A DNA stretch of 34,838 nucleotides from positions 1 to 34,838 of the IMG/VR virus record IMGVR_UViG_3300025237_000012, one strand, 5' to 3'. Shown piece after piece: positions 1-34,838 of this stretch (within the stretch, counting starts at the first letter, position 1; every line of letters begins with the position of its first letter). A program made the position numbers and the translations under genes. The DNA is from a virus. The notes under the pieces are model-generated. The model saw only the letters and a list, made by a program, of their open reading frames with translations. It was not told where the DNA came from and did no database searches.

Positions 1-134
1 CTAACGCTGTTTGTCCTGTAATGAATAAGGAAGCGTTTAAATTCTTTGCTGCCTCTAGGGCCTCTTCACCCATTATAGCGCCGGTGCGTGCTGCTTGGTC
101 GCCTAAAAACTTGAAGCCTTCGCCGTTATCTCTA
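1..134. repeat. Left copy of 134-bp terminal direct repeat (circular join)
   Basis: Bases 1-134 match 34705-34838 except base 8 (T here, C in the other copy). The repeat lies inside the tape-measure gene, which stays in frame across the join (706 bases here plus 1241 at the right end make exactly 649 codons). This is the signature of a circular or circularly permuted genome cut at an arbitrary point, not of a biological long terminal repeat. Confidence 0.95.
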
Positions 135-706
135 AGCAATGGGGCTAGCGCTGTTGCATCGCTGGCTATGGCTTCCAAGAAGAAAGTCATTTCATTTTGA
201 GACACGTTAGCTTTTTGTAAGCTTGTTACATATAGCTCTAATGCTTTCGGGCCTGACAAGTCTCTAAATTGATCAGCCGTAACGCCAACCTTTGGTGCAA
301 TATTTTCAAAGAAATCTATTAACGGACCGCCGCCAGTTTGCAGAAAGTCACCAATTTTGTCATTGGTATCTTTAAATATATCGGATAGTTTTTCTTGCTC
401 AATACCGAGAAGCTTTGCTCCCGCAGCATAACGCTGGAATTCATCAGTAGTTAAGTTTGATAATCTAGAAAGGTTTTCGACTTCTTTAGCGTAGGTTAGA
501 GTTTCTTTTGTTAACAGTGTTAGCGAGCCAACCCCAACAACAGCCGCAGCCGCAAAAGCTTTGCCCATTACATCGACAGAGTTTCTTAGCTTTACCGTGG
601 CTTTTTCAGCCTCGCCGCCTTTCTTTTCTAATTTATCAAGGCCGCTTGTTGCTTGTTTAACACCGGAGGATTTGACTTGTATTTTAAGGTTTGCAACATC
701 AGTCAT
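1..706 (-). CDS. Tail length tape-measure protein, N-terminal part (runs off left edge)
   Basis: The ATG at 706-704 overlaps the stop of the chaperone ORF as TAATG. The frame is open to base 1 and continues in the other end of the window (34704 down to 33464), giving a 648-residue protein. It begins MTDVANLKIQVKSSGVKQA and continues with a Lys/Glu-rich helical stretch and a hydrophobic Ala/Val segment near residues 50-65, usual for lambda-type tape measures. The family sets tail length and is ejected or inserted during infection. At 648 residues a short tail is expected. Position between the G/GT chaperones and gpM is the canonical one. Confidence 0.9.
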   Translation of the reverse strand, partial: MTDVANLKIQVKSSGVKQATSGLDKLEKKGGEAEKATVKLRNSVDVMGKAFAAAAVVGVGSLTLLTKETLTYAKEVENLSRLSNLTTDEFQRYAAGAKLLGIEQEKLSDIFKDTNDKIGDFLQTGGGPLIDFFENIAPKVGVTADQFRDLSGPKALELYVTSLQKANVSQNEMTFFLEAIASDATALAPLLRDNGEGFKFLGDQAARTGAIMGEEALEAAKNLNASLFITGQTAL

Positions 707-1394
707 TATTTAGTCCTAAGTGCGTTTTTAATTGATTCGCTGGCTTGCCTAGCATTCCCGACAAATGGCCGTGGTGCGTCTTTACCATCATATTGACTAT
801 ATTTATTTTGGTAAGTAACACTCATTAAGTGTATGGCTTTAGACTCAAATCTATTTAAATTAGCCTGAGTCAATATGTTCCATGCGTTAAGCTCTGACCA
901 TTCAGGCTTTAAGCCATAGTCAATGGCTAGCTCTGCGACATAACTGCAATAGCGAATATCAGGCATATCATAATTTAAAGAGTCCTTCCTTAAAACCTTA
1001 CTACCCTTTGACCGAGAGTTTAGCCACGCTAGCTGATCAACATACAGACATAAATCATCTAGCGTTTGGGCAAAAAATTTCGACCATTTAAGATAAACCC
1101 CTCAACTTGGCTTTTGACAACGCTATGCTTAATACCGTAAACCTTGAGAGCATTTGCTTTATTAAACTCTAAAGGATTGCCCTCAAAATCCACATTGATC
1201 CAATCGACGGTTAAATCTGCAATAAGATCAAAAGTCTCAGTGTCTTCACGCTTTGCTTGTGCCTGAAAAGCCGCTGTATACTCTTTAGAGTAAGGCCCAT
1301 ACACCGTGATAATAATATCTGTATCTTTATCGGTGTAAGGATCTTTGATCACACAATCAGCCGTTGGATTAGCTACTAATAACGATAGATCCAT
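706..1394 (-). CDS. Tail assembly chaperone GT fusion made by -1 frameshift
   Basis: The G-like ORF (1394-1059) ends just after a slippery run, A AAT TTT TTG, read at 1080-1071. Moving back one base after TTG puts the ribosome into a frame that is open from 1071 to 706 with no stop, and that contains the apparent ATG at 966-964. The predicted fusion is 108 + 121 = 229 residues. In lambda and most siphoviruses the G and GT chaperones, encoded between tube and tape measure, are made in this way and coat the tape measure during tail assembly. The ORF 706-966 alone has no good ribosome site and is best seen as the T part. The mechanism is inferred from sequence and gene position. Confidence 0.8.
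1059..1394 (-). CDS. Tail assembly chaperone (G-like, unshifted product)
   Basis: 111 residues, beginning MDLSLLVANPTADCVIKDP and ending at a TAG (1061-1059) a few codons after the slippery sequence. It is acidic and soluble, as expected of the short chaperone form. Its start overlaps the last base of the tail tube stop (TAATG at 1394). It lies between tail tube and tape measure, the invariant place of the G chaperone. No sequence motif alone proves the family; the call rests on position plus the frameshift site. Confidence 0.8.
   Translation of the reverse strand: MDLSLLVANPTADCVIKDPYTDKDTDIIITVYGPYSKEYTAAFQAQAKREDTETFDLIADLTVDWINVDFEGNPLEFNKANALKVYGIKHSVVKSQVEGFILNGRNFLPKR
1071..1080 (-). 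other. Programmed -1 frameshift slippery site
   Basis: The minus strand reads AAATTTTTTG. In the G frame this gives T TTT TTG (1077-1071), an X XXY YYZ heptamer; the overlapping A AAT TTT (1080-1074) also fits. Both lead into the same open -1 frame. The G stop lies four codons downstream. Confidence 0.75.
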
Positions 1395-1849
1395 TATGCA
1401 GCAACCTGGACAACACCTTGATGGTCAACACGCACATTAGCTGTAATAGCTCGCGTAGTGTCACCATCGCCGCCTGCACTAACAAGGCTAAAGACTTTAG
1501 CTTGAAAGTAATCGACTTCGCCGTTTGAATATTCAAACTTAAACGTAAAACTGTTATCTGAATCGCTTGCCGTTTTGAGAATGACTTGGCCGCCATCAAG
1601 ACGAACCACACCTAATTCAAGCGCTGCTTCTGGCTCTTCATAAGTGCCTTTAATATGTCGAGTACCGCGAACATCTAGCGAGTTATAGGCGACGTCTGTA
1701 TAGACACGCCCGATATCTGGAAAGTTGATCAACTGACCGATAACTGTGTAAGTAACACCAGCATCAGCAAAGCCAGAAGCGTCATAAGTGGCGGGTGCAT
1801 CAGCGCTAACGCTAGCGATCACGCCGTCAAAAGTAATTGGAATGGCCAT
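1394..1849 (-). CDS. Major tail protein (tail tube subunit)
   Basis: 151 residues, beginning MAIPITFDGVIASVSADAPA. The sequence is beta-rich with alternating Gly/Asp turns and few charged helices, and its length is usual for small siphovirus tube proteins. It lies directly between the tail terminator and the G/GT chaperones, where the tube gene sits in lambda-type operons. It forms the hexameric rings of the tail through which DNA passes. I see no extra Ig-like C-terminal domain. Product called from context and composition rather than a motif. Confidence 0.75.
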   Translation of the reverse strand: MAIPITFDGVIASVSADAPATYDASGFADAGVTYTVIGQLINFPDIGRVYTDVAYNSLDVRGTRHIKGTYEEPEAALELGVVRLDGGQVILKTASDSDNSFTFKFEYSNGEVDYFQAKVFSLVSAGGDGDTTRAITANVRVDHQGVVQVAA

Positions 1850-1852
1850 TTT

Positions 1853-2269
1853 TTAGTTTCCTGTAATTGATTGATAATTGATTATAACAGACACAATATA
1901 CCAAGCGCCATCACGAGTGCCTGTACTGCGCGATACCGATTTAATTGTAACTAATTTACCGTTGTAAGTTAAGTTGCTTCTAGGGAATGCAGTAGCTAGC
2001 AAATCAGCTTTTGTGACTGCTGCGCTCTTACCTGCATCAATTGGCGATATAACATCTATCTGATAGATTCCAAGATGGTCTAGGGCGCTTACATAGCTCA
2101 ACCCAATAGGATCTGTGTCAGCCGGTAATAATGTAGGTCTAAGATACAAAGTACCCACAACGGGCTTATAATTGATGTTCTCCCACGCCACCGGAATGCT
2201 ATTCGCACTCGCAAACGTATTAAGGTTTGTATCTAAAGCCGCTGATATATCTAAAAAATGTGTACTCAT
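1853..2269 (-). CDS. Tail terminator-like protein (DUF4128 type)
   Basis: 138 residues, beginning MSTHFLDISAALDTNLNTFA. It has an N-terminal amphipathic helix, then a stretch of the type WENINYKPVVGTLYLRPTLLPAD and a C-terminal strand YIVSVIINYQSI. This resembles the DUF4128 family of phage tail terminators, which cap the tail and join it to the head. It overlaps the HK97-gp10-like gene by four bases (ATGA) and lies just before the tube gene, the expected place. Confidence 0.75.
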   Translation of the reverse strand: MSTHFLDISAALDTNLNTFASANSIPVAWENINYKPVVGTLYLRPTLLPADTDPIGLSYVSALDHLGIYQIDVISPIDAGKSAAVTKADLLATAFPRSNLTYNGKLVTIKSVSRSTGTRDGAWYIVSVIINYQSITGN

Positions 2270-2679
2270 TTAAGTTTCCTTGCCTGCTTTTCTACTTCGC
2301 GGTTAAACTCTGCGACTGACACACCAACCATGCCTGCGGGTGCTTGATCTGAGAAATTACCGTTTTCGATTATACGAGCATACGGTAAATTGTTAACCAT
2401 ATAAATAGAATCATTTAACTTAGCCTGCATGACTTCAGAAACTACTTTTTGAGCCGATGCGCCATCAAGTGTATTAATTGGCGTATTGTCTGAGTCGTTA
2501 ACCTCACCTCTTGCCGGTTGATTGATATCTATCTGCCAATTACCTTTTAAGCGTCCAGACCTTACCGGGGTGCGTCTAATAATATTTCTGAACAAGCTAA
2601 TAGTCGAGCCTCTAAATACTTTTTCAGTATTACTCGCTGCTTTAACTGTAAAATTTGAAAGCTCTGAGGCAAAAGACAT
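2266..2679 (-). CDS. HK97 gp10-like head-tail joining or tail-completion protein
   Basis: 137 residues. It contains the signature RTPVRSGRLKGNW near residues 36-48 (T-P-V-x-[ST]-G-x-L) and a later YARIIENG around residue 100, both typical of the HK97 gp10 / minor tail Z superfamily. These proteins act at the head-tail interface. Start ATG at 2679 with GGAGCTAGC just upstream. Neighbours on both sides are connector and terminator genes. Confidence 0.8.
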   Translation of the reverse strand: MSFASELSNFTVKAASNTEKVFRGSTISLFRNIIRRTPVRSGRLKGNWQIDINQPARGEVNDSDNTPINTLDGASAQKVVSEVMQAKLNDSIYMVNNLPYARIIENGNFSDQAPAGMVGVSVAEFNREVEKQARKLK

Positions 2680-2680
2680 G

Positions 2681-3037
2681 CTAGCTCCTTAGCTGCACTT
2701 CGTAAATAACCGGCGTACCCGCTGGGTTAATCTCGCGCACTTTAATCGTTTGATAAGCAACACTGTTAATAGTTATAACATCATCGGCTTCTGGCTTGCT
2801 GCCTACTTCCATTATAAAGCGCTTATCAGTCGTTAGTATTGACGCGCCATCAATGCGGCTTGTTTCAAAATTTAACAATGCCCCTTTAGCTGTATAAGCT
2901 GTAGTCGTGCCGCCGGTTGTCGTGCCTAGTGCAGGGTTAAACGTACCATCATCGTTATCATGTGACCATGAAGCCGTTTGACCTCTTTTGGTCAATAGAT
3001 TAGTCGCTGTAGTTGCTAGCCCTGTATAAAATGTCAC
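2681..3037 (-). CDS. Head closure / connector-like protein
   Basis: 118 residues, beginning MTFYTGLATTATNLLTKRGQ. Its middle and C-terminus are beta-rich (YTAKGALLNFETSRIDG, then DKRFIMEVGSKPEADDVITI), a pattern seen in small head-closure (stopper) proteins placed between the adaptor and gp10-like genes. It overlaps the preceding adaptor gene by four bases. The assignment rests on order and size; no motif is decisive. Confidence 0.55.
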   Translation of the reverse strand: MTFYTGLATTATNLLTKRGQTASWSHDNDDGTFNPALGTTTGGTTTAYTAKGALLNFETSRIDGASILTTDKRFIMEVGSKPEADDVITINSVAYQTIKVREINPAGTPVIYEVQLRS

Positions 3038-3513
3038 GCTCGCATCACCGTAAAGCCTGAGCCGCCGCTGCTTGTAACTAGCTTACGCTCTAATGATTTG
3101 ATGCGTAAATTATAAACAAAGGGGGCAGCGTTGTCTTGATATTCAATTTCGATTACATCAACTTTTTCTTTCTTAACGCCACGCTCGACCGTTGCCAGCG
3201 GATCGTTACCGTTGCCAATTGCTATAGATACTTCTGCCTGCAAATCTTTCAATAGCTGCGGGATCTCGGTTGTAGTAACAACAAAGGTATCGATGTAAAC
3301 ATTAAGGCGGGGCCATTGTAGCGCCTGCTCTTTGGTATTCTTTGATCCGATATAATCCAAGGTTTGCATGTAAGTCATACCACGCAAAAGCAATACAGAT
3401 ACATCACCATCTATAGTAATACCTCTGGCCGCAGCATAAGCAGTCATTTCTATAGCTGTGATATAGCTTTGTGCGTCTGCCTTGCCTGTTCCCGTTTCTA
3501 TGATCAAAGTCAC
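3034..3513 (-). CDS. Head-tail adaptor, 'DnaT-like' phage family
   Basis: 159 residues, beginning MTLIIETGTGKADAQSYITA with ADAQSYIT...YAAARG, followed by LLLRGMTYMQTLDYIGSK and ALQWPR. These are hallmarks of the small phage family often labelled 'DnaT-like ssDNA-binding protein', which occupies the head-tail adaptor slot in P22-coat/DUF4055-portal phages. The function in joining portal and tail is inferred from that context, not from any DNA-replication role. Confidence 0.75.
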   Translation of the reverse strand: MTLIIETGTGKADAQSYITAIEMTAYAAARGITIDGDVSVLLLRGMTYMQTLDYIGSKNTKEQALQWPRLNVYIDTFVVTTTEIPQLLKDLQAEVSIAIGNGNDPLATVERGVKKEKVDVIEIEYQDNAAPFVYNLRIKSLERKLVTSSGGSGFTVMRA

Positions 3514-3514
3514 G

Positions 3515-3730
3515 TTAAACCCCTATTACTGTTGGTATAACTGTTATTACAGTCGTTGGTGTGGTTACTGTAGATGCCACATCGCTTGTTGTTGTTGCTA
3601 CTGATTGAGTGATCGTTTCCGTTGCCGTTATGACATCAGGTACGGCCCTTAGTTGGCTGTTTAAGTGTAGCCAAGTATCTGAGCCTGCCGGTGCTGTCGA
3701 ATTACCCGCCAATATGCTAAAAGCACTCAT
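3515..3730 (-). CDS. Small structural-region protein, unknown
   Basis: 71 residues. The C-terminal half is extremely rich in Thr and Val (repeats of the type TATETITQSVATTTSDVASTV), suggesting an extended beta or fibrous surface rather than a globular enzyme. It overlaps the preceding gene by four bases and is followed with little gap by the adaptor gene, so it belongs to the head gene cluster. No family recognised. Confidence 0.6.
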   Translation of the reverse strand: MSAFSILAGNSTAPAGSDTWLHLNSQLRAVPDVITATETITQSVATTTSDVASTVTTPTTVITVIPTVIGV

Positions 3731-4134
3731 TCGCTATAGCTCCAGACTGCCGTCGGTACGTTACTTAATGTTGCACTCTCTGAATCTTTAAGGCCGTGCA
3801 ATAAATTAGATATAGCACCGTCAATAACATTAAACTCTTTTGCTATTCGCTGCACATCGGCACTATTATTATAAACTAAATAAGCATAATAATAACCCGC
3901 AAATGATGTGACGTTTAATGTCGCATCATAGACGCCTGCAAAGTCTGTAGCACCAATCTCTGTCATATCTTGCGACTTAGTGACCCATCCCGAACTTTTA
4001 AACGTGCTGTCATCCCAATCGTAAATAAAGTCATCACTTACGCGCCTAATTAATAATGTAGGCGCTGGGCTTGCACTTGTTACCGGCTCATTAACAGTAT
4101 CTAACAATAGCCAGCTAAAGTTTTCATTCGCCAT
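3727..4134 (-). CDS. Head-region structural protein, unknown
   Basis: 135 residues, beginning MANENFSWLLLDTVNEPVTS. Aromatic-rich beta-type sequence with a pattern like DDFIYDWDDSTFKSSGW and YDATLNVTSFAGYYYAYLVY. This resembles small phage proteins of unknown function found with head-fibre genes. It overlaps both neighbours (one base and four bases), so translation is coupled. A head decoration or tail-fibre adaptor role is possible but not shown. Confidence 0.6.
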   Translation of the reverse strand: MANENFSWLLLDTVNEPVTSASPAPTLLIRRVSDDFIYDWDDSTFKSSGWVTKSQDMTEIGATDFAGVYDATLNVTSFAGYYYAYLVYNNSADVQRIAKEFNVIDGAISNLLHGLKDSESATLSNVPTAVWSYSE

Positions 4135-5039
4135 TAGACATACCCAATGATACCAGTGACCGCAGCAACTACAGAATCAGCAGTTGTGTTATCTGGGGCC
4201 GGCCCTAACGTGATGGCATAAGCTAAACCAAGACTGAAGTCTATACCGCCATTAGGCAGCGTAAAGCGGCTCTCTGAGTTGGGCGCCATAGTTATAGTTA
4301 AGAAGGGCGTATCAGTACCAACAATAGGCGCTGTCGCTTTATTAAAAAACTTAAAGTATCTAAGTGTAGCAACGCCATTAACCATGCTAAATGTTTTTAA
4401 CTTGGTAGCGCCTGAGTTAACTAATGTCTGGTTGGTTGTTGCGGCAGATATAACTTGCTCATACGTTTGCACACCATCGCTTGCCAGATTAACCGTACCG
4501 ATAACCTTTGTTGTTTCAGCCGCTAAATTAACTGTGCCAATAACTTTGGTAGTTTCAGGGTTTAGCTCTATCGTGCCTAGTGTACTAATTAAGCCCGATG
4601 AGTTTTCGTCCAAGTGACCAAATACATTAGCAGAGATTGTGCCTGAAGTATAAGCAGATACTCTAGCTCTAATGTACTTAGTAAGAACCGGCACCTTTAC
4701 AATTCTATTATTAGTAGCCGTGGCTTGTCCTGTAGCGTTGGCGCTAGGATCTGTAGTAGCAATAGAATAAAAGGTTGTGTTGTCGTTGGAGCCTTCAAAA
4801 GTGACCGTGGCCACCCAAGTACCAATTAGCTGTATAGATAAAAACTTATACTTTTCTGAGTTTAAGCTTGGGAGCACAAATTCATTTAATTGCGTTGCGT
4901 TATTTGTAGCCACCTGTATAGGAAACGAGTTAACTCCCTCGCTACCATCGCTAGCATAGCTAGTAACACGTATCGCCTTGCTTACTGCGTCAACCGTTGC
5001 TAAGTCACTACTATCACCGCTTTTAACTTCTACTGCCAT
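4134..5039 (-). CDS. Probable head decoration/fibre protein with internal repeat
   Basis: 301 residues. The N-terminal half is a beta-sandwich-like domain (around residues 35-145, with a TVTFEGSNDNTTFYSI strand typical of discoidin/carbohydrate-binding phage folds). Near residues 162-188 there is a tandem repeat ETTKVIGTVNLA / AETTKVIGTVNLA, encoded by two near-identical DNA copies around 4486-4565. The rest is beta-rich and ends in a hydrophobic IIGYV. Proteins with a V-I-G-T-V-N repeat stalk occur beside the coat gene in several phages. Decoration or host surface binding is inferred. Confidence 0.6.
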   Translation of the reverse strand: MAVEVKSGDSSDLATVDAVSKAIRVTSYASDGSEGVNSFPIQVATNNATQLNEFVLPSLNSEKYKFLSIQLIGTWVATVTFEGSNDNTTFYSIATTDPSANATGQATATNNRIVKVPVLTKYIRARVSAYTSGTISANVFGHLDENSSGLISTLGTIELNPETTKVIGTVNLAAETTKVIGTVNLASDGVQTYEQVISAATTNQTLVNSGATKLKTFSMVNGVATLRYFKFFNKATAPIVGTDTPFLTITMAPNSESRFTLPNGGIDFSLGLAYAITLGPAPDNTTADSVVAAVTGIIGYV

Positions 5040-5050
5040 CTAATTCACCT

Positions 5051-5353
5051 TTAGCTAAATGACCATTGTATGGTGTACTCACCATTGGCCCTAGCATTGT
5101 CCATTGTGCCGTATATTGTAAAACCAGTACCGGCTATAACATCTTTATACGCTAACCGTATTGGGTCAATCAAAAAGTCATCTGCTCTATGATCGTCTGT
5201 CGCCTCAATTTTAACATTGGGATAAACAATTGATGATGCTTTTATATTACCTAGTCCCGTAATCACAACCTCAGCCGTTTTACTGCCTGCGCCAAAGTCT
5301 AGGGTAGATTCACCTGTTGTTAGCTTCGAGCGTATAGGCGTCTTAAATAGCAT
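5051..5353 (-). CDS. Small head-region protein, unknown (possible decoration)
   Basis: 100 residues, beginning MLFKTPIRSKLTTGESTLDF. Beta-rich with an AEVVITGLGNIKASSIVYPNV segment and an ending of YTIQWSFS. It is in the head cluster two genes after the coat protein. No recognised family and no strong Shine-Dalgarno site. A virion role is likely from position only. Confidence 0.55.
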   Translation of the reverse strand: MLFKTPIRSKLTTGESTLDFGAGSKTAEVVITGLGNIKASSIVYPNVKIEATDDHRADDFLIDPIRLAYKDVIAGTGFTIYGTMDNARANGEYTIQWSFS

Positions 5354-5358
5354 GGTTG

Positions 5359-5499
5359 TTAACGCTGTTTAAATTTGTTTTGTTTGGTTTGTTTGGGGGT
5401 GTCCTTGCTTTGCTTGTCAGTATCTTTGAGATCTGACTTGTTGATAAGTACCGGCTCACCGTTTCGATAAATCGTTACTGTTTCTAATCTTTGGCTCAT
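5359..5499 (-). CDS. Small Lys/Gln-rich protein following coat gene
   Basis: 46 residues, beginning MSQRLETVTIYRNGEPVLIN and continuing into a highly charged tail rich in Lys, Gln and Thr. The N-terminal strand-turn pattern (TVTIYRNGEPVLIN) matches tiny phage proteins commonly encoded directly after the major capsid gene. Start ATG at 5499 has GGATTGAG upstream. Function unknown. Confidence 0.6.
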   Translation of the reverse strand: MSQRLETVTIYRNGEPVLINKSDLKDTDKQSKDTPKQTKQNKFKQR

Positions 5500-5517
5500 T
5501 TTACTCAATCCTGATTG

Positions 5518-5547
5518 TTACCGCTGCGGGATTAACCGCAACGGTAA
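5518..5547 (-). other. Strong RNA hairpin in coat-gene downstream gap
   Basis: Inverted repeat: TTACCG, a U-G wobble, TGCGG, six-base loop, CCGCA, CGGTAA, giving a 12-pair stem on the transcribed (minus) strand. On the plus strand the wobble becomes a C-A mismatch, so the structure suits the late mRNA. No U-run follows, so it is not a normal terminator. A role in mRNA stability or partial attenuation after the abundant coat message is inferred. Confidence 0.65.
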
Positions 5548-5556
5548 ACATTAACA

Positions 5557-6699
5557 TTAACCTAACATTAAAGCGGTATGCTCTGGCTTGATGTTCTTAA
5601 CACCCCAAGCCAAGGCAACCTCATAACGAACTTTACGATAGCCTTTATACATCGCAAATTCCATTGATAGGCCTGAACGCGGATCAGTAATAGTGATTAC
5701 GTCTGAAGCCATGTCGCCTTCAGTTGGTCGTGCTGGTGTCCGTGCCGCCAATACTAAGGCAGATCGAGCAAAGCACATATTACGAGCCGCAGCTGCAATG
5801 CTAGTTACCGCAGTTGTTGAAGATGGGATTGCTTGACGCAAGCCTGGTGCTGCAATAACAAGAGTTCCGGGACCGTCTATACCAGTGGTAACAACATACT
5901 GATTTGCATCGCCTGCAAAAGTAACAACATCGCCTGCAATGATCTCATCTGCACCCGTAATTAATGGGATGCTAGTAACACCAACCGCAAAGCCTGCTGC
6001 TGTAGTCGTAAAGTTGCCGTTACTATCACCAATTGATGGTGTGAGTATCTGCGCTGACTCGCGTAGTGGCATACCTGCAATATCAAGCAATACACCTTGA
6101 CGCAATAGGCTATCAGTACCCGCAGCATTAACCGCTGACTGTAGGCCGATCATATTCACGCCTGCGGTTGTATCAATAACCAATTGCGGATCAATATCAC
6201 CACCATTGTCTTTTAATACTTTGCGAGCAAATGCCGCAGCCGTGTAATCGTTCGCAGTTCCAAAGGGAGTAGTGCCCGCAGTACCTACCGCTCGACTCAT
6301 AGATGAATATAAGCCACAAAGGTCAGTCTCAACCGCATTTGTAACCTTACGGATTGCTTGTGCAATCTTTTGAGCACGAACACCAGGATAACCGGGGCCA
6401 GTGTTTAACTTTTTCTGGTCTTCACCATTAAAGCCAAATTCAGACGCTTCACTTCTGGTAATCTGAATGTCAACAAAGCCAGATGTTTGACCAGTAGGCT
6501 CTGGCACTGTCATTGCAGGGGTAATGCTAACTAGATTACCCGCTGGTTCAACGTCAACACGGATGTTTTGATTAAGTCCAACGGTTTCCGCAGATGCGTT
6601 CATTGTTACAGAAGGAACCATACCTGTGAGTTCTCTTGATACAATATCAAGTGCTTCGTAAATGTCGGGTACTAGACCCGTTATAGTATTCTCAGCCAT
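5557..6699 (-). CDS. Major capsid protein, P22 coat-like
   Basis: 380 residues beginning MAENTITGLVPDIYEALDIV, of the P22 gp5-like coat family. Seen: N-arm with VPDIYEALDIVSREL and VTMNASAETVG; a GYPGVRAQKIAQAIRKVTN spine-helix region; and the conserved RNMCFARSALVLAARTPARPTEGD block near residue 310. A segment around residues 230-310 looks like an inserted beta domain (GFAVGVTSIPLITGADEIIAGDVVTFAG), as in coat I-domains. It forms the icosahedral shell with the scaffold encoded just upstream. Slightly shorter than P22 coat. Confidence 0.88.
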   Translation of the reverse strand: MAENTITGLVPDIYEALDIVSRELTGMVPSVTMNASAETVGLNQNIRVDVEPAGNLVSITPAMTVPEPTGQTSGFVDIQITRSEASEFGFNGEDQKKLNTGPGYPGVRAQKIAQAIRKVTNAVETDLCGLYSSMSRAVGTAGTTPFGTANDYTAAAFARKVLKDNGGDIDPQLVIDTTAGVNMIGLQSAVNAAGTDSLLRQGVLLDIAGMPLRESAQILTPSIGDSNGNFTTTAAGFAVGVTSIPLITGADEIIAGDVVTFAGDANQYVVTTGIDGPGTLVIAAPGLRQAIPSSTTAVTSIAAAARNMCFARSALVLAARTPARPTEGDMASDVITITDPRSGLSMEFAMYKGYRKVRYEVALAWGVKNIKPEHTALMLG

Positions 6700-6714
6700 T
6701 TTAATTTCTCTCTA

Positions 6715-7470
6715 TTAATCGATGATTTCGGCTTTACCAGCTTTAGCCTCTTTAGAGACTTCCATCTGTCTAGCCGGATTGAGTGCCGCAAATTCAGCAC
6801 GGGTATAACTTGTTGCGGCACCGCCGTTACTGTTGTTTCCGGGAGCACGGCCACCGCTTGAATCAACACCATCTATTAAGAAATCATAGTCTGGATTTTT
6901 TGAAACTTCTAATTTTAAATCAGCGATGCTTGACACTGTCAAATTACCGCTTGAATCTGTTACTTTAATGCCGTCCTCAGTGTACTTTAGACGACCTTTT
7001 AACTCTTTGGCTAAAAGTCTAGCCCTTTTGGTGTCTTTAGTCAATTCGTTGGCTAATGTCAAGGCTGCATTGTCTTCACTTGTAGACGCTGACTTTAAGT
7101 CACGGTCTGCAATCTGCTGCATTAACCCCTCGCGCTCTGTCTCTGAGCTTTTGTATAATTGCTCATAGTTGTTTGCGCCTTCTAGCCTTTCCTTCTCTTC
7201 CTTAGCCGCTTTAGCTTCAGCCGCCTTAGTGTGTTTGTTTGATTCGCTGATCTTAGCGTTTAACCTGTCGTTGTCTGCCATTAGAGTATCTAGCTTGCCT
7301 TGCCATTCAGCATTGATTGCATCTGTTGCCGCTATATCTGCTGCTAATTCTTCTGGCGTCTTTTCTACAGGATCGGCACCAACGCCACGCAATAGCTGTG
7401 GATTCTGCGCCCAATATTGACCCCACATTGGAGAATAATCATTCGTTGGTCTACTAATTGTTTTAAACAT
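6715..7470 (-). CDS. Capsid scaffolding protein
   Basis: 251 residues from the ATG at 7470, chosen because AAGGTGA lies five bases upstream; a longer frame from 7506 lacks such a site. The N-terminus MFKTISRPTNDYSPMWGQYW is followed by a long charged coiled coil (about residues 40-140, Ala/Glu/Lys-rich). A Gly/Asn-rich linker and a short C-terminal helix (YTRAEFAALNPARQMEVSKE) come next, the latter a likely coat-binding segment. Position between the MuF-like gene and coat is typical. It would guide procapsid assembly and leave before DNA packaging. Confidence 0.78.
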   Translation of the reverse strand: MFKTISRPTNDYSPMWGQYWAQNPQLLRGVGADPVEKTPEELAADIAATDAINAEWQGKLDTLMADNDRLNAKISESNKHTKAAEAKAAKEEKERLEGANNYEQLYKSSETEREGLMQQIADRDLKSASTSEDNAALTLANELTKDTKRARLLAKELKGRLKYTEDGIKVTDSSGNLTVSSIADLKLEVSKNPDYDFLIDGVDSSGGRAPGNNSNGGAATSYTRAEFAALNPARQMEVSKEAKAGKAEIID

Positions 7471-7495
7471 TGTCTTCACCTTGGTCACTGACCGT

Positions 7496-8527
7496 TTATG
7501 CGCCACTGGCGCTGTTAAATGCTAAAGGGTTTAATTCCTTTAACCGTTGTAAACTGTAAACCTTGCCGCTGTCATCGGTAAACTTACCTATTGATAATTT
7601 GCCGCTTCTAAATAACTTTGCTCGCTCAACCCCTAGCACTTCATTCTGTACCGCTGCATTCTGACGCTTTAGAAAGCCACCATATGTTGTTTGGCCAGAT
7701 ACAGGCCCGTCTATTGATGCTCTCTCACCTACTATCTCAGATCCTAAATCAAACTCTGGGTTTACCTTTGGCACCCTTACTGATCGACAGCCAAAATGTA
7801 TTGGTGGTATCGGTCCCTTCCCTATTGGGAATATTTGACCATCTAAACTAGAGCATGATATAGATGTTCTGCTGTCAAGCGTTGCTGTATATTCCTCACC
7901 TATTATAACATCATCATTAGCCTTGTAGGTAGCTGACCGCGCTATGTTGCCCATATGGTTAGTGGATGTTCTAACGAGCGTCTCAGCTTGGCTTTTAAAC
8001 TTGCCGCCTACAACCTCATCAATGTCTTTAACTAGCTCTTGCGATGTCTTACCAACCAACGAGCCATCACGAATAATCTGGCCTATTTCTTTTGATCGAT
8101 TCTTGGTGAATACCTTAACAGCTTCTTCAATAGTCAATGTTTGAGTCTTTTGGCCGCTAATCAATCTCATTGGCACCTTAGTTATAGATGCTTGTATCTG
8201 CCTAAGTGACGGTGATGATACCGCCTCTGCTGCGGTTGCCGCCAATAGTGTTTGCTTGGCAAATTCCGCCTCTTCTTTGCCGAACTCCTTTAAGCCTACA
8301 ATCATTTCATCGCCATACTCATTAAGTATAGTTTCTGTAATCCTTGTTACTTGCTGCGCTAACCTAACCGCACGAACTCTGCCGTAATCACTATTTACTG
8401 TTTTCTTAAGCTGCCTTGATAGGCGTGTAAGGTTCTTTACAAGCTTTTTAGCTTCACCCCTGCTGTAACGCTCAATTAATATCTGACGTAACGTGATAGC
8501 GTCTATTAAAGCGTTGTTGCTGCTCAT
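7496..8527 (-). CDS. Minor head protein with MuF-type domain
   Basis: 343 residues. The C-terminal half (about 190-275) carries the phage Mu gpF signature: ETLVRTSTNHMGNIARSATY, then TLDSRTSISCSSLDGQIFP and a final IHFGCRSVRVP. The N-terminal half is helical. The gene overlaps the portal stop by four bases (ATGA) and precedes scaffold, the standard slot. MuF proteins are minor head components, some ejected with the DNA. I see no toxin domain appended to it. Confidence 0.85.
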   Translation of the reverse strand: MSSNNALIDAITLRQILIERYSRGEAKKLVKNLTRLSRQLKKTVNSDYGRVRAVRLAQQVTRITETILNEYGDEMIVGLKEFGKEEAEFAKQTLLAATAAEAVSSPSLRQIQASITKVPMRLISGQKTQTLTIEEAVKVFTKNRSKEIGQIIRDGSLVGKTSQELVKDIDEVVGGKFKSQAETLVRTSTNHMGNIARSATYKANDDVIIGEEYTATLDSRTSISCSSLDGQIFPIGKGPIPPIHFGCRSVRVPKVNPEFDLGSEIVGERASIDGPVSGQTTYGGFLKRQNAAVQNEVLGVERAKLFRSGKLSIGKFTDDSGKVYSLQRLKELNPLAFNSASGA

Positions 8528-9900
8528 TCAGTAGGATCTTGATCTTCTGCTTCGGCGTCAATCTCTTCATCTTCACGCTCAATCTCACCGGCCTTGCGTA
8601 GTGTACCGCGTATATCAGTCTTGCCAATAATGCCACGGTCAAACAATTGTATTTTGGCCACTACAGTTTGTGGATCTACAGACTTATCGTAAAAGTCCTC
8701 ATTGATTACGAATACCGGCTCAAAGGTAACGCCCATAAACAAATTAACCCACCCTAGCGCGGTTTGTATGGCTTCGGACGCGTTCTGCACCACGTTAGCC
8801 AGTACACTGTTATCGCCTGCATGTTTAATGCGCGCTGCTTCTGCTGTTTCAGCTTGGCCATTAGGTTCAATCAATCTTGCGCCAATGCTAACCATCTGCG
8901 CTTCTTTTTGTGTCATCGCCTCATATGCTGCACTGTTAGCAACCGCCTGTACTAAGGTTACTGAACCACCACCGGCAGTTACAATGCCACGACGAGCACC
9001 AACCTCAACACCATTAGGGTTTAATGCTGTCCACTCGGCAGAAGTCATCGTACCACTATCAATATGCAACATAGGCTGACCGTGTAGATCTATGCCTTCC
9101 TCATAAGATGCGCTGTTAATGTAATGACCGATATTAATCTCAGCGATATCGTATAAGGCCGCATCGTCTACTGCGGGATCATTAGAATACGTGCCTGCAA
9201 TGATAAAGGGTATTTTTCTTAGCAGTTGGCCATTAGCTCTGGGCTGTGCTTCGCTATGGATCTGATCATCACGATAAACAATCACATTATAAACGCCATC
9301 GATTAAACATAGCTTTCTATACTGTATTAATTTGCTTTGGTCAAACTCGTCAAGGTCTGCGTTGTACTCTTCCATCAGCACAACCAAAGACAAGACAACC
9401 TCACCCCCAACAGTTGACGTTTTCCAGTTGACTATGTTCTCAGCCGTATAAACTTTAATTGATGAGGTAAAGCCTAGTGCTGTTACTTGCTCTTTGCTTT
9501 GATTAGGCTCTGATTCTGGGTAATCAGCCAATAGACCTATACGGCCAACCTCTAGCAAGTCACCCACAACAACCTTACCCAACTGCTCTAGTGTTGTACC
9601 TGAGCCAGTAGCATTCTTAATAATATATTCAATGCCAGTAACGTCAACTTCAGGGGGGCGTCTAAATGCCATCCCTACCATTGCATTCCTTGTCCGAGCA
9701 GTTACATTTAAGAACTGCGCGCGCTTTTTAAAGTCTTTATATCTAACACTGTTATTATCAATGTCATTTTTTTGATCTGGATTAGGCAGATAAACAACGC
9801 CTTTGGATCTAACCTGCTTTGCACCCAATACGCAATCACGTACCAGCGTCCATTTAGACAAGTTGTTTGAGTAGGTTGGGTTTTTTGTATCTATTGGCAT
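8524..9900 (-). CDS. Portal protein (DUF4055 type)
   Basis: 458 residues, beginning MPIDTKNPTYSNNLSKWTLV. It matches the DUF4055 family of portal-like proteins: an early VRDCVLGAKQVRSKGVVYLPNP and YKDFKKRAQFLNVTARTRNA; mid-protein YDIAEINIGHYINSASYEEG; and NSAAYEAMTQKEAQMVSIGA with a downstream ETAEAARIKHAGDNS. It would form the dodecameric vertex ring for DNA packaging and tail attachment. It shares one base with the terminase stop (TAATG) and ends with a highly acidic tail. Confidence 0.87.
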   Translation of the reverse strand: MPIDTKNPTYSNNLSKWTLVRDCVLGAKQVRSKGVVYLPNPDQKNDIDNNSVRYKDFKKRAQFLNVTARTRNAMVGMAFRRPPEVDVTGIEYIIKNATGSGTTLEQLGKVVVGDLLEVGRIGLLADYPESEPNQSKEQVTALGFTSSIKVYTAENIVNWKTSTVGGEVVLSLVVLMEEYNADLDEFDQSKLIQYRKLCLIDGVYNVIVYRDDQIHSEAQPRANGQLLRKIPFIIAGTYSNDPAVDDAALYDIAEINIGHYINSASYEEGIDLHGQPMLHIDSGTMTSAEWTALNPNGVEVGARRGIVTAGGGSVTLVQAVANSAAYEAMTQKEAQMVSIGARLIEPNGQAETAEAARIKHAGDNSVLANVVQNASEAIQTALGWVNLFMGVTFEPVFVINEDFYDKSVDPQTVVAKIQLFDRGIIGKTDIRGTLRKAGEIEREDEEIDAEAEDQDPTE

Positions 9901-11138
9901 TAGTTAAACCTTATATCCAAATTAATAGCAGGCTTGCGTACAGGCCATTTGCGATTAATAAAATAACCTGACGCATCCATCCAATCATCAACCGCTGGAT
10001 GCTGATCATACTTTTCAGGATCTCCCTTAGCTGTATAACCTTGCGTCTCCATTGCGTGTGTTAGATTCTCGCACTTGTCAGTGTTGATTAATATTCTATC
10101 GTGTGATAATAACGCATTTACAGCGTTAATTCTATCACGCACGGCGGGGTTAGCTGCGGGGGCGTCTACTTGGTAGCCTGCGTTCTCAATCAGGCCAATA
10201 TCAGACAGTGTAGCGTTTGTGCTGCCAGATCTACCGGATGCATCAGGATAAACAATAACTGTCTTACCTTCGTACTTATTCAAGTTGTTAATAAAATCAT
10301 ATGTATCATGGCTTGAGAACTCATCTACTGCGATCGGCTTGTTGTCGTCTATAACCCATATTGTAGCGCATGTGCCGCCTATATTAAAATCTAGACCTAC
10401 ATACAAGAACTTATCACTATCTGTAATGACTCGATTTGTGTGATGCTGGCTACGCTTAAAGAAGTGATAAACCTTATTTTCATTAAGGCTTACAAACTCA
10501 CCATTTAAATATAATTCAGCTAGTATTGGGTCATAGTTAGATCTTATCTGCTCTATGTAGTCATCAGGCAAGTATGGGTTTGTATGAGTAGCCGCCTTAA
10601 TTAGCTCATAGCCCGGCTGGGCATTCTTGCCCCACTTGCTATACACAAAGCCGTTAAATCCTTGGTCGGGTGTTGTCACCGCACCAATAGTATTGACTGT
10701 CGATCGCTTCTGTCTATTACGCTCTGTAATCTTGCGCCAAACTAAAGCCGCCTTATCCTTTGGCAGCGTATCGATCTCATCTACAATTGAATGTGCTGTT
10801 TCATAAGCTATGATTCTTTCCGGTCGATCATATGACCTTAAAATGATATTCCCATAACCGTGTAGCTGAACCGCATAATCTGATTTGTTTAAACTGTACC
10901 CTATACCAAGCTGCTCTAAATCTTGCTCTATGCCCGGCATCGCTCTTAACTTAATTAGATCATAAGTAGGCATGTAATACGCGCCATTAGCACCAGGGTC
11001 TATAAGCATCTTAAGGACTAAGCGCATTGTGCCGCCTTTACTCTTACCACTACCTAAACCACCAACAATTGCAGGGTACTTGCTCTCACTAAATACAAAA
11101 GTCTCTTGAGGCTCTGTTAATGGTAGCTCAACCCTCAC
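9900..11138 (-). CDS. terL: Terminase large subunit
   Basis: 412 residues. An adenine-binding motif TEPQETFVF (residues 8-16) precedes the Walker A GGLGSGKS (26-33). Walker B is HSIVDEID with D120/E121. The RNase-H-like nuclease follows with three acidic sites: YVGLDFNIGG (about 246), VYPDASG (about 290) and DDWMDASG (about 395). It pumps DNA into the procapsid and cuts it. It overlaps the small subunit gene by 11 bases. With circular permutation of the assembly, headful packaging is the likely mode. Confidence 0.93.
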   Translation of the reverse strand: MRVELPLTEPQETFVFSESKYPAIVGGLGSGKSKGGTMRLVLKMLIDPGANGAYYMPTYDLIKLRAMPGIEQDLEQLGIGYSLNKSDYAVQLHGYGNIILRSYDRPERIIAYETAHSIVDEIDTLPKDKAALVWRKITERNRQKRSTVNTIGAVTTPDQGFNGFVYSKWGKNAQPGYELIKAATHTNPYLPDDYIEQIRSNYDPILAELYLNGEFVSLNENKVYHFFKRSQHHTNRVITDSDKFLYVGLDFNIGGTCATIWVIDDNKPIAVDEFSSHDTYDFINNLNKYEGKTVIVYPDASGRSGSTNATLSDIGLIENAGYQVDAPAANPAVRDRINAVNALLSHDRILINTDKCENLTHAMETQGYTAKGDPEKYDQHPAVDDWMDASGYFINRKWPVRKPAINLDIRFN

Positions 11139-11592
11139 GCTTTGCTCTCGTTATTACTAGCTCGCTAACATTGGTTTGGGTGTTTTGTTGCATATGCGAT
11201 GGCTTTGCGTGCCTGTCGTTAATCTTAGTTAGTATTGACAGCTTATCTACTCCCTCAACAACCGCTTTAAAGTCATTGCCTGATTCTGGCGTCTTGATTA
11301 AAGTATTAGCTGCTTTCATTGCTTCCTTACTAAAAGTCTCTATTTCACTGAGCATAGACACCTTAAAAGCGACTGAATGCTCAATAGCGCTCAATTCTTT
11401 GTCACTTAACAAGCTAACCTCTTGAGCTACCTCAACTTTCTTCTGAATTAAGCGCTCACTTTTCTTGTCTAGTCCTTTGGTTATGTTGGCTACTGTGCCA
11501 TTAGATATCTTGTGTTTTTTCGCTAGCTGTCGTTGTGAGTAATCACCCGTATGATAATCAGCTAACAAAGCGTCTTTATCATACTTTGCCAT
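11128..11592 (-). CDS. terS: Terminase small subunit
   Basis: 154 residues. The N-terminal helix-turn-helix (LLADYHTGDYSQRQLAKKHKISNGTVANITKGL, residues 9-41) would bind the packaging start site on phage DNA. A central helical oligomerisation region follows, with a C-terminal tail. It directly precedes and overlaps the large subunit. The start is preceded by TTAGGT at suitable distance. Confidence 0.82.
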   Translation of the reverse strand: MAKYDKDALLADYHTGDYSQRQLAKKHKISNGTVANITKGLDKKSERLIQKKVEVAQEVSLLSDKELSAIEHSVAFKVSMLSEIETFSKEAMKAANTLIKTPESGNDFKAVVEGVDKLSILTKINDRHAKPSHMQQNTQTNVSELVITRAKREG

Positions 11593-11651
11593 TTTACCTA
11601 ATCCACTGAATTAGTTGATACCTATCACTGATAAGCGTTGTTTGTACTATT

Positions 11652-12014
11652 TTAATCGTGTTTGATTGTTTTGATTAAGTCTATTAGATCTTGTTTGTCT
11701 TCTCTGGCATCAAGCTTGGTATACATCTCTTTCGTTGCTTGCTTTAGCTCAATGATTGAATCCCTATTGTTGCTTGATATAATCTCTAAAGCGATAATCT
11801 TGGCTTGGTGGTTAATCAGTAAAGCCCTACTGTTTTCTACCCGCTTCATGTCTTGTCTGATAAAACCTATATCTTTACTAAACTCGGCAAGCTCTATACG
11901 CATCCCCGTAACTATGCCCCAACCAGATATTAAACCACCGAGTAAGGCTGTAACCATCATAATACCTATTTGCTTAAACATAGAGCGTGCATTAGTCCTG
12001 TATTCGGTTGTCAT
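11652..12014 (-). CDS. N-terminal membrane anchor plus coiled coil; candidate inner-membrane spanin
   Basis: 120 residues. A transmembrane segment spans about residues 15-37 (IGIMMVTALLGGLISGWGIVTGM). A long charged helical domain with heptad character follows (RIELAEFSKDIGFIRQD onward to the end). One N-in anchor with a periplasmic coiled coil in the lysis cassette fits an Rz-like i-spanin. However, I find no overlapping lipoprotein gene for the outer partner, so a structural or T7-like internal role is not excluded. Confidence 0.55.
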   Translation of the reverse strand: MTTEYRTNARSMFKQIGIMMVTALLGGLISGWGIVTGMRIELAEFSKDIGFIRQDMKRVENSRALLINHQAKIIALEIISSNNRDSIIELKQATKEMYTKLDAREDKQDLIDLIKTIKHD

Positions 12015-12036
12015 TGGTTAAAGCCCTGTGTTTGCA

Positions 12037-12084
12037 TTACTTATACGTAGTTTTGCGGGGTTTCTTTTTCTTTGTTGCCGCCAT
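12037..12084 (-). CDS. 15-residue Lys-rich peptide ORF in lysis cassette
   Basis: MAATKKKKPRKTTYK followed by TAA. The ATG at 12084 has AGGAAG eight bases upstream, a good Shine-Dalgarno site, and the ORF fits exactly the gap between holin and the spanin-like gene. The sequence is strongly basic. It could be a real micropeptide, or a leader that couples translation across the gap. Confidence 0.35.
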   Translation of the reverse strand: MAATKKKKPRKTTYK

Positions 12085-12089
12085 ACTGT

Positions 12090-12590
12090 TTACTTCCTGA
12101 TTAAATGTGTTTTAGCTGCACTGCTTCTAGTCGTACCTACCCAATAAGCAATTGAATCACCCCACTTAGCCAGTAACGCACCAAATAATAAATTAGCTAG
12201 GGTTTTATTGTCTTCTGGAATGGCTAAAGTAAACAGCATAAAAGCACCTATCGCCACCATGAAAGTTAATGATATGCAGATTATAGCAGGCATTTTGCTG
12301 TGTTGATGCTTATCTCTTGCGTCGGACAAGTCGCCAAGCTCACTAGCTAAGATCTCATTATCTAGCTCACGCATTCTAATTTTAAATTGATTGTTTGCTT
12401 GTGTGATCTTAAGCATTAATTCAGGGTTAGCAGACTCAACCGCTTTCTGTAGGTCGTCTTGTGTGCTGATTTCGTTGCCTGTGGCATCAGCTATGGCTTT
12501 GATTGCTAACTGTGGCAAGGTTGCGCCGCCGGTTAATACTGCCGTAGCAATATCAGGGGCATACTCTTTCAGCTTGTTTAGCCAATCCAT
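12090..12590 (-). CDS. Holin (3TM type)
   Basis: 166 residues from the ATG at 12590 (MDWLNKLKEYAPDIATAVL). A GTG 15 bases upstream is an alternative start. The N-terminal hydrophobic helix with AVLTGGATLPQLAIKAIADATG is followed by a soluble helical middle with FKIRMRELDNEI. Two transmembrane segments follow, near 105-130 (MPAIICISLTFMVAIGAFML) and 135-155, then the C-terminal signature FGALLAKWGDSIAYWVGTTR. This is the pattern of the 3TM holin family that permeabilises the inner membrane for the endolysin encoded just before it. Confidence 0.83.
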   Translation of the reverse strand: MDWLNKLKEYAPDIATAVLTGGATLPQLAIKAIADATGNEISTQDDLQKAVESANPELMLKITQANNQFKIRMRELDNEILASELGDLSDARDKHQHSKMPAIICISLTFMVAIGAFMLFTLAIPEDNKTLANLLFGALLAKWGDSIAYWVGTTRSSAAKTHLIRK

Positions 12591-12592
12591 AA

Positions 12593-12973
12593 TTAATATA
12601 CCCACATTGTGATATGGCCTTTAGGCAATTCTGATCTATATCCTAAATGCACAAAAGTTTTAGCAACACCAATAGCGTTACAACCTGCATCGATACCTGC
12701 TCTTACTACATTACCGCGAGTGCCGCCATTAACACCAACATCGCAACCTTGCCTTTTTTGATGGTCGGCTGGTGTCGTTCTGTGTAGCTCATTAGGATGA
12801 TGTTCACATCTACCGCCACTAGTAACAGGCAGAGCATGCCCTACATCTTCACGCACTACTTGTACGCGGTTTAAATGCGCTTGACTAACAGATCGTTGAT
12901 CGCATAACTCATGACCACAAGTGCATAACAACTTAATGTCATATTCTGGGTTAAAGTTTAATGTTTTAATCAT
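12593..12973 (-). CDS. Endolysin, peptidase M15-type (L,D/D,D-carboxypeptidase-like fold)
   Basis: 126 residues with the features of the phage peptidase M15_3 group: SQAHLNRVQVVREDVGHALPVTSGGRC, then H-E-L-H, then ADHQKRQGCDV (His...Asp zinc ligands, residues about 71-78) and a late KTFVHLGYR with the third His. It would cut peptide cross-links of the cell wall. No signal peptide, so it depends on the neighbouring holin. It is the first gene after the strong late promoter. Confidence 0.83.
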   Translation of the reverse strand: MIKTLNFNPEYDIKLLCTCGHELCDQRSVSQAHLNRVQVVREDVGHALPVTSGGRCEHHPNELHRTTPADHQKRQGCDVGVNGGTRGNVVRAGIDAGCNAIGVAKTFVHLGYRSELPKGHITMWVY

Positions 12974-13007
12974 CTAATACCACAAATTAAGTTGATTTAA
13001 TATCTAT

Positions 13008-13036
13008 ATTTTACTATGCAAGCACTATAGTAACAA
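13008..13036 (-). promoter_or_regulatory. Late promoter before lysis genes
   Basis: On the minus strand TTGTTA (13036-13031), a 17-base spacer and TAAAAT (13013-13008). It sits in the only gap between the middle operon (NinG stop at 13044) and endolysin (start 12973). This is the place of lambda pR', with a predicted leader of about 25-30 bases. It would drive the 21-kb late operon that wraps through the contig ends to 25994. Confidence 0.65.
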
Positions 13037-13043
13037 CCTCTAA

Positions 13044-13649
13044 TTATCTACAAGGCTTTATGCCTGCATCCCTTAATATTTTTCTGTACCTTTTTATTTC
13101 ATCCTCAATGTCTGACCATGTAGGGAATTGATCTTTAAGCGGCTTACCTTCAAGCGTAAGCTCGTCTAATGCCCATTGACCATACCTAGCTACTATAAAA
13201 GCTTCGTACTCTAGGCGCATTCCTGAGCCATAAACATTACAAATTTGATTGCACTGTTTATGGATGTTCATTGTGTTAAACCTTAGATCCTTTCTAGCGC
13301 CGACCGAAAAGAAATGACCGGCATCGTATTTAATATCAGGATTGCGAGTGCCACAAGTACAGCAAGCCTCATCAACATCCCGTACCTTTGTAACCCACTG
13401 ATTAACTAATGCTTGCAGCGTTGCGTACCAATCAGACCGCCGCTTGACGCTTTTCTTGTCTAACGTATGCTTTGCCCTCGATGCTTTCTCTCGTGCCTTT
13501 ACATCCTTAACCTTTTTCTTTTCGGCCAATGCCTTACCATGTGCTACTGCATGCCCCCAATTACAAAATACACCAAGAGGCACCTTGACCATTTTATGCA
13601 CTTCTCTGTATTTTTTGCAGTATCTACACGCTTTTCTACTGTTTGCCAT
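13044..13649 (-). CDS. ninG: NinG/Rap-like recombination endonuclease
   Basis: 201 residues. The N-terminal zinc-knuckle (CRYCKKYREVHK ... FCNWGHAVAHGKALAEK) is followed by a basic coiled linker. The HNH-like core follows: CCTCGTRNPDIKYDAGHF, then RFNTMNIHKQCNQICN. This is the lambda NinG (Rap) family, a structure-specific nuclease acting on recombination intermediates. It overlaps the membrane protein gene by one base and ends 8 bases before the late promoter. Confidence 0.9.
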   Translation of the reverse strand: MANSRKACRYCKKYREVHKMVKVPLGVFCNWGHAVAHGKALAEKKKVKDVKAREKASRAKHTLDKKSVKRRSDWYATLQALVNQWVTKVRDVDEACCTCGTRNPDIKYDAGHFFSVGARKDLRFNTMNIHKQCNQICNVYGSGMRLEYEAFIVARYGQWALDELTLEGKPLKDQFPTWSDIEDEIKRYRKILRDAGIKPCR

Positions 13650-13876
13650 TAGATAAAACTCGGTAAATTACTATAAACACCAATGCACCAAGCCCCCGTA
13701 TAAAAAACACTCAAGCTAAACATGCCTAGCTGTCTTTTGCTGTAAGTCTCATATAACCAAAAAGGCTGACCCGCTAAACCTATAAACGGCGCTAATTGAT
13801 TAAACATTTCCTTGTCTAATTGAGTAAACAAAATGGCAATAGCACCTGTTAATAATATTATAAATTGCGCTATCAC
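13649..13876 (-). CDS. Small inner-membrane protein, unknown
   Basis: 75 residues from a GTG start at 13876 with AGAGGA seven bases upstream. It has three hydrophobic segments (4-18, 28-42 with the motif LAGQPFWLYETY, and 50-68). This LAGQPFW pattern recurs in a group of unnamed phage membrane proteins of similar length. It lies between NinB and NinG. A role in superinfection exclusion or membrane tuning would be a guess. Confidence 0.7.
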   Translation of the reverse strand: MIAQFIILLTGAIAILFTQLDKEMFNQLAPFIGLAGQPFWLYETYSKRQLGMFSLSVFYTGAWCIGVYSNLPSFI

Positions 13877-13900
13877 TGTCTTATCCTCTACTGTGTTGTA

Positions 13901-14323
13901 TTATTTATTTGAAGGCCATCTTGGAAGCACTACGCCTTTACTTGAGAAGTATCTAACTAAATGCTCGGCTACTATTGATGGGTCTGTAGTGGTTTGCTTT
14001 TCTGTTGATGCTTTGCCAGTTAATACCTTTAGCATTGGCTTATACACCTCCTCTTTAATTAGCAGTAGGTTCCAATCAACTTCAATCATATCATTAGAGA
14101 ACAAAGCCTTTTTCATCATTGGCAAGCCTGCATCATTCAAGACTGTAGCCACCTGATCGCACCATACGTGCAATGAGCCACGTTGTGCCGGTGTTGCCTT
14201 CTTATCTGTGCTAGTCGTGATGTAAAAGGTTAGCCCGGCTTTAACGGCTTGTGTGGCGTTGTAATCAATAGCATTAACGACAGTCGTTATATCAGAGTAG
14301 TCTTTAATCTCTATTAATTGCAT
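13901..14323 (-). CDS. ninB: NinB-like recombination protein
   Basis: 140 residues with the NinB block KKATPAQRGSLHVWCDQVATVLND, the W near EVDWNLLLIKEEVYKPMLKVLTGKAST and the closing HLVRYFSS...LPRWPS. In lambda NinB (Orf) binds SSB and single-strand DNA and mediates loading of the annealing protein. Here ERF and SSB are encoded on the other arm, so partners are present. One-base overlap with the preceding gene. Confidence 0.9.
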   Translation of the reverse strand: MQLIEIKDYSDITTVVNAIDYNATQAVKAGLTFYITTSTDKKATPAQRGSLHVWCDQVATVLNDAGLPMMKKALFSNDMIEVDWNLLLIKEEVYKPMLKVLTGKASTEKQTTTDPSIVAEHLVRYFSSKGVVLPRWPSNK

Positions 14324-14610
14324 TATGCAACCGCCTTAACGACTAATGACCATGTCATGCATTTAGTGCCTTTGATAGAGCAGATGCGGCTATCTTTACG
14401 TTTTCCGCTGTTTTTGACTAGGCCCATTAACTCAAGCTCTGGCAGTCGTCGATTAAATGCGTATGTGTCAAGTCTTGAATACTGTGCAAACTCTGCCGCC
14501 GTAAATGATAAGTTACCATGCGACATATCGCGTACCGCTAACAATACCTCAGTTCTTTGGCCGCCAACATCTGTATTTTGTCTTGCTATCTTGCTTGTTA
14601 ATGCAATCAT
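14323..14610 (-). CDS. Small winged-helix-like protein, unknown
   Basis: 95 residues. A helix-turn-helix pattern is visible at about 35-65 (LSFTAAEFAQYSRLDTYAFNRRLPELELMGLVKN), followed by a short beta wing (SRICSIKGTKCMTWSL). This suggests DNA binding in the manner of small winged-helix regulators. The start overlaps the Mom-like stop as ATGA. Confidence 0.65.
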   Translation of the reverse strand: MIALTSKIARQNTDVGGQRTEVLLAVRDMSHGNLSFTAAEFAQYSRLDTYAFNRRLPELELMGLVKNSGKRKDSRICSIKGTKCMTWSLVVKAVA

Positions 14611-15254
14611 GATTTAATCCTTTTTTTTACGGCTTTGGGATAGCCCAAAACCTTGTATTTTAACGCTTTTCTTATTTTCTTTTTATAGCTCTTGCTGCCC
14701 ACTATAAATATATATCGATGCTTTCTTGATCTTGGCGCTAAGTAAAAGTCATCGCCGTATTTTTCTCGCATTGCAGTCGCTCTATTTTTAACCCCTCTAA
14801 ACTCATCAGCTATTGTTTGTCCATGCAAGTGCTCTTTGCCTTTAACCTTCCAATCGGTACGCTTTGCGCTTAAGCCGCAATAAATAAAGTTTGTAGCTTG
14901 GTAAACATAACCTAGATGACCTTGTGCTATATCCGCAAAGCTAACCACAATTTTATTTGTCGGTAGTATTTTTAAGCTACGGCCAACTAAAATACTAGCC
15001 TCATTCTTTACGTTATTTCTTAAACAAAGCCTATTTAATTCCAAAATGTCGCCCTTATGATCTTCCCCGGCTATGCCAACTTTTAAGGGCGCGCTTGGCG
15101 GTGTGCCATAAGTAACAACACCACATAAAACATTATCTAAATATAATCCAAAAGCATAACTAACACTTGGCCATCTTTTTGCGTAGTGTATTTTTAGTAT
15201 ATATTCTGCACATTGCCGCTTGTTTATAATCCTTACTTCATAACCGAGCTGCAT
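14607..15254 (-). CDS. Mom-like DNA adenine hypermodification protein (GNAT fold)
   Basis: 215 residues. An N-terminal IHYAKRWPSVSYAFGLY and GVVTYGTPPS (beta strands of an acyltransferase-like fold), then LELNRLCLRNNVKNEAS, VSFADIAQGHLGYVYQATNFIYCG and a basic C-terminus. These fit the phage Mu Mom family, which converts adenines to N6-carbamoylmethyl-adenine and protects DNA against many restriction enzymes. The H-Y, N-R-L, F-A-D and G-Y-V-Y-Q-A-T-N elements correspond to the conserved family core. No Com-type translational activator is seen. Family call is by motif reading, activity inferred. Confidence 0.75.
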   Translation of the reverse strand: MQLGYEVRIINKRQCAEYILKIHYAKRWPSVSYAFGLYLDNVLCGVVTYGTPPSAPLKVGIAGEDHKGDILELNRLCLRNNVKNEASILVGRSLKILPTNKIVVSFADIAQGHLGYVYQATNFIYCGLSAKRTDWKVKGKEHLHGQTIADEFRGVKNRATAMREKYGDDFYLAPRSRKHRYIFIVGSKSYKKKIRKALKYKVLGYPKAVKKRIKS

Positions 15255-15257
15255 AAA

Positions 15258-15548
15258 TTAACTCTTTTTATATCTACTTTTTAGATTATTTTGAAGGCGT
15301 CTATTACATTTTTCAAGTGTTGCTAAGTTGCTTGTGATCAACATGCATTTGTTGCAATAAATACTTTGAAACGGCCCAAAAACATTAAATAATAGCGGGC
15401 ATGGTGAAAGATTATTGTCGGTATTGCTGGCGCAATTATCCGTGCTTTGTGCTATAACTGCATCTTGCTCGCACTGGTGGCACTCTGTACCCATAAAATT
15501 TATTTCATGCTTATCGCAATAATCAGCGTCTTCAATTACATAATCCAT
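15258..15548 (-). CDS. Cys-rich small protein, unknown
   Basis: 96 residues with paired cysteines: C12, a CHQC pair at 23-26, C39, C49 and a CNKC pair at 65-68. This suggests one or two zinc-binding knuckles. GAGGAATAG precedes the ATG at 15548. It lies immediately before the Mom-like gene with a 3-base gap, so they are probably co-translated. By position it might be a regulator for that gene, but it does not look like Com. Function unknown. Confidence 0.6.
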   Translation of the reverse strand: MDYVIEDADYCDKHEINFMGTECHQCEQDAVIAQSTDNCASNTDNNLSPCPLLFNVFGPFQSIYCNKCMLITSNLATLEKCNRRLQNNLKSRYKKS

Positions 15549-15551
15549 GAT

Positions 15552-15725
15552 CTATTCCTCTACGCAGTTACCCATTAGCATTAATCTGCTTGTATAAAAA
15601 CCTAGCTTATTAATTAAATTATCTAGCTGGGTTTGCATTTCTATTGCTGCCCCGTCATCAGGCATTGATTGTGCTATTAAATTTATCTTGCCACATATAT
15701 CTTTTATTTTTGTTTTAGTGTCCAC
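15552..15725 (-). CDS. Small helical protein, unknown (GTG start)
   Basis: 57 residues from GTG at 15725, chosen because AGGGAGG lies seven bases upstream inside the stop of the previous gene. A longer ATG frame would overlap that gene by 60 bases. The sequence is VDTKTKIKDICGKINLIAQS followed by two helices, a coiled-coil-like hairpin. No family recognised. Confidence 0.6.
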   Translation of the reverse strand: MDTKTKIKDICGKINLIAQSMPDDGAAIEMQTQLDNLINKLGFYTSRLMLMGNCVEE

Positions 15726-15738
15726 GGCTAAACCTCCC

Positions 15739-16005
15739 TTAGTGCATATACTCGTCATCATCAATGCGCTCTGGCTCTGGCTCTTGCTCTTCTTTGTCAA
15801 AGCCTTCTAACACCTGATCAGAAATATCATTAATAACTGAATCTCTTAAAAGATCCATAATGTCTATATCGCCAACACATACAGCGTTAATCGTTACACT
15901 CTCCGCAACTACTGGCGTCTCTAAATCGCCTGATTCTTCTGGCTGATAATCGTAATCAACTAACACCGGCAGATCTTCACCTATTGTCATAAATAGTTCA
16001 CTCAT
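15739..16005 (-). CDS. Acidic small protein, unknown
   Basis: 88 residues from ATG 16005 (MSELFMTIGEDLPVLVDYDY), preceded by AGGAGA; the longer frame from 16065 would run deep into the upstream gene. Highly acidic with a C-terminal run of Glu/Asp (KEEQEPEPERIDDDEYMH). DNA-mimic or protein-binding roles are conceivable but unsupported. The middle DYDYQPEESGDLETPVVAESVTI resembles phage proteins of unknown function with a central beta region. Confidence 0.6.
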   Translation of the reverse strand: MSELFMTIGEDLPVLVDYDYQPEESGDLETPVVAESVTINAVCVGDIDIMDLLRDSVINDISDQVLEGFDKEEQEPEPERIDDDEYMH

Positions 16006-16222
16006 GCTCTGGGTTCTCCTGTTTGAATATAACTTGGAATAGTGCAAAGAAGCGCTCTCGATCACCGCTGATATATGCTTTGTTAATTTCTAGCATATGG
16101 TTCTCTGTATCTATGCGGATAAACTCGGCGCGTGTGAATGGGTCGCCAGCTAGGTTTGGTTTAACTATTTGAAAGTCGCTTATAGCAGATGCTATAAAAT
16201 CTGGTTCGTATAATTTTTTCAT
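15998..16222 (-). CDS. Small protein, unknown
   Basis: 74 residues, MKKLYEPDFIASAISDFQIV, mixed alpha/beta with a conserved-looking PFTRAEFIRI and ERFFALFQVIF helix. AAGGAA precedes the ATG at 16222. It overlaps the next gene by eight bases. No family recognised. Confidence 0.6.
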   Translation of the reverse strand: MKKLYEPDFIASAISDFQIVKPNLAGDPFTRAEFIRIDTENHMLEINKAYISGDRERFFALFQVIFKQENPEHE

Positions 16223-16225
16223 GAT

Positions 16226-16396
16226 TTATTCCTTATTATTTTTGTGTATTGCTTCTAAAATTTCTAGCGTACAGCTTAGAACTACCATTATGACCACCGA
16301 CGTTCCAACGGCTGAATGGTTGTCTACAAATATACCTACAGCAAATAAACAAACCGCTATAACCCAAGTACACGTTATTGTTTTTGGTGTTTTCAT
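16226..16396 (-). CDS. Small membrane protein, two predicted helices
   Basis: 56 residues from ATG 16396 with AGGGG upstream. Hydrophobic segments at about 7-24 (ITCTWVIAVCLFAVGIFV) and 30-50 (VGTSVVIMVVLSCTLEILEA), followed by a charged tail HKNNKE. The stop (TAA at 16228-16226) lies four bases before the next ATG. No family recognised. Confidence 0.6.
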   Translation of the reverse strand: MKTPKTITCTWVIAVCLFAVGIFVDNHSAVGTSVVIMVVLSCTLEILEAIHKNNKE

Positions 16397-16405
16397 GACC
16401 TGCCC

Positions 16406-16603
16406 CTATTTAATTATTTCAGCAACTAAGCGCACAACCTTGCCATCTATTACATATTTAGGCGGGCCTTCTAGTTGCCAATCTCTAAGCAACTGTCGGC
16501 TTACTTCCTTGCCTTTGTAAGTTAGCAGGCTATCGGCAAACGCTGCTTGGTTGCCATCTGCATGTGCGTCAATGTAATCTGTAATCGGTGTTAGTTTGCT
16601 CAT
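16406..16603 (-). CDS. Cro-like DNA-binding protein
   Basis: 65 residues, MSKLTPITDYIDAHADGNQAA, with a helix-turn-helix at about 18-42 (NQAAFADSLLTYKGKEVSRQLLRDW) and a C-terminal beta hairpin (PPKYVIDGKVVRLVAEI), the architecture of Cro-type repressors. It lies within the middle operon rather than next to a CI gene. It could act on the palindromic operators at 17006-17021 and 17288-17303, although no site-protein link is shown. AGGATT precedes the start. Confidence 0.6.
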   Translation of the reverse strand: MSKLTPITDYIDAHADGNQAAFADSLLTYKGKEVSRQLLRDWQLEGPPKYVIDGKVVRLVAEIIK

Positions 16604-16654
16604 TTTATAATCCTGTAGTTTTTACCCAAAAACCCCACTTAAGGGGCGTTTAAA

Positions 16655-16978
16655 TTAATAGCCTAAATTCTTAATAATTTCTAAAACTTTTAATCTTCTT
16701 TTTACTGCTGCTTCATTAACGTCACCAGTTACGCCATTTACTGAAAGTGAAACTCTAAAATTAAGGGTTCTGTAAGCTGGAACTAAATTTAAATTACTGT
16801 CTGTGCCACCGCTAACACCGCTTATCTCAGGCTTGCAATACTTTGGGAATTTAGCCGCTAATTCTTCTGGGCCGGTTAAATCTGACTCTAAAAAATTAAA
16901 GCTAATCCTATATTTTGCCTCAGAAAAAGACCTAATACCAAAAAGTGTTTGGTTGCCATCAATTGTGTAAGTGTTCAT
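16655..16978 (-). CDS. Unknown protein under duplicated promoter A
   Basis: 107 residues, MNTYTIDGNQTLFGIRSFSE, beta-rich in the middle (RTLNFRVSLSVNGVTGD) and ending in a basic helix (VKRRLKVLEIIKNLGY). GAGAG lies upstream of the ATG. Promoter copy A lies 36-63 bases before it. No family recognised and no similarity to the gene under copy B. Confidence 0.6.
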   Translation of the reverse strand: MNTYTIDGNQTLFGIRSFSEAKYRISFNFLESDLTGPEELAAKFPKYCKPEISGVSGGTDSNLNLVPAYRTLNFRVSLSVNGVTGDVNEAAVKRRLKVLEIIKNLGY

Positions 16979-16988
16979 AATGTTTTGC

Positions 16989-17046
16989 TCTCTTTAATTA
17001 GTTGATGTAAAGTATTTTACAGCAATATGAGAGAATGTAAAGCTTT
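16989..17046 (-). repeat. Duplicated promoter/operator unit, copy A
   Basis: About 58 bases matching 17271-17328 with only about 5 differences. On the minus strand it contains TTTACA (17041-17036), a 16-base spacer and TAAAAT (17019-17014). The perfect palindrome TGTAAA-N4-TTTACA (17006-17021) overlaps the -10 box, and another TGTAAA half-site forms the -35 box. Confidence 0.85.
17014..17041 (-). promoter_or_regulatory. Promoter A with palindromic operator
   Basis: TTTACA, 16 bases, TAAAAT; both boxes match consensus at five of six positions. The overlapping 16-bp palindrome 17006-17021 would let a dimeric repressor block RNA polymerase. Drives the gene at 16978. Confidence 0.7.
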
Positions 17047-17089
17047 TAAGTAAATTAATTTAAATGAACCGGTTAAAGCCCCGGAGGGG

Positions 17090-17263
17090 TTAAGCAATTA
17101 AAGAATCTAAAGGTAGGGCAATCTCGCCTTTTCCTAATTGACTGTGATCTTTTGGGTTGACTGATTTTAATTGTGCGTAATCACAATTATCTATTACTCT
17201 AAAGCCTATAATTAAAAAAGTACCTGCGTTTTTGCCTTTGACTATCTGATTTAAATTAAACAT
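17090..17263 (-). CDS. Small protein under duplicated promoter B, unknown
   Basis: 57 residues, MFNLNQIVKGKNAGTFLIIG, then FRVIDNCDYAQLKSVNPKDH and ending GKGEIALPLDSLIA. The N-terminal KGxxAGTFLIIGF beta hairpin and the closing GEIALPLDxL recur in small conserved phage proteins of unknown function. AAAGAG precedes the ATG at 17263. It is bracketed by the two promoter copies, so it forms a self-contained cassette. Confidence 0.6.
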   Translation of the reverse strand: MFNLNQIVKGKNAGTFLIIGFRVIDNCDYAQLKSVNPKDHSQLGKGEIALPLDSLIA

Positions 17264-17270
17264 TTTTATA

Positions 17271-17328
17271 TCTCTTTAGTTAGTTGATGTAAAGTATTTT
17301 ACACTAATATTAGAGAATGTAAAGCTTT
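17271..17328 (-). repeat. Duplicated promoter/operator unit, copy B
   Basis: Second copy of the unit at 16989-17046, offset 282 bases, about 5 differences, none of them in the -35, -10 or palindrome. Contains TTTACA 17323-17318, TAAAAT 17301-17296 and palindrome 17288-17303. Confidence 0.85.
17296..17323 (-). promoter_or_regulatory. Promoter B with palindromic operator
   Basis: Same boxes, spacer length and palindrome as promoter A. It lies 33-60 bases upstream of the 57-residue gene at 17263 and just downstream of the stop of the 76-residue gene. Confidence 0.7.
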
Positions 17329-17332
17329 ATAG

Positions 17333-17563
17333 TTAATATTCGTCAATTAATTTATGAAAGGATCGTTCAGCCATCGATAATGCTGCACCTAACAAGATAG
17401 CTTGCTCTCCTTGGCTGGATTCATAGCCTATACCGCCGCTGGGCGTTACATAAGCAATGGCAACGTCTACAATTCTACCGGCCTCAATCTCTACTATGGC
17501 TTCTTGGAGCATCTCAATAGCGTCTTTATTCGTGCGCTTTTTTATATCTACTATATTTACCAT
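17333..17563 (-). CDS. Conserved small phage protein, unknown
   Basis: 76 residues, MVNIVDIKKRTNKDAIEMLQ, then IEAGRIVDVAIAYVTPSGGI and a C-terminal helix with LLGAALSMAERSFHKLI. The pattern DAIEML...G-x-I-V-D-V-A-I-A-x-V-x-x-x-G-x-I is recurrent in small phage proteins found among middle genes. AAGAGGT precedes the ATG. Function unknown. Confidence 0.65.
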   Translation of the reverse strand: MVNIVDIKKRTNKDAIEMLQEAIVEIEAGRIVDVAIAYVTPSGGIGYESSQGEQAILLGAALSMAERSFHKLIDEY

Positions 17564-17572
17564 GATTACCTC

Positions 17573-17818
17573 TTATATTGCCTTCCATGTTTTTAATTGA
17601 CCGCGCAAAGTATCTTCTTTAATACACCATACATGATACGCGATAAATTTAAGCGCTATTCCGCATGATCTTAGCTCTAAGATCATTGCCACGTCTGTTC
17701 TCGTTAGCTTTCTTTGTGTCATTACATCAACCTGGTTAGCGGTGTTATATCTATCGTCAATATATAAAAAATAATTATTGTGCTTAATACTAATATGCCG
17801 TATCTCATTAAAGACCAT
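17573..17818 (-). CDS. Probable helix-turn-helix protein, unknown
   Basis: 81 residues from the longest frame. The C-terminal half (KLTRTDVAMILELRSCGIAL and KFIAYHVWCIKEDTLRGQLK) looks like a helix-turn-helix, of the kind where 'IxxMRxxGxSYxxIA' recurs in phage regulators. An internal ATG at 17719 has an AGG-TTGATGTA leader and could be the true start, giving 48 residues. The 17818 start overlaps the previous gene by 11 bases without an obvious Shine-Dalgarno site. Confidence 0.5.
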   Translation of the reverse strand: MVFNEIRHISIKHNNYFLYIDDRYNTANQVDVMTQRKLTRTDVAMILELRSCGIALKFIAYHVWCIKEDTLRGQLKTWKAI

Positions 17819-17996
17819 TTTTGTTGAACTTGCTGTCTACTTTGGCTTCGTCATAGCTTGAATGGCTATCTGGCTTTTTATCTATCTTGCCACCACCTTT
17901 TAAAAATGCCTTTATTTGCGAGTCTATATCGTCCCGGCTTTGCTGGCGTATCTTAATAAAACAATTGTTTAGCGTTACTGTTAGTTGCTTATCCAT
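17808..17996 (-). CDS. Small basic/helical protein, unknown
   Basis: 62 residues from ATG 17996 (MDKQLTVTLNNCFIKIRQQS), preceded by AAAGGGG. The ATG overlaps the stop of the upstream gene by 8 bases. An N-terminal helix is followed by a Gly/Lys-rich, disordered tail. No family recognised. Confidence 0.5.
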   Translation of the reverse strand: MDKQLTVTLNNCFIKIRQQSRDDIDSQIKAFLKGGGKIDKKPDSHSSYDEAKVDSKFNKNGL

Positions 17997-18369
17997 ATCT
18001 ATAGAACCCCTTTGACCCAAATTTGGCAGCTAAGGCAACAGCTCGTTTGATTGCTCGATAGTCTGCATTAAATAGCTTACTTAACTGATAATACCCTTTG
18101 CCGCCTTTGTGAAGCCTCTGAGCGCTTAAAGCCTCCATGTATGTAATCGTATCGGTTTTGTTAACTAAGCTCTTGGGCGGTATCTCACCGCGCATTTTGG
18201 CTGCTCTGCGGTCGTTAGCTATCTTTTTCTTTGCTGCGATCTTGTAAACTTCGTAATTTGTCTTTGTTGATGTTATCCATACACCGTTCACTTGCCAAAG
18301 AGCGTAGGTTCTTGGCCCTTGTCGATATTTAACATGATCGTGTGGCACTTCGCCGGTAATATTATTCAT
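17989..18369 (-). CDS. Unknown protein with C-terminal helix-turn-helix-like segment
   Basis: 126 residues from ATG 18369 (MNNITGEVPHDHVKYRQGPR); a TTG 15 bases upstream is the alternative. A strand-rich N-terminus (TYALWQVNGVWITSTKTNYE) precedes a very basic helix (IAAKKKIANDRRAAKMRGEI). A HTH-like stretch at about 98-120 follows (YYQLSKLFNADYRAIKRAVA). A DNA-binding role is likely. It sits just after the replication genes, where lambda-type phages carry nin genes. Confidence 0.55.
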   Translation of the reverse strand: MNNITGEVPHDHVKYRQGPRTYALWQVNGVWITSTKTNYEVYKIAAKKKIANDRRAAKMRGEIPPKSLVNKTDTITYMEALSAQRLHKGGKGYYQLSKLFNADYRAIKRAVALAAKFGSKGFYRYG

Positions 18370-18420
18370 TATTATTCTGCCCAATCTGTGTTTGTTAATC
18401 GTTCATGCATCGTTGTATTA

Positions 18421-18897
18421 TCAGTCGAATAGGGATAACAAGCTTTTACATTGCTCTTTGCCTGCTTCGTATCTCTCGTCTTTTTTTGTGAGATCTTCCA
18501 CTGCCGTTGCTCTATCAAACGCTTTAAAACTGCGCTCCCCAATACCCGGTTCAGCATAAGCCACAATTGCCAGTGAGCTTGGTGGCCAACTTTCCTTGCC
18601 CTCTTGCGCTGCTTTTTTAATATCGTGCTCAATGCGTGTATAAGCTCGCCGCCATGCTTTCGCGTCAAAGTGTGCAAGCTCGTTAGTCCATCGCTTAAAA
18701 TTATCATTATATTCGCCATCGTCAATGTGTTTACCTTCAGCCGCCACAAACTTGTGTGGATATAATTGAGTCATTCTCACCCAAAACCGGCTCATTATTT
18801 CTAAGTGCTTCTCGTTTGGCGTCCATTGCTTTTTGCTCTCTTGCCATTGATTCGAGTGCAGTTTCTTTGCTAGGTTTGGTAAATCGATTGGTTCCAT
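18421..18897 (-). CDS. Lambda P-like helicase loader
   Basis: 158 residues from ATG 18897 with GAGGGT upstream. The core (residues about 35-115) follows the lambda P pattern: IMSRFWVRMTQLYPHKF, then FKRWTNELAHFDAKAWRRAY with an invariant Trp, then ESWPPSSLAIVAYAE, matching the P 'PF-L-P-S-P-G-x-F-V-A-W-C' block. P-type proteins deliver the host DnaB helicase to the initiator complex. The gene overlaps the initiator gene by about 160 bases; an internal ATG at 18795 would cut that to 59. Confidence 0.7.
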   Translation of the reverse strand: MEPIDLPNLAKKLHSNQWQESKKQWTPNEKHLEIMSRFWVRMTQLYPHKFVAAEGKHIDDGEYNDNFKRWTNELAHFDAKAWRRAYTRIEHDIKKAAQEGKESWPPSSLAIVAYAEPGIGERSFKAFDRATAVEDLTKKDERYEAGKEQCKSLLSLFD

Positions 18898-19345
18898 TTT
18901 TGTTACCCTCAATGATTTTCTGGTTCAGGTACTCTTCAAACTTAGTAGCGTTAAACAATGTAGACGGTCGCAAATATCGAGCCATTTCCGTTCCTTTCCA
19001 CTCTTCGCACTTCTTTTTCATTACCGCTATTATATCGTCATAAGAATAATCTTTTAATCTAGCAAGAACTAACTTTCTATTTGACTGAACGTGCCTGTAA
19101 TTAGTGCCTGCATACATATTTAAAGCAGTTATTAAAACGTCTGCCATTTCATTATTTACACCAGAAACCCTTGCTACTTGCTCATTAACCACTGGCTTAA
19201 CCGGTTCAGGCTTTGCTGTCTTGTCAATGTATTCGCGCAATGCTTCGTTAATATGATAAGACAAGTCGCCTCGACGCTTGCAAATATCCCTTATGCGCTG
19301 CAACACATCTATATCAAATCTAAATGTCTTTAATTCTGTAGCCAT
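18737..19345 (-). CDS. Replication initiator-like protein (ribbon-helix-helix N-terminus plus phage conserved C-terminal domain)
   Basis: 202 residues from ATG 19345, with AGGGG upstream; the longer frame from 19405 starts inside the promoter. Residues 1-42 read TELKTFRFDIDVLQRIRDIC...LSYHINEALREYI, a ribbon-helix-helix DNA-binding fold. Residues about 60-145 carry the 'conserved phage C-terminal domain' seen in O-like initiators (MADVLITALNMYAGTNYRHV, KDYSYDDIIAVMKKKCEEW, YLRPSTLFNATKFEEYLNQ). The partner loader follows directly. Initiation at a nearby origin with host DnaB is inferred. Confidence 0.75.
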   Translation of the reverse strand: MATELKTFRFDIDVLQRIRDICKRRGDLSYHINEALREYIDKTAKPEPVKPVVNEQVARVSGVNNEMADVLITALNMYAGTNYRHVQSNRKLVLARLKDYSYDDIIAVMKKKCEEWKGTEMARYLRPSTLFNATKFEEYLNQKIIEGNKNGTNRFTKPSKETALESMAREQKAMDAKREALRNNEPVLGENDSIISTQVCGG

Positions 19346-19369
19346 CCTGCAACCCCTGTTATGTGTGTA

Positions 19370-19401
19370 TGTGTTACATTGTACTACTTGTATTACATTA
19401 T
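19370..19401. repeat. Two 13-bp direct repeats, candidate operator or iterons
   Basis: TGTGTTACATTGT at 19370-19382 and TGTATTACATTAT at 19389-19401, 11 of 13 identical, 19 bases apart. They cover the -10 and touch the -35 of the candidate promoter before the initiator gene. A plausible binding site for the ribbon-helix-helix part of that initiator. Confidence 0.5.
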
Positions 19402-19405
19402 GCAA
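19378..19405 (-). promoter_or_regulatory. Candidate promoter for replication genes
   Basis: TTGCAT (19405-19400), 16-base spacer, TACAAT (19383-19378) on the minus strand, 33 bases before the initiator start. The -10 is good (five of six), the -35 weak. Direct repeats overlap both. Confidence 0.45.
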
Positions 19406-19447
19406 TAGTTGTGTATATATATTTATTTATGTAGGTTTTTGCCCATC

Positions 19448-19612
19448 TTAAGCGCCTTTTCCTTTTAATATTCCACAACAAAATGCAAAAGCAGCAGCCA
19501 AGGTAAATGCTATAGCAGCCTCTACATAATGACCATCTAACAAAGACTTCCATGCCCAAAAAACAAAAATAATATCTAAAGGATTAAATACCTCTACAGT
19601 TAACCATCTCAT
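19448..19612 (-). CDS. Small membrane protein, unknown
   Basis: 54 residues from ATG 19612 with GGGGA five bases upstream. MRWLTVEVFNPLDIIFVFWA gives one hydrophobic segment and EAAIAFTLAAAFAFCCGILK a second; it ends GKGA. It starts two bases after the stop of the upstream gene. No family recognised. Confidence 0.6.
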   Translation of the reverse strand: MRWLTVEVFNPLDIIFVFWAWKSLLDGHYVEAAIAFTLAAAFAFCCGILKGKGA

Positions 19613-19613
19613 A

Positions 19614-19835
19614 TCATTCCCCATGCCCGTTTAAAATTAACCAATCGCAAATTAAACCCCTGATCATGTCCTCATCCTCTCGTTCTTGGCCTTTATTTAT
19701 AATATTAATGCTTCCTTTAGCCATTCTCTTTAGCGCTTGAATAGGTATTACGTGAGGCTCATTTAAGGGACCAATAATGCAGGCATGAGGCATATTTGAT
19801 TCAATGTCTATTACTTTGCTCATATCATTTACCAT
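19614..19835 (-). CDS. Small protein, unknown
   Basis: 73 residues (or 69 if the second ATG at 19823 is used; neither has a clear Shine-Dalgarno site). Sequence IESNMPHACIIGPLNEPHVI followed by a helical, acidic C-terminus (EREDEDMIRGLICDWLI). Such small proteins precede replication genes in several phages, but no family is recognised. Confidence 0.5.
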   Translation of the reverse strand: MVNDMSKVIDIESNMPHACIIGPLNEPHVIPIQALKRMAKGSINIINKGQEREDEDMIRGLICDWLILNGHGE

Positions 19836-20244
19836 ATTTAAGTTATAAAGGGTCTATGATAGGGTCTGATGACCTTAGCCATTCAACCTATCTTGTATTG
19901 TTATCGTATCAGCACATTAATCAATTCTTATCAGCGAATAGTTTTTCGTCTTACCGGACGCCTTCCCTAATAAAAGGGGCTTCTGTCATATGGTCGCTGT
20001 TTAATGCAATCAGTTGAGATACATACCGATTACATGCTCCCCTATTCATCCGTATGCCGTAGCATAGTTTGCCTTAAAGGTTTCCCTTGTCTGGCTAGAG
20101 CAATTAATTAACGGTCGTGTGGCTTAATTTGCCATTTAATGTTTAAAGGTTTCAGGTAGGTTTCGTTTTGTTCGGTGTAAACCTGTACTGCATCAAAGGA
20201 ACCGAGCAGCAAGGTATAAGATAGGATATAGAGGAATTTTAAAT
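19836..20244. other. Gene-free stretch with internal repeats; possible structured RNA, control or origin region
   Basis: No ORF with a start and ribosome site spans it on either strand. It contains TTAAAGGTTTC twice (20074-20084, 20143-20153). It also has an 11-base inverted pair with one mismatch (CCTATCTTGTA 19887-19897 against TATAAGATAGG 20215-20225) that could close a domain of about 340 bases, and a local hairpin around CCCT-AATAAA-AGGG (19967-19980). Lies between the left early terminator and the replication genes, where antitermination sites or an origin would be expected. Confidence 0.45.
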
Positions 20245-20276
20245 AAAAAAAAGGCCTTAGATGTTAGCTCAGCCTT
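20245..20276 (-). terminator. Intrinsic terminator of the left early operon
   Basis: Minus-strand hairpin AAGGCU (20276-20271) pairs with GGCCUU (20256-20251) around a 14-base loop, followed directly by a U-rich run down to 20245. It lies after the last small early gene (stop at 20403). Genes further down need read-through or the separate promoters noted here. Confidence 0.7.
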
Positions 20277-20402
20277 GATAGGGGCCGAAAGAACAGATAG
20301 ATAAAATCACCCAACTGAACCAACATTTAAAGCCTCTACCTGTTATTCCGTTTTCTATAGGACCTATCAAAGCCCTTACTACAACTACATTATACTACAA
20401 CT

Positions 20403-20495
20403 TTATCCATATAACACTAAACACATAAAATAAGTGCAAAACCATAAAGTTGCAACAATTACTGCAAGCGCTCCAATACGTAGAATAAATTTCAT
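20403..20495 (-). CDS. 30-residue membrane peptide
   Basis: ATG at 20495 with AGAAGAG upstream; MKFILRIGALAVIVATLWFC, then TYFMCLVLYG. It is almost wholly one or two hydrophobic segments. It is the last gene before the early terminator. Short but with a good ribosome site; function unknown. Confidence 0.5.
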   Translation of the reverse strand: MKFILRIGALAVIVATLWFCTYFMCLVLYG

Positions 20496-20535
20496 AATTT
20501 CTCTTCTATACTACAGCTAAATAATAATGTGTTAG

Positions 20536-20829
20536 CTATCTGTTTATGTTTTCGGTATTAGTCCAAAGCACAATAGCCTGATTACCTAAATAAGCCCGCA
20601 CCTTAGCCGTTCCCCAGCTTGTATTGAGTATTGATATAGATATTCCAGCCTTCGGCCCGAAACAGCCGTTTTTTATTAGATACTTAACCGCTGGGACGTC
20701 TCGCTTAACTGTTGCGGCAGTAATTTGATTGAATAGATCCTCACTCACGCAGGCCCAATACCCGCCTTTAATCGATGCGGCATTTGCTGTTGTTGATGCT
20801 AGTGCTAATAATATTAATAATGTTTTCAT
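20536..20829 (-). CDS. Secreted periplasmic protein, unknown
   Basis: 97 residues from ATG 20829 (AGGTGA five bases upstream). A clear signal peptide, MKTLLILLALASTTANA, cut before ASIKGGYW. The mature part is about 80 residues with two cysteines (in WACVSED and KNGCFGPKAG), able to form a disulfide, and a middle segment DLFNQITAATVKRDVPAVKY. An exported early phage protein suggests action in the periplasm, for instance on entry or exclusion, but no family is recognised. Confidence 0.7.
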   Translation of the reverse strand: MKTLLILLALASTTANAASIKGGYWACVSEDLFNQITAATVKRDVPAVKYLIKNGCFGPKAGISISILNTSWGTAKVRAYLGNQAIVLWTNTENINR

Positions 20830-20834
20830 GTTGC

Positions 20835-21041
20835 TCACCTATTTAAGTTTATTGTTAAAACGCTGTGACTTTTATTGTATTCTCTTATAAGTTTATTCCA
20901 TCCATTTCTAGCTTTTTTTTCTGTTTTTGGCGCAGAACCACCCTTAGCAAAAAATCCACAATCACATCTATAATGTTGACCACTACAAAATAAATTGCGT
21001 AATTTTGGAGCTTGACCACACTTACAATTAAGAATTTTCAT
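20835..21041 (-). CDS. Lar-like zinc-ribbon protein (possible restriction alleviation)
   Basis: 68 residues. CKCG (about 7-10) and CDCGF (about 26-30) make a zinc ribbon, followed by AKGGSAPKTEKKARNGWNKL. This two-ribbon-plus-'W-N' layout is that of the Lar restriction-alleviation family and similar phage mini-proteins. AGAGGTGA precedes the ATG. Anti-restriction activity is inferred from family resemblance only. Confidence 0.6.
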   Translation of the reverse strand: MKILNCKCGQAPKLRNLFCSGQHYRCDCGFFAKGGSAPKTEKKARNGWNKLIREYNKSHSVLTINLNR

Positions 21042-21044
21042 TTA

Positions 21045-21176
21045 TCACCTCTTTTTTTTGTGTACTCTAATTAACCATGTGCCCTCATACTTTGCGGTTA
21101 TATCTCGAACCCAAGCATTCCATTTACATGAGAAAGGCATTAATAAAAACCGTCTTAAATCTCCTATATATATCAT
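21045..21176 (-). CDS. Small basic protein, unknown
   Basis: 43 residues, MIYIGDLRRFLLMPFSCKWN then AWVRDITAKYEGTWLIRVHK and a KKKR end. The ATG at 21176 overlaps the previous stop as ATGA, and GGGGGTGAT just upstream acts as ribosome site. Aromatic and basic; function unknown. Confidence 0.55.
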   Translation of the reverse strand: MIYIGDLRRFLLMPFSCKWNAWVRDITAKYEGTWLIRVHKKKR

Positions 21177-21427
21177 ATATCACCCCCAATTAATTGAGCG
21201 GTTGATTCTTCAGCGCTTTTTAATAGCTCAATTATTTGCTCTAAGCTTTCACACTTGCCGCATTCCTTGTCTATCAAGTGTCTGCATATGTATTGCAAGC
21301 TAGGGTGATACGTTGTCCGGGTAAATTCTTTGGGTTGATGGTGCTTGTCTTCACCTATGTATTTTTCGTGCAAATGCCAGCAATATTGGTCTCGCTCAAA
21401 TGAAAATATCTCGTTAAATTTAATCAT
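21173..21427 (-). CDS. Small conserved phage protein, unknown
   Basis: 84 residues, MIKFNEIFSFERDQYCWHLH, then KEFTRTTYHPSLQYICRHLI and a C-terminal helix with ESLEQIIELLKSAEEST. The arrangement 'strand with Tyr/Trp - T-Y-H-x-x-L-x-x-x - S-L-E-x-I-I' is that of the DUF5405-like small phage proteins. GAGAAAGG precedes the ATG. Confidence 0.6.
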   Translation of the reverse strand: MIKFNEIFSFERDQYCWHLHEKYIGEDKHHQPKEFTRTTYHPSLQYICRHLIDKECGKCESLEQIIELLKSAEESTAQLIGGDI

Positions 21428-21436
21428 GCCTTTCTC

Positions 21437-21595
21437 CTATTTATTTATTTGATTCCACGCCTCTTGCGCATCTATTGATTTAACTCTTGTAACTGATTGA
21501 TAGCATTTATCGCTTGAGCATTGCACCCGGTAAGTGCCGTATATACTTGATTGCTCTGGCCTAGTGCCGCATTTCTTGCAAGTGTATAGCTGCAT
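21437..21595 (-). CDS. Lar-like zinc-ribbon mini-protein
   Basis: 52 residues from ATG 21595 with AAGGGG upstream. MQLYTCKKCGTRPEQSSIYG then VQCSSDKCYQSVTRV and QEAWNQINK. Two Cys pairs (CKKC and CSSDKC) and a closing W-N, as in Lar-type zinc ribbons. It lies in a different frame from the longer open frame at 21472-21675, which has no ribosome site and is a shadow. Confidence 0.6.
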   Translation of the reverse strand: MQLYTCKKCGTRPEQSSIYGTYRVQCSSDKCYQSVTRVKSIDAQEAWNQINK

Positions 21596-21610
21596 ATATT
21601 ACCCCTTATT

Positions 21611-21865
21611 TTAATGGCACTCACACAAGCCGCCGTTGTAAGCATATGGGCCTTGTGGCCCCTGATAATCCCCACCTACATAATGACAACCTTTTTCGCC
21701 GTACCAGTCCTCACCATCTCCACAGCAATCGCAAACCTGAACATCATGATTATCGTTCGCCGCAATCCATAACAAAATAACCTCTGTATCTTCTGAGCAT
21801 TCGCTTTCGGGTATTTGCTCAATGTTAATAAATCCCTCACCTTGACATCTTGTGCATATAGTCAT
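21611..21865 (-). CDS. Cys-rich zinc-finger-like protein
   Basis: 84 residues with CTRCQGEGF at 4-12 (a DnaJ-type CxxCxGxG knuckle), CDCCGDG at about 45-51 and CECH at the very end, plus a Gly/Tyr-rich stretch YVGGDYQGPQGPYAYNGG. It probably binds zinc. The DnaJ-like knuckle occurs in many small phage proteins. AGGTGAT precedes the ATG. Function unknown. Confidence 0.6.
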   Translation of the reverse strand: MTICTRCQGEGFINIEQIPESECSEDTEVILLWIAANDNHDVQVCDCCGDGEDWYGEKGCHYVGGDYQGPQGPYAYNGGLCECH

Positions 21866-21872
21866 ATATCAC

Positions 21873-22022
21873 CTATTTATTTTTACGTTTGTCTTTTTCC
21901 ATTGCTGCGCGTAGTGCATCTCTAGCTATCTGGCTATAAGAGCTACCTGTTTCTGCTTTCTTGTCTTCTAGCCACTGATCAAGATCATAGTTTAATTTAG
22001 TTGGTGCTAGTGTGCGGGGCAT
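21873..22022 (-). CDS. Ribbon-helix-helix (Arc/CopG-like) regulator, first left-early gene
   Basis: 49 residues, MPRTLAPTKLNYDLDQWLED then TGSSYSQIARDALRAAMEKD. One beta strand and two helices with the S-x-S-x-I-x-R-x-A-L pattern of ribbon-helix-helix repressors. As the first leftward gene beside the divergent control region it could repress one or both early promoters. No clear Shine-Dalgarno site, so expression may be low or leaderless. Confidence 0.65.
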   Translation of the reverse strand: MPRTLAPTKLNYDLDQWLEDKKAETGSSYSQIARDALRAAMEKDKRKNK

Positions 22023-22170
22023 ATATTAGTGCTCGTCGTGAATTAGGCTTAACTTTAACATAGAATGATATATAACATCAATATATAAAGTCATATGAAT
22101 TTAATATAAATAATAGTTGACGGTAGCAGCATAAAGCTTTACTCTATATGCAACTTCAAGAGGTAGCCAA
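22023..22170. promoter_or_regulatory. Divergent early control region
   Basis: 148-base AT-rich gap between the leftward ribbon-helix-helix gene and the rightward operon. Contains the rightward promoter listed separately and several TATATA tracts; leftward promoter boxes are present only as weak candidates (TTGATG at 22082-22077). No palindrome as clear as that at 17006 is seen. Confidence 0.55.
22117..22145 (+). promoter_or_regulatory. Candidate rightward early promoter
   Basis: TTGACG at 22117-22122 (five of six), 17-base spacer, TACTCT at 22140-22145 (weak), 25 bases before the first rightward gene. Confidence 0.45.
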
Positions 22171-22350
22171 ATGACAGAATCACAAATACAAGCTGCAAAT
22201 CTAAAAGCTATTACTAAAACTATTGACGCTTTGCAGGCTGGCTACGTTAACAATATTAAAGACGACAATTTACAGCGCAGAATAGATGGCTTATTAACAT
22301 CTGCTCGTAATATAGCTGCATTAGCTGCAACCGAAAACTACAACCAATAA
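22171..22350 (+). CDS. Small helical protein, first right-early gene, unknown
   Basis: 59 residues, MTESQIQAANLKAITKTIDA then two further helices (LQRRIDGLLTSARNIAALAA). AAGAGGT precedes the ATG. Short helical bundle or dimer; no family recognised. Confidence 0.6.
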   Translation: MTESQIQAANLKAITKTIDALQAGYVNNIKDDNLQRRIDGLLTSARNIAALAATENYNQ

Positions 22351-22360
22351 GGACTAAATC

Positions 22361-22534
22361 ATGAACATGGCAACTAAAAAGCAATTTATCACCGAGGCTG
22401 CACCGGCGCTAATACTCAATGCTAATAAGCGATTTGAGATAGTCGATAACCATGTAGCAAGTAAAGCCGATTATCAAAACAGCTATAGCGTTAAATACAT
22501 GAGACGTTATAACTTATTAAAGGGGATAAAATAA
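22361..22534 (+). CDS. Small protein, unknown
   Basis: 57 residues, MNMATKKQFITEAAPALILN then KRFEIVDNHVASKADYQNSY and a basic end. AAGGA lies 8 bases upstream. Stop overlaps the next ATG (TAATG). No family recognised. Confidence 0.6.
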   Translation: MNMATKKQFITEAAPALILNANKRFEIVDNHVASKADYQNSYSVKYMRRYNLLKGIK

Positions 22535-22695
22535 TGCTAACTTTTGAACAGCTTATACCAAAGTCTTATGATTTCTTGCGAGGTTATTACGATTGTATGT
22601 ATTCAGGCAAGCATATGAGTAATCAGGATGAAGAATACGATCAAGGCTACAATACACGCTATCAAGAAGAGCAAATAGCAGGGGCTAAATCATGA
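22534..22695 (+). CDS. Small acidic protein, unknown
   Basis: 53 residues, MLTFEQLIPKSYDFLRGYYD then a motif YDQGYNTRYQEEQIAG, similar in style to small phage proteins with a Tyr/Gly-rich 'Y-D-x-G-Y' element. AAGGGG precedes the ATG. ATGA overlap with the coiled-coil gene shows coupling. Confidence 0.6.
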   Translation: MLTFEQLIPKSYDFLRGYYDCMYSGKHMSNQDEEYDQGYNTRYQEEQIAGAKS

Positions 22696-23384
22696 GCAAT
22701 ATATCAGTATTTGATTCATCAGTAACAGAAGCAAAGCTGCAATACATTGAAAAAGTATCTAAGGAATATGAAGATTTTGTAGGCGATATGGATGACAACG
22801 ACTTACGCAAATTTGTTAAAGGCAAGTCTTCAGAAACTACCGACATTAGAAAAGCGCTCGAGTCTTCACGCATTGCAATAAATCGATCTAATACGGCCAA
22901 GGTTAACGCTGAAGCCAAAGTAATTGATGAACGGCTAGCTATGGCTAACAAACCGTTTAGCCTGCTAATGGACGCACACAAGGTAAAGCGCGATAAAATA
23001 CTAGCAGACAAAAAAGCTCGCCAAGATGCTAAAGATCTAGCATTTGAGATTGAGCGTGATCATGAATTCGCATTGCTAATGGATAACCAAGTGATGCAAG
23101 ACAAAGCCGCAGCCATACAAGTGCAAATGGATCGTGATGCCGTGATAGCAACTCAAGCGGCAGAGCTAGCAAGGGCAGAGCTATTACGCCAGCAAGAGGC
23201 TAATGCAAGCGCTGAGGCTGTGCAGATGGCAGCAAGGGCCGCAGATAAGGTTAGTGTTAGCAAAATACTACGCGCTGCTAAAGAAGATCTGATGTTGATA
23301 GAAGGTGTTGACGAAGCACTAGCAAAAGATATAGTGTTATCAATCCGCAATAATAATATTAGAAATACAACAATAAACTATTAG
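22692..23384 (+). CDS. Coiled-coil protein of the recombination operon
   Basis: 230 residues, dominated by a charged Ala/Lys/Glu coiled coil (about residues 60-185). The C-terminus (DKVSVSKILRAAKEDLMLIEGVDEALAKDIV) reads like a helix-hairpin-helix-type or dimer tail. Similar coiled-coil proteins sit just before ERF/SSB genes in many phages and may organise annealing complexes. Function not established. Confidence 0.65.
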   Translation: MSNISVFDSSVTEAKLQYIEKVSKEYEDFVGDMDDNDLRKFVKGKSSETTDIRKALESSRIAINRSNTAKVNAEAKVIDERLAMANKPFSLLMDAHKVKRDKILADKKARQDAKDLAFEIERDHEFALLMDNQVMQDKAAAIQVQMDRDAVIATQAAELARAELLRQQEANASAEAVQMAARAADKVSVSKILRAAKEDLMLIEGVDEALAKDIVLSIRNNNIRNTTINY

Positions 23385-23392
23385 AGGTAATT

Positions 23393-23674
23393 ATGGATTT
23401 ACCAATTAATTATAAAAACACACATTACAGTGTTAGAAAGATTGCTCGTGAAGAATACCAAGTAATACAAAAAAACCATTGTTGGTTTTGTGGTGCGAAG
23501 CTAGATGAAATTCCAGACAGTCAGGTGCAAAATTGCAGTATAAATAAAAAACTGTTTCCTAAAGGTTTTTTTAATCACCCCGTACATTTGCATCACGACC
23601 ACAACACCGATATGACAATTGGGGCAGTACACGCAAGATGTAACGCATACCTTTGGCAATATAAACGTCAATAA
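23393..23674 (+). CDS. HNH endonuclease (endonuclease VII-like)
   Basis: 93 residues. HCWFCGAKL (Cys pair at about 30-33), then VHLHHDHNTDMTIGAVHARC near residues 66-85 with a third Cys and N-A-Y-L-W-Q-Y. This HHDH...G-A-V-H-x-x-C-N pattern is that of small phage HNH / recombination endonuclease VII proteins that resolve branched DNA. AGAGGT precedes the ATG. Confidence 0.8.
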   Translation: MDLPINYKNTHYSVRKIAREEYQVIQKNHCWFCGAKLDEIPDSQVQNCSINKKLFPKGFFNHPVHLHHDHNTDMTIGAVHARCNAYLWQYKRQ

Positions 23675-23699
23675 ATTAATAAACTATTAAGGATCTATC

Positions 23700-24287
23700 A
23701 TGAGCGAGCTATTACAAATACAACAGTCATTAAAAGCACCTAAGGGCCAAATAAACGATTTTGGCAAATACAAGTACAGATCATGCGAGGATATTCTAGA
23801 GGCTCTTAAAGCGCCCTTAGCTGCCGCTGAATGCTATGTTGTTATCAATGATGACATAGTTATGGTTGGTGATCGCATTTACGTTAAAGCCACCGCATGC
23901 CTCAAGAAAGATGGGAAATCTTTAGAGGTATCAACAGCATTTGCACGCGAATCACTAAGCAAAAAAGGCATGGACGATAGCCAAATAACGGGGGCAGCAT
24001 CTAGCTATGCTAGAAAATATGCACTAAACGGATTATTTGCAATCGATGACACTAAAGACGCAGATACAAAAGACAATAAGCCTGAGCCGGTAATATCTAA
24101 AAAGCAATGTGACGAGCTAAACTATTATTGTGCTGGCTCCACTGGTTTTTGGTCGCCTACAGGTACAGCAATGCTACATACCTACAACATAGGCACTATT
24201 GCAGATCTACCCGCAGCAAGCTTTAAAGAGGCTTTAGAGCGAGCACAACAACACGCCAACCTAACAAACAAAAAAGAGAGTAAATAA
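23700..24287 (+). CDS. erf: ERF-family single-strand annealing recombinase
   Basis: 195 residues. Starts LLQIQQSLKAPKGQINDFGK; the family block YKYRSCEDILEALKAPLA is followed by GMDDSQITGAASSYARKYAL and NGLFAIDDTKDADT, the ERF signature. Promotes annealing and circularisation of phage DNA. With headful, permuted DNA, as inferred here, such a recombinase is needed to circularise the infecting genome. AAGGATC precedes the ATG. Confidence 0.92.
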   Translation: MSELLQIQQSLKAPKGQINDFGKYKYRSCEDILEALKAPLAAAECYVVINDDIVMVGDRIYVKATACLKKDGKSLEVSTAFARESLSKKGMDDSQITGAASSYARKYALNGLFAIDDTKDADTKDNKPEPVISKKQCDELNYYCAGSTGFWSPTGTAMLHTYNIGTIADLPAASFKEALERAQQHANLTNKKESK

Positions 24288-24288
24288 G

Positions 24289-24744
24289 ATGTTTAATAAA
24301 TTAGTCAGAATAGGCAAAGATGCCGAGTTACGATCATTGCCCAATGGTACACCGCTGTTAAACTTTTCCGCTGTATATGACATAGGCTACGGCCAGAATA
24401 AAAAGGCCCAATGGCTAGACTGTGTAATGTTTGGAGAGCGAGCTACTAAGGTTGCTGAACATTTAACAAAGGGTAAACAGATTGTCATCTATGCAGAGGA
24501 TCTATGTATTAATGAATGGGATAAGCCGGACGGCAGCAAGGGCTTTAAATTAGCGTGTAAGCTCGTTTCGTTTGATTTTGTGAGTGATGGCAACGGTGGT
24601 CAACAGCAAGCCCCACAACAGCAAGAGCCGCAATATCAGCCACCAGCACAAGCTAACCCCGCGCAAGCTATGGGGGGCAGCAATGCAGGCGGGGCCATTG
24701 ATCCTAATTTAGATATTCCATTTTCTCCTGTAACAATTTACTAG
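24289..24744 (+). CDS. ssb: Single-stranded DNA-binding protein
   Basis: 151 residues. OB-fold core in the first 105 residues (MFNKLVRIGKDAELRSLPNG, WLDCVMFGERATKVAEHLTK, GKQIVIYAEDL). A Gln/Pro-rich linker follows, then the acidic tip DPNLDIPF. The usual SSB ends at D-I-P-F; here six more residues (SPVTIY) follow. Next to ERF, which normally acts with it. One base after the ERF stop. Confidence 0.9.
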   Translation: MFNKLVRIGKDAELRSLPNGTPLLNFSAVYDIGYGQNKKAQWLDCVMFGERATKVAEHLTKGKQIVIYAEDLCINEWDKPDGSKGFKLACKLVSFDFVSDGNGGQQQAPQQQEPQYQPPAQANPAQAMGGSNAGGAIDPNLDIPFSPVTIY

Positions 24745-24917
24745 ATTCAGGGTTGGCGCGATTCCTTAGCAGGAAAGATCCGGTCTGAAGGTGGCCGCTA
24801 AAACTAACGCTGTGCTTATACAATGAACCCTACTTTTGAATCATGTATAAGTACCAAAGCCTGCGCTGTAATCATGAAGGGTAAAGCTTAGGACCAATTA
24901 ATTAACAGGGGAATATT
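24745..24917 (+). ncRNA. Candidate structured RNA after ssb
   Basis: No ORF. Folding seen by eye: an 11-pair stem (24812-24822 with 24844-24854, one U-G). Its loop contains AACCC and TGAATC that can pair with GATTCAGGGTT at 24744-24754, a pseudoknot. Smaller hairpins are TTCC-ttagca-GGAA (24761-24774) and CGGUC-GGCCG (24781-24797). No U-run, so not a terminator. It lies in a compact operon where nearly all other genes overlap, so the gap is unusual. Confidence 0.4.
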
Positions 24918-25118
24918 ATGGATTTTGAGGAATGGTACAAGTCAAAATACTTTGGCGTTAATGACTCATTTAAGCAACACATTTATGCAGCATGGCAAGA
25001 ATCAAGGGTTCAATGTGTAGCTTATATTCACGATGATATTATTGACGGGTGTAAAACAGTTGAAGATTGCAATCAAGAAATTATAAATTATAGCATTAGG
25101 CTTACACAAAAAGATTAA
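24918..25118 (+). CDS. Small protein, unknown
   Basis: 66 residues, MDFEEWYKSKYFGVNDSFKQ, then HIYAAWQESRVQCVAYIHDD and a short helix. The 'F-E-x-W...A-A-W-x-x-x' pattern recurs in small phage early proteins. Leader GATTAACAGGGGA is shared with the next gene. Confidence 0.6.
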   Translation: MDFEEWYKSKYFGVNDSFKQHIYAAWQESRVQCVAYIHDDIIDGCKTVEDCNQEIINYSIRLTQKD

Positions 25119-25130
25119 CAGGGGAGTGAT

Positions 25131-25286
25131 GTGTATAACTTTATATTTACGGTGTTGATATTACTAGCATCAGCATATGGTTTATATCATCATCACAATA
25201 AACCGATAATAGATGATCATGTTGCTTGGACTGATTGCAGCCCGGCAGAATGCCAACGACGACAAGGAAAGATTAATTATGACTAA
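25131..25286 (+). CDS. Small membrane-anchored protein (GTG start)
   Basis: 51 residues from GTG 25131 with AGGGGAG upstream. One hydrophobic N-terminal segment (YNFIFTVLILLASAYGLY), then a His-rich stretch (HHHNKPIIDDH) and two Cys in DCSPAEC. The stop lies 8 bases inside the next gene. The DCSPAECQRRQGK end suggests a small lipoprotein-free anchored peptide; function unknown. Confidence 0.55.
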   Translation: MYNFIFTVLILLASAYGLYHHHNKPIIDDHVAWTDCSPAECQRRQGKINYD

Positions 25287-25692
25287 TTTTAAAGTAAACG
25301 ACAAAATAGAAAGGATTGAACCGCAAACAGTAACCGGCGTTACTCGTGAGGGTTATTTAGAGATTGACAATGGCAATGAATATCACCACTGCCCCGACTT
25401 TTTTAAGCTTTCGCCACCTAAGCCAGTATACCCAAACGCACCGCACAAGCACTGCGCGATGATTTGCCATGTTGCTAATGGGGGTATAGTTAGAAACGTG
25501 ACCCATGGTTATATAATTAATGGCGGATCAAAAAGTTTTTGGCCTGAAAGTGAAGTCTTTGAAATAGTGCATCCTAAGACAAAGGATGAGCTACGTATTG
25601 AGCTTTTGCAGGACTGGATAAAGTCAAATGAAGAAAATATTAATAAATATAAACGCGAATTAGACGAACTTAAACTAACCGTACATTATTAG
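25279..25692 (+). CDS. Unknown protein with SH3-like barrel motifs
   Basis: 137 residues from ATG 25279 (MTNFKVNDKIERIEPQTVTG), AAGGAA upstream; the longer frame overlaps the previous gene. The V-N-D-K-I-E-R and GYLEIDNGNEYHHCPDFFKL pattern looks like a small beta barrel, and KTKDELRIELLQDWIKSNEE begins a C-terminal coiled coil. No family recognised. Confidence 0.6.
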   Translation: MTNFKVNDKIERIEPQTVTGVTREGYLEIDNGNEYHHCPDFFKLSPPKPVYPNAPHKHCAMICHVANGGIVRNVTHGYIINGGSKSFWPESEVFEIVHPKTKDELRIELLQDWIKSNEENINKYKRELDELKLTVHY

Positions 25693-25699
25693 GTGATAT

Positions 25700-25870
25700 A
25701 TGAAAAAAGATACAATTACATACATAGTAGTACCAATTTTATTAACAGCTATTGGTTGCTTTTTAATATCTGACGTTAAAATAATATTTGGCGTTATAAT
25801 GATTATGTACGCTAACAATATGTCTAACAGGCTTAATAAAGAGGTTGACGAGGTAAAAGATAAAGATTAG
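25700..25870 (+). CDS. Small membrane protein, unknown
   Basis: 56 residues, MKKDTITYIVVPILLTAIGC then FLISDVKIIFGVIMIMYANN and a charged tail (KEVDEVKDKD). Two hydrophobic helices. AGGTGA precedes the ATG. Last gene before the rightward terminator. Confidence 0.6.
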   Translation: MKKDTITYIVVPILLTAIGCFLISDVKIIFGVIMIMYANNMSNRLNKEVDEVKDKD

Positions 25871-25954
25871 TATTTAGGTGTGTTAACTATACTGTTAACA
25901 TTTAATTATGCTTTTAGTTTTGATATTTTTTATTAACGTTTATTATTGTGTTTG

Positions 25955-25982
25955 CCCAAGCTTAAAACCCTTGGGTTTTTTT
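25955..25982 (+). terminator. Intrinsic terminator of the right early operon
   Basis: CCCAAG (25955-25960), nine-base loop, CTTGGG (25970-25975), then seven T. The reverse strand has no U-run, so it stops rightward transcription only. Confidence 0.85.
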
Positions 25983-25993
25983 ATGTCTGTAAT

Positions 25994-26506
25994 TTAACGC
26001 CGGATTAAAGTCCAGCTATAGTTAAGGCCAAGTCCATCATAACCGTTTCTATCCTTACCAAAGACGCACGAATGATGACTGTACCGCAAGCTAACATCAT
26101 GAACCTTATCGTATGATCGCCATAAGTTCTGGTTGATGCCCAAGTTAGATGTCAATCGATCATCAGTCCCGCCCTCTACACATTGCGGCGACACTTTGAA
26201 TGTATGGTCAATTCCTAAAAATACACTAGTATCATTAAAGAAAGTGCCATTCATATCTGTATCAGCATTGGCATTAGATGAGCCAAATATAGCCCCTGCA
26301 ACGCTTATGATAAAACCTATCACGATTATGCTGCCAACACCTAAAAGCGCGCTAGCGGCAGCACCTCGCCCTTCCTTGGCTTTCCACCTTGCAAACGACT
26401 TGTCTAAGTAGACGAACACATAGATCATACCTGCACCAATAACAAGCAAAGTTATAATAATGGCTATTCGGGCTTCATTTAAAAAGTTCATAATAAAATC
26501 TACCAT
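25994..26506 (-). CDS. Membrane protein with C-terminal beta domain, end of late operon
   Basis: 170 residues from ATG 26506 (AAAGGCG upstream). Two hydrophobic segments (about 13-31, AIIITLLVIGAGMIYVFVYL, and 48-72, SALLGVGSIIVIGFIISVAG). A soluble part follows with alternating strands (FKVSPQCVEGGTDDRLTSNL, HDVSLRYSHHSCVFGKDRNG, LGLNYSWTLIRR), which reads like the strands of an outer-membrane-type beta sheet. Two Cys may pair. Overlaps the preceding fibre-associated gene. Function unknown; virion or host-envelope interaction is possible. Confidence 0.6.
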   Translation of the reverse strand: MVDFIMNFLNEARIAIIITLLVIGAGMIYVFVYLDKSFARWKAKEGRGAAASALLGVGSIIVIGFIISVAGAIFGSSNANADTDMNGTFFNDTSVFLGIDHTFKVSPQCVEGGTDDRLTSNLGINQNLWRSYDKVHDVSLRYSHHSCVFGKDRNGYDGLGLNYSWTLIRR

Positions 26507-26949
26507 GTTGTCGCCTTTTTCTTTTTTTTGTTTGTTACGCCCATCTCTAAATCAGCAAAGTGTGTGGCCCATATATCTGCTATTTGCGACTCTTGATCAT
26601 CAAGCGCTGCCTGCAAATCGGCAGTCGTAACAGAGTAAACTTTGTTATCTTCCATCTTCCAAACAGTTTGCCCTTTTTTTATGCCGCCTTTCAAGTTGTC
26701 ACGATCTTCTTTAATGCGAATCTGTATAACTCGTCCGTCTTCAAAATCATAAGTATCAATAGCTAAAAGTGCCTTGTCTCTAACTTGTACAGAAGCCAAA
26801 GGTGCTGAAATCCATTTTTTGCCATCCCATTTATCTAAGCCATTACTTGGTGCTGTTGGCACTTCTGCAAAATAAGAATCAGGCTTACAGCCTTTAAAAG
26901 CCCCAATGTAGCCGCCATTTTTGTCTGCGTAATATCTTGTAGTATTCAT
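26500..26949 (-). CDS. Tail fibre-associated / fibre assembly-like protein
   Basis: 149 residues, MNTTRYYADKNGGYIGAFKG. It carries the pattern of a short C-terminal fibre or assembly protein: LDKWDGKKWISAPLASVQVR, a central helix, then LQAALDDQESQIADIWATHF and a lysine run. A YYADKNGGYIG...D-KWDGKKW layout recurs in phage proteins placed just after the fibre. Start overlaps the fibre stop (TAATG). Assembly role inferred from position. Confidence 0.6.
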   Translation of the reverse strand: MNTTRYYADKNGGYIGAFKGCKPDSYFAEVPTAPSNGLDKWDGKKWISAPLASVQVRDKALLAIDTYDFEDGRVIQIRIKEDRDNLKGGIKKGQTVWKMEDNKVYSVTTADLQAALDDQESQIADIWATHFADLEMGVTNKKKKKATTW

Positions 26950-27986
26950 TATGCGAATGCCCTTATAATAATTTTCCAGCTCGAATTTGTTAATATAGCT
27001 GTATTGCCGTTGCTAGCAACGTTCGCGGCGAAGCAAGCGCTAGCTGCCGTAAATCTTAATTTTATTTGAGTTGAAGTTTTTATAGCTGCGTTTAAACGGT
27101 TTGACGTTCCTTGAGAGCTATTTAAATATATATCTATTATGTCTCCGACTGAGTACCCTTGTTCGCTGCTTGTGCATTTTAAAGAATAATTCATAATTTT
27201 TGGCAGTGAACCAAGACCGTGAGATAGCGTCAAAAGGCCACCACTTGTTATAGTTTGATCACCACTATCGTATTCTTTATTAATAATAGAAGTCTTTATA
27301 GTTGCTAATCGTGTAACGCTAACAGTTGTCCCGCTTAAGCGTCTAACTCTAAACGTACCAGATCCATCATTAACAACCATGTTACCAACTAAAGTAACCC
27401 CTGCTGCTGTAGCAATCGTCACATCAAACGCGGCTAAGTTAACAACTGTAAATTCAAAATTACTATTGTCAACACTGCCACCTAATGCACTAATAATATT
27501 AGCTGCCGTGTCTAGCGTTTGTATTCGTGCAACAGTGGGAGTTATTGTAAATTCGCCCCCAATCAATTGAGCTGCTGTTAATGTCGCCGCCGCATCTGAT
27601 AAAGCTGTATTAGCAACAAGATTGAAATCACCCGCTGTAGATGTAGCTGGGCCAGTAAAGTTAACCCCCGACACTCCTACTTTTTCAGTATCAAGCTCAT
27701 TCAATGCCGCTTGCACATCAGTAGCCGCAATAGTCCCCGCTGCCGTGTTGCGTATATCCGATGCTTTAATGCCTACAAGCGTAAACACGTTAATCCATGC
27801 GTTATTCGCTGCGTTACGCTGCTTTAAAATACCTGCCGTGGTATCTGCCCAAAATTGATAGGCGTACATTGTTGCCGGCTCTGTGGCCCCGCTGTTGTTC
27901 GATACTATTGCCGCTAGCGTGTCGTTAAGGTCAGAGAGGAATGAAATGCCCGTCTGATCTGCAATTACATAATCTTCTTGTGCCAT
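26949..27986 (-). CDS. Tail fibre protein
   Basis: 345 residues from ATG 27986 (AAGGGG upstream), two bases after the J stop. The N-terminus MAQEDYVIADQTGISFLSDL is typical of phage fibre/spike adaptors with 'D-x-N-x-x-L-A-A-I-V-S-N-N-S-G', followed by KASDIRNTAAGTIAATDVQA, a common fibre repeat. The C-terminal half is Ala/Thr/Val-rich beta structure. Probably a trimer that meets the host surface. Confidence 0.75.
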   Translation of the reverse strand: MAQEDYVIADQTGISFLSDLNDTLAAIVSNNSGATEPATMYAYQFWADTTAGILKQRNAANNAWINVFTLVGIKASDIRNTAAGTIAATDVQAALNELDTEKVGVSGVNFTGPATSTAGDFNLVANTALSDAAATLTAAQLIGGEFTITPTVARIQTLDTAANIISALGGSVDNSNFEFTVVNLAAFDVTIATAAGVTLVGNMVVNDGSGTFRVRRLSGTTVSVTRLATIKTSIINKEYDSGDQTITSGGLLTLSHGLGSLPKIMNYSLKCTSSEQGYSVGDIIDIYLNSSQGTSNRLNAAIKTSTQIKLRFTAASACFAANVASNGNTAILTNSSWKIIIRAFA

Positions 27987-27987
27987 T

Positions 27988-30900
27988 TTAATAGCCCCTT
28001 GAAATGTGATCAAACGTGCGACTAATTGCAGCCCCGCCTGAATTTTTAAATATTATATCAAATCCATCAACCGCTTTGTTTGATATTTCGTAAAAATCAC
28101 CTGTTGCCATATTTTGCGCGGTAATGCCTATTGCTGGTATAACCTGATAGTCAAACGGGAATGATATAGATTTAGACGCTGCGCCACTTACAATATCTTC
28201 ACCGCTTGCTATTCTATCCGGCATATCAACAGACACCGATAATGAGTTAACACTAATATTGTGTGTAGTATACCCGCTTTCTAGCTCAAGCTTAAACTGA
28301 AAAGCTCTAGCAGAATAATCGCCAACAATTAACGTCTCGTAAGAGCCAAAAGTAATATTATCGGTTGACGTTCTGACATATAAAGTTGCATCAACATCAT
28401 CTATAACGCTGCCAATTATGCTTGACCATGTGCTAATTAGCGGACGAGCGCTTATTAAGTCAGCGGCATCAAAAGCAGTAACGGCCATCGCCGTTGTAAT
28501 TCTGGAGGTCTGCACCGATCCTAAATCAACTGCATCAGCAAATACATAATTGCCAGATGACGCAATGCCACCTAAAAATGATAGCTTAGGCCATGTGCTA
28601 ATGTTACCAAGCTGCTCTGTAATTGTATTTGCTGAATCTAATATTAAGCCGCCGGTGCCACTGATCGCCGTATCTGTTTTTGTGCCTGTAAAGCCTGCCT
28701 CTGTCAATTCTTCTATAAAATTCATGCTAATAACGCTAGGAGCATTGGTAGTAATTGCCGTTGCGTTGACGCTTTGGTTGCCAATGCTGTCTATCCATTT
28801 AGCCAAATACACACCGGCTATCAAAGGTAAGGTTGCTGATATTGTGCTACCTGCAATGGTGCCGCTGATCTCTGTAGAGCTTGACCAAGTAGGGGCCGCT
28901 GTATCTGTTGTATGCTTAATCTTTATCTTACCGCCTACAATAACATCAAGATCTGTTGACTCATCCCATGTTAAAAACGCGCTATCTGATACTGCCTGAA
29001 GCTGAAAATTCTCAACATCAACAGGGGGCGTAGTTAGTCCATAAATAATCTTGCTCAGTAAAGCTGTTTGAGATCTTAAACCAATACTGCTAACAGCGGT
29101 AATTCTAATCTCGTATGTACCCGCTACAACCGGCTCAACATCCATCGATGGGGTTGAGGTATTCAACTTTATCCAGTTGCCATTGGTGGGTCTATATTCT
29201 AGCTCATAACGTGCGCCTCTATCGCCTTCCCAGCTAACAAGCATTCTTACACCTACAAGCGTACCTGTAATTAAATAAAGCTCTTCTTCTATTTCTATAC
29301 CAGATGGCTTGTTAGGTATAGCCCTTAAATTAGACACTGGTATTGCATCTAGCTTAAGATTACTTTCAATGGCTGCATACTTATCAGCGCGATATTCTAA
29401 AGCAGTAACTGAAGCATTAACACCATCTTCGCTAATAGAAATCACACGCCATTTTTCAGGGTTAAGGCTTGTTGACGCTAACACCCAAATAGATTGTAGC
29501 TTGGGCGATGCGCTAAAGTCTGGAGACACTGCTAATGTTGTTGTAGCGCCTGCGCCCGTTGTTACTGTTGAGCTTTCCACAGATCCATCAGGCATTACCG
29601 CCCATAATGTGTACGTGGACGATCCGTCAATAGTTACCGAACTATCAAGGGTAAATGCTGACGCCGTAGCGGCTTGTAATCTACCACCTAATCGATCGCC
29701 TGAACGTACAGGGTCGGATGTTTGTATGACCTCACTTGGAGATATAGAAAGACCATCTAAGCCAGTGCTAAAAGTTACTGTGTCCGTTTCCATTGACTCT
29801 GTAAATAATATGGCCTTGCCAAATCGGTGTGCCTGACCTCTTGATGTACAACCAAAAGCAACAACGTCTTTTTTAATAAATCCAAAGCGGTCTATACCTA
29901 CTTCGTCCTCAATATACTCAACAGATTGTCGGTATAAATCTGCTGGGTCATTCCATGTAACCGCTATTACGGTTGATCGTGTGCGCGAACTAGACCCCGC
30001 ATAACTAAACGCGCCATTAATTACATTGGCGGGTGTAAATAATGCAGACGGGTCTTTAGGGGCATCCTGAGTAACCGTGACAGATCCCGCCGCCCAATAA
30101 CTCATAGCACCAAAAGCAGACGCTAAAGATTGAAGCATTTTAATAGCTTCCTCTCTAGTCTGTAGATAAACATTCACTGTATATCGTGGCTCTGTACCAC
30201 CTTTACCATCATCAACCAAGGCGTCACAATATTGAGCTATTTCGTAAAGCGTAAACTTGTCAATCTGCGAAGCTGCAACATAATTACCTAAGCCATAGCG
30301 AGAGTTTACGACTAGATCATAAAAAACCCATGCGGGGTTGTTTGAATATGCAGTAGTAAAAGTACCATTCCATACGCCGCTGTAAGTCCTTGCAACCGCA
30401 TCATAGTTTGAGGGTACTTGTAAAATTATCCCTTCTATTTCATAGCCGCGCGCCGGTACTTTGCTATAAACCTCACTATCAATTGAAAGCGCCATCAATG
30501 CGCTGTTTGGGTATCCAAATTTTTCGTCAATAACTTCTGTGTAACTATCCCAGAATGTTTGATTTTGCAATGCTTGGCTTGTACTGTCTGCCGTAATTCT
30601 TTTTACGCGAATATCCCAAGGGCCAGCGCCGGTTAATGGCACTAGATACGACCGCTGATACCTGCTTGAAGTCTTGCCGGTTATGTCATCAGCTACAGAT
30701 AAAACATAGCCTGCCCCATCAATTTGCAGCTCTATTTCAATTTGTACTTTTGTGCCGCTTACATCGCCGTTTTCAATATTTTGGCTTGTAAGTCTTGGCA
30801 CCGATAAAGTGACACGTACACTATCTACGTCAGTATCGGTTATAGATCTGACGATGCTAGTAGCTGCGGTTACTTCAACAGAAACGGCTTTTTCAGACTC

Positions 30901-31182
30901 AACACCGGGGAACCCTGTTATATAGGTTTGACCCTGTATGCCTGCACGAGTATCAAAAGAAACGCCCTCAACATTAAAGGAATCATCAGCGTTTTGCAGG
31001 GGAGTATTGTCAAAATATACAGATTTTAAACCGTCAACTAATCCGCTTATCTCGCCTTCAGATACTAAGTCAACAAACTTAGCAAACTGTTTTGACTGTA
31101 GATTGTCTGGAGCTTCTGTTGCTACTCTTGAGCTGCCTCCACCGCCTTTCCCTCCGCCGCCTGAACCTTTTATAATATTCAT
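27988..31182 (-). CDS. Central tail-tip host-specificity protein (lambda J-like)
   Basis: 1064 residues from ATG 31182, which overlaps the stop of the I-like gene as ATGA; the frame from 31245 is longer but unneeded. A Gly-rich start (IKGSGGGGKGGGGSS), then LQSKQFAKFVDLVSEGEISG and LKSVYFDNTPLQNADDS, the N-terminal hallmark of lambda J. The middle has WVFYDLVVNSRYGLGNYV and a TMDVEPVVAGTYEIRI fibronectin-III region with PPVDVENFQLQAV at about 720. Forms the tip hub and central fibre. Confidence 0.92.
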   Translation of the reverse strand: MNIIKGSGGGGKGGGGSSRVATEAPDNLQSKQFAKFVDLVSEGEISGLVDGLKSVYFDNTPLQNADDSFNVEGVSFDTRAGIQGQTYITGFPGVESEKAVSVEVTAATSIVRSITDTDVDSVRVTLSVPRLTSQNIENGDVSGTKVQIEIELQIDGAGYVLSVADDITGKTSSRYQRSYLVPLTGAGPWDIRVKRITADSTSQALQNQTFWDSYTEVIDEKFGYPNSALMALSIDSEVYSKVPARGYEIEGIILQVPSNYDAVARTYSGVWNGTFTTAYSNNPAWVFYDLVVNSRYGLGNYVAASQIDKFTLYEIAQYCDALVDDGKGGTEPRYTVNVYLQTREEAIKMLQSLASAFGAMSYWAAGSVTVTQDAPKDPSALFTPANVINGAFSYAGSSSRTRSTVIAVTWNDPADLYRQSVEYIEDEVGIDRFGFIKKDVVAFGCTSRGQAHRFGKAILFTESMETDTVTFSTGLDGLSISPSEVIQTSDPVRSGDRLGGRLQAATASAFTLDSSVTIDGSSTYTLWAVMPDGSVESSTVTTGAGATTTLAVSPDFSASPKLQSIWVLASTSLNPEKWRVISISEDGVNASVTALEYRADKYAAIESNLKLDAIPVSNLRAIPNKPSGIEIEEELYLITGTLVGVRMLVSWEGDRGARYELEYRPTNGNWIKLNTSTPSMDVEPVVAGTYEIRITAVSSIGLRSQTALLSKIIYGLTTPPVDVENFQLQAVSDSAFLTWDESTDLDVIVGGKIKIKHTTDTAAPTWSSSTEISGTIAGSTISATLPLIAGVYLAKWIDSIGNQSVNATAITTNAPSVISMNFIEELTEAGFTGTKTDTAISGTGGLILDSANTITEQLGNISTWPKLSFLGGIASSGNYVFADAVDLGSVQTSRITTAMAVTAFDAADLISARPLISTWSSIIGSVIDDVDATLYVRTSTDNITFGSYETLIVGDYSARAFQFKLELESGYTTHNISVNSLSVSVDMPDRIASGEDIVSGAASKSISFPFDYQVIPAIGITAQNMATGDFYEISNKAVDGFDIIFKNSGGAAISRTFDHISRGY

Positions 31183-31760
31183 AATTGAGTCACGCTTAAG
31201 CCTGCGGATATTACTTGCGAGCCTACAATCATTCGTCCATAACAAATAGGTACGGGGTTTCCTTGTCGGGTAGTATTTACAGCGCCGTTAAATATAAACG
31301 AGGGTTTGTTTTCTGGTCGCTCGCCTGAGTCTGGTGCCGCTTGTGGTGAAAATAGCATTTGTGAAACGCCGCCTAATACTAAAGACACACCTATTCCAGA
31401 TATTGATGATGCGATGGTTGCGGTCGTTGCCGCCGTTGCACCAAAAGCACCACCAACACCCGCAGCTAAACCACCTGAAAAATAAATCAATGCAGCACCT
31501 AATACAATCTTACCTAAACCCTCAGCACCGGCAACAACAGGCACAATGCGGATAGTCTCACGGTCTGACATAGGGTTGGCAACTTGATCTATATCTAGTT
31601 CATCTTTGCCGCCTACTAGGATGCGATAATGACCGCCGTCAATAAATGCCTGTTTAAAGCCCTTTATCGTAACGCTGAGAGCTTTTATGGCTTGAGCAGG
31701 ACAAGATACATCATATCGATGCACTCGTTTAAAATCGCGCCCTAGCTTGCCGTATAGCAT
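31179..31760 (-). CDS. Tail tip assembly protein I-like
   Basis: 193 residues. The N-terminal ubiquitin-like part (MLYGKLGRDFKRVHRYDVSC, IKALSVTIKGFKQAFI) is followed by a Gly/Ala-rich hydrophobic stretch (SGGLAAGVGGAFGATAATTA). The end, VNTTRQGNPVPICYGRMIVG, is typical of lambda gpI family proteins that help assemble the tip. Overlaps K and J genes. Confidence 0.88.
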   Translation of the reverse strand: MLYGKLGRDFKRVHRYDVSCPAQAIKALSVTIKGFKQAFIDGGHYRILVGGKDELDIDQVANPMSDRETIRIVPVVAGAEGLGKIVLGAALIYFSGGLAAGVGGAFGATAATTATIASSISGIGVSLVLGGVSQMLFSPQAAPDSGERPENKPSFIFNGAVNTTRQGNPVPICYGRMIVGSQVISAGLSVTQL

Positions 31761-32455
31761 TATTGTTTTAATGATGTATGCCTCAATATTCCCGCTGTAA
31801 TTTTAGAGTACCAGCCGCCATATATATCAAGTGATGATAATCTGCCAACTTGATGATGTGCGATTTTATTGTTGCCAACATAAACCGCGCCATGATTAGG
31901 TACTTGGCTGCCTACTTGCATAATAATAACATCATTAACCTGTAAATCATCTACCGGATAAAATCCAGCGTCTTTCGCTCTATCAATATAATGATTTTCA
32001 CCACTTAACCACCAGTTATCTTTGCGGTGGTAATCAGGCATATTAATGTTTAATTCTTGCTTGTAGTAGTCACGAATAAACGTAAAACAATCAACCGTTC
32101 CATGCTGAAATGATCGACCGTACAAGGGCATTACATAGCCAGTAGGCTCAAACTCATACACGTTAGCACTTGGATAGGACATTATCAGCCACTTAAGACC
32201 CGATTGCTCGCAACCGATTAGATCCGCTGGGCTTGGCATAGGTGATAAATTAGGGTGGCTATGAACCACTGTATCGATTACACCTGAGTCTTCTGCGGTT
32301 GCGTAATCTTCTGGATGAATTGCGAACTGTAGACCCATAGCTATATTTCTGCACTTAACATACCTCTTTTTGCCTTTGACAATGACAATCAAACCACAAC
32401 ATTCTTTAGGGTAGCATTCTTTAGCGTGCTCAAATATTTCCGCTTGTATATCCAC
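31760..32455 (-). CDS. Tail tip assembly protein K-like (JAB + NlpC/P60)
   Basis: 231 residues, two domains. N-terminal JAB/MPN metalloprotease-like: CYPKECCGLIV, then VVHSHPNLSPMPSPADLIGC with the HxH...S...D metal motif. C-terminal NlpC/P60 peptidase: GTVDCFTFIRDYY (catalytic Cys near 127), PNHGAVYVGNNKIAHHQ (His). As in lambda K, it would process tail tip parts and/or cut peptidoglycan at entry. One-base overlaps on both sides. Confidence 0.92.
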   Translation of the reverse strand: MDIQAEIFEHAKECYPKECCGLIVIVKGKKRYVKCRNIAMGLQFAIHPEDYATAEDSGVIDTVVHSHPNLSPMPSPADLIGCEQSGLKWLIMSYPSANVYEFEPTGYVMPLYGRSFQHGTVDCFTFIRDYYKQELNINMPDYHRKDNWWLSGENHYIDRAKDAGFYPVDDLQVNDVIIMQVGSQVPNHGAVYVGNNKIAHHQVGRLSSLDIYGGWYSKITAGILRHTSLKQ

Positions 32456-33138
32456 TAATTATTGCTGCCCGGATAACCACCATAAGGGAGTGTCGCATTA
32501 TCGCCAAATCTTAGCTTACACGAATCTACGCGATGACCGCATACATCTTGCGCTGCGTCTGTTGTTATGATATCCATAATCGTAGCGACAGGGCCACCGG
32601 CATAGCTACATTCAGCGCTGCGGTATTGCCATGCACAAACGTTTTGGGTAACTTGCCGCTTAGGTAGCTTAACATTGGTTAGATCCATTGCAGACGCTAA
32701 CTCAAATTCAATAAAGATACCGTTCTCGGATGCCTTGCGATCTACGTACCAAATCTCATCAGCAAAATAAACATTAGGATCTGCTGAAGCGTTGCCGCCG
32801 CTAAAATTAACAGCGTCTAAATATTTTACAAAGGTTCTACGTCGAGTAAACTTTGCGCCTACTAGATCCTCATTGTCACGAACTAAAGCACCAACTATAC
32901 CGGCAACATTAGACGCTTTAATAGTGGGCCTTGGTTGTGTGCCTCTGCCACTCTTAGCAAATCCACTTGCCTCAATAGGAAAGCGTGTATAAGTATTGCC
33001 TTGCCATACAATATCCGCGCCTAGCTTGTTTGTATCATTAACCCAGCGCAACACAGACCCATCGATGTTAGTTGCATCAATTTCAAATAAATCGATAACA
33101 CTTCCTGCGGCTAGTTTTTGTACATCAGTAGAAATCAC
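32455..33138 (-). CDS. Minor tail protein L-like
   Basis: 227 residues. N-terminal IDLFEIDATNIDGSVLRWVN and WQGNTYTRFPIEASGFAKSG, then VCAWQYRSAECSYAG and a C-terminal VCGHRVDSCKLRFGDNATLP-YGGYPG. In lambda gpL the four late cysteines bind an iron-sulfur cluster. Here Cys in VCAW, AECSY, DVCGH and DSCKL are present, so the same is expected. Start overlaps M by four bases. Confidence 0.9.
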   Translation of the reverse strand: MISTDVQKLAAGSVIDLFEIDATNIDGSVLRWVNDTNKLGADIVWQGNTYTRFPIEASGFAKSGRGTQPRPTIKASNVAGIVGALVRDNEDLVGAKFTRRRTFVKYLDAVNFSGGNASADPNVYFADEIWYVDRKASENGIFIEFELASAMDLTNVKLPKRQVTQNVCAWQYRSAECSYAGGPVATIMDIITTDAAQDVCGHRVDSCKLRFGDNATLPYGGYPGSNN

Positions 33139-33467
33139 TCACCAAATACCTCTTCAAAATTTGCATTAAGCACCCAATTATCATATTGGTTAATTGCTGG
33201 ACTCCATTCGCTGCAAACCCATTTACCCGCTGCGCCTGCTGGTGGCGTCCAATCAAAGGCCGTGATGCCGTCTTCAGTTTCTAAAAATAAATCAATGGCG
33301 TCTATGTCAGACTTAGTACCCTCGAAGCTTAAAGACCATAAACGGGCCGTACGATTGATGCCATCACCAACCCTCTGCTGATAACCATCGCCAAACTTAG
33401 CTTTGCGTACTTTAGGTGCGTTAGTTTCTGCTGCCCCATACGTAGGCGAAAATGTAAATGTTGTCAC
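33135..33467 (-). CDS. Minor tail protein M-like
   Basis: 110 residues, MTTFTFSPTYGAAETNAPKV, then AKFGDGYQQRVGDGINRTAR, FEGTKSDIDAIDLFLETEDG and FDWTPPAGAAGKWVCSEW, the lambda gpM family signature. It lies between tape measure and L, with ATGA overlaps on both sides. It forms part of the tail tip ring. Confidence 0.9.
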   Translation of the reverse strand: MTTFTFSPTYGAAETNAPKVRKAKFGDGYQQRVGDGINRTARLWSLSFEGTKSDIDAIDLFLETEDGITAFDWTPPAGAAGKWVCSEWSPAINQYDNWVLNANFEEVFGE

Positions 33468-34838
33468 GCTAGCATCCCTCCAGGCCTAGATTCTTCAATT
33501 AATACAGACCTTACCGCAACACCGATTAGATTACCAAGATCACGACCGTCTCCATCGCCTTGTGTGCTTGAGCCTGAAGCGTCAACATTAACAACTATAT
33601 TGTTAGATGCTCCCTTGCCTTGACCTTTAGTGTGATCTATAACTGTTTCGTTAGGGTGCAAGGTTGCGGGAAAGCCACCACGACCATCTGTGCCGCCACT
33701 TCTCGCACCGCTACCAGTAAAGCCGCCACCCTCTAAGCTAGGGCCGACATTGCCAAACATAGGCGAATTGGCACCGCTGCCCGTAAATGCCGGTACAGCC
33801 GCACTAAATAAGCCTGCGCCAACCTCACCGATCAAGTCACCAAAGCCACCAAATACAGGTGCAAATGCTTTTTCTAATGCTATCTTTTGCAGTTGCTTTA
33901 ATATGCCATTAGCAAATGATTCAAAATTCGTACCGCCCTCAACTAATGATTCGGCAAAGGATGCACTCCAATCTTCTGAGGCTGTCCGCAGTCCGTCGAA
34001 TATAGTCTCACTTTCAGATGCTTTAACATTCAGCTTGTCAAATTCAGTCGACGAGCTTTCTAAAGATTGAGTAAACTTCTCATAAGCTTCTGCACTACCA
34101 CGGGCAAAGTTCTCATTAGATAATAACGCCTCATCGCTGCCATCACGCCTTGTATTTTTAAGCTTTTCTAATAACTTTATCTCATCATTATAAATCTCAA
34201 GGGGGGTTCGTAACGAAGTATTGTATCGCTCAGATACAGTTATTAATTCTTTGTATTTTTCAATTGATGGCAGATTGTCGCCTGCTGAACCGTTGCCGCC
34301 TGTTAAGCCTTTGCTTAATTCTTCTGAGGCTTTAAATAATGATTTAATTTGCTCGATTGATTCGGGTATATTGTTTGCGTTACCAGCGTCATCAATATTC
34401 TCTAAAAATTGTGCGTACTCAAGCGCAGTTTCTTTTAAGTCTCTATTTACAATAGCAGATACGCCGCTAATGTCGCCAAAGGTTAAGACCTCTTTAGCAA
34501 TAAGAGAGTAGCCGCCTATAGCCTTACCTAACAGATCAAATGTGGCTGTGGTGCCTACTGCGACTTTAGCAACGGCTCGCATTGAATCAGCAATAAACGT
34601 ACCGACACCGGCAGCAATTGCGCCATCAGTAGAAACATCGTTAAATGATATTGATAAATCAGCCAAGGTTGGCAGTAGCTCACCAACTAAGGTATTTTTA
34701 AAGCCTAACGCCGTTTGTCCTGTAATGAATAAGGAAGCGTTTAAATTCTTTGCTGCCTCTAGGGCCTCTTCACCCATTATAGCGCCGGTGCGTGCTGCTT
34801 GGTCGCCTAAAAACTTGAAGCCTTCGCCGTTATCTCTA
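33464..34838 (-). CDS. Tail length tape-measure protein, C-terminal part (runs off right edge)
   Basis: This is the continuation of the gene that starts at 706; the ATG at 34777 is internal. The C-terminal region is Gly/Ser-rich and carries a motif of the form GRGGFPATLHPNETVIDHTK followed by an NNIVVNVD strand. That is the characteristic end of lambda-family tape measures (tail tape measure C-terminal domain). It ends 4 bases inside the start of the gpM-like gene (ATGA overlap), so the two are translationally coupled. Confidence 0.92.
   Translation of the reverse strand, partial: RDNGEGFKFLGDQAARTGAIMGEEALEAAKNLNASLFITGQTALGFKNTLVGELLPTLADLSISFNDVSTDGAIAAGVGTFIADSMRAVAKVAVGTTATFDLLGKAIGGYSLIAKEVLTFGDISGVSAIVNRDLKETALEYAQFLENIDDAGNANNIPESIEQIKSLFKASEELSKGLTGGNGSAGDNLPSIEKYKELITVSERYNTSLRTPLEIYNDEIKLLEKLKNTRRDGSDEALLSNENFARGSAEAYEKFTQSLESSSTEFDKLNVKASESETIFDGLRTASEDWSASFAESLVEGGTNFESFANGILKQLQKIALEKAFAPVFGGFGDLIGEVGAGLFSAAVPAFTGSGANSPMFGNVGPSLEGGGFTGSGARSGGTDGRGGFPATLHPNETVIDHTKGQGKGASNNIVVNVDASGSSTQGDGDGRDLGNLIGVAVRSVLIEESRPGGMLA
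34705..34838. repeat. Right copy of 134-bp terminal direct repeat (circular join)
   Basis: Repeats bases 1-134 with one mismatch (34712 C versus 8 T). On the coding minus strand the affected codon reads ACG here and ACA at the left end, both threonine, so the difference is silent. Collapsing the overlap gives a unit length of 34,704 bases. Confidence 0.95.

Follow-up and report, generated by a model that had tools for sequence, protein, structure and literature searches.

A promoter/operator-like repeat at a variable early-gene slot of a Kagunavirus-related phage: a putative site of gene swapping under shared control

Introduction

In T4-like phages, promoter early stem-loops (PeSLs) are reported to mediate gene shuffling between related phages (Arbiol et al., 2010; Comeau et al., 2014; cited in PMC4503421 and PMC5931544). 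In cluster K mycobacteriophages, the start-associated SAS/ESAS repeats, whose function is unknown, occur as 11-19 copies of 13 bp per genome and lie a few bases ahead of the points at which various nonstructural genes start. Some are preceded by inverted repeats, which have also been discussed as promoters or operators and which, in two of these phages, consist of 6-bp half-sites separated by 4 bp (PMC3203893).

The window analyzed here is an entire IMG/VR virus record of 34,838 bases from an uncultivated phage, whose terminase is ~60% identical to those of Kagunavirus and of Plesiomonas phage phiP4-7. Among the genes read, of which a part was classified, no integrase or CI-like gene was noticed. 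The window contains two copies, A and B, of a 58-base unit (Table 1), each ahead of a small gene on the minus strand, which is the strand of the genes surrounding them. Like PeSLs, the units are repeats that have, by sequence, the features of a sigma70-type early promoter, stand in front of small early genes and would take part in gene shuffling between related phages. They differ from PeSLs in having no internal stem-loop but an operator palindrome over the -10, in their number (two in the window and one per related record, whereas PeSLs are present in many copies), and in belonging to a Kagunavirus-related rather than a T4-like phage. With SAS/ESAS they share a conserved repeat placed closely ahead of the start codons of differing genes, as well as 6-bp half-sites with a 4-bp spacer; however, the unit is present in only one or two copies, has clear -35 and -10 boxes and is confined to one slot. 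PeSLs and SAS/ESAS are functionally the closest described systems, but the unit belongs to neither, because its repeat contains no stem-loop and no more than two copies are present per genome. It would represent a form of promoter-linked gene swapping that is distinct from both and has a putative operator.

Two further likenesses are partial. As in a phage moron, an extra small gene with its own putative promoter lies among conserved genes and is A+T-richer than its surroundings, but the hairpins after the genes are weak (z +0.85 and -0.73), no prophage context is seen, and different cargos lie behind one promoter/operator unit. TyrR/PhhR boxes have the form TGTAAA-N6-TTTACA; their half-sites are identical to those of the unit, whereas the spacer of the unit is N4 and no aromatic amino acid genes accompany it.

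Results

Two near-identical units head two successive genes

Units A and B are offset by 282 bases and identical at 54 of 58 positions, with mismatches only at unit positions 18, 24, 25, and 50. Over a longer stretch of 76 nt they still agree at 86%, and no other 58-mer in the window agrees with the unit at more than 34 of 58 positions. A first-pass annotation of the window had described this pair and was correct in doing so, as it was in stating that the boxes and the palindrome are perfectly conserved between the units and that the -35 is itself a half-site. Read on the minus strand, each unit runs TTTACA-TTCTCTnATATTnn-TGTAAAATACTTTACA-TCAACTAAnTAAAGAGA and is closed by a Shine-Dalgarno-like sequence directly ahead of an ATG that begins a few nucleotides later; the distance from unit to ATG is always 6-9 nt before four different first genes, in the window and in its relatives. 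Unit B is the start region of a 57-aa gene, and the gene that follows, of 107 aa, has its start region in unit A. The two units therefore form two tandem unit-gene modules and do not frame a one-gene cassette, as had been proposed.

Table 1. Positions in the window of the units, their elements, and neighboring or related features
Feature	Position	Strand	Remark
Mom-family protein	14607-15254	-	Pfam PF25680, E 2.5e-42
Conserved 65-aa gene, right slot boundary	16406-16603	-	80-95% identical in the five unit-bearing contigs
Terminator-like site, single	16632-16647		
Cargo gene 2, 107 aa, no function assigned	16655-16978	-	58% identical relative in L002
Unit A, putative promoter/operator/leader of 107-aa gene	16989-17046 (full repeat 16980-17055)	-	Leader and flanks L038-like
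Unit A putative operator palindrome TGTAAAATACTTTACA	17006-17021	no strand	Invariant in relatives
Unit A -10-like TAAAAT, within palindrome	17014-17019	-	
Unit A -35-like TTTACA, doubles as half-site	17036-17041	-	
57-aa cargo gene 1, product modeled as a small all-beta (Tudor/SH3-like) protein	17090-17263	-	Model pLDDT 88
Unit B, putative promoter/operator/leader of 57-aa gene	17271-17328 (full repeat 17262-17337)	-	54/58 identical to unit A; kept in five other contigs
Unit B putative operator palindrome TGTAAAATACTTTACA	17288-17303	no strand	Invariant in relatives
Unit B -10-like TAAAAT, within palindrome	17296-17301	-	
Unit B -35-like TTTACA, doubles as half-site	17318-17323	-	
Conserved 76-aa gene, left slot boundary	17333-17563	-	
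Small protein with SutA RNA-polymerase-binding domain	17808-18020	-	Pfam 32.1 bits vs cut-off 29.3
49-aa ribbon-helix-helix-looking protein at divergent promoter	21873-22022	-	Also in L038 and L058

Promoter-like and operator-like elements

Both units contain TTTACA-16-TAAAAT together with TGTAAA-N4-TTTACA, without any difference between them, and in both the promoter-like boxes agree with the sigma70 consensus at 10 of 12 positions. Sigma70-type matches are not enriched in the region (32 found vs 43 expected from shuffles), and consensus matches alone therefore prove little. The composite TTTACA-N13..19-TGTAAAATACTTTACA occurs twice in the window and in none of 100 shuffles. The palindrome matches itself at 14 of 16 positions, and the three half-sites begin at 0, 20, and 30 bp, so that they lie on roughly the same face of the DNA; that TTTACA serves as -35 and half-site at once could be coincidence. 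The promoter/operator-like character attributed to the units in the first pass is thus supported by their sequence, but the wider phage regulon that it had envisaged is not, since no further intergenic operator was found in the window or its relatives with up to three mismatches allowed. Each phage scanned has one operator locus. In L104, the -35 region (242-257) reads TTAAATACTTTACAT, of which 13 nt agree with the right portion of the operator, as if a second operator copy had arisen.

No stem-loop terminator lies within the repeat, and the leader is short and free of stable structure. Unit A, but not unit B, is preceded by a hairpin; this lies outside the repeat and is no better than those of shuffled sequences. 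Regulation through an RNA hairpin or leader was considered and rejected: the palindrome straddles the -10, so that its left arm should be untranscribed, and folding does not exceed that of shuffles.

The unit marks one slot in five related contigs

The exact 16-mer palindrome is found in 113 IMG/VR stretches; among those compared as loci, only five relatives are similar beyond the 16-mer. The full unit occurs outside the window in only five IMG/VR contigs (L104, L058, L052, L038, and L010), one copy each, L038 and L010 being identical around it. A looser three-half-site pattern adds L271-L274, which are without the rest of the unit. In GTDB genomes, 105 pattern matches were obtained, and the loci retrieved, from a set with a single genome for each of 84,980 species, contained no full unit. 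No DNA match was obtained in 50,697 phage records, and the publications found on these half-sites treat other systems.

All five relatives have the same gene order: the 76-aa gene (73-77 aa), one unit, variable cargo, and the 65-aa gene. The cargo consists of a 49-aa and a 70-aa gene in L104, L058, and L052 and of a 76-aa gene in L038 and L010, while the window has the 57-aa gene, a second unit, and the 107-aa gene; behind the unit at this same slot, the cargo genes of the window and its relatives are unrelated. A search with the 65-aa protein returned exactly the five unit-bearing contigs, and a search with the 76-aa protein returned these and the distant L269, which is without the unit. The first-pass annotation had advised a search for genomes lacking 17047-17328; relatives with a single unit do exist (L104, L058, L052, and L038/L010). 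None of the relatives has an empty slot, each having the unit plus some cargo, and none has the unit followed directly by the 107-aa gene, the expected deletion product. An insertable small gene is supported to this extent, but the empty-slot relative of a moron-type insertion was not seen; likewise, clean loss of the cassette through the direct repeats is plausible, but is not represented among the relatives.

Conservation and mosaicism at the unit

When the window is compared with its relatives, 47-51 of the 54 unit positions agree (87-94%), against 68-74% over the upstream gene region (250 nt). Across the five distinct unit sequences (54 columns), only columns 13, 14, 15, 19, 20, 45, 46, and 54 vary, and the -35, TTCTCT, -10, palindrome, TCAACTAA, and AAAGAGA are invariant. 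Divergence of the palindrome in close relatives, which the first-pass annotation would have counted against its reading, is accordingly not what is seen. Changes cluster modestly in the entire 14-nt spacer, a segment defined beforehand (P = 0.02); the value for the last 8 nt of the spacer (P = 0.0008) applies to a segment picked post hoc.

L104 and L058 are identical at 52 of 97 positions in the last 100 nt ahead of the unit and at 48 of 50, then mostly 50 of 50, from the unit onward. This leap at the unit edge, from 54% to 96-100%, places an exchange junction at or very near that edge. In L058, an HNH endonuclease gene (6101-6484) immediately precedes the 76-aa gene, near the exchange junction.

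Judged by its sequence, the window is itself a mosaic with flanks of two origins. The 50 nt ahead of unit B agree with L058 at 40 of 50 positions and with L038 at 29 of 50, whereas unit A and its leader are L038-like (GAGAGCAAAACATTATG in the window vs GAGAGCAAAGCATCATG in L038), as are the 65-aa gene, with 94% nucleotide identity, and the gap that follows the cargo. The window thus looks like two slot versions joined at the unit. The relatives are five contigs from about three independent lineages, and conservation and linkage to the 65-aa gene therefore partly reflect common descent.

Cargo genes

Relatives of the 57-aa protein are found in L116/L117, at 14 viral loci, where the gene mostly lies directly behind a promoter-like sequence different from the unit, and in three phage records. 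The gene has 31% G+C vs 41% for the genome. The structure predicted for its product is confident and all-beta and matches PDB folds weakly (best E 0.04), the matches including the RNA-polymerase-binding domains of Mfd, CarD, and the UvrD C-terminal Tudor among other Tudor/chromo folds; this modeled likeness is a lead and does not assign a function. Upstream of 1315 in L275, a relative of the 57-aa gene is preceded by another palindrome, GTTGAATAATTCAAC, in a promoter-like region, so that the gene may often be operator-controlled. The 107-aa protein has one relative, in L002, within an operon without the unit, and 369 phage records contain relatives of the 70-aa cargo found in L104. Since relatives of the 57-, 107-, and 70-aa cargos occur elsewhere, small phage genes that are portable make up part of the cargo; those found elsewhere sit behind other promoters. 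Proteins resembling the SutA RNA-polymerase-binding domain precede the slot in L058 and L038, as in the window.

Candidate readers of the operator

The 65-aa protein has no family match in profile libraries and no credible PDB match, and its model (pLDDT 57) is too poor to judge the fold and gave no fold match; profile matches to HisF in the PDB span ~20 residues and look like chance. The label "Cro-like" given to it earlier is thus unconfirmed by profile libraries, the PDB, or a confident model. Its gene, the nearest conserved one downstream of the unit, is seen only together with the unit, which fits autoregulation, and this linkage in about three lineages hints at it faintly. The 65-aa product may tentatively be named the leading candidate reader of the operator. 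Other possible readers are a host repressor or the 49-aa ribbon-helix-helix-looking protein, for which no Pfam or PHROG family was found at cut-off.

The 49-aa gene lies at a conserved divergent early promoter region (window 22015-22175), in which the unit-type palindrome is absent. In this region, AAAGCTTTACTCT is invariant in the window, L038, and L058, and AAAGCTTTAC is found elsewhere in the window only at units A and B.

Discussion

These comparisons make it probable that the unit is an operator-covered internal sigma70 promoter that heads an interchangeable early-gene slot and supplies homology for gene swapping and stacking; the slot has the look of a place at which small accessory genes are exchanged between phages while remaining under shared control. 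Each unit would be a complete start module for one gene, comprising promoter, operator, leader, and Shine-Dalgarno-like sequence, with the putative promoter TTTACA-16-TAAAAT internal to the minus-strand early operon. The 16-bp palindrome would cover the -10 and the start region, the -35 providing a third half-site, and a DNA-binding protein seated on the palindrome would shut the promoter; were the 65-aa product this repressor, as its linkage to the unit faintly suggests, the module would be autoregulated. Since the same unit precedes every cargo, homologous recombination there could exchange one cargo for another or add a further unit-gene pair to give a stacked arrangement, and the window would represent the stacked state, with the region upstream of unit B closest to L058 and that from unit A onward closest to L038. 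A bolder proposal, which we consider doubtful, is that the conserved unit and its variable cargo make up a plug-in control module, in which a recombined gene would at once be repressed and timed by the 65-aa regulator of the phage. As part of it, the cargo may act on host transcription, because the predicted 57-aa fold weakly resembles RNA-polymerase-binding Tudor/SH3 domains and a protein like the SutA RNA-polymerase-binding domain is encoded nearby.

The operator could instead be read by a host repressor, so that host physiology rather than a phage regulator induces the cargo. A single operator locus per phage would suit such an external regulator, and the half-sites resemble those of TyrR boxes; however, TyrR spacing is N6 rather than N4, the full unit is absent from the loci returned from 84,980 species genomes, and the unit is seen solely beside the 65-aa gene. 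We regard this alternative as a minor possibility. It is also unlikely that no protein reads the palindrome, which would then be a by-product of A+T-rich -35 and -10 boxes in a plain constitutive early promoter spread by recent recombination. With so few lineages the invariance of the palindrome may reflect recent common origin, but a promoter has no need of a palindrome that matches itself at 14 of 16 positions and is joined by a third half-site in 10-bp phase, and the palindrome is unchanged in five distinct units while the spacer varies.

Two remaining explanations concern the repeat itself. The exchange junction at the unit edge and the tandem arrangement in the window would be expected if the repeat were mainly a recombination tag or DNA-processing site whose promoter likeness is incidental, a reading rendered very improbable by the fixed short distance to the ATG, the Shine-Dalgarno-like end, and the proper spacing of -35 and -10. 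Least credible is a tandem duplication of one unit-gene module whose genes then diverged: the units do stand in direct repeat, but the proteins of 57 and 107 aa show no apparent relationship, each has relatives of its own at other places, and the flanks of units A and B point to different relatives.

If the unit is indeed an operator-covered promoter heading an exchangeable slot, it could serve as a sequence tag for locating, without homology, the accessory early genes that phages of this group carry, and promoter-guided gene swapping would exist outside T4-like phages. The built-in operator would, moreover, keep any newly acquired gene controlled.

Beyond the slot, the window also encodes a member of the Mom family, that of the DNA-modification protein of phage Mu, and a 198-aa gene without a Pfam match lies near the corresponding place in L104 and L038.
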